Shown here in pieces: positions 1-64,000 of a stretch of DNA of 64,000 nucleotides (the first letter of the stretch is position 1; each line of letters opens with the position of its first letter). Location: the NCBI GenBank assembly GCA_032881465.1, contig CP126168.1, positions 744,001 through 808,000 on the forward strand. The letters run 5' to 3'. The translations under genes were made by a program, and so were the position numbers. The stretch is from Parvibaculaceae bacterium PLY_AMNH_Bact1. GTDB taxonomy: Bacteria > Pseudomonadota > Alphaproteobacteria > Parvibaculales > Parvibaculaceae. The notes under the pieces were generated by a model that had not been told where the DNA came from, made no database searches, and saw nothing but the letters and a program-made list of their open reading frames with translations.

Positions 1-61
1 ACGCAATCGCCCATGCGAGAGCATGTTCGCGCCCGCCTGATCCTATAACCAGAACGTTCAT
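1..61 (-). CDS. purD: Phosphoribosylamine-glycine ligase, N-terminal fragment
   Basis: Only the first 20 codons lie in the window; the gene runs off the left edge. The reverse strand from the ATG at 61 reads MNVLVIGSGGREHALAW, the characteristic PurD start, with the glycine-rich GSGGREHA loop of the N-terminal ATP-grasp pre-domain. PurD joins phosphoribosylamine and glycine in the second step of purine synthesis. It is divergent from xseA across about 190 bases that must hold both promoters; I see no strong -35/-10 pair there. Confidence 0.88.
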   Translation of the reverse strand, partial: MNVLVIGSGGREHALAWAIA

Positions 62-250
62 TCGACTTCGATCCCTGAATTCCAATGTTGAACCGTTTTG
101 TCGGTCCTCACTATTCCCTGGGCATTCCCTGAGCAATCCCCGGACAATCTTGTATCATGGTGGATGATTCCGGCAAACCGCCGCAGGACCCAGCAGGTTC
201 TACAAATTTTGAAGTAAAATCAAAGGCTTAAAGTGAGAGACGCCGTACCT

Positions 251-1696
251 ATGGCTGACGATACAACCCCAGGAAATGCCTACGAATTCTCGGTCAGCGA
301 GCTCTCCATGGCGCTAAAGCGCACGGTGGAGGACACATATGGTTATGTGCGGGTGCGCGGCGAGTTGGGGCGGGTCAGCCGACCGGCCTCAGGTCATCTC
401 TACCTCGATTTGAAAGACGACAAGTCTGTCCTGAATGGCGTGATCTGGAAGGGTGTCGCCTCGAGGTTGAAAGTGAAGCCAGAGCAGGGGCTTGAGGTTG
501 TCTGTACAGGCAAGCTCACGACCTTCCCAGGGCAATCGCGCTATCAGATTGTCATCGAGAGTATGGAACTGGCAGGCGTCGGTGCTCTTATGGCGCTGTT
601 GGAGCAGCGCAAAAAGGCCCTGGCGGCAGAGGGTCTGTTTGATCCTGCAAAAAAACGGCCCATCCCATTTCTACCTGAGACCATCGGGGTGGTGACGAGT
701 CCCTCGGGCGCTGTCATTTGTGACATCCTGCATCGTCTTCGCGACAGGTTTCCGCGCCACGTTCTGGTCTGGCCGGTTCGCGTCCAGGGGGAACAATCAG
801 CGGAAGAAGTCACTGCCGCGATCAAGGGGTTCAACAATCTGAAGCCTGGCGGACCGACGCCGCGACCAGACCTGCTGATTGTGGCGCGCGGCGGGGGGTC
901 GCTTGAAGATCTTTGGTCATTTAATGAAGAAACAGTGGTGCGTGCGGCAGCCGCCAGCGATATTCCGCTTATTTCGGCAGTGGGGCACGAAACCGACACG
1001 ACCCTCATCGACTTCGCGTCTGACCAGCGCGCACCGACGCCGACCGCCGCAGCGGAAATGGCGGTGCCTGTCAGGGCTGATTTGGTCGCCCGGGTTCTAG
1101 ACAATGCCCGCCGTCTTGTGCGGGCGGAAACCCGCAAAGTGACTGAACTGGGTGCCCGCCTTGAAGGTCTTAGTCGCGGCTTACCTAAACCGGACGATCT
1201 TTTTGCGTTGCCCGGCCAAAGACTGGACCATGCAAGTCAACGCCTTGGATTGGGGCTGGGAGCCGCCACGTCAGTCAAGCGCGGACAGCTTGAACGCATT
1301 GCCGGTCGCCTTTCGGGCCAAGTGCTTGCATCCAAACTTTCAAACGGCACTCAGCGGACCCGGGATCTGGCAGCCCGTGCCACCCGCGCAGAACAAAGAC
1401 ATCTGTCTGATCTTGGCAGACGAATGGCACAGGCCGGGCGGCTGCTGGATACCTTGAGCTATCAGTCGGTGCTTAGTCGGGGATTTGCCTTGGTTCGTGA
1501 CGATAGCGGTGCCCCTGTCAGGGGATCAGCGGCGGTCTCGCCTGGGGCGGCACTGGAACTGGAATTTGCGGGGGCAGACAAGCTTGCCGTTGTGGCAGGC
1601 GCGACACCTGACAAACCCGCAGTCAAACCTAAAACTAAAAGACCTGTTTCAAAAAAGAAGGGGACATCGGCTAACGATCAGGGGCGGTTGTTCTAG
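251..1696 (+). CDS. xseA: Exodeoxyribonuclease VII large subunit
   Basis: About 481 residues, slightly longer than the E. coli protein. An N-terminal OB-fold nucleic-acid-binding domain (about residues 12-105, beginning EFSVSELS and including VRGELGRVSRP) is followed by the large-subunit catalytic domain, with the conserved GGGSLEDLWSFNEE and AVGHETDTTLIDF stretches. A basic Lys/Pro-rich tail closes the protein. With XseB it degrades single-stranded DNA into acid-soluble oligonucleotides in both directions. An in-frame GTG at 233, preceded by AAAGG at 222-226, is an alternative start adding six residues; the ATG at 251 gives the usual family N-terminus. No xseB is visible nearby. Confidence 0.96.
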   Translation: MADDTTPGNAYEFSVSELSMALKRTVEDTYGYVRVRGELGRVSRPASGHLYLDLKDDKSVLNGVIWKGVASRLKVKPEQGLEVVCTGKLTTFPGQSRYQIVIESMELAGVGALMALLEQRKKALAAEGLFDPAKKRPIPFLPETIGVVTSPSGAVICDILHRLRDRFPRHVLVWPVRVQGEQSAEEVTAAIKGFNNLKPGGPTPRPDLLIVARGGGSLEDLWSFNEETVVRAAAASDIPLISAVGHETDTTLIDFASDQRAPTPTAAAEMAVPVRADLVARVLDNARRLVRAETRKVTELGARLEGLSRGLPKPDDLFALPGQRLDHASQRLGLGLGAATSVKRGQLERIAGRLSGQVLASKLSNGTQRTRDLAARATRAEQRHLSDLGRRMAQAGRLLDTLSYQSVLSRGFALVRDDSGAPVRGSAAVSPGAALELEFAGADKLAVVAGATPDKPAVKPKTKRPVSKKKGTSANDQGRLF

Positions 1697-1708
1697 CAAG
1701 GGTGTCAT

Positions 1709-1765
1709 ATGAGCGAGAAACCATATTTGCACTGCAAGAATGACTTCTGCCTGCGCCAGGAGTAG
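1709..1765 (+). CDS. Possible 18-residue peptide between xseA and DUF2093 gene
   Basis: A short reading frame starts 13 bases after the xseA stop with a good ribosome-binding site (AAGGG at 1698-1702, six-base spacing) and encodes MSEKPYLHCKNDFCLRQE, with two cysteines. It ends ten bases before the DUF2093 gene. It could be a real micropeptide, a translational coupler or a chance frame. Nothing beyond the start context supports it, and no function is assigned. Confidence 0.25.
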   Translation: MSEKPYLHCKNDFCLRQE

Positions 1766-1774
1766 GTTGAACTC

Positions 1775-1996
1775 ATGAATCGACATGAAAATGGCTTCGG
1801 TGGAAGCAAAGCAGAGCTGGTGTATGGGGACGGCGAGTACCACGTGGTTCGCAAGGGCACGTTCGTTGTCTGTGCAGTGACGGGTGCGAACATACCTCTT
1901 GAGGATTTGCGTTATTGGCACGCAGATCGCCAGGAAGCCTATGTTGATGCGGCCGCAGCCCTGAAACGCGAGCTTGAGCTGAAGGGTCAGGAATGA
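1775..1996 (+). CDS. DUF2093 family protein
   Basis: A 73-residue protein with the DUF2093 signature: a basic start, then YHVVRKGTFVVCAVTGANIPLEDLRYW, followed by a short helical tail. The family is small, uncharacterised and largely alphaproteobacterial. It lies directly downstream of xseA and its stop overlaps the start of the M23 gene by four bases (ATGA), so the two are probably translationally coupled. The single Cys and the CAVTG...IPLEDLRYW segment are the most family-like features. Function unknown. Confidence 0.88.
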   Translation: MNRHENGFGGSKAELVYGDGEYHVVRKGTFVVCAVTGANIPLEDLRYWHADRQEAYVDAAAALKRELELKGQE

Positions 1997-2859
1997 ATTT
2001 GAGGCGCCTGCGCAATCTCTTGTTTATCGTTGTCGCGTCTCTATTTGCCGGGCTCCCAGCCTGGGCGGAGGGGCGCGTCGGTCTCACCGGCGAAGCTATT
2101 CAGGGCGGGATCATTATCGGCACGACTGAGCCTGGCACAAAGGTCATCCTGGATGGCGAACCTCTCATGGTATCGGAACGCGGACATTTTCTCTTTGCGT
2201 TTGACAGAGACCATGAAGGCACTGTCCACCTTGACCTGGAATATCCAGATGCCGAGCGCGAGAGCCTGTCGATTGATGTGGCGACCCGCGAATATGACGT
2301 GCAACGCATCGAAGGCGTGGCGTCAAAATATGTCAGTCCTTCAGCTGAGCAGCTGGAGCGCATTGCGCGGGACCGCGACTTGAAGCGGACCGCGCGTCCC
2401 GTTGATACGGCCCAAGACTGGTTCGCAGATGATTTTGTCTGGCCGGTAAAAGGGGTGATCACCGGCACGTTTGGCTTGCAGCGTTTTTTTAACGGTCAGC
2501 CGCGGCGACCTCATTACGGTGTTGATGTTGCCGCGAGCACCGGGACACCGGTGGCAGCACCTGCCGCTGGGATCATTCGGTTGGCACACCCGGACCTCTA
2601 TTTCGAAGGCGGTGCGATTTTCTTGGACCATGGTCACGGGATGATCAGCGTCATGATGCATCTGAGTAGCGTTGATGTTGAAGTCGGTCAGCAAGTCGAA
2701 CAGGGTGAGATTGTTGGGGCCGTTGGGGCGACGGGACGCGTGACGGGACCGCACCTCGACTGGCGCATGTATTGGCGGACGGCGCATGTTGACCCGGCCT
2801 TGCTGGCAGGGGACATGCCGGCGCCCAAACCGCTGGAACGTCCTTCAGAAACACCCTAG
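1993..2859 (+). CDS. M23 (LytM-type) peptidoglycan endopeptidase-like protein
   Basis: 288 residues: signal peptide to about residue 25 (cleavage near AWAEG), a beta-rich N-terminal region, and a LytM/peptidase M23 domain at about 150-275. The zinc-site motif HYGVD gives H174 and D178, and MMHLS gives H223. The last motif is GPHLDW (H254-L-D256) where classical LytM enzymes have HxH, so one ligand is altered. It is probably exported and acts on, or regulates cleavage of, cell-wall cross-bridges. Its stop is immediately followed by the stop of the convergent acyltransferase gene, leaving no spacer. Confidence 0.88.
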   Translation: MNLRRLRNLLFIVVASLFAGLPAWAEGRVGLTGEAIQGGIIIGTTEPGTKVILDGEPLMVSERGHFLFAFDRDHEGTVHLDLEYPDAERESLSIDVATREYDVQRIEGVASKYVSPSAEQLERIARDRDLKRTARPVDTAQDWFADDFVWPVKGVITGTFGLQRFFNGQPRRPHYGVDVAASTGTPVAAPAAGIIRLAHPDLYFEGGAIFLDHGHGMISVMMHLSSVDVEVGQQVEQGEIVGAVGATGRVTGPHLDWRMYWRTAHVDPALLAGDMPAPKPLERPSETP

Positions 2860-3741
2860 TCAGGCATCTTTCGGCCACCGATTGTGCATCCAAAGCCATT
2901 GTGCCGGGTTTGCCCGAATTTCCGCTTCCAGGAAATCATTCAATTTTTGGGTGATGCGCGCTGTTTCTGCGTGAGGGTCAGCAGTCTGATCGGCGAAGAT
3001 CGGTTCATGGATTTCCTCCACAAAATGCACACCTGTTGTTCGGCGGATTGTCACCGGCACGATGGGAATACCGTAGCGCGTCGCCATGGCGCCCGGGGTG
3101 GCAGGAGTCATCGCTTTTAAGCCAAACAATTTCGCCTCAATGCCGTCATTCATCTTTTGGTCGGCAAGCATGCAGATGAAACCCTTGTTGCGAATAATGC
3201 GAATAACGTCGCGGGCACCCTTTGGGCCTTTCGGGATTTGAACCGGATAGATAGCCCGGGATCGAAGCCTCACGATCCAATTGTCGATGGTGGGGTTGTT
3301 GGCGTGGCGATAAATTGCGCCACCGTCAAAACCATACAGACGCATGGCGAGGGCGAGAAGCTCCCAATTGGCGAAGTGACCCGACACGAGCATGGCGCCC
3401 CGGTCTCGGAGCTCTTGCATATGGCCAAGACCTTTGAGTGCTATGCGCGATTGATGTTCCGGTTCTTTGAAAGCGTCCAGGTGAGCGAATTCACCGATGG
3501 TTCGGCCAATATTGTCCCACATGTCGCGGATGATCTGATCAACGTCAGATGTCACGAGCTCGGGCATAGCCCGTTCAATATTCTTCCGTGCCCGGCGGGT
3601 TATACCGACATGCGGGCCAACAGTTCGAAGCAGCCACCCGCCAAATGCGGACGCCCGCTCCAGTCCAAGAAGTTTGAAGAAACCGAAGAGCGGAAGCGCC
3701 GCAGCGGCTTCGAGACGATATCTGACGGCTTTGTTTGACAA
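2860..3741 (-). CDS. Lipid A biosynthesis lauroyl acyltransferase (LpxL/HtrB family)
   Basis: 293 residues with the LpxL/HtrB acyltransferase fold. An N-terminal hydrophobic segment is followed by the HX4E catalytic motif in SGHFANWELL (H122, E127) and the PKGPKGARDVIR and LADQKMNDG segments typical of the family. It would add a secondary acyl chain to Kdo2-lipid IVA at the inner-membrane face. It is last in a run of minus-strand lipid A genes (waaA, lpxK, this gene), 57 bases after lpxK. Family membership is secure; acyl-chain length and position cannot be read from sequence. Confidence 0.9.
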   Translation of the reverse strand: MSNKAVRYRLEAAAALPLFGFFKLLGLERASAFGGWLLRTVGPHVGITRRARKNIERAMPELVTSDVDQIIRDMWDNIGRTIGEFAHLDAFKEPEHQSRIALKGLGHMQELRDRGAMLVSGHFANWELLALAMRLYGFDGGAIYRHANNPTIDNWIVRLRSRAIYPVQIPKGPKGARDVIRIIRNKGFICMLADQKMNDGIEAKLFGLKAMTPATPGAMATRYGIPIVPVTIRRTTGVHFVEEIHEPIFADQTADPHAETARITQKLNDFLEAEIRANPAQWLWMHNRWPKDA

Positions 3742-3798
3742 GAAACCAAGTCCAGAGCGAATGAGTGAGAATGCTTATAACAGGTCCGGCACTAGGGG

Positions 3799-4869
3799 TC
3801 AGTCCCTTCGTGTACCAGGGGGGGCGTAGGTATGGCTTGCCCGTGCAGCAGTGAGGTACTGGGTAAGCAGTGCGTCAAGACCGGGCAGATCGCCGAAAAT
3901 GGCTGTGACCGGCAAAACCGCAGTTTGCTCGCTAAGCTTACGGGCTGCCGCACTATCGGCTTTGCGAAGGCGAATGGCGTCCTTTTCTGTGGTGATGAGC
4001 AGCGCGTTCTCCGGGGCGGCGAGGTCCAAAAGGTCTTGCGCGTCTTTCTCGGAAAACGGGTGATGGTCAGGAAAGGACCTCGTCTGGGCGAGGGTGGCGC
4101 CCATCTTGCGCAGGGTTGAATAGAATTTTTCCGGGCGCCCGATGCCGGCAAATGCGATCAAAGTTTTGCTGACAAGGTTTTCGCTGCTATCAGCGTCCGG
4201 CTGAAGGCTGGCACCAAAGACGGGGATGGCGGTCTGCTCCGCGAGGTACTTCAGAGCTTTTGGCAGCGGTTCAGTCCCCAACGCCACAATGGCGTGGGTT
4301 CTCTTGAAAGCCGCTGCAATCGGTTCCCGCAAAGGTCCGGCGGGAATGACGGAACTATTGCCGACGCCCGCTCCAGTATCGACAACCAATAGAGATAGGT
4401 CCTTGTGGAGCGCTGGGTTTTGAAACCCGTCGTCCAGCAGAATGATGCTCGCACCAGCTCTCTCCGCAGCCAGGGCGCCTGCCACGCGGTCCTGGGCCAC
4501 CCATGTTGTCTCATGCCTGCTCAATAGAAGCGGTTCATCACCAACATCTGATGAGCTATGTAGCTCGCCATCGACACATAACGGACCGGTTTCCTTACCG
4601 CCATATCCCCGACTGACAAAATGGGGTGTCTCGCCCATGGTCTCCAGCCTTTTTGCAATCGCAATCGCGGTTGGCGTTTTGCCAGCGCCGCCTGCAGTGA
4701 AGTTGCCAATGCAAACAACCGGCACACTTATGCGCTCTGGCACGGTCATCTTCTGCCGGAGGCCAGCACCAATAGAATAGAGGACAGCGAAAGGGGTCAT
4801 CGCGAGACGCAAAAGCTGATCGCGTAGTGTTGGGGTGGCGGCAGGGTACCAAAAAGACGGGCTGCGCAT
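3799..4869 (-). CDS. lpxK: Tetraacyldisaccharide 4'-kinase
   Basis: 356 residues. LpxK phosphorylates the 4' position of tetraacyldisaccharide 1-phosphate to make lipid IVA. An N-terminal membrane-associated segment (residues 15-38) precedes an unusual P-loop, GNFTAGGAGKTP (about 55-66), then VSRGYGG and the DDGFQNPAL motif, all diagnostic. Its ATG overlaps the waaA stop by one base (TAATG), which implies coupling. Confidence 0.96.
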   Translation of the reverse strand: MRSPSFWYPAATPTLRDQLLRLAMTPFAVLYSIGAGLRQKMTVPERISVPVVCIGNFTAGGAGKTPTAIAIAKRLETMGETPHFVSRGYGGKETGPLCVDGELHSSSDVGDEPLLLSRHETTWVAQDRVAGALAAERAGASIILLDDGFQNPALHKDLSLLVVDTGAGVGNSSVIPAGPLREPIAAAFKRTHAIVALGTEPLPKALKYLAEQTAIPVFGASLQPDADSSENLVSKTLIAFAGIGRPEKFYSTLRKMGATLAQTRSFPDHHPFSEKDAQDLLDLAAPENALLITTEKDAIRLRKADSAAARKLSEQTAVLPVTAIFGDLPGLDALLTQYLTAARASHTYAPPGTRRD

Positions 4870-6161
4870 TATTGCTTCACCTTCGACTTTGCCGTGTCAG
4901 GCAAGAGGGGCAGTAGCTTTTGCGTTATGCGTGCTGCGACATGGGTTGAGCGTGACACAACCTCTTTTCCCTGAGCGGCGGCAATGCTTGCCTCTTCAGA
5001 TGTCGCCAGCCATTTCGATAACCTATCAGTTAGGTCAGCTTCCGATGTGACTTGAATAGCGGCCCCCGCATCCCGGAGCGGTGTTGTGGCATCTTCAAAG
5101 TTAAACATATGTGGCCCAAACAGTATGGCGGTATCGAGCCGCGCGGCCTCAAGCGGATTGTGGCCTCCAACATCTACAAACGACCCACCAATGAACGCAA
5201 TGGGCGCAAGGCGAAAAACCAGCCCCATTTCGCCGAGTGTATCGGCCAGATAGACATTGGTGTCTTGTTTTATCACATCTGATTTTGAGCGCTGTGCGAC
5301 GTTGAGGCCAAGTTCCTCCATGTCACGTGCAACAGCAGGTCCACGGGCAGGGTGTCGTGGCGCAAGAATGGTCAGAAGGTCTGGGAATGCCTTCTGGAGT
5401 TGGACATGGATGCGTCCGACGAGTGTCTCCTCGCCCTCATGCGTACTTGCCGCAACCCAGCAAGGTCGACCCCCAATCTGTGCCCGGAGGTCTTCAAGGG
5501 CTGCGGTGTCCGCTTGGAGCGGGGGGGCATCAAATTTGAGATTGCCAGGTGTCTCAACAGGATCGGCGCCCAAAGCGCTAAGGCGCGTGGCGGATCGTTC
5601 ATCTTGAGCAAGCACGACATCAAATGAGCTCAGCAGGGACGCAATCGAGCGGCCAACGCGGTTCCAACCTTTTGCGGACTTTTCCGACAAGCGAGCATTG
5701 GCAAGGACCAATGGGATGTCACGTGCACAAGTCTCCGCAATCATATTCGGCCAAAGTTCTGACTCTATGATCACAGCGAGGTCAGGTCGCCAATGTGAAA
5801 AAAAACGGCCCCAATAGGTTGGATGATCGAGGGGAACAAACTGGTGACAGGCAGACGGGGGAAGACGCTTCGCCATCAATTCAGCGGAGGTAAGAGTGCC
5901 GGTTGTCACTAGGAAGCGAAGGTTTGGCTGTGCCTCAGACAGGCATTTAATAAGCGGGAGCATGGAAAGAGATTCTCCAACGCTTGCTCCATGCAGCCAC
6001 ACCAGCGGGCTTTCGGGTCGCGCCGCTGAAGCAATCCCTTGTTTCTCGCTTACCCGGTCTGGATCTTCTTTACCTCGAAGAGTGCGTCGCTTGAGAATGA
6101 ACGTGAAAAGAGGACCGGCACTTGCAGTAAGCGTGCGATAGGCCCTCAAACCCAACGTCAT
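4869..6161 (-). CDS. waaA: 3-deoxy-D-manno-octulosonic acid (Kdo) transferase
   Basis: About 430 residues from the ATG at 6161 (MTLGLRAYRTL). An in-frame upstream extension to 6260 would overlap the preceding acyltransferase gene by 77 bases and is less likely. The protein has an N-terminal membrane anchor, a GT30 N-terminal domain with WLHGASVGES and the VIIESELWPNMI stretch, and a GT-B C-terminal domain with AASTHEGEE and GGSFVDVGGHNPLEAA for CMP-Kdo binding. It transfers Kdo to lipid IVA. It lies between a DUF374 acyltransferase and lpxK, a common alphaproteobacterial arrangement. Confidence 0.95.
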   Translation of the reverse strand: MTLGLRAYRTLTASAGPLFTFILKRRTLRGKEDPDRVSEKQGIASAARPESPLVWLHGASVGESLSMLPLIKCLSEAQPNLRFLVTTGTLTSAELMAKRLPPSACHQFVPLDHPTYWGRFFSHWRPDLAVIIESELWPNMIAETCARDIPLVLANARLSEKSAKGWNRVGRSIASLLSSFDVVLAQDERSATRLSALGADPVETPGNLKFDAPPLQADTAALEDLRAQIGGRPCWVAASTHEGEETLVGRIHVQLQKAFPDLLTILAPRHPARGPAVARDMEELGLNVAQRSKSDVIKQDTNVYLADTLGEMGLVFRLAPIAFIGGSFVDVGGHNPLEAARLDTAILFGPHMFNFEDATTPLRDAGAAIQVTSEADLTDRLSKWLATSEEASIAAAQGKEVVSRSTHVAARITQKLLPLLPDTAKSKVKQ

Positions 6162-6183
6162 CGTAACCGGGACGCCCAAAGAC

Positions 6184-6978
6184 CTATCCCACTTCTCGTG
6201 TATCGGTGAGAGTGTCTGAATTTCCAGGAGACACCGCCGATCTTCTGCCAACCATGGCATCGGCTTCGCGGGTCAACTGGTTCAGTGCATCCTCCACCTG
6301 CTGTCGACAGGATTCGACCGTTGCGTCGTCGGCATCACGCGGCACATATATTGGGTCTCCCCACACAACGGCGCCACGGTTAAACGGCAGCGGAATGGTG
6401 AACTTGTCCCAGGTATTGCCAAGCACCAAACGCGCGCGCGTGGTCGCAACGATAGGAAGAATGGGACGGCCTGAAAGACGGGCCATAGTCACAATTCCCA
6501 GACCGGCGACGCGGCGTGGACCGGGAGGCATGTCGGCTGTGAGCCCGATAGAGGCACCGTTTTGAAGGGCACGGACCATTGCACGGAGTGCCGCGGCCCC
6601 GCCTTTTTCCCTCGACTTTTCAGCTTTGCCTTTTGGAGCGCCAGAGCCGCGGATGGTGCCAAGACCCAGATGGCCGCAGAGACGGGCGATGATCTCACCG
6701 TCTCCATGTTTGGAGACTAGAACTTTTAGCGTTCGCCAATTGTGCCAAAACATCGGAAGGATCACGTTCTGACCATGCCATGTTGCACAGATAAATGTTT
6801 CATCGTCAGCCCAAAACTGTTCAGGAATATCAGCGCGCCGTTGATTGAAACGGCAGGTGAGGTGTACCAGCCGGACATAGCTCGCAATCGACAGTGCCAA
6901 GCCGCTCTGTACTGCGCTGCTCTTCAATATGCTTTTCGATAGTGATTTAAACCGGGACATGGCGAAATTTCTATCCAC
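6184..6978 (-). CDS. DUF374 lysophospholipid acyltransferase-family protein
   Basis: 264 residues. The N-terminus has one hydrophobic segment (about 20-40), then the DUF374 core: TWHGQNVILP, SKHGDGEIIARLCGHLG, IRGSG and GLTADMPPGPRR. The family is related to LPLAT acyltransferases and is often found next to waaA, suggesting a role in lipid A or envelope lipid acylation; the substrate is not established. The likely start is a GTG at 6978 overlapping the ABC transporter stop, with GGAG four bases upstream; an ATG at 6960 is the alternative. Confidence 0.88.
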   Translation of the reverse strand: MDRNFAMSRFKSLSKSILKSSAVQSGLALSIASYVRLVHLTCRFNQRRADIPEQFWADDETFICATWHGQNVILPMFWHNWRTLKVLVSKHGDGEIIARLCGHLGLGTIRGSGAPKGKAEKSREKGGAAALRAMVRALQNGASIGLTADMPPGPRRVAGLGIVTMARLSGRPILPIVATTRARLVLGNTWDKFTIPLPFNRGAVVWGDPIYVPRDADDATVESCRQQVEDALNQLTREADAMVGRRSAVSPGNSDTLTDTREVG

Positions 6979-8768
6979 TATTCTCCAGCAAGAGCTGGTG
7001 TGGGTTCTTCCTTCCGGTCAAATTGAGATTTAGAGAGTTCCGCATACACACCACCTTGCGCAATGAGATCTGCATGGCGTCCTTGTTCGATGACGCGCCC
7101 ATGGTCAATGACATAAATATTGTCTGCATGCATGATGGTTGAAAGACGGTGGGCAATAACAAGTGTAGTACGCCCCTGCATAAGTGTCTGAAGTGCCTTT
7201 TGGACCTGCAATTCTGAAGCAGTATCAAGCGCTGACGTGGCTTCATCCAGGAGCAGGATCGGCGCATTTTTGAGCATTGCGCGCGCGATGGCAATACGTT
7301 GACGTTGTCCGCCCGAAAGCTTGAGACCTGCTTCACCGACCTGGGTGTCATAGCCATGGGTGAGGTTCATGATGAAGCCGTGTGCCGCCGCATTCTTGGC
7401 TGCGGCTTCAATCTCTTCTTGCGAAGCATCAGGGCTCCCATAGGCGATGTTTGCTCGTATCGTATCGTCAAACAGGAAAGGTTCCTGGGTCACCAGTGCG
7501 CTAGCATTCCGCAAAGACGCCAGCGTCACAGATTTCAGATCCTGACCGTCAATAGAGACGGTCCCCTCACTCACATCATAGAATCGGGGAACCAGATTGA
7601 GGATGGTGCTCTTGCCTGCTCCACTTGGACCCACAAGAGCCACCGTCTGGCCCGCGGGCACATCAATCGTGACATTGTCCAGCGCCTTGGTGCCATCGTC
7701 ATAGTGGAAGCTCACGCGATCAAGGCTGATGGCACCATCGCTGACTTTCAGTTCTTTGCTATCGGTTCCGTCGACAATTTTTGCTTCTACATCAAGCACG
7801 GGAAACAGCCGCGATGCTGCTGCAACGCCTTCCTGCAGGACGGTTTGCTGATTGGCGACAGCTTTGAGTGGCTGGTAGGCCAGCATCACCGCAGCCATAA
7901 ATGCAAAGAACGATCCGGATGTCATTGTGCCATTAATGGCTTGCAAACCTGCATAACCAATCACTGCGGCTATCCCAACACCAGTTAGCGCCTCGGTGAC
8001 GGGACCAGCTGCTGCCTTTGCTTTGATAGACCGCATTGTGTGTTCCAGAACCAGAGCAATAGTACCCGCCGCGCGTTTTATCTCTGCATCTTCACGTCCA
8101 TAAGCTTTGACGACCCGAATGCCTCCGAGTGCCTCAAGGATCAGTGTTGATAGAGAGCCAGTTTCCTCAAGGCCTTTGTTGGTTGCTTTGCGTGTTTTCC
8201 GGCCGAGCCGACGCATGAAAAGGGCGGCGACCGGAATGACACCAGTTGCGATGATCGCCATCAGCCAATCGAGATAGTACATGTAGCCAATAAGGAAAAC
8301 GAGAACTGCCAAGTGTCGACTGAGGTTTACGATTGATTGAGCTGTTGAGTCTCGAAGACGAATAACGTCTGTCATGAACGTGGAGATGAACCGACCAGAA
8401 TGGGTTTGTTGAATCCAGCCCAAGTCTGCGGTCATAAGTTTTGAGAAAAGGTGCGTTTGAACAGCAACGACCATGCGCTGGCCGACATAGTTCATAATGA
8501 CATTTGACACATATGTCGTGACTGCCCGAAGACTCTGCGCGCCCAGAGCGCCCAGAGCAATGAGTAGCAACACATCTTCGCGCTTCTGTTCGAAGATCAA
8601 CTCGACAGTCTGCTCAATCAGGAACGGTAGTACACTCGTGGTAGCAGCAACAATCAGGTTGGCAAGGATGGCTAAAGCAATGAGCCCGGAATGTGGCTTG
8701 AGGTAGCTCGAAGCGATCCTCTTAACCGCGACCATGGTCTTTAGCGGCGCAGCAGTTTCAAGTGACAT
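6978..8768 (-). CDS. MsbA-like lipid exporter, ABC transporter ATP-binding/permease protein
   Basis: A half-size type I ABC exporter. Six transmembrane helices (roughly the first 320 residues) are followed by a nucleotide-binding domain with Walker A GPSGAGKST, signature LSGGQRQRIAIARA, Walker B ILLLDEATSALD and the H-loop VIAHRLST. Setting among DUF374, waaA, lpxK and lpxL-like genes suggests it flips lipid A-core across the inner membrane, but this is from context. I chose the ATG at 8768, preceded by AGGAAC. An in-frame ATG at 8876 adds 36 polar residues, lacks a ribosome-binding site, and would place a 20-base palindrome inside the coding sequence. Confidence 0.9.
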   Translation of the reverse strand: MSLETAAPLKTMVAVKRIASSYLKPHSGLIALAILANLIVAATTSVLPFLIEQTVELIFEQKREDVLLLIALGALGAQSLRAVTTYVSNVIMNYVGQRMVVAVQTHLFSKLMTADLGWIQQTHSGRFISTFMTDVIRLRDSTAQSIVNLSRHLAVLVFLIGYMYYLDWLMAIIATGVIPVAALFMRRLGRKTRKATNKGLEETGSLSTLILEALGGIRVVKAYGREDAEIKRAAGTIALVLEHTMRSIKAKAAAGPVTEALTGVGIAAVIGYAGLQAINGTMTSGSFFAFMAAVMLAYQPLKAVANQQTVLQEGVAAASRLFPVLDVEAKIVDGTDSKELKVSDGAISLDRVSFHYDDGTKALDNVTIDVPAGQTVALVGPSGAGKSTILNLVPRFYDVSEGTVSIDGQDLKSVTLASLRNASALVTQEPFLFDDTIRANIAYGSPDASQEEIEAAAKNAAAHGFIMNLTHGYDTQVGEAGLKLSGGQRQRIAIARAMLKNAPILLLDEATSALDTASELQVQKALQTLMQGRTTLVIAHRLSTIMHADNIYVIDHGRVIEQGRHADLIAQGGVYAELSKSQFDRKEEPTPALAGE

Positions 8769-8790
8769 CTGTTCCTGACGTGATGAACCA

Positions 8791-8810
8791 CGGGAGGCAG
8801 CTGCCTCCCG
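8791..8810. promoter_or_regulatory. 20-base perfect palindrome upstream of the ABC exporter
   Basis: CGGGAGGCAG followed by its exact reverse complement, centred about 32 bases before the preferred ABC transporter start. As DNA it could be an operator; as RNA it would fold into an eight-pair hairpin with an AGCT loop in the 5' leader. If the longer transporter start is used it lies in coding sequence and may be incidental. Confidence 0.4.
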
Positions 8811-8994
8811 AGCCTCTTGGGCTGCTTCTCGAATGGTGGGATCGCCAGTATGTACGCTCAACTGCAGGGCTTTCATTGGCCAGGAAGGTTGCTTGGAAGT
8901 TGGCGAATTGTATCACGCGCAATGAGGCGCGTCACCTCACAGGGCAAGCCCTAAGCAACCGTATTACAAGCCTTTTTGGGCCTATTATCGATCC

Positions 8995-9234
8995 CTAATC
9001 GTCGTGAGGGTGGTCACTATCAGGGTCCATCAGACGATGCAGATGGACAATGAAGTACCGCATCTGGGCACTATCTACCGTCCGCTGAGCGGCTTGTCGC
9101 CAGGCAGCCTCTGCTTCAGCAAAACTGGGATAGATGCCGACTATGTCGAGCTTATCCAAGTCGCCGAAGCGAAGGCCTTCAAGGTCTTCTAGTTCGCCGC
9201 CGAAGACGAGATGGAGGAGTTGCTCATCGGCCAT
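8995..9234 (-). CDS. DUF4170 family protein
   Basis: 79 residues from the ATG at 9234 (MADEQLLHLVFGGEL). The DUF4170 features are the VFGGEL start, a central VGIYPSFAEAEAAWRQAAQ helix and RYFIVHLHRLMDP near the end, with an acidic/His-rich tail. The family is small and uncharacterised, and commonly lies beside cysQ and lipid A genes in alphaproteobacteria, as here. It sits between cysQ and the MsbA-like gene on the same strand. A longer in-frame start at 9276 adds 14 residues and is less family-like. Confidence 0.87.
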   Translation of the reverse strand: MADEQLLHLVFGGELEDLEGLRFGDLDKLDIVGIYPSFAEAEAAWRQAAQRTVDSAQMRYFIVHLHRLMDPDSDHPHDD

Positions 9235-9318
9235 CGCTATTGCTCCAGATTGCAGTAATACAGCGAGAGAATGCACCCAATTCTCAAATATTCCACCGAC
9301 TTGATACGACAGGTTCAG

Positions 9319-10134
9319 TTAAGGGAGCGTTAGTGTCCCAACGCGTTCAAACAAGGCATCATAGAGCGCGGGACCCGCGGCGACGAGGCTACGGTGTTTG
9401 GTGAAGCTCTTATTGTAGACAAAGGGCCTGCCATCATGAGTGGTCATGCGACCGCCAGCCTCACGGACGATGAGGTCCGCTGCAGCTAAGTCCCAATCAC
9501 TCTTCCGATTGAGAGCCATGCACGCATCGACAAATCCATTGGCGACAAGGACCAGGCGGTAGGCGACAGAATTCCGGCTCACAATATCCATTTCCGGCCA
9601 GGGCTCTGGCCAGGCTGGGTGCTTGAACATGGGCGCAAACGCGGCCATGCGGCAGCCGGTAATGTCGCGGCGTTTGCTCGGCGAGATGGGCGCACCGTTC
9701 AGCAAAGCACCACCGCCCAGCTGAGCTTCGAAAAACTCATCAGAAGCAGGGTTGAAAACCGCAGCAGAAACAGGTTTGCCTTGAAAGACCAAGGCAACGC
9801 AGATGGTAAAATGCGGACGGCCTTTGAGAAAGGCCCGGGTGCCATCAATAGGGTCGACCACCCAGACATAGTCTCGTTCCAGCCGGACCGGATCATCGTC
9901 TGTCTCTTCCGACAGCCACCCATAACCGGGGCGGGGTCCCTGCAACCGCTCATGAAGCAGTGCGTTGACCGCGTGATCGGCTTCACTCACCGGCGTATCG
10001 TCATCCTTATCCCATTGCTCAATGTCGCGCTGATAGTAGGTGAGCGCTAACGCTCCGGCCGCCCGAACGGCATCGCACAGCAGCTGATGATCAGCTTTGA
10101 GGTTGAGAAGGGACGAGGGATCAAGTTCCGGCAA
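9319..10134 (-). CDS. cysQ: 3'(2'),5'-bisphosphate nucleotidase, inositol monophosphatase family
   Basis: 271 residues of the lithium-sensitive phosphatase superfamily. The metal site is visible as WLSEET, then DPIDGT (D94-T99) and SDWDLAAADLIVREAGG near the C-terminus. CysQ removes the 3' phosphate of PAP, a by-product of sulfate assimilation and phosphopantetheine transfer. The gene overlaps the pmbA end by 14 bases and precedes DUF4170. An inositol-1-monophosphatase activity cannot be excluded from sequence; the neighbour DUF4170 favours CysQ. Confidence 0.9.
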   Translation of the reverse strand: MPELDPSSLLNLKADHQLLCDAVRAAGALALTYYQRDIEQWDKDDDTPVSEADHAVNALLHERLQGPRPGYGWLSEETDDDPVRLERDYVWVVDPIDGTRAFLKGRPHFTICVALVFQGKPVSAAVFNPASDEFFEAQLGGGALLNGAPISPSKRRDITGCRMAAFAPMFKHPAWPEPWPEMDIVSRNSVAYRLVLVANGFVDACMALNRKSDWDLAAADLIVREAGGRMTTHDGRPFVYNKSFTKHRSLVAAGPALYDALFERVGTLTLP

Positions 10135-11476
10135 GGGTCATCCCTTCTATCCGCACGGTAGGTGCGTTGGTCGCTGCCTTGAACTCTAGATCACTTGCGG
10201 GCGTGAGGTTCGCGAACATGTCTTTAAGGTTCCCGGCGATGGTGATTTCGCTCACCGGGAAAGTCAGCTCGCCATTCTCGATCCAAAAGCCCGACGCGCC
10301 GCGGGAATAGTCGCCCGTGACGCCATTGACGCCCATGCCAATCATTTCCGTTACGTAGAAGCCCGATGTAATGTCGGCCATCAATTCTTCTGGCGACAGA
10401 GACCCAGCCTCAAGGGTCAGGTTGGTGGTTGAGGGCGAGGGCGACCCGCCGGTGCCACGCGCTGCACGCCCATTGCTTGCAAGGCCCAACTGTTTCCCGG
10501 TTGATGTATCGAGCAACCAGGTGGTGAGACGGCCATCATCGATCAGCGTGAGGGCTTCGGTCCGCACGCCTTCGCCATCAAATGGCTTCGATCCGCGCCC
10601 TCTTTTCTTCAACGGATCGTCGGTGATCCGGATGCCCTTTGCAAACAGCTGAGTGTCCAAGCTGCCTTTTAGGAAGCTTGTGCCCCTGGCAACCGATGCC
10701 CCTGAGATGGCGCCTGCAAAATGCCCCACAAGCCCGCCAGAAACGCGCGGGTCGTAGATAATGGGAACCTGACAGCTTTCAACTTTGCGGGCACCCAAAC
10801 GGCGCACAGCTTTTTCGCCCGCTTCCCGCCCGATCTTTGTGGGATCCTCAAGGTCCGAAAAATGACGCGCGGTCGAATAATCATAGTCGCGTTCCATTTC
10901 TGTGCCTTCCCCCGCGAGCACGGAACAGGAAACAGAATGGGTGCTACCACCATAATGACCGGCAAACCCGTCGCTCGTGACAAGTGTCACGGCTGCTCGT
11001 CCAAAGCTTGATCCTGCACCACCGGAATTAGTCACACCGTCAACCGCGAGTGCAGCTTCTTCTGCGGCTTGAGCGCGCGCGACCAGTTCCTCTGCTGTGG
11101 GGTCGCTCCCATCATCAAGCTCAAGATCTGCGATTTCTGTGGCAAGAAGAGCGGGGTCTGCAAGCCCGCAATAAGGGTCCTCAGGCGCGACCTTTGCCAT
11201 CGCGATCACACGTTCGACCAGGGAATCGAAGGCACGCGGCCCAACATCGGTTGTGGAGACCACGGCCTGCTTCTGTCCGACCATCACTCTCAGCCCAAGA
11301 TCCTGCGTTTCAGAACGCTCAATATCCTCCAGATTTCCTAAACGATAGCTCGCACCAAAGGAGGTGCTTTCCACCATCAAAGCATCTGCGGCATCCGCTC
11401 CTGCCTTTTTGGCGCGGGAAATCAGGTCTTGAAGGAGATCGGTACGGTCTTGGGCTTGCTGCATGTGAGAGAACAT
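10121..11476 (-). CDS. pmbA: TldE/PmbA subunit of the TldD-TldE peptidase
   Basis: 451 residues of the TldD/PmbA superfamily, with the ESTSFGASYRLGNLEDIERSE start, GLRVMVGQKQAVVSTTD and the C-terminal GMGVNGVTGDYSRGASGFWIENG stretch that marks PmbA. It lacks the HExxxH zinc motif, as expected for the TldE half; that motif is in the TldD protein of this window (22914-24341). Together they form a barrel-shaped metallopeptidase that degrades unfolded or leader peptides. It is the first gene of the minus-strand cysQ/lipid A block. A second Met at 11464 is an alternative start. Confidence 0.94.
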   Translation of the reverse strand: MFSHMQQAQDRTDLLQDLISRAKKAGADAADALMVESTSFGASYRLGNLEDIERSETQDLGLRVMVGQKQAVVSTTDVGPRAFDSLVERVIAMAKVAPEDPYCGLADPALLATEIADLELDDGSDPTAEELVARAQAAEEAALAVDGVTNSGGAGSSFGRAAVTLVTSDGFAGHYGGSTHSVSCSVLAGEGTEMERDYDYSTARHFSDLEDPTKIGREAGEKAVRRLGARKVESCQVPIIYDPRVSGGLVGHFAGAISGASVARGTSFLKGSLDTQLFAKGIRITDDPLKKRGRGSKPFDGEGVRTEALTLIDDGRLTTWLLDTSTGKQLGLASNGRAARGTGGSPSPSTTNLTLEAGSLSPEELMADITSGFYVTEMIGMGVNGVTGDYSRGASGFWIENGELTFPVSEITIAGNLKDMFANLTPASDLEFKAATNAPTVRIEGMTLAGT

Positions 11477-11613
11477 CCGTGACAGGGCAGGGGCATTTCA
11501 GCCCCGATAGTGGGGGTCTTATACCAGAAAAAGCGCGAATGTCGCGCGAGCGACAAAACGCGGGCACCTGAGTTGAGCTTTTCAGGCAGCAGGAAAATGC
11601 ACCGCCAAAGCGG

Positions 11614-12021
11614 TCAGATTGTGTAGGTGAGCGAAAAGTAGAGACACCCAACACCCGTGATGAGCTGCCCGAGCCAGGTGAGCAATGTGCCCCAAAGTCT
11701 CGGCCGCGTGCTGTCAGCGGAGATGTAGAGGCCGATCGCATGTAACACGCGCCCCATGGTAAGAGCGATGCCCGCAGCGTGAATGATCCAAATTGAGGCT
11801 GACAATATGAAGAGCCCGATGAGACCAATCAGGCCAATGGGCGTGTATTCACTATTCACAATGTGCGCCCGCGTGGATTTGTAAAGCGGCTCGTGATCGC
11901 CTGTCCCGGTCATGACATTGGTCTTAAGGCGGGTGGCAGAAACCCTGTAGGCCAACGCTAGGTTCAAAAGCAGGTTTATCGCAATGTAAAGCCCGACCAT
12001 TTGAAGCGGGTTGTCGATCAT
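11614..12021 (-). CDS. MAPEG family membrane protein
   Basis: 135 residues with four predicted membrane segments. The family-typical N-terminal helix (MVGLYIAINLLLNLALAYRVS) is followed by the loop HEPLYKSTRAHIVNSEYTPIGL, which matches the RAHxNxxEYxP signature of MAPEG proteins (microsomal glutathione S-transferase / FLAP superfamily). Bacterial members are integral membrane proteins with poorly defined substrates. It stands alone, divergent from the DUF6101-like gene, with GGAAC before its ATG. Confidence 0.9.
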   Translation of the reverse strand: MIDNPLQMVGLYIAINLLLNLALAYRVSATRLKTNVMTGTGDHEPLYKSTRAHIVNSEYTPIGLIGLIGLFILSASIWIIHAAGIALTMGRVLHAIGLYISADSTRPRLWGTLLTWLGQLITGVGCLYFSLTYTI

Positions 12022-12252
12022 ATCTCAGTTCCTTCGCGGCCCAGCACCCTTGGATTTAGGGGCTGATTCGACACTTCCTCGAAAACTTAGCACGAAGCTG
12101 CGCCGTTTTTTCCAGACTTCTGGAGCACCCACAAAAGATTGAAGCGTACGTTAAAGAGATGGAAAGAATGCGGTCTCTATTCTTCGGGCTCCAAGGGGAC
12201 ATCCCTTGCCAGCAATGCAGGCCAGTAGGATCCAGTAGGATAGGGAAATTTG
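12022..12252. repeat. Intergenic region with a 10-base tandem repeat
   Basis: The divergent spacer between the MAPEG and DUF6101-like genes. The decamer CCAGTAGGAT is repeated head-to-tail, without interruption, at 12222-12231 and 12232-12241. The end of the second copy merges into AGGATAGGG, the probable ribosome-binding site of the downstream gene. No other structure was seen. Confidence 0.55.
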
Positions 12253-12852
12253 ATGCGATTTTTCGCTGATAAAGGTGACGCAGATCGGTTTCGCAGATGC
12301 TGGACATCTGCTGGGTTTGACGCAGATCCCTACCGCCTTCCTTCCAGCCTGACAGTTCCATTTCAGCCAGCCTGGCGCCGCGCCCTTGGCTTTGTCCGCT
12401 ATGCAACCATCTATCGGGATCGCATTGTCGTTCAGGACAGCTCGCCGCCTCTTGGTGTGTGGGAGTGGGAGGCGCCAGTGACTGAGTTCTCAGGCGTGGT
12501 GATGGCAATTGCGTATAAAGGTCGGGACCGCGAGGCCCCAGTGATATTGATTGAGCTGTGCCATCCCGACCCCACGAAAACCATAACTGTTCATGCTTCA
12601 TTTGATGGCGCTGACGCAGGCGCGCGGTGGCGCTCCTGGGCAAGTGTCTTGAACCTGCCTTTACTTGTGCAGGACCGAAGCGGCGATTTGCGCGAAACGT
12701 CAGAACAGATTGGTGCGCTCAAAACACAGGCTCCGCAGCCCCATCGTGGCGCAAGCCCTTTGACAATGCGGCGTCCTCTAAGCTTTGGCTTCACCGGCAG
12801 GCCACGACAATGGAGTGACCGGGTATCCGCCTCCCGGCCACATGCATATTGA
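12253..12852 (+). CDS. Hypothetical protein, possibly DUF6101 family
   Basis: 199 residues from the ATG at 12253, with a purine-rich ribosome-binding site (AGGATAGGG). The middle (residues 45-140) looks like a compact beta-rich PH-like domain: VRYATIYRDRIVVQDSSPPLGVW, then a hydrophobic strand and IELCHPDPTKTITVHAS. The C-terminus is basic and low in complexity (RRPLSFGFTGRPRQ). It resembles the alphaproteobacterial DUF6101 group from memory, but I cannot confirm that. No function can be assigned. It is convergent with the enoyl-CoA isomerase gene, with only two bases between. Confidence 0.7.
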   Translation: MRFFADKGDADRFRRCWTSAGFDADPYRLPSSLTVPFQPAWRRALGFVRYATIYRDRIVVQDSSPPLGVWEWEAPVTEFSGVVMAIAYKGRDREAPVILIELCHPDPTKTITVHASFDGADAGARWRSWASVLNLPLLVQDRSGDLRETSEQIGALKTQAPQPHRGASPLTMRRPLSFGFTGRPRQWSDRVSASRPHAY

Positions 12853-12854
12853 TC

Positions 12855-13640
12855 TCAGATTTTTGAGAAATCAGGCGCCCTTCGTTCTGCAAATGCCATT
12901 GCCGCTTCGGCAAATTCGGCTGTCTTGAGCTGTGCTGAAAAGTGCACGCTTTCATCTGCCATTTGCTGCGCAACATTTGCATGTTCCTTGCGGACAAGCT
13001 GCTTGGTGAGCTTCACCGCATTGGGTGCTTTAGCGGCAAGGGCTTTGGCGCGAACGGTTGCTTCTGCAAGAAGAGCGTTCTCATCGAATATGGAGCAGAC
13101 AAGGCCCATCTTCTCCCCGTCCTCGGCGCTGACCTTTGTCCCCAACAGGAACATGTCATTGGCTTTTTGTGTCCCAATCAGATTGGGCAATAGCAGGCTG
13201 GATCCTGCTTCAGGAACCAGCCCCAGATTGACAAAGGGTGTCTGGAAGGTCGCATTAGGGGATGCATAGACCAGGTCACAGTGCAAGAGCATGGTGACGC
13301 CAACGCCGATGGCAAGGCCGTTCACCGCAGCGACAATGGGTTTTTCAGCATTGAGGATGGCCTGGAGGTAACGTCCGACGGGCGGTAATTCATTTTCGCC
13401 TTTGGGCACATCATCACTGCCTGCAAAGTCCCCCAGATCATTGCCAGCGGTAAAAGAATCGCCTGACCCGGTGATCAAGACCACACGGGTATCCGGGTCT
13501 GTTTGAGCGGCGACGACATTGTCCGCAAGGGCCGCATACATGTCTTGGGTGAGCGCATTTTTCTTTTCCGGTCGGTTCATGGTGAGCGTGAGAACGCCGG
13601 CTTCCTTTTGAACCTGAATATGGTCAGATGTCGCAATCAT
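12855..13640 (-). CDS. Enoyl-CoA hydratase/isomerase family protein, ECI2-like
   Basis: 261-residue crotonase-fold protein. The oxyanion-hole segment is SFTAGNDLGDF and the second signature is NGLAIGVGVTMLLHCDLVYA. The first hydratase glutamate position is not Glu (GVTM), while VPEAG keeps the glutamate used by delta3,delta2-enoyl-CoA isomerases of the ECI2/PECI type. An isomerase acting on unsaturated fatty acyl-CoAs is therefore more likely than a hydratase. A MarR regulator gene ends 18 bases upstream on the same strand, so the two are probably one operon. Confidence 0.9.
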   Translation of the reverse strand: MIATSDHIQVQKEAGVLTLTMNRPEKKNALTQDMYAALADNVVAAQTDPDTRVVLITGSGDSFTAGNDLGDFAGSDDVPKGENELPPVGRYLQAILNAEKPIVAAVNGLAIGVGVTMLLHCDLVYASPNATFQTPFVNLGLVPEAGSSLLLPNLIGTQKANDMFLLGTKVSAEDGEKMGLVCSIFDENALLAEATVRAKALAAKAPNAVKLTKQLVRKEHANVAQQMADESVHFSAQLKTAEFAEAAMAFAERRAPDFSKI

Positions 13641-13658
13641 GGAGAAAGATCCTTTTGA

Positions 13659-14129
13659 CTATTTGGGGGAAGGTCCCGCGCTTGTCAGAGACGCAGCGCG
13701 GGCCGATGTTGAAATGACTTGGGTGAGAAACCGTTCAATGGTTTCCACATCGTGGGGGGCGAAGCCTTCAAGGAGGTCTGCATTGGCCTGCTTTGTCAGC
13801 GGGACAGACTTCCGGATGGCTTCTTTACCTTTGGGGGTGAGGCTAATGCATTGCGCACGCTTATCTTGCACGTCAGCAACCCGGTGGATGAACCCGGCTG
13901 TCTCCAGACGCGTGAGGAGAGTGGTTACGGCAGACTTATTCATGTCCAACGCTTTAGCGATCGCAGAGGGTTTGCAGGGTGCCTGTTTGCCGATGACAAA
14001 GAGAGCCCCTTGCTGAACGGCACTGATGCCTAGCGACGCCTGCAAACGCTGATCGGCGGCTCGGAAAAGCGCGCGATGGGCGAGCTGCATAAGATGGAAT
14101 ATGCGGGGTGGGTGAGACATATGGTTCAT
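13659..14129 (-). CDS. MarR family transcriptional regulator
   Basis: About 156 residues. The winged helix-turn-helix core is evident: LGISAVQQGALFVIG, then the recognition region PSAIAKALDMNKSAVTTLLTRLETAGFIHR, and the wing DVQDKRAQCISLTPKG, followed by a dimerisation helix. ATGs at 14129 and 14120 are both possible; AAGGAG at 14145-14150 is rather far (15 bases) from the first. A large inverted repeat overlaps the start codon region, so autoregulation is likely. The enoyl-CoA isomerase gene follows directly, suggesting a fatty-acyl or aromatic acyl ligand. Confidence 0.92.
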   Translation of the reverse strand: MNHMSHPPRIFHLMQLAHRALFRAADQRLQASLGISAVQQGALFVIGKQAPCKPSAIAKALDMNKSAVTTLLTRLETAGFIHRVADVQDKRAQCISLTPKGKEAIRKSVPLTKQANADLLEGFAPHDVETIERFLTQVISTSARAASLTSAGPSPK

Positions 14130-14146
14130 ATATGAACTATATGTCT
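14115..14146. promoter_or_regulatory. Operator-like 32-base palindrome at the MarR gene start
   Basis: A 32-base inverted repeat with a single mismatched pair, centred on the perfect core GTTCATATATGAAC (14124-14137) and extended by AGACATAT / ATATGTCT arms. It covers the first codons of the MarR gene and lies just downstream of the AAGGAG element, where binding would block transcription start or translation. The size and AT-rich symmetry are typical of MarR operators, so self-repression is the likely use. Confidence 0.75.
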
Positions 14147-14181
14147 CCTTGGCAAGCGGAATGACCAAATTGGAGAAAACC

Positions 14182-14880
14182 TCAGGAGAACCGCCAGACA
14201 GACGTGTTTCGTACGTCTGTGTCTTCCAGCTCCCGCGACGTTTTCACGGCATAGGAAATCAGTTTCTGAAGCCGGTCTTTGGGAAGATAGGTGCGCCCCG
14301 GATCTCCGATGAACACGTCTATCCCTTTCGAAGCTTGGTCCTGTAGCCATGTTTCGACTTCGCCAGCGAGCGGTTGCTCGTAGCACATGTCACCGACAAG
14401 GATGGTATCCCAAGGACCATCCTGGCCTACGAGATCTTGCGAGCTTGTTGAGAGTGAAACACTGTTGGCCTGAGCATTGAGCTCTGCCGCGGCACACGCA
14501 AAAACATCAATATCTGTAGCCAGCGCTGACGCGGCGCCAGCATGCAGGGCGGCGAGGCCAACCAGCCCCGACCCGGAGCCAAAGTCGAGCACCCTCTTCT
14601 GAGCGATGATTTCCGGACTGTCGAGCAGATAGCGGGCAAGAGCTTGTCCGCCTGCCCAGGCAAAGGCCCAAAAGGGCGCTGGAAGTCCGGTCGCAGTCAG
14701 TTCCTCCTCACCCATGTGCCAGAGGGTGTCGCCCTCGGTTGCCAGATGTAAAAGAAGTTCCGGCACGAGAGGTGGCTCGTGCAATGCGGTATGTGCTCGG
14801 ATAAACGCGGAAGGGTCTTCCCAGGCAGTGGACAGGTCGTCAGTTTGCAGCTTCAAACCCTTCCGACGTAATGCCGGCAA
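14182..14880 (-). CDS. Class I SAM-dependent methyltransferase, ETF-beta lysine methyltransferase (METTL20)-like
   Basis: 232 residues. Motif I is VLDFGSGSGLVGLAALHAGA, with the acidic SAM contact ATDID, and motif IV is DTILVGDMCYEQ. Before motif I lies PFWAFAWAGGQALARYLLD, which closely matches the PFW/YWAFxWPGGQAL signature of METTL20-type enzymes that methylate lysines of electron-transfer flavoprotein beta subunit. Older automatic labels often call these L11 or nicotinamide methyltransferases. The start overlaps the end of the desaturase gene by 41 bases; a TTG eight codons in is an alternative. Confidence 0.85.
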   Translation of the reverse strand: MPALRRKGLKLQTDDLSTAWEDPSAFIRAHTALHEPPLVPELLLHLATEGDTLWHMGEEELTATGLPAPFWAFAWAGGQALARYLLDSPEIIAQKRVLDFGSGSGLVGLAALHAGAASALATDIDVFACAAAELNAQANSVSLSTSSQDLVGQDGPWDTILVGDMCYEQPLAGEVETWLQDQASKGIDVFIGDPGRTYLPKDRLQKLISYAVKTSRELEDTDVRNTSVWRFS

Positions 14881-15853
14881 CCCGGCGTCGTGTGTTGTGA
14901 ATGACTTCGCCTGGTTTGTCCTCGTCGTCCGGTTTTGACGTCGCCATCTTGATCACTTCCCAATATCCATTCTTGGTTTCCATTCGGTCCCAATGCCCGT
15001 TGGCTTTGAGGAATTCCTGCGCTTTGGGAAGGTTGTAGCAGGGGATCCACATCATCAAATGATGTTCGACATGATAGTTGACCCAATAGGGCCCAAAAAA
15101 CGCGCGTTCCCAAAGGCTAAGCACCGTTGTCCGGGATGAGCGGAAAACATCATCGCTGTCCGGCACCATGGCATGTTCGGCGATGTTCCGAATACGGGTG
15201 ATAAGCTGATGCCAAGTCAGGAAGGGGAGCAGCCACAGAACGAAATAGAGATACCAGTGCCCTGTCGCGGTAAGACCTGCAAACAGGATGAGATGCGTGA
15301 CGGTCGCGCGACCCAGTTTTGACCAATAGCGTTTAATACGATCGGCAAACGGCGTACCTGCAGGACCAATGGCGCTCACGATTTGAGCTTTACGCTGCTG
15401 GTATCCTGTCTGGCCTGTAATGTCCCGCCACATTTTTCGCCGGAAGCTCTTTTTTGTGATGGGGAACGGAGCGGAAAGGATCAAATCCGGGTCGTCTGTC
15501 TGCTGAGTACTATTATGGTGCTTCAGGTGATAGCGCCGATAGGACCAGGTTTCGGCCATCAATGGATAGGCGCCGAGCCATTGACCAATGAACTCATTGA
15601 GCTTTGGCGATTTGGCCAGAACGCCATGAGACGCATCATGCATGAGAATGGCCAGACCCAACTGTCGACTGCCGATAATCAAGAACGCAAGAATGAAGGT
15701 AATCGGATTTGGGAAATAGACGAACAGTGCCATAGCGGCAAAGCACGTTCCCCAGGCATGAGCGGCGATCCATATTGCACGAAGATCAGAACGTTCGCGG
15801 ACGACGGCAATCTGTTCGTCGGTGAGAAGGTCTTGTGCTTTGACTTTTTTCAT
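14840..15853 (-). CDS. Membrane fatty acid desaturase
   Basis: 337 residues with paired hydrophobic segments and the three histidine boxes of the membrane di-iron desaturases: HDASHG (H72-H76), HLKHH (109-113) and HVEHH near residue 265. It would introduce double bonds into membrane acyl chains, using reduced ferredoxin or similar. The start overlaps the TetR gene by four bases, so regulator and desaturase are co-transcribed, and a methyltransferase gene overlaps its end. The regiospecificity cannot be deduced. Confidence 0.93.
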   Translation of the reverse strand: MKKVKAQDLLTDEQIAVVRERSDLRAIWIAAHAWGTCFAAMALFVYFPNPITFILAFLIIGSRQLGLAILMHDASHGVLAKSPKLNEFIGQWLGAYPLMAETWSYRRYHLKHHNSTQQTDDPDLILSAPFPITKKSFRRKMWRDITGQTGYQQRKAQIVSAIGPAGTPFADRIKRYWSKLGRATVTHLILFAGLTATGHWYLYFVLWLLPFLTWHQLITRIRNIAEHAMVPDSDDVFRSSRTTVLSLWERAFFGPYWVNYHVEHHLMMWIPCYNLPKAQEFLKANGHWDRMETKNGYWEVIKMATSKPDDEDKPGEVIHNTRRRVAGITSEGFEAAN

Positions 15854-16497
15854 ACCCGGCTCTCCAGTTTTGTCTTTGTCGCTGTCGGTCGGGCGGTCAC
15901 GCCAAGCGCACCAAAGCAGAATTGAACGATACTGTTGAGGACATCGTCGCTTCCCAGCGCATCGGTTTCTGGCGCAAGCGGTCCGACCAGCGCGGTCGGG
16001 ATCGCGCCCGCGATGCAGGCGGCAACAAGCTTGCTATCGCACGGGGGTACCACCCCCTCGGCAACGGCATCGTCAATAATGCGCATAAAAATCGCCGCAT
16101 GGGTTTTTCTGAACCGCGTGCGCTCTTCTGCAAGAGCAACATCAACAGGCTCAGCCAGAAGGGCATAGGCCAAACGGCGGTTTTGCAGAGCGCGTCCTGA
16201 AAAGGTTCGCAGCACCAGGTCAAAGCGATCAAGAGCGGGATGATCCGCCGCAGCGATGCCCGCCAATATATTCATTTCCCGAGAGGAGACCTCCCGAAAT
16301 ACCTGACGACAGAGATCGTCTTTGGACGGGAAATAGCGATAAAGCGTACCCGTCGCGAGACCTGCCCGTTTGGCGACGGCAGTGATCTGCGCTTTTGCAA
16401 AGCCGCCTTCTGCGACAAGCTCCCTGGCGGCTTTTAGAATTCGGCGCCTGTTTTCCTCAAGGCGCTGCGCCACGCTTTCTGTTTGCCGATAGGCCAT
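15850..16497 (-). CDS. TetR family transcriptional regulator of the desaturase operon
   Basis: About 215 residues from the ATG at 16497. The N-terminal helix-turn-helix is clear: RILKAARELVAEGGFAKAQITAVAKRAGLATGTLYRYFPSK, followed by an all-helical ligand-binding domain. It overlaps the desaturase gene by four bases and is preceded by a set of inverted repeats (TGAA-N6-TTCA), which makes it the probable local repressor of unsaturated fatty-acid synthesis. An alternative TTG start at 16512 would place the first operator inside the coding sequence. Confidence 0.92.
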   Translation of the reverse strand: MAYRQTESVAQRLEENRRRILKAARELVAEGGFAKAQITAVAKRAGLATGTLYRYFPSKDDLCRQVFREVSSREMNILAGIAAADHPALDRFDLVLRTFSGRALQNRRLAYALLAEPVDVALAEERTRFRKTHAAIFMRIIDDAVAEGVVPPCDSKLVAACIAGAIPTALVGPLAPETDALGSDDVLNSIVQFCFGALGVTARPTATKTKLESRV

Positions 16498-16502
16498 AGA
16501 TA

Positions 16503-16653
16503 TGAAATCCAATTCATTTCTCGAGAGTCTCGATGGTCATATAATGAAAACAGATTCAATTTATGAAATCAAGAGGCGTATCTCAAAAAATGAACAGAGA
16601 TTCAATTTTTATGCAAAGCAAAACCCCAGACCATAGAAATGAACTTGGGTTCG
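16503..16653. promoter_or_regulatory. Array of TGAA-N6-TTCA operator-like sites upstream of the TetR-desaturase operon
   Basis: Three exact copies of the inverted repeat TGAA-N6-TTCA occur at 16503-16516, 16545-16558 and 16591-16604. A fourth, imperfect copy (TGAA-N6-TTCG) is at 16640-16653. Start-to-start distances are 42, 46 and 49 bases, about four helical turns each, so dimers could bind on roughly one face of the DNA. The region is AT-rich and directly precedes the TetR gene. The motif is typical in size of TetR-family operators. Confidence 0.7.
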
Positions 16654-16670
16654 ATCTTTAGAGTTTTGGC

Positions 16671-16693
16671 AGAAAAGCTCAGGAAATGAGCTT
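16671..16693 (-). terminator. Short hairpin with T-run after the 38-residue ORF
   Basis: AAGCTC (16675-16680) pairs with GAGCTT (16688-16693) around a seven-base loop. Read on the minus strand the stem is followed by TTTTCT. The stop codon of the small minus-strand ORF overlaps the hairpin. The stem is only six pairs, so efficiency is doubtful. Confidence 0.45.
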
Positions 16694-16808
16694 ACCTGTT
16701 TTGTGCTGAAGCGCGTTTTGCAGAGCGGGCACCTTCGTCACGCCAGTAAGGCATGCCGGAAAAGAGGCTCGCTGCAACTGCGGCACTATGGAACCATTGC
16801 TTGAACAC
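16692..16808 (-). CDS. Possible 38-residue small protein
   Basis: A GTG at 16808 preceded by AAGGAG with seven-base spacing opens a frame encoding 38 residues, beginning VFKQWFHSAAVAASLF (the first codon would be read as Met). It has a short hydrophobic helix (AAVAASLF) and a basic C-terminal half (WRDEGARSAKRASAQNR). A small hairpin with T-run follows. The start signal is good but there is no independent support; function unknown. Confidence 0.4.
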   Translation of the reverse strand: MFKQWFHSAAVAASLFSGMPYWRDEGARSAKRASAQNR

Positions 16809-16955
16809 AGGTTCACTCCTTGATGTTCTAGCTGCACCTGCGCGTCGGAATTGGCGTGAAGCACAGCTATGTTGCTGTGCGATATATATGGTGCGGTGCA
16901 ATATTGTTCAAGTCCAGCACCTGCGGCATCTGAGCTCAGGGTTAAGGCGCGCGAG

Positions 16956-17930
16956 CTAATGCAGACCGGAGCCGAGCGTTCCGGCGAGAATGGACGCGAA
17001 CAGGATCACACCAAAGTCACGATTGGATTTGAAGACTGCGAGACACCTGGCGGCATCATCAATCTTGGTGCGTGTGACCTGGCGCATGAGATGCCAGCCG
17101 CCAATCGCAAGGCCTAGATAGAAAATCCACCCAATGGCCGCCGCCATGCCCGCAAGGCCGAAGAAAAGAAGCGCGGTACCATAAAAGCCAAAGAGCCAAG
17201 TCGTCGTATTGTCCCCAAATCGAAGCGCCGTCGATTTGAGCCCCAGAAGCGCATCATCCTCTTTATCCTGATGGGCATAGATCGTGTCATAGCCCACCGT
17301 CCAGCAGATACAGCCGATATAGAGCAGCACAGGCGGAAGACTAAGGCCCCCTGCAACAGCAGCCCATCCAAGAAGGGCGCCCCAGTTAAACGTGAGACCA
17401 AGCATCACCTGCGGCCAATAGGTAAAGCGCTTGGCAAACGGGTAAAGCCCAACGAGTAACAGCGATGAGGCGCCCAACAGTATTGTGAAGAGATTGAACT
17501 GCACCAGGATCGTGAGACCAACAAGACAAAGCGCAATCAGGAAGGTCCATGCTTGTCGCAGACTGACAGCGCCAGACGGAATGGGCCGTGACCGCGTGCG
17601 GGCAACCTTCGCGTCAAATTCATGGTCAACAATGTCATTGATGGTACACCCGGCGCCGCGCATGACAAATGCCCCGAAAGCAAAGAGGAGCATCGTTCCA
17701 GGTTCCGGCAAATAGAGAAGCGACAGAACGGACCAGCCTTCGCCAAGCGGTGCTGCGAGCGCGATGGACCAAAGACAGGGCCACAGCAGCAGCCAGGTAC
17801 CGATAGGGCGGTCGGCGCGCATCAGGCGCAAATAGGGCTTTGCCTTTTCAGGTGCGTAAAAGTCCACCCAATTGTCAAACGCGGCGTCTGCAACGCGGGC
17901 GTCATTTGGTTGTCGGTGAGGGTCTGTCAT
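16956..17930 (-). CDS. ubiA: 4-hydroxybenzoate polyprenyltransferase
   Basis: 324 residues, a multi-pass membrane prenyltransferase of ubiquinone synthesis. The first aspartate-rich motif is NDIVDHEFD, followed by ARTRSRPIPSG; the second is YDTIYAHQDKEDD. The sequence begins with a soluble stretch ending in YLRLMRADRPIGTWLLLWP, typical of UbiA. It attaches the isoprenoid tail to 4-hydroxybenzoate in the inner membrane. It stands as a single minus-strand gene, convergent with nothing and upstream of the SprA-like gene region. Confidence 0.95.
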   Translation of the reverse strand: MTDPHRQPNDARVADAAFDNWVDFYAPEKAKPYLRLMRADRPIGTWLLLWPCLWSIALAAPLGEGWSVLSLLYLPEPGTMLLFAFGAFVMRGAGCTINDIVDHEFDAKVARTRSRPIPSGAVSLRQAWTFLIALCLVGLTILVQFNLFTILLGASSLLLVGLYPFAKRFTYWPQVMLGLTFNWGALLGWAAVAGGLSLPPVLLYIGCICWTVGYDTIYAHQDKEDDALLGLKSTALRFGDNTTTWLFGFYGTALLFFGLAGMAAAIGWIFYLGLAIGGWHLMRQVTRTKIDDAARCLAVFKSNRDFGVILFASILAGTLGSGLH

Positions 17931-18012
17931 CCAAAACGTCTCTTACGAAAACTCAATACGTAAGAGTGTCATAGCATCATTTGCAAGGCGCAGGGCCGTT
18001 CTGACGTCGTTG

Positions 18013-18714
18013 CTAGATAGAAAAATCAGCCTGCCGTCGGTCCGTGGTGGGCGCTTCATAGGCTTTGATTGCCTGCGAAAGGATAGAGGAGAGGCCTCCC
18101 TCCTGAGCTACTGCATCGCCACTTGTGTCTGCTTCTCCTTCAGCACTCTTCTGCTCTTTGGCTTGAAGTTCAGCAGCGGCGAGGATCTGCTGCGCCTGAG
18201 CGGCTACCTGGCGGTCTTTGGAAGACGGATCTGCGGGCGCATAAGCGGATCGAATAACCGCTTCCATTTTGGCAATGACTGACGCCGGATCGCTTCCCCC
18301 GGCAGACGTATTGATCTGGATCTCACCGTCGGTGATGTATTCCTTATTGTCGGGTCCGGTGGTGTAGCTATAGCTGATGCCACCGGTGACCCCACCACCA
18401 GCCGCCGCATGAGCGGCTTCGTGTGCTTTGACTTCTTCTTCGCGCTTCTTAAGCCTTTCGACCTCGGCTTCTTCCTCAGGTGTGAGATCCGTCTGAGGAC
18501 CTGCCTTGGCAGCAGAAGAACCGCCTTCCACCTTGCGGGTATTGCCTGTCTGGTCGAGAAGCCCCCGGCCAGCGCCATTCCCCTGAGCTTGTTGCGCTGG
18601 TTCGACCCCTAGAGCGCTCGGCGCAAAAACGCCGCCCGCGCGCGCGGAGTTAAGACTCGCACTCTGCAGGTATGGATTAAGGGACGTCTGTGGGGCGCCG
18701 ACACTACCGATCAT
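18013..18714 (-). CDS. SprA-like putative metalloprotease (CJM1_0395 family)
   Basis: About 233 residues from the ATG at 18714. The N-terminal half is low-complexity; residues near 110-190 form a conserved block, RLKKREEEVKAHEAAHAAAGG then ISYSYTTGPDNKEYITDGEIQI. HEAAH is an HExxH zinc motif, preceded by a charged coiled-coil-like segment. This block defines a family annotated as putative metalloproteases related to SprA; substrate unknown. A longer start at 18801 is possible but nears the divergent rsmE promoter. A hairpin (CTTAAG arms, about 18724-18754) lies before the chosen start. Confidence 0.8.
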   Translation of the reverse strand: MIGSVGAPQTSLNPYLQSASLNSARAGGVFAPSALGVEPAQQAQGNGAGRGLLDQTGNTRKVEGGSSAAKAGPQTDLTPEEEAEVERLKKREEEVKAHEAAHAAAGGGVTGGISYSYTTGPDNKEYITDGEIQINTSAGGSDPASVIAKMEAVIRSAYAPADPSSKDRQVAAQAQQILAAAELQAKEQKSAEGEADTSGDAVAQEGGLSSILSQAIKAYEAPTTDRRQADFSI

Positions 18715-18824
18715 GAGGCTAAGCTTAAGTGAAAGATGTTTGTTCTTTCTTAAGGGGTTTTCTCCTCGGTTTTCCTCGCGATCCGCAAGCTTCACCTGCA
18801 AATTGACTTCTTCTATAAGGGGTT

Positions 18825-19643
18825 ATGAGCAAGAAACACGAGAGCCATGAAAGTCCGGATCATTGCGGCACCGGCCCAGACCATTGTGCGACCGGCAAAG
18901 TGCGCCTCTTTGTGGAGGCGGGGTTGGGCGAGGGCCTGGGCGTGGTGCCAAACCGCGATCAAATCCACTATCTCTTGAATGTCATGCGCATGGATAACGG
19001 CGATCACGTGCGCCTTTTTAACGGTCGTGATGGTGAGTGGCTCGGTCGATTGGATGAGGTCAAAAAGCGATCCTGCCTGATCGCCCTGGAAAAGAAGACC
19101 AGAGAGCAGGACGCGCTGCCCGATATCTGGCTGTTGTTTGCGCCGGTCAAACGGGCCCGCCTCGACTTCATGGTCCAAAAGGCGGTCGAGATGGGGGCAG
19201 GGCGCCTGCTGCCCGTGAACACGGCGCGAACCAATGTGGCGCGCATCAAGCAGGACCGGCTCCGGGCCAATGCGGTAGAGGCTGCTGAGCAGTGCGGCCT
19301 GCTATCTGTCCCTGAGGTGGAAGAACCCCGGAGCCTGGAGCGCCTTTTGAACGAATGGTCCACCAACATGGGTGGGCGTCGGATCATTTTCTGTGATGAA
19401 GCTGCCCCGAAAGCGAGCACCTTGGACCAGTTGCAGGATCTTGAGGGCCCTGGCTCCCAGGCTGGTCCCATGGCGATCCTCATTGGGCCGGAAGGCGGCT
19501 TTTCACCAGCAGAGCGGGATCAGCTGCTAAACCGCGACGACACGCATGCGATTTCCTTAGGGCCCCGTATCATGCGAGCGGATACTGCAGCCGTTGCGGC
19601 ACTGGCGGCCATCCAGCTGGTTCTAGGCGATTGGCGGGGCTAG
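18825..19643 (+). CDS. rsmE: 16S rRNA (uracil-1498-N3)-methyltransferase
   Basis: 272 residues of the SPOUT family. An N-terminal PUA-like RNA-binding region (about residues 25-95) is followed by the trefoil-knot domain, with ARTNVARIKQDR, the SAM-binding LIGPEGGFSPAERD and LGPRIMRADTAAVAALAAIQ near the C-terminus. It methylates U1498 of 16S rRNA. AAGGGG lies just before the ATG. An unusual His/Cys-containing N-terminal extension of about 24 residues (HESHESPDHCGTGPDHC) precedes the conserved domain; a start internal to it cannot be ruled out. Confidence 0.94.
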   Translation: MSKKHESHESPDHCGTGPDHCATGKVRLFVEAGLGEGLGVVPNRDQIHYLLNVMRMDNGDHVRLFNGRDGEWLGRLDEVKKRSCLIALEKKTREQDALPDIWLLFAPVKRARLDFMVQKAVEMGAGRLLPVNTARTNVARIKQDRLRANAVEAAEQCGLLSVPEVEEPRSLERLLNEWSTNMGGRRIIFCDEAAPKASTLDQLQDLEGPGSQAGPMAILIGPEGGFSPAERDQLLNRDDTHAISLGPRIMRADTAAVAALAAIQLVLGDWRG

Positions 19644-19690
19644 TGCATATTCCCGAAAAGTGTGCGCGGTTTTCGGACAAGAATATGCAC
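19643..19690. repeat. Intergenic palindromic repeat after rsmE
   Basis: A 48-base element beginning at the last base of the rsmE stop. The outer arms GTGCATATTC and GAATATGCAC are perfect ten-base complements; the inner arms CCGAAAA and TTTTCGG form a second stem. It resembles the CGAAAAGTG...TTTTCGG palindromes scattered through many alphaproteobacterial genomes. No T-run follows, so it is more likely a repeat element than an intrinsic terminator. The rest of the 269-base rsmE-gshA spacer shows nothing clear. Confidence 0.7.
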
Positions 19691-19912
19691 CAACCAAGGG
19701 ATGAGAGACTTTCCAGTCGAAGGTGAGACAACTCAACGTCCGGAAATGCGATGGGAAATGCCTGTTAATGTTCACGATATTGGCAAAGCTTTAGAAAAGA
19801 CCTTGTGCGCGTTAGGGTCGTCCCTTACATGGCACTGACCTAAAGAGTGACGCAGGCGTCAATAACTGCGCGATGAGAAGTGGCCTGAAAAGGGCAGGAA
19901 GGCTGGGGGAGC

Positions 19913-21280
19913 ATGAGCATTCTGGTGGCGGGAGCTGATCCCATTTCAGGCTATGACGACCTGGTCTCTTATATTGAGGCGGGCGAGAAGCCGAAGGCAG
20001 ACTGGCGCATCGGCACCGAGCACGAGAAATTCCCCTTCCGCACCCAAGACCGTACGCCCATCCCCTATGATGGGCCCAAAGGCATCCGCGCCATGCTGGA
20101 AGGCATGACGCGCTTTGGCTGGGATCCTGTTCACGAAGGCGACCACATTATCGGTCTCACCTGTCCAGACAGTCTTGCTAACGTGTCGCTTGAGCCCGGC
20201 GGACAGTTTGAGCTTTCCGGTGCGCCGCTGGAGATGCTGCATCAGACATGCTCTGAAGTGCACGACCATCTGGCCCAGGTGAAAGAGGTCGGCGGCGAAC
20301 TCGATATCTGTTTCCTAGGCACAGGGTTCACGCCCGATTGGACCCGCGAAGACATTCCGGTGATGCCCAAAGGCCGCTACGGCATCATGACCGAATATAT
20401 GAAAAAAGTCGGTTCATACGGCCTCGACATGATGTACCGCTCCTGTACGGTCCAGGTGAACCTGGATTGGTCAGCTGAGAGCGACATGGTGAAAAAGTTC
20501 CGCGTCGCGCTCGCTCTGCAGCCGATTGCGACCGCCCTTTTTGCCAACTCCCCTTTCACTGAAGGCAAGCCCAACGGTTTCACCTCGTTTCGCTCACAAA
20601 TCTGGACCGATACGGATAAGGCGCGCACCGGCATGCTGCCCTTTGTGTTTGAAGATGGTTTTTCTTACGAGCGCTATGTGGACTATGCACTCGATGTGCC
20701 CATGTATTTCGTCTATCGCGATGGCACCTATCACGACGTGACGGGCAAGAGCTTTCGCGACTTCATGGCTGGCAAGCTGGAAGGCTTTGAAGGCGAGATG
20801 CCGACCATTGGCGACTGGTCCAACCACCTCACAACCATCTTCCCGGAAGTGCGCATCAAAAAGTTTATGGAAATGCGCGGTGCCGACAGTGGTCCATGGA
20901 ACTCCATCTGTGCGCTGCCCGCTTTGTGGGTCGGTCTTCTCTATGATGGCGGCGTGTTGGATGCCGCCTGGGATATGGTGAAGAAATGGACGCCGGATAC
21001 CCGTGAAGAGCTGCGCTGGGAAGTGCCAAAGACAGCGCTCGCCACGAAGGTGGCTGGCGTCAATGTCATGGACATTGCCCGCGAAATGGTCGACATGAGC
21101 CGTGCTGGCCTGAAAGCACGTGGACAGACAGACGGTGTCGGTGCAGACGAAACCATATTCCTCTCAACGCTTGAAGAAATTCTCGACAAGGGCAAGACCC
21201 GCGCCGACGAACAGCTCGAGGCATACAATGGCCGCTGGGGCGGCAAGATCGATCCCATCTATGATGAGTATGCGTTTTAG
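19913..21280 (+). CDS. gshA: Glutamate-cysteine ligase, plant/alphaproteobacterial type
   Basis: 455 residues of the GCS2 class rather than the E. coli class. Diagnostic stretches are RIGTEHEKFPF near the N-terminus, EPGGQFELSGAPLEMLHQTC and SCTVQVNLDW. The enzyme makes gamma-glutamylcysteine, the first step of glutathione synthesis. In plants this class has regulatory disulfides; whether this one does is not evident. The ATG follows a GGGGGA ribosome-binding site. rsmE upstream and gshA together form a common alphaproteobacterial pair. Confidence 0.95.
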   Translation: MSILVAGADPISGYDDLVSYIEAGEKPKADWRIGTEHEKFPFRTQDRTPIPYDGPKGIRAMLEGMTRFGWDPVHEGDHIIGLTCPDSLANVSLEPGGQFELSGAPLEMLHQTCSEVHDHLAQVKEVGGELDICFLGTGFTPDWTREDIPVMPKGRYGIMTEYMKKVGSYGLDMMYRSCTVQVNLDWSAESDMVKKFRVALALQPIATALFANSPFTEGKPNGFTSFRSQIWTDTDKARTGMLPFVFEDGFSYERYVDYALDVPMYFVYRDGTYHDVTGKSFRDFMAGKLEGFEGEMPTIGDWSNHLTTIFPEVRIKKFMEMRGADSGPWNSICALPALWVGLLYDGGVLDAAWDMVKKWTPDTREELRWEVPKTALATKVAGVNVMDIAREMVDMSRAGLKARGQTDGVGADETIFLSTLEEILDKGKTRADEQLEAYNGRWGGKIDPIYDEYAF

Positions 21281-21349
21281 GTCCTTGACCCTCTAAGCTC
21301 CCGGGCCTAAAACCCGCGTCCCTTTTGAGGGCGGAGCGGAGAAGATGTC

Positions 21350-21868
21350 ATGAAGCGGGTTCTGGTCATTGGTCCATCCGGCGCGGGTAAGACGACCCTT
21401 GCGAATGCTCTTGCTGAAAAGACAGGCCTTCCCCTTATTCATCTCGATACAGAATATTTGCGACCTGGCTGGGTCCCGACGCCGGATGAGGAATGGGCGC
21501 CAATTGTCTCAGGCCTTGTGGCGCGTGACAGCTGGATCATGGAAGGAAATTTCTCCTCCACCTTCCCGCTTCGCATGCCGCGCACTGACACCATCATTCT
21601 GGTGAGCCGGCCCCGTCTGCACTGTCTATGGCGCGTCTTCTTCAGATTCCTGCGATATAGAGGCGTCACACGGCCGGACCTGGCAGACGGGTGTCCGGAG
21701 AAATTTGATCCTTCTTTCTACAGATGGATCTGGGGTTTTCCGAACCGCTCTCTGCCTCGCATTCATAAAGCGTTGGCGACCATCGGCGCTCATGCGACCC
21801 AGGTCACCCTCGCAAGCGATGCGGAAGCCCGCGCCTTTCTGGATACAATCAATCCAAAGACCGATTGA
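21350..21868 (+). CDS. P-loop adenylate kinase-like protein (FlaR/topology-modulation type)
   Basis: 172 residues. Walker A is IGPSGAGKTTLANALAE at the very N-terminus, followed by LIHLDTEYLRPGW and WIMEGNFSSTF, the pattern of small nucleotide kinases annotated as DNA topology modulation (FlaR-like) proteins. It probably binds and phosphorylates a nucleotide or small molecule; the true substrate is unknown. It is 69 bases downstream of gshA on the same strand and may be co-transcribed. Confidence 0.85.
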   Translation: MKRVLVIGPSGAGKTTLANALAEKTGLPLIHLDTEYLRPGWVPTPDEEWAPIVSGLVARDSWIMEGNFSSTFPLRMPRTDTIILVSRPRLHCLWRVFFRFLRYRGVTRPDLADGCPEKFDPSFYRWIWGFPNRSLPRIHKALATIGAHATQVTLASDAEARAFLDTINPKTD

Positions 21869-22006
21869 TCTAAGGCGAGTTGCGGTTGCAAAATTTTGGG
21901 TAAGCTCCAAAAAACGCGTGACCTTGGCGCGATTTTTGGTTCCACTGAACGCAATACGCCTTTTGTCAGGTGCGTTTCACTTGGTTCTGTAGGGAAGGGT
22001 GAGGCC

Positions 22007-22423
22007 ATGGCCGAACTCAAAACCAAAGAGAATGACGCAAGCGTCGAGACGTTTCTTGCGACCGTGAGCGACGAAAAGCGGAAAGCCGACACGCGCACCG
22101 TCATGGAAATGCTAGAGTGCGTTACCGGCTGCCCACCCAAAATGTGGGGCACCAGCATCATTGGGTTTGACAGCTACGACTACACATATGAGTCCGGACG
22201 CAGCGGCACCTGGTTCGTGACAGGTGTGTCACCGCGCAAGCAGGCACTCACCATCTATATCATGCAGGGCTTTGGCGCTTACGAGGATCTCATGGGGAAG
22301 CTCGGCAAATACAAAACCGGCAAGTCCTGCCTTTACGTGAAAAAGCTCGAAGACATAGACATGAAGGTGCTGGAAAAACTGGCCCGTGAATCCATGAAAT
22401 GGATCCGCAAGAACTATTCTTAG
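22007..22423 (+). CDS. DUF1801 domain protein
   Basis: 138 residues from the ATG at 22007, preceded by AAGGGTGAGG. The DUF1801 (YdhG-like) fold is suggested by VETFLATVSDEKRKADTRTVMEML, PKMWGTSIIGFDSYDYTYESGR and the C-terminal LYVKKLEDIDMKVLEKLARES. The family is small, related to frataxin-like/iron-chaperone folds, and its function is not established. Its stop codon overlaps the end of the convergent NUDIX gene by four bases. Confidence 0.87.
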   Translation: MAELKTKENDASVETFLATVSDEKRKADTRTVMEMLECVTGCPPKMWGTSIIGFDSYDYTYESGRSGTWFVTGVSPRKQALTIYIMQGFGAYEDLMGKLGKYKTGKSCLYVKKLEDIDMKVLEKLARESMKWIRKNYS

Positions 22424-22917
22424 TTAGGCGTGGCCAAATGGTCGAGGGCGGCTAGTACTGACAGATAAATCGTTGAGACGGAGCCATCTAACGTGTCTTG
22501 AAGAATTTCAATGTTTGATCTGTCGACCCATGTTGATGTTGTGACCTTGTCTTGCTCCAGAACGGGTTTAGTGAGATCTCCCTCGACACGAACCGTGAAG
22601 TCAAACTCCCGCATAACAACGTCGCCATTCGATGTTGCTTCGGGCCATTCGGCAGTATGGACTAAGGGGCCGATTGTATGGATGTGCCAGCCTGTCTCTT
22701 CAAATGTCTCGCGCCGAAGGGCCGCGTCGAGTGTTTCGCCAGGGTCAACATGACCGCCTACAATATCCCACCGATTTGGAAACAAGCTGCGTGTGGCGCT
22801 TCGCTTTTGGCAGAAGATTTGACCATGTGCGTTCGCAATCAGAGCGCCAACGGTGATCCCTCGATTGTCGTCATCTGCTTCTCGTGCCAGCCTATCAAAT
22901 TCAGTGAATGCTATCAC
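22420..22917 (-). CDS. NUDIX hydrolase
   Basis: About 165 residues. The NUDIX box is intact: GGHVDPGETLDAALRRETFEETGW fits GX5EX7REUXEEXGU, the Mg-pyrophosphatase site. The fold preceding it (VGALIANAHGQIFCQKRS) is typical. Substrate unknown; probably a nucleoside diphosphate derivative. A GTG at 22917 overlaps the tldD stop by four bases (GTGA) and is the likely start; a longer frame to 23004 would run back into tldD. Confidence 0.9.
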   Translation of the reverse strand: MIAFTEFDRLAREADDDNRGITVGALIANAHGQIFCQKRSATRSLFPNRWDIVGGHVDPGETLDAALRRETFEETGWHIHTIGPLVHTAEWPEATSNGDVVMREFDFTVRVEGDLTKPVLEQDKVTTSTWVDRSNIEILQDTLDGSVSTIYLSVLAALDHLATPN

Positions 22918-24341
22918 GCAGCCGTTCCACCAACCGTCAGTCCACTGAGCTTGAGCGTTGGCTGGCCGACGCCGACTGGCACGCCCTGGCCGGCCTTGCC
23001 GCAAGTGCCGATGCCCGGATCAAGCTTCATGTCATTGCCGATCATGGACACCTTTGTGAGCACGTCCGGGCCGTTGCCAATGAGCGTGGCGCCTTTCACG
23101 GGCGCACCGATTTTACCGTTTTCGATCATATAGGCTTCGGTCACCGTGAAGACGAACTTGCCAGACGTGATGTCCACCTGACCGCCGCCAAACGACACCG
23201 CATAAAGACCGTCTTTGACGCTTTTCAGAATTTCTTCCGGGTCTTTGTCGCCATCGAGCATGTAGGTGTTGGTCATGCGCGGCATGGGCTGATGCGCAAA
23301 ACTTTCGCGCCGTCCATTGCCCGTTGGGTCCATGCCCATGAGGCGCGCATTCATGCGGTCCTGCATATAGCCTTTCAGTATTCCGTCTTCGATGAGCACG
23401 GTGTTTGACGTCGGCGTACCTTCATCGTCCACAGAAAGGGAACCACGGCGTTTTGCGATCGTGCCGTCATCTACAACCGTCACGCCGGGCGAAGCAACGC
23501 GCTCACCGAGCAGCCCTGCAAACGCACTTGTCTTCTTGCGATTGAAATCGCCTTCCAGCCCGTGGCCAATGGCTTCGTGCAGCAGAATGCCCGGCCAGCC
23601 ATTGCCAAGCACCACTTCCATTTCGCCAGCGGGCGCAGGCACAGAATCGAGATTGACGAGCGCTTGGCGCAGCGCTTCATCCACCTGTCCCTGCCACTGA
23701 TCGGGGCTGATCCAGGCGCTATAGCCTTCGCGGCCGCCAACACCATGGGAGCCGCTTTCCTGACGGTCGCCTTCGCCGACAACGACGGAGACGTTGACCC
23801 GCACGAGAGGGCGAATGTCACGCACCACCTGACCACCTGCCCGGATGATCTCGACAGCCTGCCATTCGCCTGCCATGGAGGCCGTCACCTGACGCACGCG
23901 AGGGTCTTTCGCCCGTGCATAGGCATCGATTTCCTGCAGCAGTTCGACCTTTTGCTCAAAGGTTTGGTCGCCGAGCGGGTTTTCATCGCCATAAAGCTGG
24001 GCGTTGGTGCGCGCTGGGCCATCCGCCAGCGTGCCGGAATGTCCTGACTTCACCGCTTGCACCGCGTCGGATGCCCGCATCAGGGAGGCTTCTGACACGT
24101 CAGAGGAGTGGGCATAGCCGGTGGACTCATCCGCCACGCAGCGCAGGCCAAAGCCCTGGTTTGTGTCATAGGTCGCGGTCTTCAGGCGGCCATCGTCAAA
24201 TGCCAGTGCTTCTGAGAGCCGATATTCAAGATAAAGCTCGCCATCGTCAGCTTCCGCGAGTGTGTCGTCCACCAGGCGCTCGACGCGGGAACGGTCAAGG
24301 CCAGCTGGTTCAAAGAAAAGATCGTCTGACGAAGCACTCAT
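22914..24341 (-). CDS. tldD: TldD metallopeptidase subunit
   Basis: 475 residues. The zinc motif is HEAIGHGLEGD (HExxxH), followed by FNRKKTSAFAGLLGERVASPGVTVVDDG, both hallmarks of TldD. The C-terminal region has GVPVGVGQPTLKLSGLTVGG. It pairs with TldE/PmbA, encoded at 10121-11476, to make a peptidase involved in removal of leader or unfolded peptides. It is co-oriented with a hypothetical gene upstream and with a NUDIX gene whose start overlaps its stop. Confidence 0.96.
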   Translation of the reverse strand: MSASSDDLFFEPAGLDRSRVERLVDDTLAEADDGELYLEYRLSEALAFDDGRLKTATYDTNQGFGLRCVADESTGYAHSSDVSEASLMRASDAVQAVKSGHSGTLADGPARTNAQLYGDENPLGDQTFEQKVELLQEIDAYARAKDPRVRQVTASMAGEWQAVEIIRAGGQVVRDIRPLVRVNVSVVVGEGDRQESGSHGVGGREGYSAWISPDQWQGQVDEALRQALVNLDSVPAPAGEMEVVLGNGWPGILLHEAIGHGLEGDFNRKKTSAFAGLLGERVASPGVTVVDDGTIAKRRGSLSVDDEGTPTSNTVLIEDGILKGYMQDRMNARLMGMDPTGNGRRESFAHQPMPRMTNTYMLDGDKDPEEILKSVKDGLYAVSFGGGQVDITSGKFVFTVTEAYMIENGKIGAPVKGATLIGNGPDVLTKVSMIGNDMKLDPGIGTCGKAGQGVPVGVGQPTLKLSGLTVGGTAA

Positions 24342-24389
24342 GGGCGGTAAAGCTCTCCAAATGGATGGAAGGGAGGAATTCTTGAAACT

Positions 24390-24785
24390 TTAGGCTGGCA
24401 GCCAGTCTGCCACAGCGGCAAGCCGTCCTGGCAGGTTGGACAGGTCACACCGCACTATATGGGGGCTGCAGCTGTAAAGGGGATATTGAGTCACCTGAAG
24501 TTGAGCCAAATCCACCAAAAACACGCCATTGATACGGCCAAACCAGTCATCCCACTCCCGGAATGTCCAAGTCTCCCAACCTGGAGGAGGGGCATTGGTC
24601 ACATCATCAACTGTAGCTGGGTGGGCCGCGCAGAAGCCGACGACGCAGCGTCCGGGCACTTTGGGGTCGAGATAAGGGGCGGCCTCACTGATCAGCTCCG
24701 GTGCGGCACCACCATTGGTATGCAGATGCACGCCTGCGGAAATATGCCGTCCGTAGTGAAAATGAATAAGCGCCTCATCGCGCAT
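24390..24785 (-). CDS. Hypothetical protein upstream of tldD
   Basis: 131 residues that I do not recognise. It is rich in His and aromatic residues near the N-terminus (IHFHYGRHISAGVHLH), has a central VVGFCAAHPATVDDV segment, two Trp-rich stretches (WETWTFREWDDWFG) and ends in LSNLPGRLAAVADWLPA. No signal peptide or membrane segment is evident. It lies 48 bases upstream of tldD on the same strand and may share its transcript. It could be a small metal-binding or enzyme-fold protein, but this is speculation. Confidence 0.65.
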   Translation of the reverse strand: MRDEALIHFHYGRHISAGVHLHTNGGAAPELISEAAPYLDPKVPGRCVVGFCAAHPATVDDVTNAPPPGWETWTFREWDDWFGRINGVFLVDLAQLQVTQYPLYSCSPHIVRCDLSNLPGRLAAVADWLPA

Positions 24786-24929
24786 TGCCGACCTCCCTGA
24801 TTTGAAGTCATTCTAAGCTGATTTTGGCCTTTCGGCACCTTCTGATCCGCAGTTTCACAGGATTTCTCGGGGCGCATTGATCTGATCTGGTCAAAAGCGT
24901 GGCAAAAAGTCGCGTGAGCCACGCCCTCT

Positions 24930-24958
24930 GTCACAGGGGCGTTAGGGCGGGCTATACT
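24930..24958 (+). promoter_or_regulatory. Candidate promoter of the cytochrome oxidase leader
   Basis: GTCACA (24930-24935) and TATACT (24953-24958) are separated by 17 bases, matching a sigma-70 promoter at four and five of six positions. It is the best candidate in the 476-base gap before ctaC. A second, weaker candidate is TTGACC at 25140-25145 with CAAAAT at 25164-25169, downstream of the leader terminator. Confidence 0.45.
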
Positions 24959-24980
24959 AATAAGCGACTCAGGAGCCTAA

Positions 24981-25013
24981 ATGTGGCCCAGCGGATCTGC
25001 GTCCGTTGAATGA
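24981..25013 (+). CDS. Possible 10-residue leader peptide before ctaC
   Basis: AGGAG (24971-24975) with five-base spacing precedes an ATG whose frame reads MWPSGSASVE and stops. It is followed within 45 bases by a terminator-like hairpin, an arrangement seen in attenuated leaders. It could also be a chance frame. No run of codons for one amino acid is present, so classical amino-acid attenuation is unlikely. Confidence 0.3.
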   Translation: MWPSGSASVE

Positions 25014-25054
25014 GGCGAGGGGAAGACCAGCTTTGGTGTTTGGGGCGTCAGCCT

Positions 25055-25088
25055 GGAACCGCTAAGGGGCGGATTTCCTCTTTTTTTC
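25055..25088 (+). terminator. Intrinsic-terminator-like hairpin in the ctaC leader
   Basis: GGAACCGC (25055-25062) pairs with GCGG..TTCC (25069-25078, two-base bulge) around a TAAGGG loop and is followed by TCTTTTTTTC. This is a good plus-strand intrinsic terminator lying about 170 bases before the ctaC start. Either it ends a short separate transcript or it conditionally stops transcription into the oxidase operon. Confidence 0.6.
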
Positions 25089-25261
25089 TCATTCGACCGC
25101 TTGCGACCTGCGGCTGATTGTGGTTTTTGACGCGAGAGTTTGACCGCAAAGTGAACCGCCGGACAAAATTCCAGGGTTCAGTTTGTGGAGGGGGCAGCCG
25201 GTTGTGGCAAAAACACAAAATTGGCGCCATCAGAATTTGATGTGAAGAGCGAGGCACAGAA

Positions 25262-26104
25262 ATGCGCGTGACGACACTTTTGGCGGCGACAGTCGTGGCT
25301 CTGGTTGCAGGAGTAGTAACCGGATCGGCAGATATGGCATTTGCCGCAGCGGGTCAGCCAACGGATTGGGCCCTTGGTTTCCAGGACTCAAGAAGTCCTG
25401 TAATGGACGACCTGGTCTGGTTTGATAATTTCCTGCTTGTCCTGATTACAGTGATCTCGCTCTTTGTGCTGGCGCTGCTCATCATCATCATGGTGCGCTT
25501 TAACGCGAAGAAGAACCCAGAGCCGTCAAAGACAACCCACAACACGCTGATCGAGGTTGTTTGGACTGTTGTACCAATCATGATCCTGGTTGTGGTTGCT
25601 GTGCCGTCTTTCCGTCTTCTTTATAAGCAGATGGAAGTGCCTGAAGCTGATCTGACCATTAAGGCGATCGGCTACCAGTGGTACTGGGGCTATGAATATC
25701 CAGATCATGATGGTCTCTTCTTCGAAAGCCTTATGCTCGAAGATGATGAATTGGCCGAAGGCCAGCCACGTCTGCTGGCTACTGATACGGATGTTGTCGT
25801 GCCGGTGAACGCTACTGTGCGTCTGCAGATCACGTCAGAAGATGTCATCCACGCTTGGGCGATCCCGTCATTTGGTGTGAAAATGGACGCAGTGCCAGGT
25901 CGTCTGAATGAGACATGGTTCCGCGCAACGGAAGTTGGCACCTATTACGGTCAATGTTCAGAGCTCTGCGGTATTCGACATGCCTATATGCCGATTACTG
26001 TGAAGGTTGTGACCCAGGAGGAATTCGACGAGTGGATCCTCTGGGCCAAAGAAGAATATGCGGCGGCACCGTCTGCCTATGAAGTAGCGGACGCTCAGCG
26101 CTAA
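25262..26104 (+). CDS. ctaC: Cytochrome c oxidase subunit II
   Basis: 280 residues: signal peptide (to about residue 28), two membrane helices (about 55-80 and 97-118) and a periplasmic cupredoxin domain. The CuA ligands are all present: H197 in VIHAW, and C232, E234, C236, H240 and M243 in QCSELCGIRHAYM. The aromatic electron-entry patch YQWYWGYEY is intact. There is no fused cytochrome c domain, so this is an aa3-type subunit II. First gene of the plus-strand oxidase operon. Confidence 0.97.
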   Translation: MRVTTLLAATVVALVAGVVTGSADMAFAAAGQPTDWALGFQDSRSPVMDDLVWFDNFLLVLITVISLFVLALLIIIMVRFNAKKNPEPSKTTHNTLIEVVWTVVPIMILVVVAVPSFRLLYKQMEVPEADLTIKAIGYQWYWGYEYPDHDGLFFESLMLEDDELAEGQPRLLATDTDVVVPVNATVRLQITSEDVIHAWAIPSFGVKMDAVPGRLNETWFRATEVGTYYGQCSELCGIRHAYMPITVKVVTQEEFDEWILWAKEEYAAAPSAYEVADAQR

Positions 26105-26132
26105 CGCGCCGGGCCCCGTATTTGATTTTTGA

Positions 26133-27767
<1,635 letters not shown>

Positions 27768-27830
27768 ATCTGTATGGGCTGGCGCTTGGGTCTCCAGGCG
27801 CCACCTCCTCATTTTGCATAAACGGTCCAT

Positions 27831-28781
27831 ATGTCTGACGTATCCATAGAAACAGCAAAAGCCGCAGGCGCGAGCGGCCAGGAAGCTGGCACCGCCAGCG
27901 ACTTTTTTGCACTTCTGAAACCACGGGTGATGTCGCTCGTGGTGTTCACAGGATTTGTCGGCATTGCTGTGGCTCCAGGCACGCTGCACCCCGTGCTCGC
28001 GTTCGCAGCGCTGCTCTGTATCGCTGTTGGGGCGGGTGCCTCAGGCGCGCTTAACATGTGGTACGACGCCGACATCGACGCTCGGATGATGCGGACCGCT
28101 GAACGGCCAATTCCCCAGGGACGGGTAACGGCAGGTGAGGCGCTTGGCTTCGGGGCCACACTCTCCGTCGTCTCTGTCGTCGCGATGGGCCTCTTCGTGA
28201 ACTATGTCGCAGCTGCGCTGTTGGCGATCACGATCGGGTTTTACTTGTTTGTCTACACAATGTGGTTGAAGCGTCGGACGCCTCAGAACATTGTGATTGG
28301 GGGTGCGGCTGGCGCATTCCCTCCCATGATTGGATGGGCGGCAGTAACTGGCTCTGTGTCAGTTGAATCGATCATCCTCTTTCTCATTATCTTTATGTGG
28401 ACACCGCCGCACTTTTGGGCGCTCGCGCTCTATCGCAAGGGCGATTATGCCGGTGTAGGCGTGCCGATGTTGCCGGTTGTCGCGGGCAAGCACGAAACCC
28501 GCAAACAGATTCTCATCTATTCAGCCCTGCTGGTACCGCTGACACTTCTGCCTGTCGCTCTTGGTTTTGGTGGTGCGATCTATGGCGCGGTTACTGCTTC
28601 AGCAGGCGCGGTGTTCTTGGGCTTTGCCTGGCAGGTTTGGCAGGCTGGCAAGCGTGGTGATGAGCCTGAAAGCGATGCACGGGCAAAACGCCTTTTCCTG
28701 TTTTCAATTTTCTATCTATTCCTGATCTTCGCACTGTTCCTGGTGGAACGTGTGCCAGGCCTCTATCTGCCGGTGATCTAA
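27831..28781 (+). CDS. ctaB: Protoheme IX farnesyltransferase (heme O synthase)
   Basis: 316 residues of the UbiA superfamily. The first prenyl-binding motif is [21 protein letters not shown] and the second region [12 protein letters not shown] is typical of CtaB/Cox10. About eight membrane helices. It converts heme B to heme O, the precursor of heme A used by the oxidase. It sits between ctaD and the assembly genes in the operon. Confidence 0.96.
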
Positions 28782-28784
28782 CCA

Positions 28785-28973
28785 ATGGCTCTAGCTCATA
28801 TGGACGAAAAATCACGCCACGAGATCGAAACACCAGTTTGGTCGGAAGACATGCTGAAGCAGCGGCGTGCGCGCGCTAGAGCAATGGCTTGGACATTGTT
28901 GGGCTTTATGGTTCTCGTCTTTGCCGTGACTTTGGTGAAGCTCGGCGCCAACGTCCTTGACCGGCCTTTGTGA
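28785..28973 (+). CDS. Small single-pass membrane protein of the oxidase operon (CoxF-like)
   Basis: 62 residues, or 57 from the second ATG at 28800 (MDEKSRHE). A polar, basic N-terminus (KQRRARARA) leads into one membrane helix (AWTLLGFMVLVFAVTLVKLG). A small protein of this design occupies the ctaB-ctaG interval in many alphaproteobacteria and is thought to aid oxidase assembly; direct evidence for a role is lacking. It begins four bases after ctaB. Confidence 0.8.
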   Translation: MALAHMDEKSRHEIETPVWSEDMLKQRRARARAMAWTLLGFMVLVFAVTLVKLGANVLDRPL

Positions 28974-28985
28974 GGAAGTGATCGA

Positions 28986-29561
28986 ATGAGCCTTGCGACC
29001 GCAGACACAATCGAGAGCCAGCAGCGTCAGCACCGGAATGTCGCACTCCTGCTTTCCGCGCTGGTTGTGGGCATGGTCGGCATGGCCTATGCAGCTGTAC
29101 CGCTTTACGACCTCTTCTGTCGCGTGACAGGATATGGTGGCACAACGAATACGGCGGAGGTTGCGCCGGCAGTTGCGATTGATCGCAGCATGACGATCCG
29201 TTTTGACAGCAATATCAATCGTGGGCTCGCTTGGGAATTCAAACCGGTTGAGCTTTCTCAGGAAATTAAGGTCGGGGAATCCGGTCTGGCTTTCTATCAG
29301 GCACGGAACCTGTCCGACGAAACACTGGTTGGCACGGCGACCTATAATGTGACGCCGCAATCTGCGGGATACTATTTCAACAAAATTGACTGTTTCTGCT
29401 TCACAGAGCAGGTCCTGCGTCCCGGCGAGGTTGTTGATATGCCGGTAACGTATTTTGTTGATCCTGAAATTGAAGACGACAAGAATTTGGATCATGTGAC
29501 CACCATCACATTGTCCTATACATTTTATCCCAAACGGGATGTCGCAAGCGCGGCAAACTAA
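28986..29561 (+). CDS. ctaG: Cytochrome c oxidase assembly protein CtaG (Cox11)
   Basis: 191 residues: one membrane helix near residues 19-38, then a periplasmic immunoglobulin-like domain with PLYDLFCRVTGYGGTT and the copper-binding pair in CFCFTEQVLRPGE. Cox11 delivers copper to the CuB site of subunit I. GAGGAAG precedes the ATG. A 345-codon open frame on the opposite strand covers this gene, but it has no coding character. Confidence 0.96.
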   Translation: MSLATADTIESQQRQHRNVALLLSALVVGMVGMAYAAVPLYDLFCRVTGYGGTTNTAEVAPAVAIDRSMTIRFDSNINRGLAWEFKPVELSQEIKVGESGLAFYQARNLSDETLVGTATYNVTPQSAGYYFNKIDCFCFTEQVLRPGEVVDMPVTYFVDPEIEDDKNLDHVTTITLSYTFYPKRDVASAAN

Positions 29562-29606
29562 CCGATCGAAAGACTTTGGTCTTTCAAACAATGAGGATGA
29601 GGGGAC

Positions 29607-30437
29607 ATGGCAGACGCCCACGCACCACAACATGACTACCATTTGGTAGACCCGAGCCCGTGGCCGGTTATTGGCTCCATTGCAGTGTTTATCACTGCGG
29701 TTGGCGCGATCTTCTGGATGCATGGTGAGATGACGCCCTGGATCATGATCGCTGGGTTTGTCGGAATTGCTTACACCATGGTTGGGTGGTGGCGTGACGT
29801 CATCATCGAGGCAGAGGCCGGTGACCACAAACCGGTGGTTCAACTGCACCTGCGCTACGGCATGATCATGTTCATCGCGTCTGAAGTCATGTTCTTCGTT
29901 GCTTGGTTCTGGGCCTATTTTGATGCGAGCCTATTCCCAGGCAATGACATTATGTTCCAGCGCGCGGAAGCGACCGGTGGTGTCTGGCCGCCAGTAGGCA
30001 TCGAGACCTTTGATCCTTGGCATCTGCCATTCATCAATACAGTGATCCTTCTGACCTCTGGTACAACGGCGACATGGGCGCACCACGCGTTGCAGCATGG
30101 CGATCGTAAGGGTCTGAAGCAGGGCCTATGGCTTACGGTGATCCTTGGAATGATCTTTACGGCTCTCCAGGCTTATGAGTATTCCCATGCTGCCTTCGGC
30201 TTCTCTGGAAGCATCTACGGCGCAACCTTCTTCATGGCGACAGGCTTCCATGGCTTCCACGTGATTATCGGAACCATCTTCCTGGCTGTGTGTCTTGGAC
30301 GGGCTTATAGCGGCCACTTCACCGAGAAGCATCACTTCGGCTTCGAAGCCGCAGCTTGGTACTGGCACTTCGTTGACGTGGTCTGGCTGTTCCTGTTTGT
30401 CTCAATCTACGTCTGGGGCGCGGGCCCAGGACACTGA
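29607..30437 (+). CDS. ctaE: Cytochrome c oxidase subunit III
   Basis: 276 residues with seven membrane helices. Family landmarks are [59 protein letters not shown] and [16 protein letters not shown]. It stabilises subunit I and retains bound lipid. It is preceded by GAGGATGAGGGG, a strong ribosome-binding site. A GC-rich hairpin follows the stop. Confidence 0.97.
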
Positions 30438-30472
30438 TCAGAGCTACGGATCTGACACACAGAATATGATGG

Positions 30473-30511
30473 GGGCGGCACCGCGAGGCGGTTGGCCGCC
30501 CTCTTCAATTT
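30473..30511 (+). terminator. Hairpin after ctaE, possible partial terminator
   Basis: GGGCGGC (30473-30479) pairs perfectly with GCCGCCC (30495-30501) and is followed by TCTTCAATTTT. The tail is only partly T-rich, so it may attenuate rather than stop transcription into the DUF983 and SURF1 genes. Confidence 0.45.
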
Positions 30512-30557
30512 TGGCGCCGCCATTTATGCCTTAGGCAATGCGGAAAGAATATTGGGA

Positions 30558-30932
30558 ATGGATGACAGCAATTTACAGCAGCAATCGTCGATCAGCGTAG
30601 GTCTCAAACGTCGCTGCCCACGATGTGGAGAGGGTAGGCTCTACAGGGGTTTTTTGACGATTGCCGACAAGTGTGACCGATGCGGCCTAGATTTCGCAGA
30701 GTTTGATTCAGGTGACGGTCCAGCGGTCTTCATCATCATGATTGCCGGTTTCGTAATCGTTGGGTTGGCGCTTTATGTTGAGGTGGCCTTCCGACCAGAC
30801 TATTGGGTCCATGCTATTTTGTGGCTTCCCATGTCAGTGGCGCTGCCGTTGGTCTTGCTGCCTGTTCTCAAAGCCTGGCTGGTGGCTCAACAGTTCCGGC
30901 ACAAGGCCCGTGAAGGTCGGCTGGAGGAATAG
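30558..30932 (+). CDS. DUF983 family zinc-ribbon membrane protein
   Basis: 124 residues from the ATG at 30558. Two CxxC pairs, CPRCGEG and CDRCGLD, form a probable zinc ribbon, followed by two membrane helices. The family appears next to cytochrome oxidase genes in alphaproteobacteria, as here, and is probably linked to oxidase assembly, though its role is unproven. Its stop lies five bases before the SURF1 start. Confidence 0.87.
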   Translation: MDDSNLQQQSSISVGLKRRCPRCGEGRLYRGFLTIADKCDRCGLDFAEFDSGDGPAVFIIMIAGFVIVGLALYVEVAFRPDYWVHAILWLPMSVALPLVLLPVLKAWLVAQQFRHKAREGRLEE

Positions 30933-30936
30933 GCAA

Positions 30937-31674
30937 ATGCAATTCCTTGAGAGAAATCCCTATTTCCGACCAAGCCTTTGGCCCACTCTATTTTTGATCG
31001 CATCCCTGCCAATTCTACTCTGGCTCGGCACCTGGCAGGTGCAACGTCTGGAGTGGAAGCTCGGTCTGGTTGAGCAGATGGAGGTGCGTTTGGACGCGCC
31101 TGCCGTTGCGATAGAAGGCGTCAATCCGGGTTTGGGCGATGAGTTTCGCAGGTATCGCGTATCGGGTGCGTTTGATGAGGGCACAGAATTTCACTGGCTT
31201 GCCACATCAGAGGCGTACGGGATTGGCTACCTCGTTTTCAGCCCATTTACGCTGAATGATGGTCGAAAGGTGATTGTGAACCGAGGCTTTGTGCCATCAC
31301 CACTTAAGGATGCGAGAGCCGACCGGCCAGGCGCCGACGAGACCTTTGAGGCGATCGCCCGTATCCCTGAAAAACCGGGCGCTCTGGACGCAACGAACGA
31401 TGTTGCCGCCAATATCTGGTTCACCAGAGACACGGCGGCCATGGCAGGTCTGGCGGGCGGTGAGGACTATCTCCCGATCTATCTGGAAAAAGCAGGCGAT
31501 GTGGCAGAGGATGTCTGGCCGAAACCCGGCGCTGCAAAGGTCACTCTGGTCAACAATCACCTGGACTATGCCCTGACCTGGTACGGGCTGGCAGTCGTGT
31601 TAGTCGTGATTTACCTCGTTTTTCACCGGTCTCAGGGTCGGTTTGGCCGACGGGTGGAGCGTCCAACAGAGTGA
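30937..31674 (+). CDS. SURF1 family oxidase assembly protein
   Basis: 245 residues from the ATG at 30937 (GGAGG nine bases upstream). One membrane helix at each end flanks a periplasmic domain; LGTWQVQRLEWK near the start and NNHLDYALTWYGLA near the end are SURF1 signatures. SURF1 proteins help heme a insertion into subunit I. An apparent in-frame extension upstream overlaps the DUF983 gene and is not coding. Confidence 0.93.
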   Translation: MQFLERNPYFRPSLWPTLFLIASLPILLWLGTWQVQRLEWKLGLVEQMEVRLDAPAVAIEGVNPGLGDEFRRYRVSGAFDEGTEFHWLATSEAYGIGYLVFSPFTLNDGRKVIVNRGFVPSPLKDARADRPGADETFEAIARIPEKPGALDATNDVAANIWFTRDTAAMAGLAGGEDYLPIYLEKAGDVAEDVWPKPGAAKVTLVNNHLDYALTWYGLAVVLVVIYLVFHRSQGRFGRRVERPTE

Positions 31675-31728
31675 CTTGTGGGTTGGCCTCCCCACAGATA
31701 GTGTGTGGCCGAATTTCAGGAGACCGGC

Positions 31729-33132
31729 GTGAAATATGTGAGCACTAGGGGTGAGGCCCCCGAGCTTGATTTTGAAGAGGCATTGCTGACCGGGCTTGCT
31801 CGCGACGGTGGCCTTTATGTGCCTGCGTCCTGGCCTCGCTTGTCTCAGGACGAAATAGCAGCCTTTGCCGGTAAGTCATATGTCGAAGTCGCTCAGGCGG
31901 TGATGTCACCGTTCGTGGAAGGCGCCATCGGCGCTGACGAGTTAAGGACCATGTTGACGGAGGCCTACGCATCCTTCAGGCACCGGGCGGTCACACCGCT
32001 CAGGCAAATGGGCGACAATGATTGGCTTCTGGAGCTGTTTCATGGGCCCACGCTCGCCTTCAAAGATGTCGCCATGCAGATCCTGGCGAGGCTCTTTGAC
32101 CATGCACTTAAGGGGAAGGGGCGTCGTCTGACGATTGTGGGCGCCACGTCAGGGGACACTGGGTCGGCCGCCATTGAAGCGTTCCGCGGTCGAGATGCGA
32201 TTGATATTTTCATTTTGCATCCCAAAGGCCGCGTGTCGGAAGTGCAGCGTCGCCAAATGACGACGGTGCTCGACGACAATGTGCATAACATCGCCTTGGA
32301 GGGAAGTTTCGACGATTGTCAGGCACTCGTGAAGGCGATGTTCAACGACATGGTGTTCCGCGATGAGGTTGGCCTCGCAGGTGTGAATTCGATCAACTGG
32401 GGCCGCGTGATGGCGCAGATCGTCTACTACTTCACATCCGCCGTCGCACTCGGCGGTCCGGCCCGACCGGTAAGCTATTCCGTTCCAACAGGAAATTTTG
32501 GCGACATTTTTGCAGGCTATGTTGCGCGCGAAATGGGCTTGCCCATCGAGAAGCTCCTGGTCGCAACCAACGTAAATGACATTCTGGCCCGTGCGCTTAA
32601 CACTGGCCGGTACGATGTTGGCACGGTGACACCGACCATCAGCCCTAGCATGGACATCCAGGTGTCGAGCAACTTTGAACGTCTGTTGTTTGATGTCTGT
32701 AATCGGGATGGATCAACCGTCGAGCGCATGATGCAGCAGCTGCAGCAGTCCGGTGGTTTTGGCATTCCCGAGGGCGCTTTGACAAAAGCCCGAACCTGCT
32801 TCGCTGCAGACCGGGCAGATGAGGCTGAAACCAAGGCCATGATTGGCAAAGTGCACAAGATGACAGGCGAATTGATTGACCCGCATACAGCGGTCGGCTT
32901 GGCTGTCGCAGAGCGGCACCGGGGCGATGCGTCAGTTCCGATGGTGACACTTGCGACAGCACATCCGGCCAAGTTCCCCGCCGCTGTTGAGGCAGCCAGC
33001 GGTCTCACACCGGGCCTTCCGCTACGCATGGCTGATCTTTTTGAGCGAGAAGAACGTCTGGATGAGTGCGCAAACGATCTCAAAGCGATTGAAGACTTCA
33101 TTCGGGCCCGCAGCCGCGTCGCGGCGGCCTAG
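31729..33132 (+). CDS. thrC: Threonine synthase
   Basis: 467 residues from the GTG at 31729 (AGGAG at 31718-31722); the start MKYVSTRGEAP is standard. The PLP lysine is K112 in LAFKDVAMQ, and the glycine-rich phosphate loop is GATSGDTGSAA. It converts O-phosphohomoserine to threonine. The partner homoserine kinase gene (thrB) lies 9 kb away in this window. Linkage of thrC to the oxidase operon end and an M16 peptidase is a recurrent alphaproteobacterial order. Confidence 0.97.
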   Translation: MKYVSTRGEAPELDFEEALLTGLARDGGLYVPASWPRLSQDEIAAFAGKSYVEVAQAVMSPFVEGAIGADELRTMLTEAYASFRHRAVTPLRQMGDNDWLLELFHGPTLAFKDVAMQILARLFDHALKGKGRRLTIVGATSGDTGSAAIEAFRGRDAIDIFILHPKGRVSEVQRRQMTTVLDDNVHNIALEGSFDDCQALVKAMFNDMVFRDEVGLAGVNSINWGRVMAQIVYYFTSAVALGGPARPVSYSVPTGNFGDIFAGYVAREMGLPIEKLLVATNVNDILARALNTGRYDVGTVTPTISPSMDIQVSSNFERLLFDVCNRDGSTVERMMQQLQQSGGFGIPEGALTKARTCFAADRADEAETKAMIGKVHKMTGELIDPHTAVGLAVAERHRGDASVPMVTLATAHPAKFPAAVEAASGLTPGLPLRMADLFEREERLDECANDLKAIEDFIRARSRVAAA

Positions 33133-33135
33133 TCA

Positions 33136-34392
33136 ATGACAGCAAACGTTTCGAAACTCTCCAATGGTATGACTGTGGTGACCGATGAGATGGTGCACCT
33201 GCAGAGCGCGTCTGTTGGTGTGTGGGTCAATGCTGGTTCGCGCCATGAGCAAGTGGCAGATCATGGTATTTCTCACATGTTGGAGCACATGGCGTTTAAA
33301 GGCACTGAGCGTCGTTCTGCAAGAGCTGTCGTGGAAGAGATTGAGGCAGTAGGTGGACACCTCAATGCCCACACCACCCACGAGGCGACGGCTTATTATG
33401 TACGTCTCTTAAAGGATGATGTGCCTTTGGGTGCAGATATCCTTGCGGACATTCTCCAGTTCTCGACCTTTGAGCCAGAAGAAGTGGAACGCGAACAAGG
33501 CGTGATTGTTCAGGAGATCGGACAGGCAGCTGATACGCCCGATGATCTGGTGTTTGATCTCCTGCTCGAAGCGTCTTTTCCGGATCAACCGCTCGGCCGA
33601 TCAATCCTGGGCACGCCACAATCTGTAAAATCTTTCGATGGCGCGCGCCTGAAGTCATACATGGCATCCAAATATGCAGGGCCTCAGCTGGTTCTGGCAG
33701 GCGCTGGGGCTGTTGAGCATGCGACGCTGAAGGAGATGGGCGATGAGTTGTTTAAAGCGCTGCCGACATCAGATCCGGGTGAGACAGAAAGCGCGGAGTT
33801 CAGCGCGACTGAGCGCAGAGAAGAAAAAGATCTTGAACAAGTCCACCTGACACTCGGCTTCGAAGGTGTCGACTATGCCGACCCCGACTACTACACAGCC
33901 CAGGTGTTCTCCTCGATCTTAGGCGGGGGCATGTCGTCCAGGCTCTTCCAGGAAGTTCGTGAAAAGCGCGGGCTTTGTTACTCCGTCTATTCCTTCAATT
34001 GGTCTTTCGATGATACGGGACTTTTTGGAATCTATGCCGGAACTGCGGAAGAAGACGTCGCCGAACTTGTGCCCGTCATGGCGGCAGAACTTAACCGTTT
34101 AGCACTAGACGCATCTGAGGAAGAAGCGGCCCGCGCTAGAACGCAGTTGAAGGCAGGCATGCTTATGGGGCTCGAATCATCTGCTTCGAGGGTGGAGCAG
34201 CTGGCGCGCCAGCAGATGATTTTCGGTCGGTCATTGAGTGTCGAAGAGATCACTGAGCGCGTGGATGCCGTTGATGCTCCGGCCCTGCGACGCTTTGCAG
34301 CCCGAATTACTGCCTCCAAACCCGCAATTGCGGCTGTTGGGCCCCTGAGCGGCCTTGAATCTTATGACCAGATCGCGGCAAGATTCGAATAA
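33136..34392 (+). CDS. M16 family zinc peptidase (mitochondrial processing peptidase-like)
   Basis: 418 residues. The inverted zinc motif HxxEH is HMLEH (H47, E50, H51), with the distal glutamate in the REQGVIVQEI helix, so the protein should be catalytically active. The C-terminal half has the glycine-rich GGGMSSRLFQEVREKRGL segment of the beta-MPP/PqqL group. Its natural substrate in bacteria is unclear. It begins three bases after thrC and is probably co-transcribed. Confidence 0.95.
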   Translation: MTANVSKLSNGMTVVTDEMVHLQSASVGVWVNAGSRHEQVADHGISHMLEHMAFKGTERRSARAVVEEIEAVGGHLNAHTTHEATAYYVRLLKDDVPLGADILADILQFSTFEPEEVEREQGVIVQEIGQAADTPDDLVFDLLLEASFPDQPLGRSILGTPQSVKSFDGARLKSYMASKYAGPQLVLAGAGAVEHATLKEMGDELFKALPTSDPGETESAEFSATERREEKDLEQVHLTLGFEGVDYADPDYYTAQVFSSILGGGMSSRLFQEVREKRGLCYSVYSFNWSFDDTGLFGIYAGTAEEDVAELVPVMAAELNRLALDASEEEAARARTQLKAGMLMGLESSASRVEQLARQQMIFGRSLSVEEITERVDAVDAPALRRFAARITASKPAIAAVGPLSGLESYDQIAARFE

Positions 34393-34443
34393 GTGATTTG
34401 GGGTCTTGGAGGGCAAGACTCTGACGGGGACGAACAGCGGTCA

Positions 34444-35031
34444 ATGGCCTTTCTACGATCCATAACACGCCCAGAGGTGGCGCCACTTGTTACTGGCAGC
34501 GAAGTCTATCTTCGGGGCCCGACAATGGGAGACTATGCCGAATGGGCGGAGCTACGGACGCGAAGCCGGACCTACTTGACGCCATGGGAGCCCACCTGGC
34601 CTCCCGATGATCTCACCAGAGCCGCATTCCGTCGTCGTCTTCGTCGCTACATGCGCGATGTAAGAGAAGACCTTGCTTATCCGTTTTTCGTGTTCAGAGA
34701 AGAAGATGATGCGCTGGTTGGTGGGATGACGATTTCCAACATTCATAGAGGCGTGCAGCAATCCTGCACTTTGGGGTATTGGGCGGGTGAGATTTACGCT
34801 GGCAAAGGCTATACAACAGCAGCTGTTCGCGCGCTTTCGGTTTTTATCTTTGAAGAGCTTCAGTTACACCGGATACAAGCTGCCTGTCTGCCAGAAAACG
34901 AAAGGTCCCAAGCCGTCTTGAGAAAATGTGGATTTACCCAAGAAGGGATTGCCCGGGGATATCTTCGTATCAATGGTGCGTGGCGCGACCACGTTGTGTT
35001 TGGCCTGCTCATAGGTGATCCACGCCCATGA
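34444..35031 (+). CDS. GNAT family N-acetyltransferase (RimJ-like)
   Basis: 195 residues from the ATG at 34444. The GNAT acetyl-CoA site is [26 protein letters not shown], followed by [26 protein letters not shown], the pattern of RimJ/RimL N-terminal acetyltransferases. It could acetylate a ribosomal protein or a small molecule. Its end overlaps the start of the GGDEF-EAL gene by four bases (ATGA), suggesting coupling. Confidence 0.92.
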
Positions 35032-37916
35032 CGACAGATTGGGCAAGAGGCTTTGCGGCTGGATGTGTAGCAATATTCCTGAGTCTGGTGATGCTGTCCT
35101 CAGGTTCAGCGCTGGAAGTTGCGCGGGTTGATCCGACATCAGAAAGACTTGATGTCACGGATCTGATCCTGACGCTTTCAGAGAAAGCCGGCCGGCTCGC
35201 GTTAGAAATTGATCAATCTGATGGCGCGGATCCGCAGGAGATGGTGCTCTACGACGGCGCGGAGGATTCGGACGCCGTCTGGGCCGTCCTGGTTCTGCAA
35301 AGCGAAGCGGATATACCCCTGCCGCGAATTTTGACGCTCACATCGGGCTTGGAAAGCCGCGGATTTCTGTGGCCCGCGGCGACACCAGAACCCGTGCACC
35401 GCATTCTCGCATCGGGCGGGCCAGTACCGCTGCGCCTGGCCGCCGATGGACGGAACATCTTCTCGGTAACCTTGCCGCCAAAACAGGAAGTAACGCTCGC
35501 CATTCGCCTCCCGACTGGTGGGCCGCACAGGATTGTCCTTTGGGAACGAGAGTCTCACGCTCGCTACAGTGAGAATTTTGCGCTCATTGCCGGCATTCTG
35601 GTTGGGACGGCGGCGCTGCTCTGCATCTATCTGGCGGGTCTCTTTATGCTGGGGCGAACGGAGCTAGCTAAGCGCGCCTTGGTTTTTGCAGCCGCCTCCT
35701 TCGGTATGGTCCTTTCAAGCATGGGGCTTTTGAGTGGCAACATAGGGCTCGGCGCGCATTGGAGTGGGGCGCTTGCTCTGATCCTGTTTGGCGCAACGCT
35801 TGCTGCTGGACTGCATTATTGGCGACGCGCAATTGAACCAGAAAGCGTAATACCTCAGGCGGCTGACGCTGCGGTGATGCTCGCCTACTTGGCAATTGCC
35901 TCAGGGTTTGTTGCTGTTTTCAGCCATTCATTTTCAGGCTTCCTGCTGAACGTCCTGGCAACGATCGTATTCTTTGGTGGCATAGCGATCACGCTTGTTC
36001 TTGCTTTCCAGGGTGGGCGCCTGGCTGTTCGGCACCTTGGTGCGGCAGCACTTCTTGGTGCGACCCTGTTCACTGGTTTCATCACGGTCCTTGGTAGCGG
36101 TGCCAGTGCGCTGTCTGCACCGATTTTGATTTCCACGCTGCTCCTGGCTGCGCTGGTGATGATTGCAGCCGTGGTAACGCGCCAGGTGCAAATGGCAGCA
36201 ACGAGTACAGATGTGGATGCACTGAGGCGGGAGCAGCGTCACGCCTTTGCTTTGGCGGGGGCTCAACAAGCCATTTGGGATTGGGACATCCTGCAGGACC
36301 GTCTCTATGTTTCTCCTTTGCTTGAGGCGTCTCTTGGACTGTCGGCGGGCGACATTTGTGGGCCGGAGGTTTCCTGGCGTGAGCGGATGCACCCGGAAGA
36401 TCGGGAGACCTATCGTACAGCGCTCAACGCCTACATTGGACGCGGCACAATCTCTTTCGCACTGGAGTTTCGTCTTCAGCACAATGATGCGACCTACCGC
36501 TGGTTCAACCTTCGTGCAAGCTGCCTAGCCGGTGCGGAAGGGTTTGCTGTTCGATGTGTGGGCGTTGTGCGCGACATTACAGACCGAAAACGATCAGAAG
36601 AGCGTCTGTTCCATGACACGGTCCATGATAGCCTGACCGGCTTACCTAACCGACCTTTGTTGCTTGACCGCTTAGGGCGAGCGATTGCCCGGCCGGCACC
36701 TCAAGGCCGTCCGCGCGCGGCCTTGATGATGATCGATATGGATCGATTTAAAGCCGTGAATGACAGTTTGGGCCATGCGGCAGGGGACGGTCTGCTCACG
36801 GCAATTGCGCGCCGCCTCGAACAGGTGGTGCCACGAGCCGAAACGGTTGCACGATTGGGCGGCGATGAATTCTCAATTCTGCTGACTGAGAAGACGGAAC
36901 CCGATGATGTCGCGGCAATGGCTGCTGCAATCAATGACATCCTCTCGCAACCTGTCGATATTAATGGTCAGGAGGTATTCCCGTCCGCCAGCATCGGTGT
37001 TGCCATATGTGAAGACAGCCACGAACGGCCGACGGACCTCTTGAAAGAAGCAGAAATTGCGATGTACCGCGCCAAGCGTTTGGGCAAAGCACGGGTTGAG
37101 ATTTTTGAACCCACCATGCGTCAAGACGCAGACAATCGTTTGCCCATTGAGTCTGACCTCCGTAGGGCGATTGAGCGGGATGAATTGAAGCTTTTCTACC
37201 AACCCATTATGTCGCTCAAGGATGGACGGGTTGCTGGGTTTGAAGCCCTTCTTCGATGGGAACACCCAGAGCAGGGTTTCCTAACGCCTGACGAGTTTAT
37301 TCCCCTCGCCGAAGAGTCCGAACTCATCGTGTTGCTCGGCCGGTATGCTTTGACCACCGCATCGGAAAACCTAGCTGTCTGGCAGAACCTGTTTCCTCTG
37401 CGCAAACCGCTATTTGCAAGCGTCAACGTCTCCAGCCGTCAACTCCTGAGACACGACCTGATCGAGGATGTGGAGCGGGTGCTAAAAGAAACTGAAGTTG
37501 CCGAAGGGTCACTTCGCCTAGAGGTAACCGAGTCTCTCATTATGGCAAACCCGGAGCTGGCATCCCGAATTCTGGCGCGCATCCGAGACCTTGGGGCGGG
37601 TATTTCGTTGGATGATTTTGGGACAGGGCATTCTAGTCTGTCCTATCTTCGCCAGTTCCCCGTCGACACCATCAAGATTGACAAGAGTTTTGTCGACGAC
37701 ATGGGGAAGGGGGAGCAACCACCTGTGATCGTGCGCTCTATTGTCACCATGTCGCAAGATCTTGGGAAATTGGTGGTCGCGGAGGGGGCGGAGACAGCTG
37801 AACAAGTTGAGGAGCTCAAACAGATGGGCTGCGACTATGGTCAGGGTTATGTCTTTGGCCAGCCCATGACGGCTGAAGACACTCTGGAATTTATTGCTCA
37901 TCATTGGCAGGACTGA
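35028..37916 (+). CDS. Membrane sensor with PAS, GGDEF and EAL domains (cyclic-di-GMP turnover)
   Basis: 962 residues. A signal peptide (to about 28) and periplasmic beta-rich sensor region (about 30-180) lead into roughly seven membrane helices (185-385), then PAS (about 398-520), GGDEF (about 530-690) and EAL (about 705-955). GGDEF is intact near residue 610 (RLGGDEFS). The EAL site is also intact: EALLRW near 738, [24 protein letters not shown] and GQGYVFG. The sixth motif reads VAEGAE rather than the usual VAEGVE. Both synthesis and hydrolysis are possible; which dominates cannot be inferred. The layout resembles 7TMR-DISM sensors. Confidence 0.93.
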
Positions 37917-37995
37917 AGCACCTTCAACGAAACGCGCAGATTTTTGCTGTTCGAAATTGCGACTAAACAAAGAGTGAGCGATAGGTCAGCCGCAG

Positions 37996-38027
37996 CCTGT
38001 CAGGCGTGGCCTGCATCCCCTGACAGG
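37996..38027. repeat. Inverted repeat at the algH-like gene end
   Basis: CCTGTCAGG (37996-38004) and CCTGACAGG (38019-38027) are exact complements with a 14-base loop, spanning the stop codon of the minus-strand gene. No T-run follows, so a role as terminator is unsure. The 83-base convergent gap between the GGDEF-EAL gene and this point has nothing else. Confidence 0.45.
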
Positions 38028-38626
38028 AATGAAATATCGACACCAAGTTTTGCCAGTGCCTGATCATATTTGGCATCGACGTCATCGCCAAAAAGAAGCT
38101 CGTCATCAGCCTCGCAATGGAGCCAGCCATTCGCCTGGATCTCGTGTTCCAACTGACCGGGTGCCCAGCCAGCATACCCAAGCGCAAGCATGGCTTTATG
38201 AGGTCCAGCGCCACGGGCAATGGCTTTAAGAACATCGACCGTCGCTGTCATGGAAATATGGTCAGAGATCGGGAGTGTGGCATTGTCTTGATGATAGTCG
38301 TGACTGTGAAGCACAAAACCCCGTCCCGCTTCGACAGGACCGCCTTGAAGCACCGGGACAGCGGGGGCACTTGCCCCCTCACCAACGCTGCCAGTACTCT
38401 GGATGTCCAGCTGCTCTAGCAACTCCGGAAACTCGATCGACGGCGCCACCTTGTTGACGATTAAACCCATGGCGCCCTCGTCGCTGTGGGCGCACATATA
38501 GATCAGAGTGCGCGCAAAGCGGTCATCCCCCATTGTTGGCATGGCAATGAGCATTTTGCCTTCCAGATACTGGTCGGCATCAGATCCATTGGACGGCGTG
38601 ATTGGCGGGTCATTTTCGGGCGTCAT
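38000..38626 (-). CDS. YqgE/AlgH family protein
   Basis: 208 residues. The family signature is present: [39 protein letters not shown], then [18 protein letters not shown], and [15 protein letters not shown]. The family (UPF0301) has no agreed function; AlgH was named from alginate regulation in Pseudomonas. The N-terminal 20 residues are polar and variable. It is divergent from the DsbD-N protein gene. Confidence 0.93.
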
Positions 38627-38792
38627 ATGTATATGCTACTTGTTCTGGGGGCATCGCCTCAAGTCCTCAGCGTTTGGATGGAACTCTTTGAGGTCACGCT
38701 AAAGTGTCTGGGATGAGAGCGGAGAAGGTTCTATCTGATTTCAGCTCCGCCAGTATGATTGATGGCGGAAAACAGGAACCAGGAGCAGAAAC

Positions 38793-39647
38793 GTGCGGCA
38801 GCGATCCCTATGGATTGTGACAGGTTTGCTGGCCTTTTTCGGGCTGGCGGCACTGCTTTTTTTTAGCCAGCGCGGGCCTTCTGGTCCCATGCCCGAGCTT
38901 GCAGGTGAGTGGAACACGGGTGTGTCCGTCGCGACGCGCCTTGAAAGTGCACAATCTGCGGTCGGTGAAGGTCGTGTCGCTGCAGCACTCCATATGACGC
39001 TCGACCCTGGTTGGAAAACCTATTGGCGGGTTCCAGGCGACAGCGGTCTTGCACCAATGTTTAGCTGGTCAGGGTCGAAGAATGTGCAAGCGATTGAGTT
39101 GTTGTGGCCGACGCCCGAAGCTTTTGATGAGCTTGGTGAACGCTTCTATGGCTACAAGGGTGATGTGCTGTGGCCACTGCGCATAACCGCTCAGGATCCC
39201 GACCAAGCGATTGATTTGTCTCTCAAGCTGGATTTTGGCGTTTGCTCTGACGTCTGTATGCCGACAAGCATTCGAAGCAGCTTAAGCATCCCCGCCGGGG
39301 AGGCTGGGCCAACAACGCATGCTGACCTTATTGAGGTCTTCACTAGTCAGGTGCCAGTCCGCGTCAGTGATGCGGACTTGAGAGCAGCGGTGCGCCTCGC
39401 GAACATCAAAGGATATCGCGCAGAACTAGATATTTCATTGGCTGGTCAGGAAGTCTTGCCTTCAATCATTGTGGCGTCGGGACTGAAGGGTGTGTATCTC
39501 GGCGCGTCACGCCCCGACGACGGAAACAGGTTCCTGCTGCCGCTTGAGGCAAATGACCCCGAAAAACTTAGGGGCAAACCCGTCAGTCTACTGCTCCTCT
39601 ATGAGGATGGCAGACCCGGCATCGAAGGCGCATTTTTAATCGAATAA
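38793..39647 (+). CDS. DsbD N-terminal-domain protein
   Basis: 284 residues from a GTG at 38793 (AGGAG, seven-base spacing). A membrane-anchoring N-terminal helix (IVTGLLAFFGLAALLFF) is followed by a periplasmic domain like the DsbD alpha domain, with PGWKTYWRVPGDSGLAP and LDFGVCSDVCMPT, whose two cysteines are placed as in DsbD. No transmembrane or thioredoxin portion follows, so this is a stand-alone version that probably accepts reducing equivalents in the periplasm. A peroxiredoxin gene follows on the same strand. Confidence 0.85.
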   Translation: MRQRSLWIVTGLLAFFGLAALLFFSQRGPSGPMPELAGEWNTGVSVATRLESAQSAVGEGRVAAALHMTLDPGWKTYWRVPGDSGLAPMFSWSGSKNVQAIELLWPTPEAFDELGERFYGYKGDVLWPLRITAQDPDQAIDLSLKLDFGVCSDVCMPTSIRSSLSIPAGEAGPTTHADLIEVFTSQVPVRVSDADLRAAVRLANIKGYRAELDISLAGQEVLPSIIVASGLKGVYLGASRPDDGNRFLLPLEANDPEKLRGKPVSLLLLYEDGRPGIEGAFLIE

Positions 39648-39746
39648 GGATGTGGCTGACGCTGGCACTTTCTGTGCCGCCACGCTTTAATGACCATCAA
39701 CAAGGGCGGAGATCGCTCACTCAAAAACCCGACAGCTGGAGGTACC

Positions 39747-40232
39747 ATGACAATCAAAGTTGGCGATAAGCTGCCTGACGCAACCCTGATGCACATGACA
39801 GATAAAGGCCCAACGCCTGTAAAAACATCAGAGCTATTTGCAGGAAAAAAAGTTGTGCTTTTCGCACTTCCAGGGGCTTTCACCCCAACCTGCTCAAATC
39901 AGCACCTCCCTGGTTTTGTCCAGAAAGCCGGTGATCTTGGCAGGAAGGGTGTTGATCTGATTGCCTGTCTTTCGGTGAACGACGCATTCGTTATGGACGC
40001 TTGGGGTAAAACCCAAGGCGCTGATGACAAGGTGATGATGTTAGGCGATGGCAATGGCGACTTTACAGAAGCCGTGGGTCTTGGGTTTGACGGATCAGGT
40101 TTTGGCATGGGAACGCGCAGTCTGCGTTATTCAATGCTGATTGAAGATGGTGTTCTGAAATCTCTCAATCAGGAAGAAAATCCCGGGGAGGCAAAAGTCT
40201 CCGGCGCGGATCATATGCTGACCCTCGTCTAA
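39747..40232 (+). CDS. Peroxiredoxin (Prx5/redoxin type)
   Basis: 161 residues from the ATG at 39747, preceded by GGAGGT. The peroxidatic cysteine lies in PGAFTPTCSNQHLPGF, the atypical 2-Cys/Prx5 signature, and FGMGTRSLRYSMLIEDG completes the active-site end. It reduces hydrogen peroxide and alkyl peroxides in the cytoplasm. A strong bidirectional terminator follows, separating it from rnhA. Confidence 0.94.
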   Translation: MTIKVGDKLPDATLMHMTDKGPTPVKTSELFAGKKVVLFALPGAFTPTCSNQHLPGFVQKAGDLGRKGVDLIACLSVNDAFVMDAWGKTQGADDKVMMLGDGNGDFTEAVGLGFDGSGFGMGTRSLRYSMLIEDGVLKSLNQEENPGEAKVSGADHMLTLV

Positions 40233-40256
40233 GACTGAGACGATACGTTGAAATTA

Positions 40257-40288
40257 GAAAAGCCGCTGTGAATCAGCGGCTTTTTTTC
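40257..40288. terminator. Bidirectional intrinsic terminator between peroxiredoxin and rnhA
   Basis: AGCCGCTG (40261-40268) pairs with CAGCGGCT (40274-40281) around TGAAT, with a T7 run on the plus side and an A4 run in front that serves the minus strand. It fits both convergent genes. Confidence 0.9.
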
Positions 40289-40295
40289 TGCCTAC

Positions 40296-40742
40296 CTAAG
40301 ATTTATAGGGGGCCATACCTTGCCGGGCGAGCTCATCAGCGCGCTCATTCTCCGTATGGCCGCTGTGCCCCTTCACCCAATGCCATTCGACATCATGGGG
40401 CTTCATCGCCTCTTCTAGCAGCTGCCAGAGGTCGGCATTCTTGACCGGCTTCTTGGCCGCCGTGCGCCAGCCATTGCGCTTCCAGTTTGTAATCCACTTA
40501 GTGATGCCGTCTTTCAGGTAGGTCGAATCTGTGTGGAGGCGGACTTTGGTTGGTTTCTTGAGTGCTTGAAATGCCTGGATTGCCGCAAGCATTTCCATGC
40601 GGTTGTTGGTCGTCTCCATTTCGCCACCGCAAATTTCCTTCTCCTCGCCATTGCAAAGCATCAGGGCACCCCAGCCGCCGGGTCCGGGGTTTCCGGAGCA
40701 TGCGCCATCTGTGTAGATATCAACAGTCATGGAGGTGGTCAT
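40296..40742 (-). CDS. rnhA: Ribonuclease HI
   Basis: 148 residues. The catalytic carboxylates are visible: [34 protein letters not shown] and ENERADELA, and the basic handle KRNGWRT is present. It removes RNA from RNA-DNA hybrids. Start at 40742 ([10 protein letters not shown]) or 40730. It follows thrB by three bases on the minus strand and is probably co-transcribed with it and ispH. Confidence 0.97.
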
Positions 40743-40745
40743 AGC

Positions 40746-41711
40746 TTATACATCAAGCCCGTAAGCAGCAGGCGATGTGACGTCTTGGTGAAAACGCATC
40801 TGTGTTAGACATTCCTTCGGATTTTTTGGTCGAACCAACGCGCCCTCCGGCGTATTGATCCAATCATAGGTTCGCGTCAGCAAAAACCGGAGCGCGCTGC
40901 CGCGCGCCATAATGGGCAGAGCGGCGAGCTCTTGCCCATTGAGCGGACGTATCCGCGTGTAGGATTGCAACATGGCCCGTGCTTTAGAGATATTGAAGGC
41001 GCCGTCATATTCAAAACACCAGGCATTCAGGCAGATCGCCAGGTCATAGACCAGAGCGTCATTGCACGCGAAGTAGAAGTCGATAAAGCCAGACAGTTTG
41101 TTCTGAACGAAAAACACATTATCCGGAAACAGGTCCGCGTGGATTATCCCGGAGGGCAGGTCCGACGGCCAGTTGGCATCAAAAAAGTCGAGTTCCTGTT
41201 CAATCTCTTGGGCGAGGCCAGAAATGGCCTCATCGGCACGGCCGTCGCAGGTTTCATAAAGCGGGCGCCAGCCAGAGACCGACAGAGCATTCGGGCGCGT
41301 CAACTCAAAATTACTGCCGGCAAGATGCATGCGCGCAAGACCTGCGCCGAGCTCACCACAATGTTTGGGTTGTGGTTTGCGCGGCCAGATGCCCTCAAGA
41401 AAGGAGACGATGGCAGCCGGACGACCAGCCAGCGTGCCCAGCATGTCGCCAGACTTCTGAAGAATTGGCGTCGGGCAGGGGAAACCCTGCGCAGCCAGGT
41501 GGTTCATCAACCCCAGAAAAAAGGGGAGGTCCTCTACATTCGTGCGCTTCTCATACAGCGTCAGAATGTAGCTGCCTGCTTCTGTATGAAGCAGGTAGTT
41601 TGAGTTCTCAACGCCTTCAGCAATGCCCTTGAAAGAGAGCAAGCCACCGATGTCATAGAGATCGAGAAACGCTGAGAGCGCTTGGTCGTCAACTTCTGTA
41701 TAAACAGCCAT
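40746..41711 (-). CDS. thrB: Homoserine kinase, type II
   Basis: 321 residues with an aminoglycoside-phosphotransferase-like fold, different from E. coli ThrB. The catalytic loop is [13 protein letters not shown] and the metal motif is [11 protein letters not shown]. It phosphorylates homoserine ahead of threonine synthase. It sits between ispH and rnhA with three-base gaps, a conserved alphaproteobacterial set. Only a distant thrC is found in this window. Confidence 0.95.
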
Positions 41712-41714
41712 GGC

Positions 41715-42683
41715 CTATGCCTGCCCACTTAACGCACGGGGCAGTTTAAACTGAACGCGCTCGCGGTTCACGGTGACTGGTTTGACAGTGACTGCATAGC
41801 GGGCTTTGAACGCGTCGATCACCTCATCCACCAATACCTCTGGCGCAGACGCACCAGCAGTGATCCCTACACTTGTAACACCCGCAAACGCTGTCCAATC
41901 AATATCGTCGGCGCGTTGAACAAGAAAAGACCTCGGGCATCCCGCTCGCTCGGCAACTTCTACGAGCCGCATTGAGTTGGAGGAGTTTGGCGCGCCAATC
42001 ACAATCACCGCATCACTGTCTGGCGCAATAGCCTTGACTGCTGCCTGCCGATTGGTGGTGGCGTAGCAGATATCTTCCTTATGCGGGCCGACAATAGACG
42101 GGAACCGACGCGTGAGCACCGCGACAATTGCGGCCGTGTCATCGACCGAGAGTGTTGTCTGGGTAATGAACGCCAACCGATCCGGGTCTTTTGGGGTGAG
42201 CGTTTCAGCATCTTCAATCGTTTCGATAAGCGTCACGGCATCATCTGGCAACTGGCCCATTGTCCCGATCACTTCGGGGTGGCCCGCATGGCCGATAAGG
42301 AGAATTTCGCGGTTGGCCTCGAAATGCCTCTCGGCCTCAACATGGACCTTTGACACGAGAGGGCATGTCGCATCGAAATAAGACAGTCCGCGCGCTTCTG
42401 CATTTGCAGGAACGGCTTTCGGGACACCGTGGGCAGAAAAGATCACATGAGCGTCGTCTGGAACTTCATCCAATTCTTCAACAAAGATGGCACCTTGGGC
42501 CTCGAGATTTTCAACAACAAATCGGTTGTGAACAATTTCATGGCGCACATAGACCGGGGCACCGTATTTCTCGATCGCCCGCTCTACGATCTGGATCGCT
42601 CGGTCAACACCCGCGCAGAAGCCGCGAGGTTCCGCGACCAGTACTGTCAGGGGTCGGATGGGGATGTCTGGTGCTGCACTCAC
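41715..42683 (-). CDS. ispH: 4-hydroxy-3-methylbut-2-enyl diphosphate reductase
   Basis: About 322 residues from a GTG at 42683. Three cluster cysteines are visible in [21 protein letters not shown] and ERAGCPRSF; the substrate-binding [14 protein letters not shown] follows the second. It makes IPP and DMAPP in the last MEP-pathway step. The open frame extends to 42821, but that stretch is built from a palindromic repeat and reads as non-conserved residues, so it is treated as leader. The ribosome-binding site before the GTG is weak. Confidence 0.92.
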
Positions 42684-42741
42684 GTCTGTCGGTCTGCTTT
42701 CTTGCGAGGCGGCGCATGTGGCCGCGCGGGCGGTTCGTAAA

Positions 42742-42784
42742 GCATTTCCAGGATAGGCGAAAGCACTTATCCGCCCGGAAATGC
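42742..42784. repeat. Palindromic repeat, GCRTTTCC family (copy 1)
   Basis: GCATTTCC and GGAAATGC are complementary outer arms at 42742-42749 and 42777-42784; the inner arms GGATA / TATCC form a second stem. The same design is found at 53157-53200 and 62209-62253. It lies in the leader of ispH. Confidence 0.7.
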
Positions 42785-42800
42785 GACAAAAGATATCCTT

Positions 42801-42839
42801 AGAGCGGTTTTCTGATTCCATGTGAAACAGAACCGCTCT
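42801..42839. repeat. Palindromic repeat, AGAGCGGTT family
   Basis: AGAGCGGTT (42801-42809) and AACCGCTCT (42831-42839) are exact complements, extended by TCTG / CAGA. The same element, with arms CAGAACCGCTC / GAGCGGTTCTG, is at 62266-62294, also next to a GCRTTTCC-type repeat. Similar sequences are common between genes in alphaproteobacteria. The whole 310-base spacer between ispH and the lipoprotein gene otherwise shows no clear feature. Confidence 0.7.
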
Positions 42840-42993
42840 AAAGTGCCCAAAGTCTCACAACCCTTTGATTTCAAGGGATTCTGTGGGGCAGGCACGCTTC
42901 GGTCGATTAGTCGGTAATAGAGGATGCGCGCCTTGTAAAGTCAAGACGGAGGCCTTATCCGAGGTCCTCTACCATGTCAGGAGCAGTCAACCA

Positions 42994-43554
42994 ATGATGC
43001 GGGCCATACAAGAGAAATTCCATGCACTCAGAGTGTTGTTTGTGGGCATGGGCATAATCGGGCTGCTATCTGCCTGTGCCTCCGAGGCCCAAGTCGAACT
43101 TGAACAAGCGCTGCCTTGCCCTGGGGTTGGTATTCTTGGTGGAACGGAAAATCTGACATCGTTTTCAGGGGCAGGAAATGACATCACGGACATAGCGCTC
43201 ACCGCTGAGTTGGAGCGGGTTGTAAGCCGGTGCGAATACGACATTGACGATGGCATTATCTATGTTGACCTGGCCGTTCGCGGTGTAGCGGAAATCGGTC
43301 CAGCGGCCGCCAGTCGTGAGGTCACGGTGCCCATGTTTATTGCGCTGACGGAAATTAATTCACGGGTCCTGCGGAAAGACACATTTCTTCTGCCTTTGAC
43401 GTTTGAAGGCAATCAGCGCACGACACGCTTCATCCATACGATTGAAGAAACCAAGGTGCCCTATGTCGCCCGGATCGACGGGTCAGCCTATGAGATTCTT
43501 GTCGGATTTCAGCTGACACCAGAGGAACTCGCTTACAACAAGCGTGACCGCTGA
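42994..43554 (+). CDS. Putative outer-membrane lipoprotein
   Basis: 186 residues from the ATG at 42994, with AGGAG ten bases upstream. A lipoprotein signal peptide ends in the lipobox LLSAC (C28). The mature part has a beta-rich pattern with two more cysteines and no family that I recognise; ITDIALTAELERVVSRCEYD and TFEGNQRTTRFIHTIEETKV are the most structured parts. Ser after Asp-free +2 position would favour outer-membrane sorting. It lies upstream of the glycine riboswitch on the same strand; no functional link is evident. Confidence 0.8.
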   Translation: MMRAIQEKFHALRVLFVGMGIIGLLSACASEAQVELEQALPCPGVGILGGTENLTSFSGAGNDITDIALTAELERVVSRCEYDIDDGIIYVDLAVRGVAEIGPAAASREVTVPMFIALTEINSRVLRKDTFLLPLTFEGNQRTTRFIHTIEETKVPYVARIDGSAYEILVGFQLTPEELAYNKRDR

Positions 43555-43632
43555 GGCGCTGCCTGTCTATCCATCTGGAATCCTTAGGGAATCTGGGCTG
43601 ATATCTGGCGTTTTTTCTTGGGCGTCCAGCGA

Positions 43633-43660
43633 TTGACTCTCAATCGCCCCCACCTATTAT
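43633..43660 (+). promoter_or_regulatory. Promoter of the glycine cleavage operon
   Basis: TTGACT (43633-43638) and TATTAT (43655-43660) are 16 bases apart, close to the sigma-70 consensus. The predicted start point about seven bases further lies just before the glycine riboswitch, as expected. Confidence 0.75.
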
Positions 43661-43677
43661 CCCTATCACCAACGACC

Positions 43678-43875
43678 CTCGCGGGAGAGTTCAGGATGCT
43701 GCAAGGCAATCCTGACGCCGAAGGAGCAACCGCCCCGGAAACTCTCAGGCAACCGGACCGCGAGAAGAGGACACTCTGGAAAGTAGGCGCGTAGCGATGC
43801 GGGTCTCACCCAAGGGGATAAGCCAGCCAACAATATTGGCTCGGTGAAATCTCTCAGGTTCACACGACAGAGGGG
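43678..43875 (+). ncRNA. Tandem glycine riboswitch upstream of gcvT
   Basis: Two consecutive glycine aptamers. In the first, P1 is formed by CTCGCGG (43678-43684) and CCGCGAG (43758-43764), enclosing GGGAGAGTTC, CGCCGAAGGAGCAA and GGAAACTCTCAGGCA. In the second, CTCTG (43774-43778) pairs with CAGAG (43868-43872) around TCTGGAAAG, ACCCAAGGGGATAAG and GGTGAAATCTCTCAGG. These are the canonical riboswitch signatures. Glycine binding would permit expression of the cleavage system; the first codons of gcvT are about 50 bases downstream. No clear intrinsic terminator is seen, so control of translation initiation is possible. Confidence 0.95.
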
Positions 43876-43924
43876 GCGCGAGCGGCGCATATTGCGCCGG
43901 CTGGCCGCTGACGAATCGTGTTGA

Positions 43925-45100
43925 ATGAAAGTGTCCATGGGGACCCAAACGACAGAAGACTTATTGAAGACACCGTTGCACGGCCTTCATGTTGAACTCG
44001 GCGCAAAGATGGTGCCGTTCGCTGGCTATGACATGCCTGTCCAATACAAATTGGGCGTGCTGGGAGAGCACCTCCACACGCGGAACAAAGCAGGCTTGTT
44101 CGATGTGTCCCATATGGGCCCGGCATTTCTGAAATGCACAGATGAGAGCCTAACAGGCGATGCCGCGCATGAGGCCGTTGCAGAGGCGCTCGAGACGCTG
44201 ATCCCCGGCGATATCAAAGGTCTTGCCCCTGGGCAGATGCGTTATACGCAATTGCTCAATGACAATGGTGGCATCATGGACGATCTCATGGTGACCCGCT
44301 CTCGCCAGCCTGACGCTCAGGGCATGTTGTTTCTGGTCGTCAATGCGGGCTGTAAGGAAAACGATTTTCGACATATCGAAGAGAAGCTGGCTGGTAGGGC
44401 TAAGTTGAATCGGATTGATCAAGAGCGGTCCCTTTTGGCTCTTCAGGGACCTGAGGCTGCGAATGTGCTTGCCCGCTTTGTGCCTGAAGCGAATGACCTT
44501 GGGTTCATGGAGTTGCGCCGAGTGGAGATTGAGGGAGAGCGTGCGCTCATCACCCGGTCTGGATATACCGGTGAAGATGGATATGAAATCTGCGTTATGA
44601 ATGGCGTGGCTGAAGCGTTCGCTCGCAAACTTCTGGCTGAACAGGAAGTTGAGCCGATCGGCCTTGGTGCCCGGGATTCACTGCGGCTTGAGGCCGGGCT
44701 TTGTCTTTATGGCCACGACATTGACGAGACCACAACCCCTGTCGAAGCGGCCCTTACCTGGTCGATCGGAAAACGCCGTCGAGAAGAAGGTGGGTTTCCT
44801 GGCGCACAAAAAATTCTGGGTCAGATTGCAGACGGCGCCCCGCGCAAGCGGGTCGGTATTCGTCCGGAAGGAAAAGGTCCGGCGCGTGAGGGAACAGAAG
44901 TCGTCGATACAAATGGAAACGTTATTGGAACTGTGACCAGCGGCGGTTTCGGACCCACTGCCAATGCACCTGTTGCTATGGGCTATGTGACCAAGGAATT
45001 CGCGAAAAAGGGAACGCCACTCACGCTGATGGTTCGCGGCAAACCGCGGGCAGCGGAAGTGGTTGCCATGCCGTTCATTGAAAAGAGATATCGCAAATAA
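43925..45100 (+). CDS. gcvT: Glycine cleavage system T protein (aminomethyltransferase)
   Basis: 391 residues. GcvT transfers the methylene group from the aminomethyl-lipoyl H protein to tetrahydrofolate. The N-terminal TPLHGLHVELGAKMVPFAGYDMPVQY, the folate-site stretch LFDVSHMGPAF and the C-terminal GTVTSGGFGPTANAPVAMGYV are standard. Start at 43925 or at the ATG at 43937 (MGTQTTEDLL). First gene of a riboswitch-controlled operon. Confidence 0.96.
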   Translation: MKVSMGTQTTEDLLKTPLHGLHVELGAKMVPFAGYDMPVQYKLGVLGEHLHTRNKAGLFDVSHMGPAFLKCTDESLTGDAAHEAVAEALETLIPGDIKGLAPGQMRYTQLLNDNGGIMDDLMVTRSRQPDAQGMLFLVVNAGCKENDFRHIEEKLAGRAKLNRIDQERSLLALQGPEAANVLARFVPEANDLGFMELRRVEIEGERALITRSGYTGEDGYEICVMNGVAEAFARKLLAEQEVEPIGLGARDSLRLEAGLCLYGHDIDETTTPVEAALTWSIGKRRREEGGFPGAQKILGQIADGAPRKRVGIRPEGKGPAREGTEVVDTNGNVIGTVTSGGFGPTANAPVAMGYVTKEFAKKGTPLTLMVRGKPRAAEVVAMPFIEKRYRK

Positions 45101-45147
45101 GGTGAGCCCAAACGGCACACGAGAATTGATAATGGGGATTGAGAATT

Positions 45148-45525
45148 ATGAGCACTGTCAAATTTACCGAAGACCATGAATGGGTTCTCATTGACGGCGA
45201 TGTCGCCACCATTGGCATCACCAACTACGCCCAGGAACAGTTGGGCGACGTCGTTTTTGTCGAGTTGCCTGAGGTCGGGCGAGAAGTCGCTAAGGGGGAC
45301 GAAGCCGCTGTTGTTGAATCTGTCAAAGCGGCAAGTGAAGTCTACGCACCGGTTACAGGTGAAATTGTCGAGATCAATGATGCTCTGGATGAGACGCCAG
45401 CAAAAGTAAATGAAGACGCGCAAGGAGCCGGCTGGTTCGTCAAGATGAAGCTGAGCAATACGGGCGAGCTCGAAGAGCTGATGGACGAAGCCGCTTACAA
45501 CACTTTCACCGCAGGATTGGACTAA
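45148..45525 (+). CDS. gcvH: Glycine cleavage system H protein
   Basis: 125 residues from the ATG at 45148. The lipoylated lysine is K60 in [11 protein letters not shown], and [10 protein letters not shown] opens the protein as usual. It shuttles the aminomethyl group between P, T and L proteins. It lies 47 bases after gcvT and four bases before gcvPA. Confidence 0.97.
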
Positions 45526-45529
45526 ACAC

Positions 45530-46876
45530 ATGCGCTATCTGCCGCTGACGGAGCCTGATCGTCAGGCCATGCTCGCCCGCATCGGCGCGGGCTCCATTGA
45601 TGATCTTTTTGTCGATGTGCCTGATGAGGCGCGTCGGGGAGGTCTTGTCGATCTTCCAACCCGCCAGGGTGAGTTGGAAGTAGAACGACTTCTAGGGGCA
45701 ATGGCGGCGAAAAACACGCCAGCTGGGTCGGTTCCTTTCTTCGTCGGAGGTGGGGCCTATAAGCATCACGTTCCAGCCACAGTCGATCATCTCATTCAGC
45801 GCTCAGAATTCCTGACTGCCTACACGCCATACCAGCCCGAAATTTCCCAAGGGACATTGCAATATCTCTTTGAGTTTCAGACTCAGGTCGCGATGTTGAC
45901 GGGGATGGATGTAGCAAATGCGTCCATGTATGACGGCTCAACCGCCTGTGGCGAGGCGGTCTTGATGGCGCATCGCGTCACCCGTAAGAAGAAGGCTGTG
46001 TTGTCCGGCTCTCTGCATCCGCATTATCGTGCGGTGGTCGAAAATCTTTCTGAATTCGCAGGATACGAGGTTGATCCAGGTGCGCCCGTCCTTGACGGCA
46101 CTGAAGACATCATTGCCCGCATCGATGACGAGACTTCCTGTGTGGTCGTGCAAAACCCTGACTTTTTCGGAAATGTGCGTGACTTGCGTGCTATCGCTGA
46201 TGCCGCCCACGCGAAGAAAGCTCTGCTGATTGTCGCCTTCACTGAAGTTGTCTCTCTGGGAATGGTGACGCCGCCGGGAGAGATGGGCGCGGACATTGTG
46301 GTCGGCGAAGGTCAGTCTATCGGCAATGCGCTCAACTTTGGCGGGCCTTATGTGGGGCTCTTTGCAGCCAAACAGAAATATGTCCGTCAAATGCCTGGGC
46401 GCCTGTGCGGGGAAACGGTAGACGCGGAAGGCAAGCGCGGCTTTGTGCTCACGCTGTCCACTCGTGAGCAGCATATCCGCCGTGAGAAAGCCACCAGCAA
46501 CATATGCACAAATTCAGGACTGTGCTGTCTGGCTTTCACCATCCACATGTCGCTGCTGGGCGAAGAAGGGTTTGGACGCCTTGCGCGGATCAATCACGCG
46601 AATGCTGTGAAGCTCGCAGACCAATTGGAAGATGTGGGCGGTGTTGAGATTGTGACTCCTACTTTCTTCAATGAGTTCACTATTCGAACGCCGAAAAATG
46701 CCCGTGATCTGATTGATGAGATGGCGGACAAAGGCGTACTTGCAGGGGTTCGCGTATCACGATTGTGGCCGGGCGAAGATAGTCTCGATGATTTGGTGGC
46801 CGTTGCATCAACAGAAGTGAATACGGAAGCAGACCGCGCGGCCTTCGTTGCGGTGCTGAAGGAGGTGCTGTCATGA
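45530..46876 (+). CDS. gcvPA: Glycine dehydrogenase (decarboxylating) subunit 1
   Basis: 448 residues, the N-terminal half of a two-subunit P protein. Family segments are [29 protein letters not shown] and [20 protein letters not shown]. It forms a heterotetramer with GcvPB. The P protein is split here, unlike the single polypeptide of E. coli and many relatives. Its stop overlaps the gcvPB start by four bases. Confidence 0.96.
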
Positions 46877-48447
46877 GCGGCATGAACAAACAAGGTCGTC
46901 CAACAGGTGTCGGCGAATTGGGCGAAGCAGGACGGAAAACCTTCACCGGAAATCGCGGACTGGCGCAGGAAGAGCTCCTGATCTTTGAACGCGATAGCGG
47001 CGCCTGTGGCGTGGATCTGGATGAACCTGACGCGTTTGAAGACCGTTTGGGCGGTAATCGGCGGAAGAACTCCATCGGCCTGCCAGGCCTCTCGGAACCC
47101 GACGTGATGCGCCACTATGTGCGCCTGTCGCAGAAGAATTACGCCATTGATGCAGGGCTTTATCCCTTGGGGTCGTGCACCATGAAGCACAATCCGCGGC
47201 TTAACGAAAAGATCGCGCGGCTTCCAGGGTTTGCCGATGTGCATCCACTGCAGCCGACCAAAACAGCACAGGGGGCTCTCGAGCTTATTGAACTTGTCGC
47301 CCATTGGTTGAAGGTTCTGACCGGTATGCCGGCCGTTGCCATGTCACCCAAAGCGGGCGCTCATGGTGAATTGTGTGGGATGATGGCCATTCACGCAGCG
47401 CTGGAAGCCCGTGGCGAGGGCAAAACCCGCACACGTGTTCTGGTGCCTGAAAGTGCCCATGGTACCAACCCCGCCACGGCAGCACTCTTGGGCTACACGG
47501 TTGATTCCATACCAGCGACCAAAGATGGTCGTGTGGACGTGGAGGCTTTCAAGGCAAAGCTCGGGCCTGATGTGGCAGCGATCATGCTCACCAACCCGAA
47601 CACGTGTGGCCTCTTTGAAAAAGACATCAAGGAAATCGCAGACGCTCTCCACGACGTTGGCGGCTATTTCTATTGCGATGGTGCGAACTTTAATGCCATC
47701 GTCGGCCGCGTGCGTCCTGGTGATCTTGGCGTCGATGCCATGCACATCAATCTTCACAAGACATTCTCGACACCTCATGGTGGCGGCGGTCCGGGTGCAG
47801 GACCGGTTGTCTTATCAGAAGCCCTGGCGCCTTTTGCGCCGCTTCCATGGGTCATTGAGCGCAATGGCCGCTTGAAATTTGCCGACGTTGCTGAACAGGT
47901 GGAAGAAGTGGGCGGCAGCACCTTTGGTCGCATGACAGCCTTCCACGGTCAGATGGGCATGTTTGTCCGCGCCGCAGCCTATATGTTGAGCCACGGATCT
48001 GATGGTCTGCGCCAAGCAGCCGAGGACGCGGTGCTGTCGGCAAATTATGTGCTGGCGTCGCTGAAGGACACCATGTCGGCACCTTTCGAAGGTCCATGCA
48101 TGCACGAAGCGTTGTTCGATGATGCGTTCTTAAAGGACACCGGTGTTGAGACGCTCGATTTTGCGAAAGCCATGATCGACGAAGGCTATCACCCGATGAC
48201 AATGTACTTCCCGCTGGTGGTGCATGGCGCCATGCTCGTGGAGCCCACAGAGAGCGAGTCGAAAGCCAGTCTTGATCTCTTCATCGCAACACTGGCTGAT
48301 CTCGCTGAAAGTGCCAAACGCGGCGAAACCGACCGCTTCGCTGGGGCGCCTTATCTCGCCCCCATGCGCCGGTTGGACGAGACCCAGGCGGCGCGGAAGC
48401 CGGTGCTTACTTGGTCGCCGCCAGCTCCCGCTCAAGCAGCAGAATAA
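46873..48447 (+). CDS. gcvPB: Glycine dehydrogenase (decarboxylating) subunit 2
   Basis: 524 residues. The PLP lysine is K296 in [18 protein letters not shown]. It releases CO2 from glycine and passes the remaining methylamine to the H protein lipoyl arm. The C-terminus ends in a Pro/Ala-rich tail. Last gene of the riboswitch operon, followed by a strong terminator. No lpd is seen, which is usual. Confidence 0.96.
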
Positions 48448-48460
48448 AACACTCTCGAAA

Positions 48461-48487
48461 AGGCCCGGTTTTCCGGGCCTTTTTTTT
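48461..48487 (+). terminator. Intrinsic terminator of the gcv operon
   Basis: AGGCCCGG (48461-48468) pairs with CCGGGCCT (48473-48480) around TTTT and is followed by seven T residues. A strong, canonical terminator 13 bases after the gcvPB stop. Confidence 0.93.
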
Positions 48488-48493
48488 AGCCTC

Positions 48494-48554
48494 AAACTTG
48501 TCACTCTTGACAAGTTTTGGTCCGGGCCCCATTCTTGTCATGGGTGACAAGAAT
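48494..48554. promoter_or_regulatory. Two perfect operators (TTGTCA-N4-TGACAA) upstream of the TetR gene
   Basis: Two 24-base perfect inverted repeats, each ten bases, four-base spacer, ten bases: 48494-48517 (arms AAACTTGTCA / TGACAAGTTT, spacer CTCT) and 48531-48554 (arms ATTCTTGTCA / TGACAAGAAT, spacer TGGG). The shared core is CTTGTCA-N4-TGACAAG. Centres are 37 bases apart, and both lie within 75 bases upstream of the TetR gene. Autoregulation, and control of the serine hydrolase behind it, is very likely. Confidence 0.88.
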
Positions 48555-48564
48555 GGAATGCCTT

Positions 48565-49155
48565 ATGGCCCGCGCAAAAATTGAAGATGAACGCAAAGAA
48601 CAGATCCTCCAGGCATTTGAAGCCTGTGTGATCCGTGAGGGGCTGGCGAAAACCACCTTGCAGAAGGTGGCTGATGAAGCGGGCCTGCCTAGAAGCCTTG
48701 TCCGCTACTTCGTTGGCAATCGGGCAGACATGGTTGATCTCTTGATCAAACGCATGATTGATCGAGGGGAGGCCATCCTTGCCGATGCTCAAGCGGCGGG
48801 GAAGGCCAACACGCTGGATGATTTGCTCGACAAGATGTTTAGCGAAACCTTCAGCGATGAGACCTCAAACAACGTGGTCGGAGAACTTTGGTATCTCGCT
48901 GAACGCGACGTGACGATCAAATCCAGACTGGCCGACATGTATGGGCGGATCACTGATGCTCTCGTTGCGCAAATGACGACGGAAAAGTTAGGTCGCGGCA
49001 TGGCTGAGCGCGAAGACGTTGCCCATGCACTGCTTTCCCTGGCTTACGGCGAAGCAAGTTTCGTCGGCGTCGGGCTCGCTAAACCCAATTCGATTTCGAC
49101 CAGGCGGCTGGCGGATGCTCTCGTGAGAGAGCTCACCAACGCGTCGGACACCTAA
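48565..49155 (+). CDS. TetR family transcriptional regulator
   Basis: 196 residues from the ATG at 48565; an ATG at 48553 is an alternative inside the second operator. The helix-turn-helix is RKEQILQAFEACVIREGLAKTTLQKVADEAGLPRSLVRYFVGNR, then a helical effector domain. Placement right after two perfect palindromes and 24 bases before a membrane-anchored serine hydrolase gene suggests it represses both. Effector unknown. Confidence 0.92.
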   Translation: MARAKIEDERKEQILQAFEACVIREGLAKTTLQKVADEAGLPRSLVRYFVGNRADMVDLLIKRMIDRGEAILADAQAAGKANTLDDLLDKMFSETFSDETSNNVVGELWYLAERDVTIKSRLADMYGRITDALVAQMTTEKLGRGMAEREDVAHALLSLAYGEASFVGVGLAKPNSISTRRLADALVRELTNASDT

Positions 49156-49179
49156 CGTCTGTTTCAGAAAGGAAACATT

Positions 49180-50400
49180 ATGAAGAAGGTCATTTTAGGC
49201 GCTCTGGCGCTCGTCATTGTGCTGGCTGCGGGTGCGGGCCTCTATTTCAAGCGCGAGATTGACCGCGCGCGGTTCGCTGCAACTCTGTTTAACGGGTCGG
49301 AGCAATATGAAAACTTCAACCGATTGGCCGACCTTTATCCGGTGAACACGATGAGGGCATCTGAGACCCCGTTTGATTTCCCCGACGGGGACGTGGCGTC
49401 GCTGCCGGAATCCTTCACGTACAAGGGGGAGACTGTTGATACGGAGACCTTCCTGGCTGAGACGGATACCAGCGCTGTGTTGGTGATCAAAGACGGCAAG
49501 GTGCGCACCGAGCGCTACATGCTGACAGGTGGGCGTGATGTGAACTGGCTCTCCATGTCAGTCGCAAAGAGCTTTGTCTCCGCAGCAATTGGTATCGCGA
49601 TTGAAGAAGGTCATATCACCAGCATTGAAGAGCCGGTTACGAAATATGCGCCGTCACTCGCAGGTTCTGCCTATGACGGCGTGCGGATCAAAGACATCCT
49701 GCAAATGTCGTCCGGGGCGGCCTGGAACGAAGATTACAGCGATCCAGAGTCAGACATTAATCGCTTTGGTCGGATCATGGCGCTTGGCGGCTCCTTCAAC
49801 GAATTCGCTGCGACCCTGACACGCGACAAAGAACCAGGAACCTATAACCACTACAACTCAACCGACACGCAGGTCCTGGGTATGTTGCTGGCGAACGCCA
49901 CAGGACGCACCATTGCCGACTATATGGAGGAGAAGCTCTGGAAACCGCTTGGTATGGAGTCTGATGCCTATTGGCTCATCGACAGTGAAGGCATGGAGAT
50001 GGCTTTCGGCGGCTTGAACGCCACGGCGCGCGATTATGCGAAACTGGGTGAGCTTTACCGTTTGGGTGGCAGCTGGAATGGGGTGCAGATCGTGCCTGCT
50101 GATTGGGTCAGTGCTTCTGTGGTACCTGACGCACCGCACCTTCTGCCGGAAACCAAACTAGCACAGGGTGACTTTTTCCCAGTTGGCTATGGCTACCAAT
50201 GGTGGATCCCGGCAAGCACAGAGGGGGAGTATTCCGCTATTGGCGTCTATAACCAGTTCATCTTTGTGAACCCAACAAAGGGCACCGTGATCGTCAAGCT
50301 GTCGGCCAATAGCGACTATGCGACGTCACTGGACGAAAGCGCATATCGCGAAATGGAGACGATGGAGTTTTTCCGGGCGATCAATGCGGCGCTGAACTAG
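49180..50400 (+). CDS. Membrane-anchored serine hydrolase, class C beta-lactamase family
   Basis: 406 residues. One N-terminal helix (VILGALALVIVLAAGAGLYF) anchors or exports it. The beta-lactamase-like site is S127-x-x-K130 in SMSVAKSF, with Y225-N-S in YNHYNST and a GGL motif (FGGLNATARD). It most resembles 6-aminohexanoate-dimer hydrolase/EstB-type esterases rather than true beta-lactamases. It is probably periplasmic and controlled by the adjacent TetR protein. Substrate unknown. Confidence 0.9.
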   Translation: MKKVILGALALVIVLAAGAGLYFKREIDRARFAATLFNGSEQYENFNRLADLYPVNTMRASETPFDFPDGDVASLPESFTYKGETVDTETFLAETDTSAVLVIKDGKVRTERYMLTGGRDVNWLSMSVAKSFVSAAIGIAIEEGHITSIEEPVTKYAPSLAGSAYDGVRIKDILQMSSGAAWNEDYSDPESDINRFGRIMALGGSFNEFAATLTRDKEPGTYNHYNSTDTQVLGMLLANATGRTIADYMEEKLWKPLGMESDAYWLIDSEGMEMAFGGLNATARDYAKLGELYRLGGSWNGVQIVPADWVSASVVPDAPHLLPETKLAQGDFFPVGYGYQWWIPASTEGEYSAIGVYNQFIFVNPTKGTVIVKLSANSDYATSLDESAYREMETMEFFRAINAALN

Positions 50401-50429
50401 GCAGGCCCCGAATCGGATATCGTTGGAAG

Positions 50430-50460
50430 GGCACCTCTCATTTCCGGGAGGTGCCTTTTT
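50430..50460 (+). terminator. Intrinsic terminator after the serine hydrolase gene
   Basis: GGCACCTC (50430-50437) pairs with GAGGTGCC (50448-50455) and is followed by TTTTT. It ends the TetR-hydrolase operon and shows that the in-frame extension of the next gene back to 50423 is not coding. Confidence 0.9.
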
Positions 50461-50473
50461 CGTGGGGGAACGC

Positions 50474-51037
50474 GTGACAGAAGCAGAGTTTTTGGAGATT
50501 GCCTGCCGGAACGAGAGCAACAAGGTGATCCTTGAGCGTCTCCCAGAGCTTGGTTTGGACGATGTCTGGCTTGTCTCGGGTAGTCTTTTTCAAACCGTCT
50601 GGAATGTGCTCACAGAACGTCCTCTGACCCACGGCATCAAAGACTATGACATCTTTTATTTAGACCCAGATACGTCCTGGGAGGCAGAGGATGCCGTAAT
50701 CAAACGGGCCGATGCGCTGTTCGCAGATCTTGGTGTCGATATTGAATTCAAGAACCAGGCGCGGGTGCACCTTTGGTACGAGGACAAGCACGAGATCTCT
50801 TATCCGCCGCTCCAGACCTCCTGCGAGGGCATCGACCGGTTCCTCGCAATTGGTAACATGGTCGCGATCCAGCCCTTGGAGAATGGCGAGAGACGGTTCT
50901 ATGTGCCGGGATTGGCTGACATGGCCGCGATGCGCATCCGTCCCAACAGGGCAGGGAATTTCGTCAAAGACCGCTATGATGAGAAATGCGCTCGCTGGAA
51001 ACAGTTCTGGCCAGAACTCACCATTGAGGCAGCATAA
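50474..51037 (+). CDS. Nucleotidyltransferase-like protein (NTP_transf_6 / DUF925 family)
   Basis: 187 residues from the GTG at 50474, with GGGGGA upstream. The nucleotidyltransferase-like core is VSGSLFQTVWNVLTERPLTHGIKDYDIFYLD, where GS and DYD correspond to the G[GS]x9-13Dh[DE]h motif, and RIRPNRAGNFVKDRYDEKCARWKQFWPEL closes the domain. These proteins resemble minimal nucleotidyltransferases of unknown substrate. It stands alone between two terminators. Confidence 0.85.
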   Translation: MTEAEFLEIACRNESNKVILERLPELGLDDVWLVSGSLFQTVWNVLTERPLTHGIKDYDIFYLDPDTSWEAEDAVIKRADALFADLGVDIEFKNQARVHLWYEDKHEISYPPLQTSCEGIDRFLAIGNMVAIQPLENGERRFYVPGLADMAAMRIRPNRAGNFVKDRYDEKCARWKQFWPELTIEAA

Positions 51038-51076
51038 TATTCAATTCAAAGAGCTGCGCGAACGTCCCTAACTGTC

Positions 51077-51099
51077 ACCCTCGGGCTTGACCCGAGGGT
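51077..51099. repeat. Intergenic palindrome, CCCTCGGG-CTTGA-CCCGAGGG
   Basis: ACCCTCGGG (51077-51085) and CCCGAGGGT (51091-51099) are perfect complements around CTTGA. The sequence context CCCTCGGGCTTGACCCGAGG is a familiar dispersed repeat in alphaproteobacterial genomes. It could double as a weak terminator for either flanking gene. Nothing else was seen between the nucleotidyltransferase stop and 51209. Confidence 0.75.
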
Positions 51100-51209
51100 C
51101 CATATAAGCGTGCCATTTCAACACATTAGAACGAATCTAAACCCGAATCCAAGGCGAGCGAGATCGGGTCTGCCACTCGGGTATTAAAAGTCTGAAGGAC
51201 TGTTAGCGC

Positions 51210-51371
51210 TTACTGGTCGCGCAAGTCATCGTCCTTGGGCTTCTTTGAGCGATCAGTTTTCGCATCACGCCACCACTTAACTGCCTTGTCGACTAACAAG
51301 ACAATGAAGCGACCGATGTCCAACCATTGCTCTAAAGAAAACCCCAGGAAGATGAATGGATCGGGATCCAT
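51210..51371 (-). CDS. 53-residue amphipathic small protein downstream of the RNA array
   Basis: A frame from the ATG at 51371 to the TAA at 51210-51212 encodes 53 residues, starting MDPDPFIFLGFSLEQW and ending RSKKPKDDDLRDQ. GAGGTG lies three bases upstream as ribosome-binding site. One continuous helix, FSLEQWLDIGRFIVLLVDKAVKWWRDAK, is clearly amphipathic, with a Trp-Trp pair and a charged tail. This pattern is coding-like and suggests membrane-surface binding. It follows hairpins and a terminator that end the last RNA unit. I do not recognise a family; a toxin-like peptide or a small membrane regulator are both possible. Confidence 0.6.
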   Translation of the reverse strand: MDPDPFIFLGFSLEQWLDIGRFIVLLVDKAVKWWRDAKTDRSKKPKDDDLRDQ

Positions 51372-51384
51372 TTTCACCTCATTT

Positions 51385-51423
51385 GGGCATGAAAATGCCC
51401 GAAGACAGGAAGTCGTTCGGGCA
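51385..51423. other. Adjoining hairpins in the leader of the 53-residue protein
   Basis: GGGCAT-GAAA-ATGCCC (51385-51400) is a tetraloop hairpin, and TGCCCGAA (51396-51403) can alternatively pair with TTCGGGCA (51416-51423). The two structures share bases and are mutually exclusive. They lie between the terminator at 51425-51458 and the ATG at 51371 on the minus strand, where they could control its translation. Confidence 0.45.
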
Positions 51424-51424
51424 C

Positions 51425-51755
51425 AAAAAATCCCGCCTACGCTGTGCTGCGTGCGGGAATTCGATCAATCAGTTTAATTATTCAAAAATGCAAAATGCCT
51501 GCCCCGTTCGGGTGCAAGCGAATCTTACAAAGTAGCTATGCTATCGATAATGGTAGTCCTAAGGCGGACCTCAATTGCTTGTCGCAGGTCCGCTGCAATC
51601 CAATTTGTACAAGCTACGCACTCCCGCGCAATGCAGGATGATCAACCAATAGCGTCCGCAAAACGCCTGGGGAGGGACAAGCGCGGGCTGAGGTCTCTTA
51701 GGTCTAAAGACTGCCTACTTTCAACGCGGATCCTTGCCGCCTCATTACAGTCTCC
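51425..51755 (-). ncRNA. Candidate structured RNA, tandem array unit A
   Basis: One of four diverged copies on the minus strand. Shared blocks, given as plus-strand text: CCTCATTACAG at 51740-51750, CAACCAATAGC at 51643-51653, and the CCTGC-N5-GCGGG hairpin (read on the minus strand) at 51623-51637. The upstream block GTCGAG is at 51781-51786. A good minus-strand terminator closes the unit: TCCCGC / GCGGGA arms at 51431-51458, with inner ACGC / GCGT pairs, then T6 (51425-51430). No coding frame is conserved between copies. Ends are estimated, not mapped. Confidence 0.6.
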
Positions 51756-51814
51756 AATACTAAGGAAATCGATTTGGCCAGTCGAGCTGTGTTCTACAAG
51801 TAGGACGCGGGCAG

Positions 51815-52092
51815 AAAAAAGCACCCAGACGATCTCACGTTGGGCGCAACACTCCGAATACCAAGAACTATGTCATTTTGGTCCCCCGCGAGCAAATACT
51901 TGGTGCTCCCAGAGGTTCTAACGCACCTTTATGCGTGGTTCGGCAAAGCTCCGCACCGCCCGCCTTATGCAGTTGGCCAACCAATAGCACCTAGTTATGG
52001 GGTGCCTGGGGAAGTTCAGTTCCGTCTTCCGGGCCTTACAGCTCCCCTCTCAGGGCTGCCCGTTCCCGAACCCAAACCTCATTACAGAGGTT
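51815..52092 (-). ncRNA. Candidate structured RNA, tandem array unit B
   Basis: Second copy. Plus-strand text of the shared blocks: GTCGAG at 52118, exactly 31 bases from CCTCATTACAG (52077-52087), then CAACCAATAGC (51978-51988) and the hairpin at 51959-51973 (read on the minus strand as ACTGC-N5-GCGGG, with one mismatch). The terminator is GCGCCCA / TGGGTGC (51821-51847, one G-U pair), followed by T6 on the minus strand (51815-51820). A promoter-like CTCGAC-N16-TGTACC precedes the block on the minus strand. The sequence is very close to unit C. Confidence 0.65.
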
Positions 52093-52141
52093 GAAGGTAC
52101 ACAGAGCGCTCCAGCTAGTCGAGTGACGTTAAGCGAGTTGT

Positions 52142-52394
52142 AGAAAGGCTTCCAAACAGTGCCCGGTAGGCGCAGCATCCCGAATACCAAAAACTATGTC
52201 ATTTCGGCAGCCAGCAAGCAAATCCCTGCTGCCAACGGATGTTCCGACAAAGCTTCGCACTGCCCGCTTTATGCAGGTTGCCAACCAATAGCACCTAGTT
52301 TTGGGATGCCTGGGGAGGTCTGATTTCCGTCACGCGGGCCTTACTCTCCCTTAGGGCTGCCCGTTCCCGAATCTCACACCTCATTACAGTGGTT
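52142..52394 (-). ncRNA. Candidate structured RNA, tandem array unit C
   Basis: Third copy, most similar to B. Plus-strand text of the shared blocks: GTCGAG at 52420, 31 bases from CCTCATTACAG (52379-52389), CAACCAATAGC (52282-52292), and the hairpin CCTGC-ATAAA-GCGGG (minus strand) at 52263-52277. A second stem, GGCAGC / GCTGCC, is at 52206-52233. Promoter-like elements on the minus strand are TTGACT (52434-52439) and CTCGAC-N16-TGTATC. Its terminator (about 52142-52175) looks eroded, so transcripts may run on into unit B. B and C differ by indels that are not multiples of three, arguing against a protein. Confidence 0.65.
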
Positions 52395-52453
52395 AGTGAT
52401 ACACGGAGCGCTACAGGCAGTCGAGTAGTGTTAGTCAAGTTGCATACGGACAC

Positions 52454-52776
52454 AAAAAAGCGCCTGATCGGTCCCCGATAGGCGCAAATTTTAGAATACC
52501 CAGTTAGTGGCATATTAGCCGTCAAATGAAAACTGATTCGTATGCCGAGGACACAGAAAAGCACCACAACGCGAAACGAACAAATGTCTCCCAAAGTGTC
52601 AATCAACTTCGTTCAGTGCGTTTTTGTCATAGTTCCGCTTACCCGCGCCAACGCAGGTTTTCAACCAATAGCTCTAGATCCGAGCGCCTGGGGGCTGATA
52701 ATCACTGTCTCGCTAGGAACTTTTAATCCCCGTATTCGGGCGACCCGCCGCAGTGTCACTCACCAGCCATTACAAA
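52454..52776 (-). ncRNA. Candidate structured RNA, tandem array unit D
   Basis: Fourth and most diverged copy. Plus-strand text of the shared blocks: GCCATTACAAA at 52766-52776 in place of CCTCATTACAG, CAACCAATAGC at 52662-52672, and the hairpin CCTGCG-TTGG-CGCGGG (minus strand) at 52642-52657, where an extra pair is compensated. It has the best terminator: GCGCCT(G)ATCGG pairs with CCGATAGGCGC (52460-52485), followed by T6 on the minus strand (52454-52459). Open frames across this unit show no protein-like composition. Confidence 0.6.
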
Positions 52777-52895
52777 TCTGCTCCGCTGCGAGCCCGTATG
52801 AAACAGGCACAGATCGAACCAATAGAAGAAATATCGCTAAAAACCGCAAGAACCGCAAGATTGGATCGTAAACTTTTCGCACAACTGGCAGGCAA

Positions 52896-52930
52896 TAAAA
52901 AACGCCCTGAGGGTTAACCTCCGGACGTGA
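52896..52930 (-). terminator. Minus-strand intrinsic terminator before the RNA array
   Basis: On the minus strand ACGTCC pairs with GGGCGT (one G-U), with inner GAGG / CCTC pairs, followed by TTTTTT. It ends a short transcript from about 53090 that would contain only the six-codon frame at 52950-52970. It separates the ATP synthase operon from the RNA array. Confidence 0.75.
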
Positions 52931-52949
52931 CGATCACTGATATAAGAAG

Positions 52950-52970
52950 CTAACGTTTTGGTGGTACCAT
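52950..52970 (-). CDS. Possible 6-codon leader ORF
   Basis: AAGGAG (52977-52982) with six-base spacing precedes an ATG encoding MVPPKR and a stop, about 20 bases before the terminator above. On the minus strand TTGACT elements near 53050-53070 could serve as the promoter. The perfect ribosome-binding site on such a tiny frame suggests a leader peptide or ribosome-arrest element; the Pro-Pro pair is a known slow spot for ribosomes. It could also be chance. Confidence 0.3.
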   Translation of the reverse strand: MVPPKR

Positions 52971-53095
52971 CGTCAACTCCTTCTCAAGGTGGGGGCAGAA
53001 GCATGTCGCAACCACAAAGTGGACACAATTCACCCTTCAGCAGGGTAGTCAAGTTTTTCCCGGAAAGTCAAGAATTGCGCATTTGCTGAAAACAC

Positions 53096-53131
53096 AAAAA
53101 ACCCCGCGGAGCTTGAGCATCGCGGGGTTTT
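53096..53131 (-). terminator. Terminator of the F0 ATP synthase operon
   Basis: ACCCCGCG (53101-53108) pairs with CGCGGGGT (53121-53128), extended by A-T pairs, and is followed by a T-run on the minus strand. It is the first strong terminator after atpF. Confidence 0.9.
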
Positions 53132-53156
53132 GAATGTTTTTGTCGAAGCGCCTAAA

Positions 53157-53200
53157 GCGTTTCCAGGAAAAGTGGTTCCCGGTTTTCCGTCCGGAAACGC
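53157..53200. repeat. Palindromic repeat, GCRTTTCC family (copy 2)
   Basis: GCGTTTCC (53157-53164) and GGAAACGC (53193-53200) form the outer stem, GGAAAA / TTTTCC the inner one. It lies between the atpF stop and the operon terminator. Confidence 0.75.
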
Positions 53201-53211
53201 GACAAAACAAA

Positions 53212-53697
53212 CTAGTGCAGCTTGTCTTTGACCTCAGCGATTGACTTGTCAATCAATTGGGCTGCCTGATTGCCATCAAGCTTCTCTTCAATGATCTTGC
53301 GTGCAGCAGAGACGGCAATGTCAGCTGCCACGGCACGGACTTCCTGAAGCGCCTGAGCTTCCGCCTGTCCGATCTTGTCTTCAGCCAGTTGCGTCCGGCG
53401 TTCTACCTGCTGAGCCAAATTCTCTTTGGTCTCAATGGCAAGCCGCTCGGCTTCTGCCCGTGCCTGCTCGACAATGGCTTCGGCTTCTTTTTCAGCATCA
53501 CGCTGTTTGCGCTGATAACTGGCAAGTACCTGTTGGGCTTCTTCCCGAAGCTTACGGGCTTCTTCCAGCTCGTTCTTGATGTCGTCGGCTCTCTTATCCA
53601 GCGCAGCTGTCACCATCCCGGGCACGCCGAAATAGAAGAGCAGGCCAATAAAGATACTGAAGCTGATCAGAACCCAGAAATTTGCATCTTGAAGCAT
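53212..53697 (-). CDS. atpF: ATP synthase F0 subunit b
   Basis: 161 residues. An N-terminal membrane helix (FWVLISFSIFIGLLFYFGVPGMV) is followed by a long charged coiled coil, the peripheral stalk, ending in KIIEEKLDGNQAAQLIDKSIAEV. It holds F1 to the membrane sector. Together with b' it forms a heterodimer. Last gene of the F0 operon. Confidence 0.95.
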   Translation of the reverse strand: MLQDANFWVLISFSIFIGLLFYFGVPGMVTAALDKRADDIKNELEEARKLREEAQQVLASYQRKQRDAEKEAEAIVEQARAEAERLAIETKENLAQQVERRTQLAEDKIGQAEAQALQEVRAVAADIAVSAARKIIEEKLDGNQAAQLIDKSIAEVKDKLH

Positions 53698-53713
53698 CTA
53701 TCTAGATCCCTTC

Positions 53714-54193
53714 CTAAGCGAGTTCGCTGTCGACGGCGCGTTCTGCGGCCGCCCGGTCGCTATCGCCCAGCAGCTGCTGTGTGATCGCGTCGGCAACATC
53801 TACCGCTACGTCCCGAACGCTTGTAAGCGCCTGGGTCTTCGTAGCATCAATCCGTTTTTCAGCATCCGCGATACGTGCTGCAAGCTGACCTTCGAGGTCG
53901 GCCCGGTGAGCATCGGTTTCTGCTGTTAGGCGATCCCGCGTTTCCTGCGCAATCGAATGAGCTTTGGTGCGGGCTTCAGCAAGGGCGGTTTCGTAAGACG
54001 CAATGGCGTCGTCCGTGTCGCTTTTGAGCTGCGCAGCCGTGTCGAGATCGTCTGCAATACGGTCGCGGCGTTCTTCAATAACGGTCGCAATCCGCGGCAA
54101 GGCGACCCGCGCCATGACGAGGTAGAGGACGCCAAAGACGAGCGTCAACCAGATGAGCTGAGGCGCGAAGGTGGCAAAATCTAACTGAGGCAT
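53714..54193 (-). CDS. atpX: ATP synthase F0 subunit b'
   Basis: 159 residues, the divergent b-type subunit (also named atpG or atpF2). One membrane helix (FAPQLIWLTLVFGVLYLVMARVALP) near the N-terminus, then a charged coiled coil, as in alphaproteobacteria and cyanobacteria with two different b subunits. It lies 16 bases upstream of atpF. Confidence 0.93.
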   Translation of the reverse strand: MPQLDFATFAPQLIWLTLVFGVLYLVMARVALPRIATVIEERRDRIADDLDTAAQLKSDTDDAIASYETALAEARTKAHSIAQETRDRLTAETDAHRADLEGQLAARIADAEKRIDATKTQALTSVRDVAVDVADAITQQLLGDSDRAAAERAVDSELA

Positions 54194-54313
54194 ATGCCTG
54201 TCTCCTGAGACTCAGTCACCGACCTTGAAAGGAAGGCACTGAGGCGTTTCGCGGACACCGGTGACCCGAAAGCCACCGGTGACGTGCGAAAGAGGACTGT
54301 CTTTGAGGTCTAC

Positions 54314-54541
54314 TTAAAGAACGAAGAGCAGGATCAGTGCAACAACAAGACCGAAGAGGCCTGTTGCTTCAGCAAGGGCGAAGCCCAGCAGCAGGTTAGG
54401 GAACTGTGCTGGTGCAGCAGCTGGGTTCCGCAGTGCGCCTGCCAGGTAGTTACCAAAGATGTGGCCGATGCCAACACCTGCGCCTGCAAGGGCGATACAA
54501 GCGATACCAGCGCCAATGAGCTTTGCTGCTTCAGGTTCCAT
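54314..54541 (-). CDS. atpE: ATP synthase F0 subunit c
   Basis: 75 residues forming two helices. The proton-binding carboxylate is E58 in [14 protein letters not shown], and the first helix has the glycine-rich AGAGVGIG packing motif, with the RNP loop (R38-N-P40) between. No sodium-binding signature is seen, so protons are the likely coupling ion. Confidence 0.97.
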
Positions 54542-54639
54542 GTCCGTGTCTCCGTAATGCGGGTCCGGATTTTCCCGGCCCTCTTTCAGTTAACTTATGG
54601 GGCGCAATGCCCCGTTCAAAAGTGATTACGCGCCGCTTT

Positions 54640-55416
54640 CTAGTGAAGATGCAGTGCGTCGTTGAGATAGATGCAGGTCAGGATGGCAAACACATAAGCT
54701 TGCAGGAATGCCACTAGAATTTCGAGGCCGGTAAAGGCCACCATGAAGGCGATCGGCGCAATCGCAAGACCTGTGAAAAGGCCGCCGGCGCCAAGAAAGC
54801 CGATCACAAATCCCGCAAACACTTTCAGCATCGTATGTCCGGCCATCATATTGGCGAAAAGACGAACAGAAAGGCTGATCGGGCGGGAAAGATAGGAAAT
54901 CACTTCAATCACAACAATAAGCGGCAGCAGAACAGCCGGCAGGCCTTTCGGCACGAAGAGTGAGAGGAAGTGGAAACCGTGCTTCACAACACCAATAAGC
55001 GTCACACCGATGAAGATGAATAGCGCCAGCGCAAACGTCACAATGATGTGGCTGGTGGTGGTGAAGGAGTAGGGAAGCATGCCCAGCATGTTTGAAAAGA
55101 GAACAAACATGAAAAGCGTGAAGATGAAAGGGAAGTAGCTCTGACCCGCTTTGCCCACATTGTCACGCACCATATTGGCAACAAATTCGTAGGAAAGCTC
55201 AGCAATTGACTGCCAGCGTCCGGGAACCATAGCGCGCCCGCTCATCGCGAACACAGTCAGGCTGATGATGCCGATCGCAGCAAACACCATCCACATGGAA
55301 GCGTTGGTGAAAGACGCGTCAATGCCACCGAAATGGATTGGAATAATCGGCTGCACTTCAAACTGGTGCATCGGATCAATGCCGAGGCCGCCGCTTTCTT
55401 GGTCTGCTGCTGACAC
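54640..55416 (-). CDS. atpB: ATP synthase F0 subunit a
   Basis: 258 residues with about five or six membrane helices. The essential arginine lies in SLSVRLFANMMAGHTML, and AFLQAYVFAILTCIYLNDALH ends the protein. It forms the proton channels against the c-ring. It is 11 bases after atpI and is followed by atpE, b' and b. Confidence 0.97.
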   Translation of the reverse strand: MSAADQESGGLGIDPMHQFEVQPIIPIHFGGIDASFTNASMWMVFAAIGIISLTVFAMSGRAMVPGRWQSIAELSYEFVANMVRDNVGKAGQSYFPFIFTLFMFVLFSNMLGMLPYSFTTTSHIIVTFALALFIFIGVTLIGVVKHGFHFLSLFVPKGLPAVLLPLIVVIEVISYLSRPISLSVRLFANMMAGHTMLKVFAGFVIGFLGAGGLFTGLAIAPIAFMVAFTGLEILVAFLQAYVFAILTCIYLNDALHLH

Positions 55417-55427
55417 GCTATTTGCCC

Positions 55428-55814
55428 TTACTTGTCACCGGACGGATCGTCCGACTTTGCCACCTGCTCCGCTGCATCGGCCGCCAATTTCTGCGCCGTG
55501 CGGAACACATTTAAAATTCCTGCGGCCATTCCTAGAAAGAAGAAGGTGAGCAAGCCCCAAGGCTTTGTGCCCAACAGGTCATCAACGACCCATCCGATAA
55601 TGCCCCCGGCAACCAGTCCCGCAACCATCTCGGTTGAAAGTCTAAATGCCATGCCGATGGCGGTACTTCGTCTTCCAGTCTCGGCCGGCTCAGGGTTTTT
55701 CTGCCGATGGGCCTTCGTGTGGGCGCGGATTTTTGCGTCGAGCGCTGCAAGATCAGACTTGGTGTCTGCTTTTGCGTCGCCTGTATCGCTTTCATGTTCT
55801 GTCGGGGTCTTCAT
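55428..55814 (-). CDS. atpI: ATP synthase protein I
   Basis: 128 residues from the ATG at 55814. A charged N-terminal half is followed by two membrane helices (MVAGLVAGGIIGWVVDDLLG and WGLLTFFFLGMAAGILNVFR), the AtpI/Atp-Z arrangement. It assists c-ring assembly and possibly ion uptake. First gene of the F0 operon. The frame continues upstream to 55877, but that part lacks family similarity. Confidence 0.9.
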   Translation of the reverse strand: MKTPTEHESDTGDAKADTKSDLAALDAKIRAHTKAHRQKNPEPAETGRRSTAIGMAFRLSTEMVAGLVAGGIIGWVVDDLLGTKPWGLLTFFFLGMAAGILNVFRTAQKLAADAAEQVAKSDDPSGDK

Positions 55815-56004
55815 GGCACCGACCGAACCTCCGCGTTCCTCACGAAACCCCTGCAAAACTGCAGAATTTCGCCTCAAGCCGGGCGCACACTACTTGGCGC
55901 CCCGAACCCTGTCAAGGAAGTCTGAAGACGGATTAAGTGTTTGAAAAACAACACCAAATCAGAGCTTTTCGCAGGTGCGTCAATTGGCCTCCGAGCCAGG
56001 CTGA

Positions 56005-56028
56005 TTCCCTCTGAAATGTGAGAGGGAA
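56005..56028. repeat. Hairpin in the atpI-smc spacer
   Basis: TTCCCTCT (56005-56012) and AGAGGGAA (56021-56028) are perfect complements around an eight-base loop. It lies downstream of smc on the minus strand but lacks a T-run. The 255-base spacer must also contain the atpI promoter, which I could not place. Confidence 0.5.
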
Positions 56029-56069
56029 CCAAGCGTTAAACGAGGCCGATTGATTGGACACAGTTGGGC

Positions 56070-59000
56070 CTAAACAGCTTCGCGAATGCGCTCAGCTGCT
56101 TCCAGATCAACCGATACGAGGGTGGATACGCCGCGTTCCTGCATGGTCACGCCGAAGAGGCGGCTCATCCGCGCCATGGAGAGGGCATGGTGAGTGATAA
56201 TCAGGAAGCGGGTATCCGTAGTGCGGACCATTTCTTCCATCAAATCGCAGAAACGCTCGACATTTGCATCATCCAGCGGGGCGTCGACCTCATCGAGGAC
56301 GCAGATCGGTGATGGATTGGTGAGGAAGACAGCGAAAATCAGCGACATAGCAGTCAGAGCCTGCTCGCCCCCGGAGAGAAGCGACATGACCTGAAGGCGC
56401 TTGCCAGGAGGCCGGGCCATGATTTCGAGGCCAGCTTCCAGTGGATCCTCTGATTCTGTCAGCTTCAAGTGCGCAGTACCGCCCCCAAACAGGTGGGTAA
56501 AGAGCCGGGTGAAGTTCTCATTCACCGTGTCGAAGGCTTCCAGCATGCGCTGGCGGCCCTCTTTGTTGAGACTGGAGATCCCCTGACGAAGCCGCGCAAT
56601 CGCCGCTTCCAGGTCTTCGCGCTCCCGCATCATCGTATCGAGCTGTTCGTTCAGCTCCTGAGCTTCTTCATCGGCGCGAAGATTGACGCCACCAAGGTTT
56701 TCTCGCTCGCGCTTCAACTTCTCAAGCTTGGTTTCAATCTGGTCAAGATCTGGCAGATCTTCGCCGTCTTTGAGCTCAATGAGAGCGAGTGCTTCTTCCG
56801 GTTCGCATTCCAGCACTTCCCGGATGCGGGCTTCTGCGTCCGCTTTGCGTTCCCGAGCGCCGTCAACCAGACCGTCAATCCGCGCGCGGTCTTCACGGGC
56901 ACCAGAAAGCGCTGTCTGTGTTTCGCGGGCAATCTTGTCGCATTCGGCGAGATTGTTTTCTGCCGTAGCAAGCGCATCGGCAGCTTGGCCCCGTGTCGCT
57001 TCAGCTTCAGAGATTTGGGTGAGGAGAGCGCCGCGCTTCTCTTCAATCTGGGCAGGAACCTGCTTCAGTTCCTCCAGCTGAGCGGCCGTCTCAGTGTTGC
57101 GTGTCTCCAGTGTCTCAATCTGACGGGTGGCGTTGGTGGAGCGAAGCTCCCAGGCGGAACGCTCTTCACCAATCGCCTGCAGGCGTCGCTGACGCGCTTG
57201 CGCATCGCGGTTAAGGCCTTCAAGCGCCGCGCGAGCTTCTGACAAAGCAAGACGAAGTTTGCCGACATCTTCTCGTGCAGCGTTGACCCGTTCCTGAAGT
57301 TCATCACCTGGTCGCAGCCCTTCAAAAGAAGCACGGCTTTCTTCCAGGGCGCGTTTCACGTCAGTGAGATCACCCGTCAGGCGCTCTTCAGCTTCAGTTA
57401 GGGCGGCCAAACGATTGAGTTGAGCTGAAGCCTGACGTTCCGCATCGCTAAGCGCTTTGCGAAGGTTAGCTTCTGCAGATTGTGCCTCTCGCAATGCCTG
57501 GCGGCTTTCCCTCTCGCGAGACGCGGCTTCTTCTACTTTGACGCGAGCCGCTTCATAGGCGTCGCGTAGTTCCCGCATGGTATTGCGCGCGGTTTCAATC
57601 TCCGCTTCCAGATCCGCAAGGCGGTTGCGTTGTTCAAGACGCTTTGCGGCAGAAGTTGGCGCATCAGCAACTGCCGTATAGCCGTCCCAGCGCCATAAAT
57701 CGCCTGCGACAGAGACCAAACGCTGACCTGGCTTCAACTGAGCCTGCAATGCTTTGCCTTGTTCTGGCGACACGAGGCCAATCTGGCCAAGACGCCGGGC
57801 AAAAGCAGCGGGGCCACGAACAACCGATGAAAGTGGCCGTGCGGCCTCTGGCAGAGGAGCATCACCATGCGCTTCCACCAGATCCCAGTGGATCGGCGCT
57901 GCACTATCTGTTGGTACAGAAAGATCATCCCCAAGCGCGGCGCCAAGCGCCTTTTCATAACCGGGCTCAACGGTCACCGCATCGATGAGAGGTGGCCAAA
58001 GCCCGCCTTCATCAACAGCGAGCATATCAGCAAGTGTCTTTGCTTCAGCAGACAGGCCTTCAAGTTCCCGTTCAGCGCCCTGAAGAGGTTCGCGCTTTTC
58101 AGCTTCATCAGCACGGGCCGCCCGAAGGGCTTCTTCAGCTGCAAGAGCTACCTTCTCAGCTTCCTCCGCGCGCGCCATGGCTTCTTCAAGCTCAGCCCCT
58201 TGCTGCGCAATTGCCGCTTTCTTTTCTTCTGCGTCAGCGAGGGTCGCACGTTCGGTCGCGATATCACTCAGCTGCGACGCGAGTTTTTCAATCCGCTGCT
58301 CGCCTTGTTGAATGGCACGCTCCAGACTTTGGCGTTCTGCGGCCAGAGCAGCAGCTTCCTGGGAGAGGGTATCCAGCTCGTTTTCCCGGGTCTGAAGCGC
58401 TTCGCTTGTTTCTGTGACTTTTGTACGCGCCACGTCGTGGGCATCTGCCTGTGATGCGTCCTGGGATTTAAGCTCAGCCTCTTCAGCCGTCAACTTCTCG
58501 AGAGCTTCGCGCGTGTCGCCCATCAGCTCGCGTTCACGCGCAATGTCCTGCGTGATTTGCTCAAGTCGGGCAGCCAGCTGAGCGGCCTGTTCTTTGGCGC
58601 GGGCTTCTTCTGCGTCGAGGTTTTCCCGAGCGACCGTCAGGCGATGAAGACCAGCAGCTGCATGGGCTTCTGCGTCGCGCAACTCAGGCAGCTTTTCTGA
58701 AGCTTGCGCCTGTGCGGTGGATGCCGCTGCCGCTAACTGAGTGAGTTCAGCAACCCGCGCATCCGTCTCTGTCAGGCGTGTTTCTTCTTCGCCGAGTGTT
58801 TCAGTGGCGTTCGCCCATTTCATGTGAAGCACGGTGGCTTCCGCGCGGCGAATGTGACCGGAGAGGTTCCTGTAGCGTGTCGCCTGTCGCGCCTGGCGTT
58901 TAAGACCCGCCAACTGCGTTTCGATCTGCACTACAACATCATCAAGACGGGTGAGATTTGTTTCGGCGGCTTTAAGGCGAAGCTCTGCCTCATGACGACG

Positions 59001-59525
59001 GGTGTGGAGGCCGGTAATGCCTGCAGCTTCTTCCAGAATGCGGCGTCTGTTTACGGGTTTGGACGCTATGAGCTGCCCAATTTGTCCTTGGCGTACAAGG
59101 GCAGGGGAGTGAGAGCCGGTGGACGCATCGGCGAACAGGAGTTGGACGTCGCGTGCGCGAACGTCTTTGCCATTAATGCGATATTGAGAGCCTGCGTCCT
59201 TTTCAATACGGCGTGACACTTCAAGGACATCTGACTCATTATAGGCCGCAGGCGCGCTGCGATCTGAATTGTCGATGGTCAGAACGACTTCTGCGTTGTT
59301 CCGCGCCGGGCGCCCGGCTGTTCCTGCGAAAATCACATCTTCCATGCCGGACCCACGCATGTTTTTGAACGAGTTCTCGCCCATAACCCAGCGCATAGCT
59401 TCCAGCAGATTGGACTTGCCACACCCGTTTGGGCCAACAACGCCCGTAAGGCCAGGTTCGATCAACAGATCTGTTGTATCGACAAATGATTTGAATCCAG
59501 AAAGACGCAGACGAGAGAACTTCAA
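56070..59525 (-). CDS. smc: Chromosome segregation ATPase SMC
   Basis: 1151 residues. N-terminal ATPase half with Walker A GPNGCGKSN (31-39), a long coiled coil (about 170-480), a hinge near 510-640, a second coiled coil (about 650-980), and a C-terminal half with signature LSGGEQALTAMSLIF and Walker B VLDEVDAPLDDANVERF. It dimerises at the hinge and loads with ScpA/ScpB to compact and segregate the chromosome. It lies downstream of the dsbA-like gene on the same strand, a conserved order. Confidence 0.97.
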   Translation of the reverse strand: MKFSRLRLSGFKSFVDTTDLLIEPGLTGVVGPNGCGKSNLLEAMRWVMGENSFKNMRGSGMEDVIFAGTAGRPARNNAEVVLTIDNSDRSAPAAYNESDVLEVSRRIEKDAGSQYRINGKDVRARDVQLLFADASTGSHSPALVRQGQIGQLIASKPVNRRRILEEAAGITGLHTRRHEAELRLKAAETNLTRLDDVVVQIETQLAGLKRQARQATRYRNLSGHIRRAEATVLHMKWANATETLGEEETRLTETDARVAELTQLAAAASTAQAQASEKLPELRDAEAHAAAGLHRLTVARENLDAEEARAKEQAAQLAARLEQITQDIARERELMGDTREALEKLTAEEAELKSQDASQADAHDVARTKVTETSEALQTRENELDTLSQEAAALAAERQSLERAIQQGEQRIEKLASQLSDIATERATLADAEEKKAAIAQQGAELEEAMARAEEAEKVALAAEEALRAARADEAEKREPLQGAERELEGLSAEAKTLADMLAVDEGGLWPPLIDAVTVEPGYEKALGAALGDDLSVPTDSAAPIHWDLVEAHGDAPLPEAARPLSSVVRGPAAFARRLGQIGLVSPEQGKALQAQLKPGQRLVSVAGDLWRWDGYTAVADAPTSAAKRLEQRNRLADLEAEIETARNTMRELRDAYEAARVKVEEAASRERESRQALREAQSAEANLRKALSDAERQASAQLNRLAALTEAEERLTGDLTDVKRALEESRASFEGLRPGDELQERVNAAREDVGKLRLALSEARAALEGLNRDAQARQRRLQAIGEERSAWELRSTNATRQIETLETRNTETAAQLEELKQVPAQIEEKRGALLTQISEAEATRGQAADALATAENNLAECDKIARETQTALSGAREDRARIDGLVDGARERKADAEARIREVLECEPEEALALIELKDGEDLPDLDQIETKLEKLKRERENLGGVNLRADEEAQELNEQLDTMMREREDLEAAIARLRQGISSLNKEGRQRMLEAFDTVNENFTRLFTHLFGGGTAHLKLTESEDPLEAGLEIMARPPGKRLQVMSLLSGGEQALTAMSLIFAVFLTNPSPICVLDEVDAPLDDANVERFCDLMEEMVRTTDTRFLIITHHALSMARMSRLFGVTMQERGVSTLVSVDLEAAERIREAV

Positions 59526-59565
59526 GACAGTGTCCGTTTTATTAGTGGTTTAAGCCCCTTTGCGC

Positions 59566-59619
59566 TCTGACGGACTTTCCTGAAAGGGACCCCCCGGTCC
59601 GCTGACAAAGTCCGTCAGA
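59566..59619. repeat. 13-base inverted repeat between dsbA-like and smc genes
   Basis: TCTGACGGACTTT (59566-59578) and AAAGTCCGTCAGA (59607-59619) are exact complements. Inside, GGACC / GGTCC makes a second stem. It could be an intergenic repeat or a transcript-stabilising structure; there is no T-run. Confidence 0.65.
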
Positions 59620-59635
59620 ACATCAAAGCAATGGA

Positions 59636-60316
59636 TCACGATTCGGGTAGGTACTTAAGCAAAACCTCTTCGAATTCTGAGAATGACAACGCGCCTTCAA
59701 CTTTCTCGCCATTAACAAAGAAGGAGGGGGTTGAACGCACGCCATGAACTTCCTGGCCTCGCGCCTGGACGTCTCTTACATGCGCGAAAATATCTTCATT
59801 CTGGATGCAAGCTTCATATGCTTCCCCAGAAAAACCACCTTGCTTGGCGATGGCTTCGAGATTCTCACCAGGATTTCCCTGGAACGCCCATTGTGGTTGC
59901 TGCTCAAACAGTACATCGAGGAACTTGTAGTAGCGGTCTTCGCCGGAGCACCGGGCCAGCATCACAGCGGCCGTGGCAGCGGGGTCAAACGGGAAGGCCC
60001 GGATTATCCAGCGCACTTTCCCGGTTTCAATGTATTTCTCTTTGATTTCCGGAAAGCTCTGCAGGTGAAACGCCGCACAGTGATTACAGGTGAGTGAGGC
60101 ATATTCATAAACAGTGACAGGTGCGTCTTCTGCACCCAGCGCGTAGTCGCCCATAGGGCCGGCAACGGCAAGAGCGTCGGTCACCTCGGGGTCGCCGGTT
60201 GCTGCGGTACCCGCGCCAGCTCCGTTCCCGTTGGAATTCATGAAGGCAAAGGCCACTAGAATGAGGACCAGCAGGGCACCGCCCCCGATCAGCAAATTGC
60301 GCTTATTTTGTTCCAA
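59636..60316 (-). CDS. DsbA family thiol oxidoreductase
   Basis: 226 residues. A membrane anchor (LLIGGGALLVLILVAFAFM) precedes a periplasmic thioredoxin-fold domain with the active site C77-N-H-C80 and the cis-proline TPSFFVNG. Gly-rich linker residues 28-40 separate them. Typical of alphaproteobacterial DsbA-like proteins encoded beside smc. It probably catalyses disulfide formation in exported proteins. Confidence 0.92.
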   Translation of the reverse strand: MEQNKRNLLIGGGALLVLILVAFAFMNSNGNGAGAGTAATGDPEVTDALAVAGPMGDYALGAEDAPVTVYEYASLTCNHCAAFHLQSFPEIKEKYIETGKVRWIIRAFPFDPAATAAVMLARCSGEDRYYKFLDVLFEQQPQWAFQGNPGENLEAIAKQGGFSGEAYEACIQNEDIFAHVRDVQARGQEVHGVRSTPSFFVNGEKVEGALSFSEFEEVLLKYLPES

Positions 60317-60450
60317 TTTTAAATATCCCTACTAGATGTTGCGTGATTATAGGCTTCTTGTCCGGTCTCTCAACCGATCCTTTCGCTTGCAAACGGCAGA
60401 GAATCGCCGTTTAGGGCGCGTGGCGTTTAGTCAACGTCACTCAAAGTGTC

Positions 60451-60493
60451 CAAAACACCCGTTCGAGGCCAGGCCGAGAGGCAGGGTGTTTTG
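60451..60493. other. Strong hairpin after the DUF721 gene
   Basis: CAAAACACCC (60451-60460) and GGGTGTTTTG (60484-60493) form a perfect ten-pair stem. Read on the minus strand the stem ends in GGGTGTTTTG, so its T residues lie within the stem, which makes terminator function possible. It is the only clear structure in the 200-base spacer between the dsbA-like and DUF721 genes. Confidence 0.5.
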
Positions 60494-60516
60494 AGCTCAT
60501 TTTAACACGGCGCGCA

Positions 60517-61059
60517 CTAGCGCTGTCGTGTACCAGGCCGGTTGGGTCTTTTCTGAGAGCCGAGCACCCGCCGACCAAGGGTTTCCAACGACTCGCGGAG
60601 CGAGTCGGATTGGATTTGCGCCGTTTCTGAGCGCAGTGTCTCCTCTTGCCCAGGCGATAATGTGGCAATCCGCCGTTTTCGGGTGGGCTTGGGCAGGGGC
60701 AAGGGCGCCTGCACCAACTTGATCCGTGTCACTGCCTGATAGCCATAATAGGAGTTGATCCGTTCAAGGATTTGCGGTTCCTGATGGGCAAATTCCAAGG
60801 CCCCCGGCCCGTCAACGCGCACCGTGAGCGTCGCCCCTTCAGACCTTCTGGGACTTTCATTCGTCTTTGTGCGGGGAAATGCGAGCTTCTCCGGCATGGA
60901 GAGGCCGGACAGGGACGCTCCCACAATCTCTGGCCAGTGGCGGACAATATGGTCCTGTTGGAAGCCGCGCGCCTTAAATACTTTGCGAGCTGTCGCTGCA
61001 ATCTGCTTGGCAACAGGCATTGGCACTCTGGCGCGACGGGGTGGTCGGAAGGTAGACAT
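60517..61059 (-). CDS. DUF721 (DciA-like) protein
   Basis: 180 residues from the ATG at 61059 (MSTFRPPRRARVP). The DUF721 core is IVRHWPEIVGASLSGLSMPEKLAFPR, then LTVRVDGPGALEFAHQEPQILERINSYYGYQAVTRIKL. DciA proteins with this domain load replicative helicase in bacteria lacking DnaC. The C-terminal part is basic and variable. It is divergent from mutY and upstream of the dsbA-like and smc genes, a conserved layout. Confidence 0.9.
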   Translation of the reverse strand: MSTFRPPRRARVPMPVAKQIAATARKVFKARGFQQDHIVRHWPEIVGASLSGLSMPEKLAFPRTKTNESPRRSEGATLTVRVDGPGALEFAHQEPQILERINSYYGYQAVTRIKLVQAPLPLPKPTRKRRIATLSPGQEETLRSETAQIQSDSLRESLETLGRRVLGSQKRPNRPGTRQR

Positions 61060-61137
61060 GGGGTGAGTGTGCCCCATTTTGTGAGGCAGTGCGATGGGGC
61101 GATCTGTCCTGTTTGCTGAAGAAAGAGGAATAAAGAC

Positions 61138-62208
61138 GTGCAACCGCCAAAAGCGTCAACATTGCTGGCCTGGTATGACGCCCATGCCCGTCGATTGCCC
61201 TGGCGCTCACTGCCTGGGGAGACGGCGGATCCGTATGCTGTCTGGCTGTCGGAGATCATGCTTCAGCAAACAACAGTGGCGACCGTCGGTCCCTATTTCC
61301 AGAAGTTCCTGGCCAAATGGCCCCGCGTCGGCGATCTGGCGGCTGCCGACATAGATGAAGTCATGCATGCCTGGGCAGGGCTCGGCTACTACAGCCGTGC
61401 CCGCAATCTGCACGCCTGCGCGAAACAGGTGGCTACCGAACATGCTGGTATTTTCCCGGATACGGAAGAAGGCCTCTCAGCACTCCCTGGGATCGGTCCC
61501 TATACTGCCGCCGCCGTTGCCTCCATTGCGTTTGATCGACCTGCCGTTGTGGTCGATGGCAATGTGGAAAGGGTGATTGCGCGTGTCTTTGATATTCGTG
61601 AGCCATTGCCAGGAGCAAAAAAGCCGATCAAGGAAAAGACGGCCACCCTCACACCGAAGAAACGTCCCGGCGATTTTGCCCAGGCCATGATGGATCTGGG
61701 TGCCACCATCTGTACGCCACGACGCCCGTCCTGCGACCGCTGCCCGTGGAGTAAGTCCTGCGAGGTGCTGAAAGCGGGCGACCCGGAAACCCTTCCGGTG
61801 AAGGCACCAAAGAAACAAAAGCCCACCCGCAAAGGAGCCGCCTTCTGGGCAGTGCGGAAAGATGGGGCCGTGCTGATCCGCAAGCGCCCGCCCAAAGGGC
61901 TGCTTGGCGGCATGATGGAAATTCCCTCAACGCAATGGGTTGAGGAAGTCCGTGAGCAGGCAACGCTTCTCGCTGAAGCGCCACTGGCAAAGCCCAAATG
62001 GAAAAAACGAGTGGGGCAGGTTCGTCATACCTTCACCCACTTTCATCTGGAGCTCGATCTCTATGAAGCTGCGGTGCCTCTAAAGACAAAAGCCGACGGG
62101 GAATGGGTGCTGCCGGAAAATCTGGGCGACCACGCCCTGCCAACGGTCATGAAGAAAGTGGTGGCACTGGCACTTGCTGATGACAACGAAAACGCCGGAC
62201 CGCTCTAA
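61138..62208 (+). CDS. mutY: A/G-specific adenine glycosylase
   Basis: 356 residues from the GTG at 61138 with AGAGGAA upstream. Catalytic E39 lies in SEIMLQQTTV; the helix-hairpin-helix LPGIGPYTAAAV is followed by VVVDGNVERV with the catalytic Asp. The [4Fe-4S] cysteines fit C-x6-C-x2-C-x5-C in CTPRRPSCDRCPWSKSC. The C-terminal NUDIX-like domain recognises 8-oxoG. It removes adenine mispaired with 8-oxoguanine. Confidence 0.96.
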   Translation: MQPPKASTLLAWYDAHARRLPWRSLPGETADPYAVWLSEIMLQQTTVATVGPYFQKFLAKWPRVGDLAAADIDEVMHAWAGLGYYSRARNLHACAKQVATEHAGIFPDTEEGLSALPGIGPYTAAAVASIAFDRPAVVVDGNVERVIARVFDIREPLPGAKKPIKEKTATLTPKKRPGDFAQAMMDLGATICTPRRPSCDRCPWSKSCEVLKAGDPETLPVKAPKKQKPTRKGAAFWAVRKDGAVLIRKRPPKGLLGGMMEIPSTQWVEEVREQATLLAEAPLAKPKWKKRVGQVRHTFTHFHLELDLYEAAVPLKTKADGEWVLPENLGDHALPTVMKKVVALALADDNENAGPL

Positions 62209-62253
62209 GCGTTTCCAGGTGAAGTGTTAAGACGGTTCACCGTCCGGAAACGC
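62209..62253. repeat. Palindromic repeat, GCRTTTCC family (copy 3)
   Basis: GCGTTTCC (62209-62216) begins directly after the mutY stop and pairs with GGAAACGC (62246-62253); GGTGAA / TTCACC is an inner stem. The AGAGCGGTT-type palindrome follows, the same pair order as near 42.7-42.8 kb. Confidence 0.75.
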
Positions 62254-62257
62254 GGCT

Positions 62258-62294
62258 CAAAAAAACAGAACCGCTCAGATCATGAGCGGTTCTG
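62258..62294 (-). terminator. Terminator of ccrM, built from the AGAGCGGTT-type palindrome
   Basis: CAGAACCGCTC (62266-62276) and GAGCGGTTCTG (62284-62294) form an 11-pair stem. On the minus strand it is followed by an uninterrupted T-run (62258-62265), giving a good intrinsic terminator 40 bases after ccrM. The repeat family therefore appears to have been used as a terminator here. Confidence 0.85.
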
Positions 62295-62333
62295 AGGCGA
62301 CCCGGCCTCGGTAGTGCACAATTCAGAAGGAAT

Positions 62334-63437
<1,104 letters not shown>

Positions 63438-63484
63438 TTACTGCCCCCGTGCGCGTGCCTCAATTGGTCGGACACGCGTAAATA

Positions 63485-63596
63485 GATTCATGAAAAGATG
63501 AGGGGAATCATGAGTCTCCATGGTTAACCCCCAGTTAATTCCGGTGAATCATTTTAGGAATCAAGGGCTTAAGGGAGCAAGCCACCAAATAGAGTC
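63485..63596 (-). promoter_or_regulatory. ccrM promoter region with CtrA box and six GANTC sites
   Basis: TTAA-N7-TTAA at 63524-63538 matches the CtrA recognition sequence. Six GANTC sites lie within 112 bases: 63485, 63505, 63512, 63546, 63558 and 63592. In Caulobacter the ccrM promoter is activated by CtrA and responds to methylation of GANTC sites in its leader; this region has the same ingredients at higher density. The exact -10 element was not assigned. Confidence 0.8.
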
Positions 63597-63606
63597 TGTC
63601 GTGAGG

Positions 63607-64000
63607 CTAGTTGCCCAACATGTTGCGTATGGGCTTGTAGGAACGTCTGTGGTGTTCGTTAACACCTATGCGCTCAATGCCTGACTTATGCACAGCCGTG
63701 CCGTATCCGACATTTGTATCCCAGCCATAGCCGGGAAACTCTTTGTCGAGCGCTTGCATCAACCGGTCCCGAGTGACTTTGGCAATGATGGAGGCAGCCG
63801 CAATGGACACAGAGCGTCCGTCACCCCCGATCACGGCTTCAGCTTTGCAGGTGAGAAGAGGCGTTTTGTTTCCATCCACGAGAGCGAAATCGGGTTGGGT
63901 GGGGAGGTCCACAACAGCGTCCCGCATGGCGTCCATAGTAGCGTTCAGCACATTGCGCACTTCCACCTGCTCAACACTGCCATAACCGACGCCAACTTCT
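63607..64000 (-). CDS. rnhB: Ribonuclease HII, C-terminal part
   Basis: The gene runs off the right edge; about 131 codons are visible, including VGVGYGSVEQVEVRNVLNATMDAM, then AVIGGDGRSVSIAAASIIAKVTRDR, which holds a catalytic Asp region, and DTNVGYGTAVHKSGI near the end. RNase HII nicks RNA-DNA junctions, including misinserted ribonucleotides. The start of the visible frame at 63966 (GTG) is internal; the true N-terminus is outside. rnhB directly upstream of ccrM is a conserved order. Confidence 0.93.
   Translation of the reverse strand, partial: EVGVGYGSVEQVEVRNVLNATMDAMRDAVVDLPTQPDFALVDGNKTPLLTCKAEAVIGGDGRSVSIAAASIIAKVTRDRLMQALDKEFPGYGWDTNVGYGTAVHKSGIERIGVNEHHRRSYKPIRNMLGN

What the first reader, a model, noticed from the sequence alone, without database searches (positions are those of the whole stretch)
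51425..52776. Tandem array of four diverged structured RNAs on the minus strand
The 2-kb stretch between a nucleotidyltransferase gene and the ATP synthase operon has no conventional gene but repeats a pattern four times, at 51.6, 52.0, 52.3 and 52.7 kb. Each copy has CAACCAATAGC (51643, 51978, 52282, 52662) lying 4-5 bases from a hairpin that reads CCTGC-N4/5-GCGGG on the minus strand. Stem bases are kept while loop bases change; one copy adds a compensated pair and one has a single mismatch. The pairing needs a U-G pair, which works on the minus strand only. A second block, CCTCATTACAG, lies 97-104 bases away; in A-C a GTCGAG block lies exactly 31 bases further. Units A, B and D each end in a T6 intrinsic terminator on the minus strand. 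Indels between copies break any reading frame. This fits a family of sRNAs expanded by duplication. I recognise no known family.
Basis: partly seen in the sequence, partly recalled or inferred. Interest (0 to 1): 0.78.

Follow-up and report, generated by a model that had tools for sequence, protein, structure and literature searches.

The report
Phage-type leader RNA, repeated four times
A bacterial chromosome carries four diverged, tandem copies of a previously undescribed folded RNA, and the only relative found in the collections searched sits at the very start of the late-gene transcript of a bacterial virus, so the array is probably of phage origin and may work by altering, or decoying, phage control of transcription.

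Summary
Four minus-strand units (A-D, 51.48-52.80 kb) share TGTAATG, CCCCAGGC and GCTATTGGTTG; no 8-mer was shared by all four units in 2000 shuffles. Consensus-fold z is -5.1, with 9 pairs changed on both sides. Rfam has no match.

The main new result is one true homologue, in an IMG/VR phage contig (L079, 71.5 bits, E 5e-19, model built without it). There the RNA lies immediately behind a promoter-like site and heads an operon with terminase and portal genes. A NusG/RfaH-type antiterminator gene lies 1.1 kb away. Units A-C have the same promoter-like layout, then an intrinsic terminator.

I infer an RNA that modifies RNA polymerase, put- or dfn-like in action but not a member of either. In the host it is cut short into terminated RNAs, possibly decoys. 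The sRNA-family reading remains a serious rival. The array is absent next to atpF in genus relatives. No transcript has been seen; the mechanism is unproven.

The parts
51617..51751 (-). RNA core, unit A (TGTAATG 5' end, arm P2, P3, P4)
   Evidence: R1 97.6 bits
51952..52088 (-). RNA core, unit B
   Evidence: R1 124.6 bits; 84% identical to C
52256..52390 (-). RNA core, unit C
   Evidence: R1 132.5 bits
52636..52776 (-). RNA core, unit D (P2 pairs 9 of 9, with compensatory changes)
   Evidence: R1 124.0 bits
51757..51785 (-). promoter-like site of unit A: TCGACT-17-TAGTAT, 7 nt before TGTAAT
   Evidence: same layout as in B, C and the phage copy; consensus resemblance only
52094..52122 (-). 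promoter-like site of unit B: TCGACT-17-TACCTT
52396..52424 (-). promoter-like site of unit C: TCGACT-17-TATCAC
51484..51512 (-). terminator-like hairpin ending unit A (weak, -8.1 kcal/mol); a counterpart stands beside the small ORF in relative G006
51420..51462 (-). intrinsic terminator with T6 between unit A and the small ORF (-16.2 kcal/mol)
51810..51851 (-). intrinsic terminator of unit B, T6 (-15.1 kcal/mol)
52140..52180 (-). degenerate terminator position of unit C (no T6, -6.9 kcal/mol)
52454..52489 (-). intrinsic terminator of unit D, T6 (-17.1 kcal/mol)
51210..51371 (-). 53-codon ORF downstream of the array, with ribosome-binding-site-like AGGTG; conserved in relative G006 (38 of 53 residues)
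   Evidence: codon-position differences 13/8/18

Best explanation
The four units are tandem cassettes of one phage-type structured RNA of about 135 nt. In three of the four cassettes a sigma-70-like promoter is followed, starting at about +1, by a conserved three-arm RNA, then about 100 nt of variable sequence, then an intrinsic terminator (degenerate in C). In the phage relative the same RNA is the 5' leader of an operon of structural/packaging genes. Shown here: the fold, its conservation by paired changes, the promoter-like layout, the phage homologue and its position. Inferred: as the RNA leaves RNA polymerase it modifies the polymerase, alone or with the NusG/RfaH-type protein encoded beside it in the phage, so that downstream terminators are read through. 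Also inferred: in the host the cassettes make short terminated RNAs that either read through toward the small ORF or compete with a phage's own leader.
For: Common fold: RNAalifold z -5.1 with 0 of 300 shuffles as good, and -23.2 against -15.2 kcal/mol for the opposite strand. Covariation: 9 pairs changed on both sides, 88% of cells paired; P2 alone has 6 of 9 pairs with double changes. Phage copy: 71.5 bits, E 5e-19 with a model built only from A-D, and its own fold z is -4.7. Layout in A, B, C and L079: (T/C)GAC, 17-nt spacer, TA-rich hexamer, then TGTAAT 5-7 nt on. In L079 the RNA ends about 25 nt before the first ORF of a minus-strand operon that includes TerS, TerL and portal genes. A NusG-plus-KOW protein (Pfam E 4e-11; PHROG 'transcription antiterminator' E 1e-24) is encoded 1.1 kb away. 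Known precedents: HK022 putL lies just downstream of PL and acts through RNA polymerase (PMC9378689); the LoaP NusG paralogue uses a leader RNA hairpin in front of terminators (PMC12691694).
Against: There is a single phage example, on a 10-kb fragment. The window's genome has only its housekeeping NusG, flanked by secE and rplK. No strong, T-rich terminator was found between the phage leader and its genes. Unit D lacks the promoter-like site. No expression data exist. Nothing shows that the RNA touches RNA polymerase or NusG.
Confidence: 0.4

Rival explanations
1. A family of trans-acting sibling sRNAs: four terminated RNAs of roughly 240-320 nt that act by base-pairing or protein binding, like AbcR1/2 or PrrF1/2, possibly taken from a phage.
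For: Tandem units, each with its own promoter-like site (A-C) and terminator (A, B, D); diverged overall with fixed short blocks. Tandem sibling sRNAs are known in Alphaproteobacteria (PMC4211561).
Against: The invariant blocks CCAGGC and GCUAUUGG pair with each other inside P3 in all five sequences, so they are not free seed regions. In the phage the RNA is a leader without a terminator.
Confidence: 0.3
2. A cis-acting leader of another kind (translation control, ligand sensing or RNA stabilisation) that precedes phage structural genes; the array is a relic of several captured leaders.
For: Leader position in L079; a compact conserved fold placed before terminators is also the layout of attenuators.
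Against: Four copies with no ORF between them give a leader nothing to control.
Confidence: 0.17
3. A decoy array: host copies of a phage control RNA that titrate the phage's RNA-binding factor and so hinder late gene expression.
For: Multiple terminated copies of a phage leader in a genome with no related terminase or NusG paralogue detected; the copies are as diverse as the phage copy is from them.
Against: No direct test; quartet support for separate origins is absent; no defence gene was identified next to the array.
Confidence: 0.1
4. Decayed protein-coding or transposon repeats.
For: Repeats in an intergenic insertion of slightly lower G+C than its flanks.
Against: No frame is kept across units. 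All genome-contig hits to the core motif are coding coincidences, mostly with different spacing. Paired substitutions and the phage homologue point to RNA.
Confidence: 0.03

Closest known systems
HK022 putRNA (putL/putR)
   Same: Phage RNA element; putL is just downstream of a phage promoter; adjacent stem-loops (PMC9378689)
   Different: put is about 70 nt with two stem-loops and works with early promoters of lambdoid phages; here about 135 nt, three arms, in front of structural/packaging genes, with a NusG paralogue nearby; no sequence comparison with put was made
LoaP with the dfn leader hairpin
   Same: NusG paralogue linked to an RNA element in a leader, with terminators downstream (PMC12691694)
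   Different: dfn is a small UNCG-type hairpin in Bacillus polyketide operons; here a large three-arm RNA, and partnership with the NusG paralogue is not shown
Tandem sibling sRNAs (AbcR1/2, PrrF1/2, OmrA/B)
   Same: Tandem related RNAs with promoter-like sites and terminators (PMC4211561)
   Different: Those are two copies; here four, 55-84% identical, with a phage 5'-leader homologue and invariant blocks buried in stems
Rfam release 15 families
   Same: none reached threshold
   Different: the array region and L079 gave no match to any curated family

Membership tests
HK022 putRNA | Located immediately downstream of a phage promoter | tested here: met
   L079: TTGACG-17-TAATTT, then TGTAAT at about +1; (as for putL; promoter by consensus only)
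HK022 putRNA | About 70 nt, two stem-loops | tested here: not met
   About 135 nt and three arms
HK022 putRNA | Antitermination through the RNA polymerase beta' zinc-binding domain without other factors | not testable with these tools
   needs transcription assays
LoaP/dfn-type system | Specialised NusG paralogue encoded with the system | tested here: inconclusive
   Present 1.1 kb from the RNA in the phage; not found in the host genome, which has only canonical NusG
LoaP/dfn-type system | UNCG-type leader hairpin bound by the NusG paralogue | tested here: not met
   No UNCG hairpin is conserved in the five sequences. Binding itself not testable
LoaP/dfn-type system | Intrinsic terminator downstream of the leader RNA | tested here: inconclusive
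   Met in host units A, B, D; no strong T-rich terminator in the phage leader
Tandem trans-acting sRNAs | Promoter and terminator for each unit | tested here: inconclusive
   Promoter-like in A-C not D; terminator in A, B, D, weak in C
Tandem trans-acting sRNAs | Expressed as free small RNAs that pair with mRNAs | not tested
   no expression data
Any Rfam family | Match at gathering score | tested here: not met

The most novel reading that the evidence does not exclude
A bacterium keeps an array of diverged copies of a phage late-leader RNA as decoys: each copy is transcribed, terminated at once, and binds the factor (NusG paralogue or polymerase) that a phage with this leader needs to read its late operon. 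It would be an RNA-based, multi-copy anti-phage device aimed at transcription antitermination.
Probability: 0.1. Interest if true: 0.88.

Novelty: new variant of a known kind. Interest (0 to 1): 0.62.

Why it matters
It appears to be an undescribed structured RNA family with a link between a phage late operon and a bacterial chromosome. If it modifies RNA polymerase, it would join the short list of RNA elements known to do so (put, dfn with LoaP) and would be the first I know of linked to a phage-encoded NusG paralogue; that last point rests on my own knowledge, not on a search. It also gives a concrete, cheap test: one leader, one terminator, one reporter.

Tried and rejected
Exact-pattern scan of 84,980 genomes: 16 hits, all coding coincidences. 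L010 encodes QPIADLVYAWGVP in a lipoprotein-like ORF with D's spacing; considered as a coding origin for the units and rejected, since the other units break the frame. Weak model hits in relatives at 15-24 bits (G039, G049, G162, G275, G491, G621): L076 and L278 were inspected and look like chance matches with P2 essentially missing; the others rest on their alignments only. Viral hits L106/L219 are a helicase-like coding sequence (PGHLIVAIGWPGRGKT); L086, L091, L102, L105, L117 and L257 are coding. Seventy-nine loci of terminase relatives of L079, plus MW202785 (which has an RfaH-like gene), MW202478, RHph_N2 and EBPR podovirus 1: no RNA found. blastn of phages and plasmids: nothing. G006 intergenic region scored with the full model: nothing. 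A long closing stem suggested by the four-unit alignment lies partly in the promoter region and is not claimed.

Full report
Observation. The four units share TGTAATG, CCCCAGGC and GCTATTGGTTG on the minus strand; when the units are shuffled, no 8-mer is shared by all four in 2000 trials. Rfam finds only an unrelated glycine riboswitch elsewhere in the window, and nothing plausible at relaxed thresholds in the array.

Structure. Aligning the four units, and later a fifth sequence, gives one fold: an unpaired 5' end with TGTAAT; a long composite arm closed by P2 (nine pairs); one unpaired base; P3, in which CCAGGC pairs with GCU-UA-UUGG around a two-base bulge; and P4, CCUGC/GCGGG. On five sequences 88% of cells are paired and nine pairs show changes on both sides, against about 37-53% paired when the partner is slid by one to three columns. 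The covariation score exceeds all 500 shuffles. These controls lean toward the structure because it was derived from the same sequences, and five sequences are few. A further control, shuffling alignment columns within conservation classes, gives z -5.1 with 0 of 300 as low, and the opposite strand folds less well. Single host units do not fold clearly better than shuffles (z -1.1 to +0.7); the phage copy does (z -4.7).

Coding or mobile element? No frame holds across units, the family hits in the neighbourhood are flanking genes or very weak, and all hits to the core motif in 84,980 genomes are coding coincidences.

Distribution. The array sits between an NTP_transf_6 nucleotidyltransferase gene and the ATP synthase genes. 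The array motifs are missing beside atpF in the six genus relatives. G006 has, in the same place, a homologue of the small ORF and a similar terminator, but no detectable RNA core. Covariance searches of 40 family genomes, 385 of the class and 398 of the phylum found no credible homologue. One family genome (G015) has a contig of 3,914,745 bp, which I remember as the length of Parvibaculum lavamentivorans DS-1; the family is therefore probably Parvibaculaceae (inference from memory).

The phage homologue. Two different patterns met in one IMG/VR contig, L079. The model built only from A-D scores it 71.5 bits, E 5e-19, over its full length. It is 65-67% identical to B and C, while A and D are 55-63% identical to them. 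Quartet bootstraps do not settle whether the host array is a single clade. In L079 the RNA is in a 5' leader: TTGACG-17-TAATTT, TGTAAT, the three arms, then an ORF about 25 nt later and a long gene, a possible spanin, TerS, TerL and a portal-like gene on the same strand. A NusG-domain plus KOW protein, PHROG class 'transcription antiterminator', is encoded on the same strand 1.1 kb upstream. Calling this the late operon is an inference from its gene content.

Host units compared with the phage leader. After P4 the host units run about 100 nt or more to a terminator (strong in B and D, and a strong one beyond A; degenerate in C).

Mechanism. A large RNA emerging at once behind a promoter, with a specialised NusG nearby, points to modification of RNA polymerase, as for HK022 put (PMC9378689) and LoaP/dfn (PMC12691694). 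It is not a member of either: it is longer than put with a different number of arms, and has no conserved UNCG hairpin. In the host genome only the housekeeping NusG was found and no relative of the phage terminase, so in the host the RNAs act alone, through general factors, or as decoys. The sibling-sRNA reading is nearly as likely and would be separated from it by a read-through reporter.

Limits. One phage relative; promoters by resemblance; no expression data; capped searches, none of metagenomes.

Noticed in passing
window 43672-43770 (+): Glycine riboswitch (RF00504, 67.9 bits).
   Followed up: no
window 51210-51371 (-): Conserved 53-codon ORF of unknown function beside the array, found only here and in G006 among 40 family genomes; weak resemblance to a PHROG holin (E 0.18). 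Its ribosome-binding region AATGAGGTG is identical to part of the RNA 5' end of unit C.
   Followed up: partly
window 52817-52825 (-): A fifth CTATTGGTT upstream of unit D without the other blocks; possibly a remnant unit.
   Followed up: no
window 51070-51105: REP-like inverted repeat (CCCTCGGGCTTGACCCGAGGG) beside the nucleotidyltransferase gene; similar repeats at the same junction in L021 and in L025.
   Followed up: no
L079 9573-9980 (-): Protein with an IS1595-type zinc ribbon next to the phage NusG-like gene.
   Followed up: no
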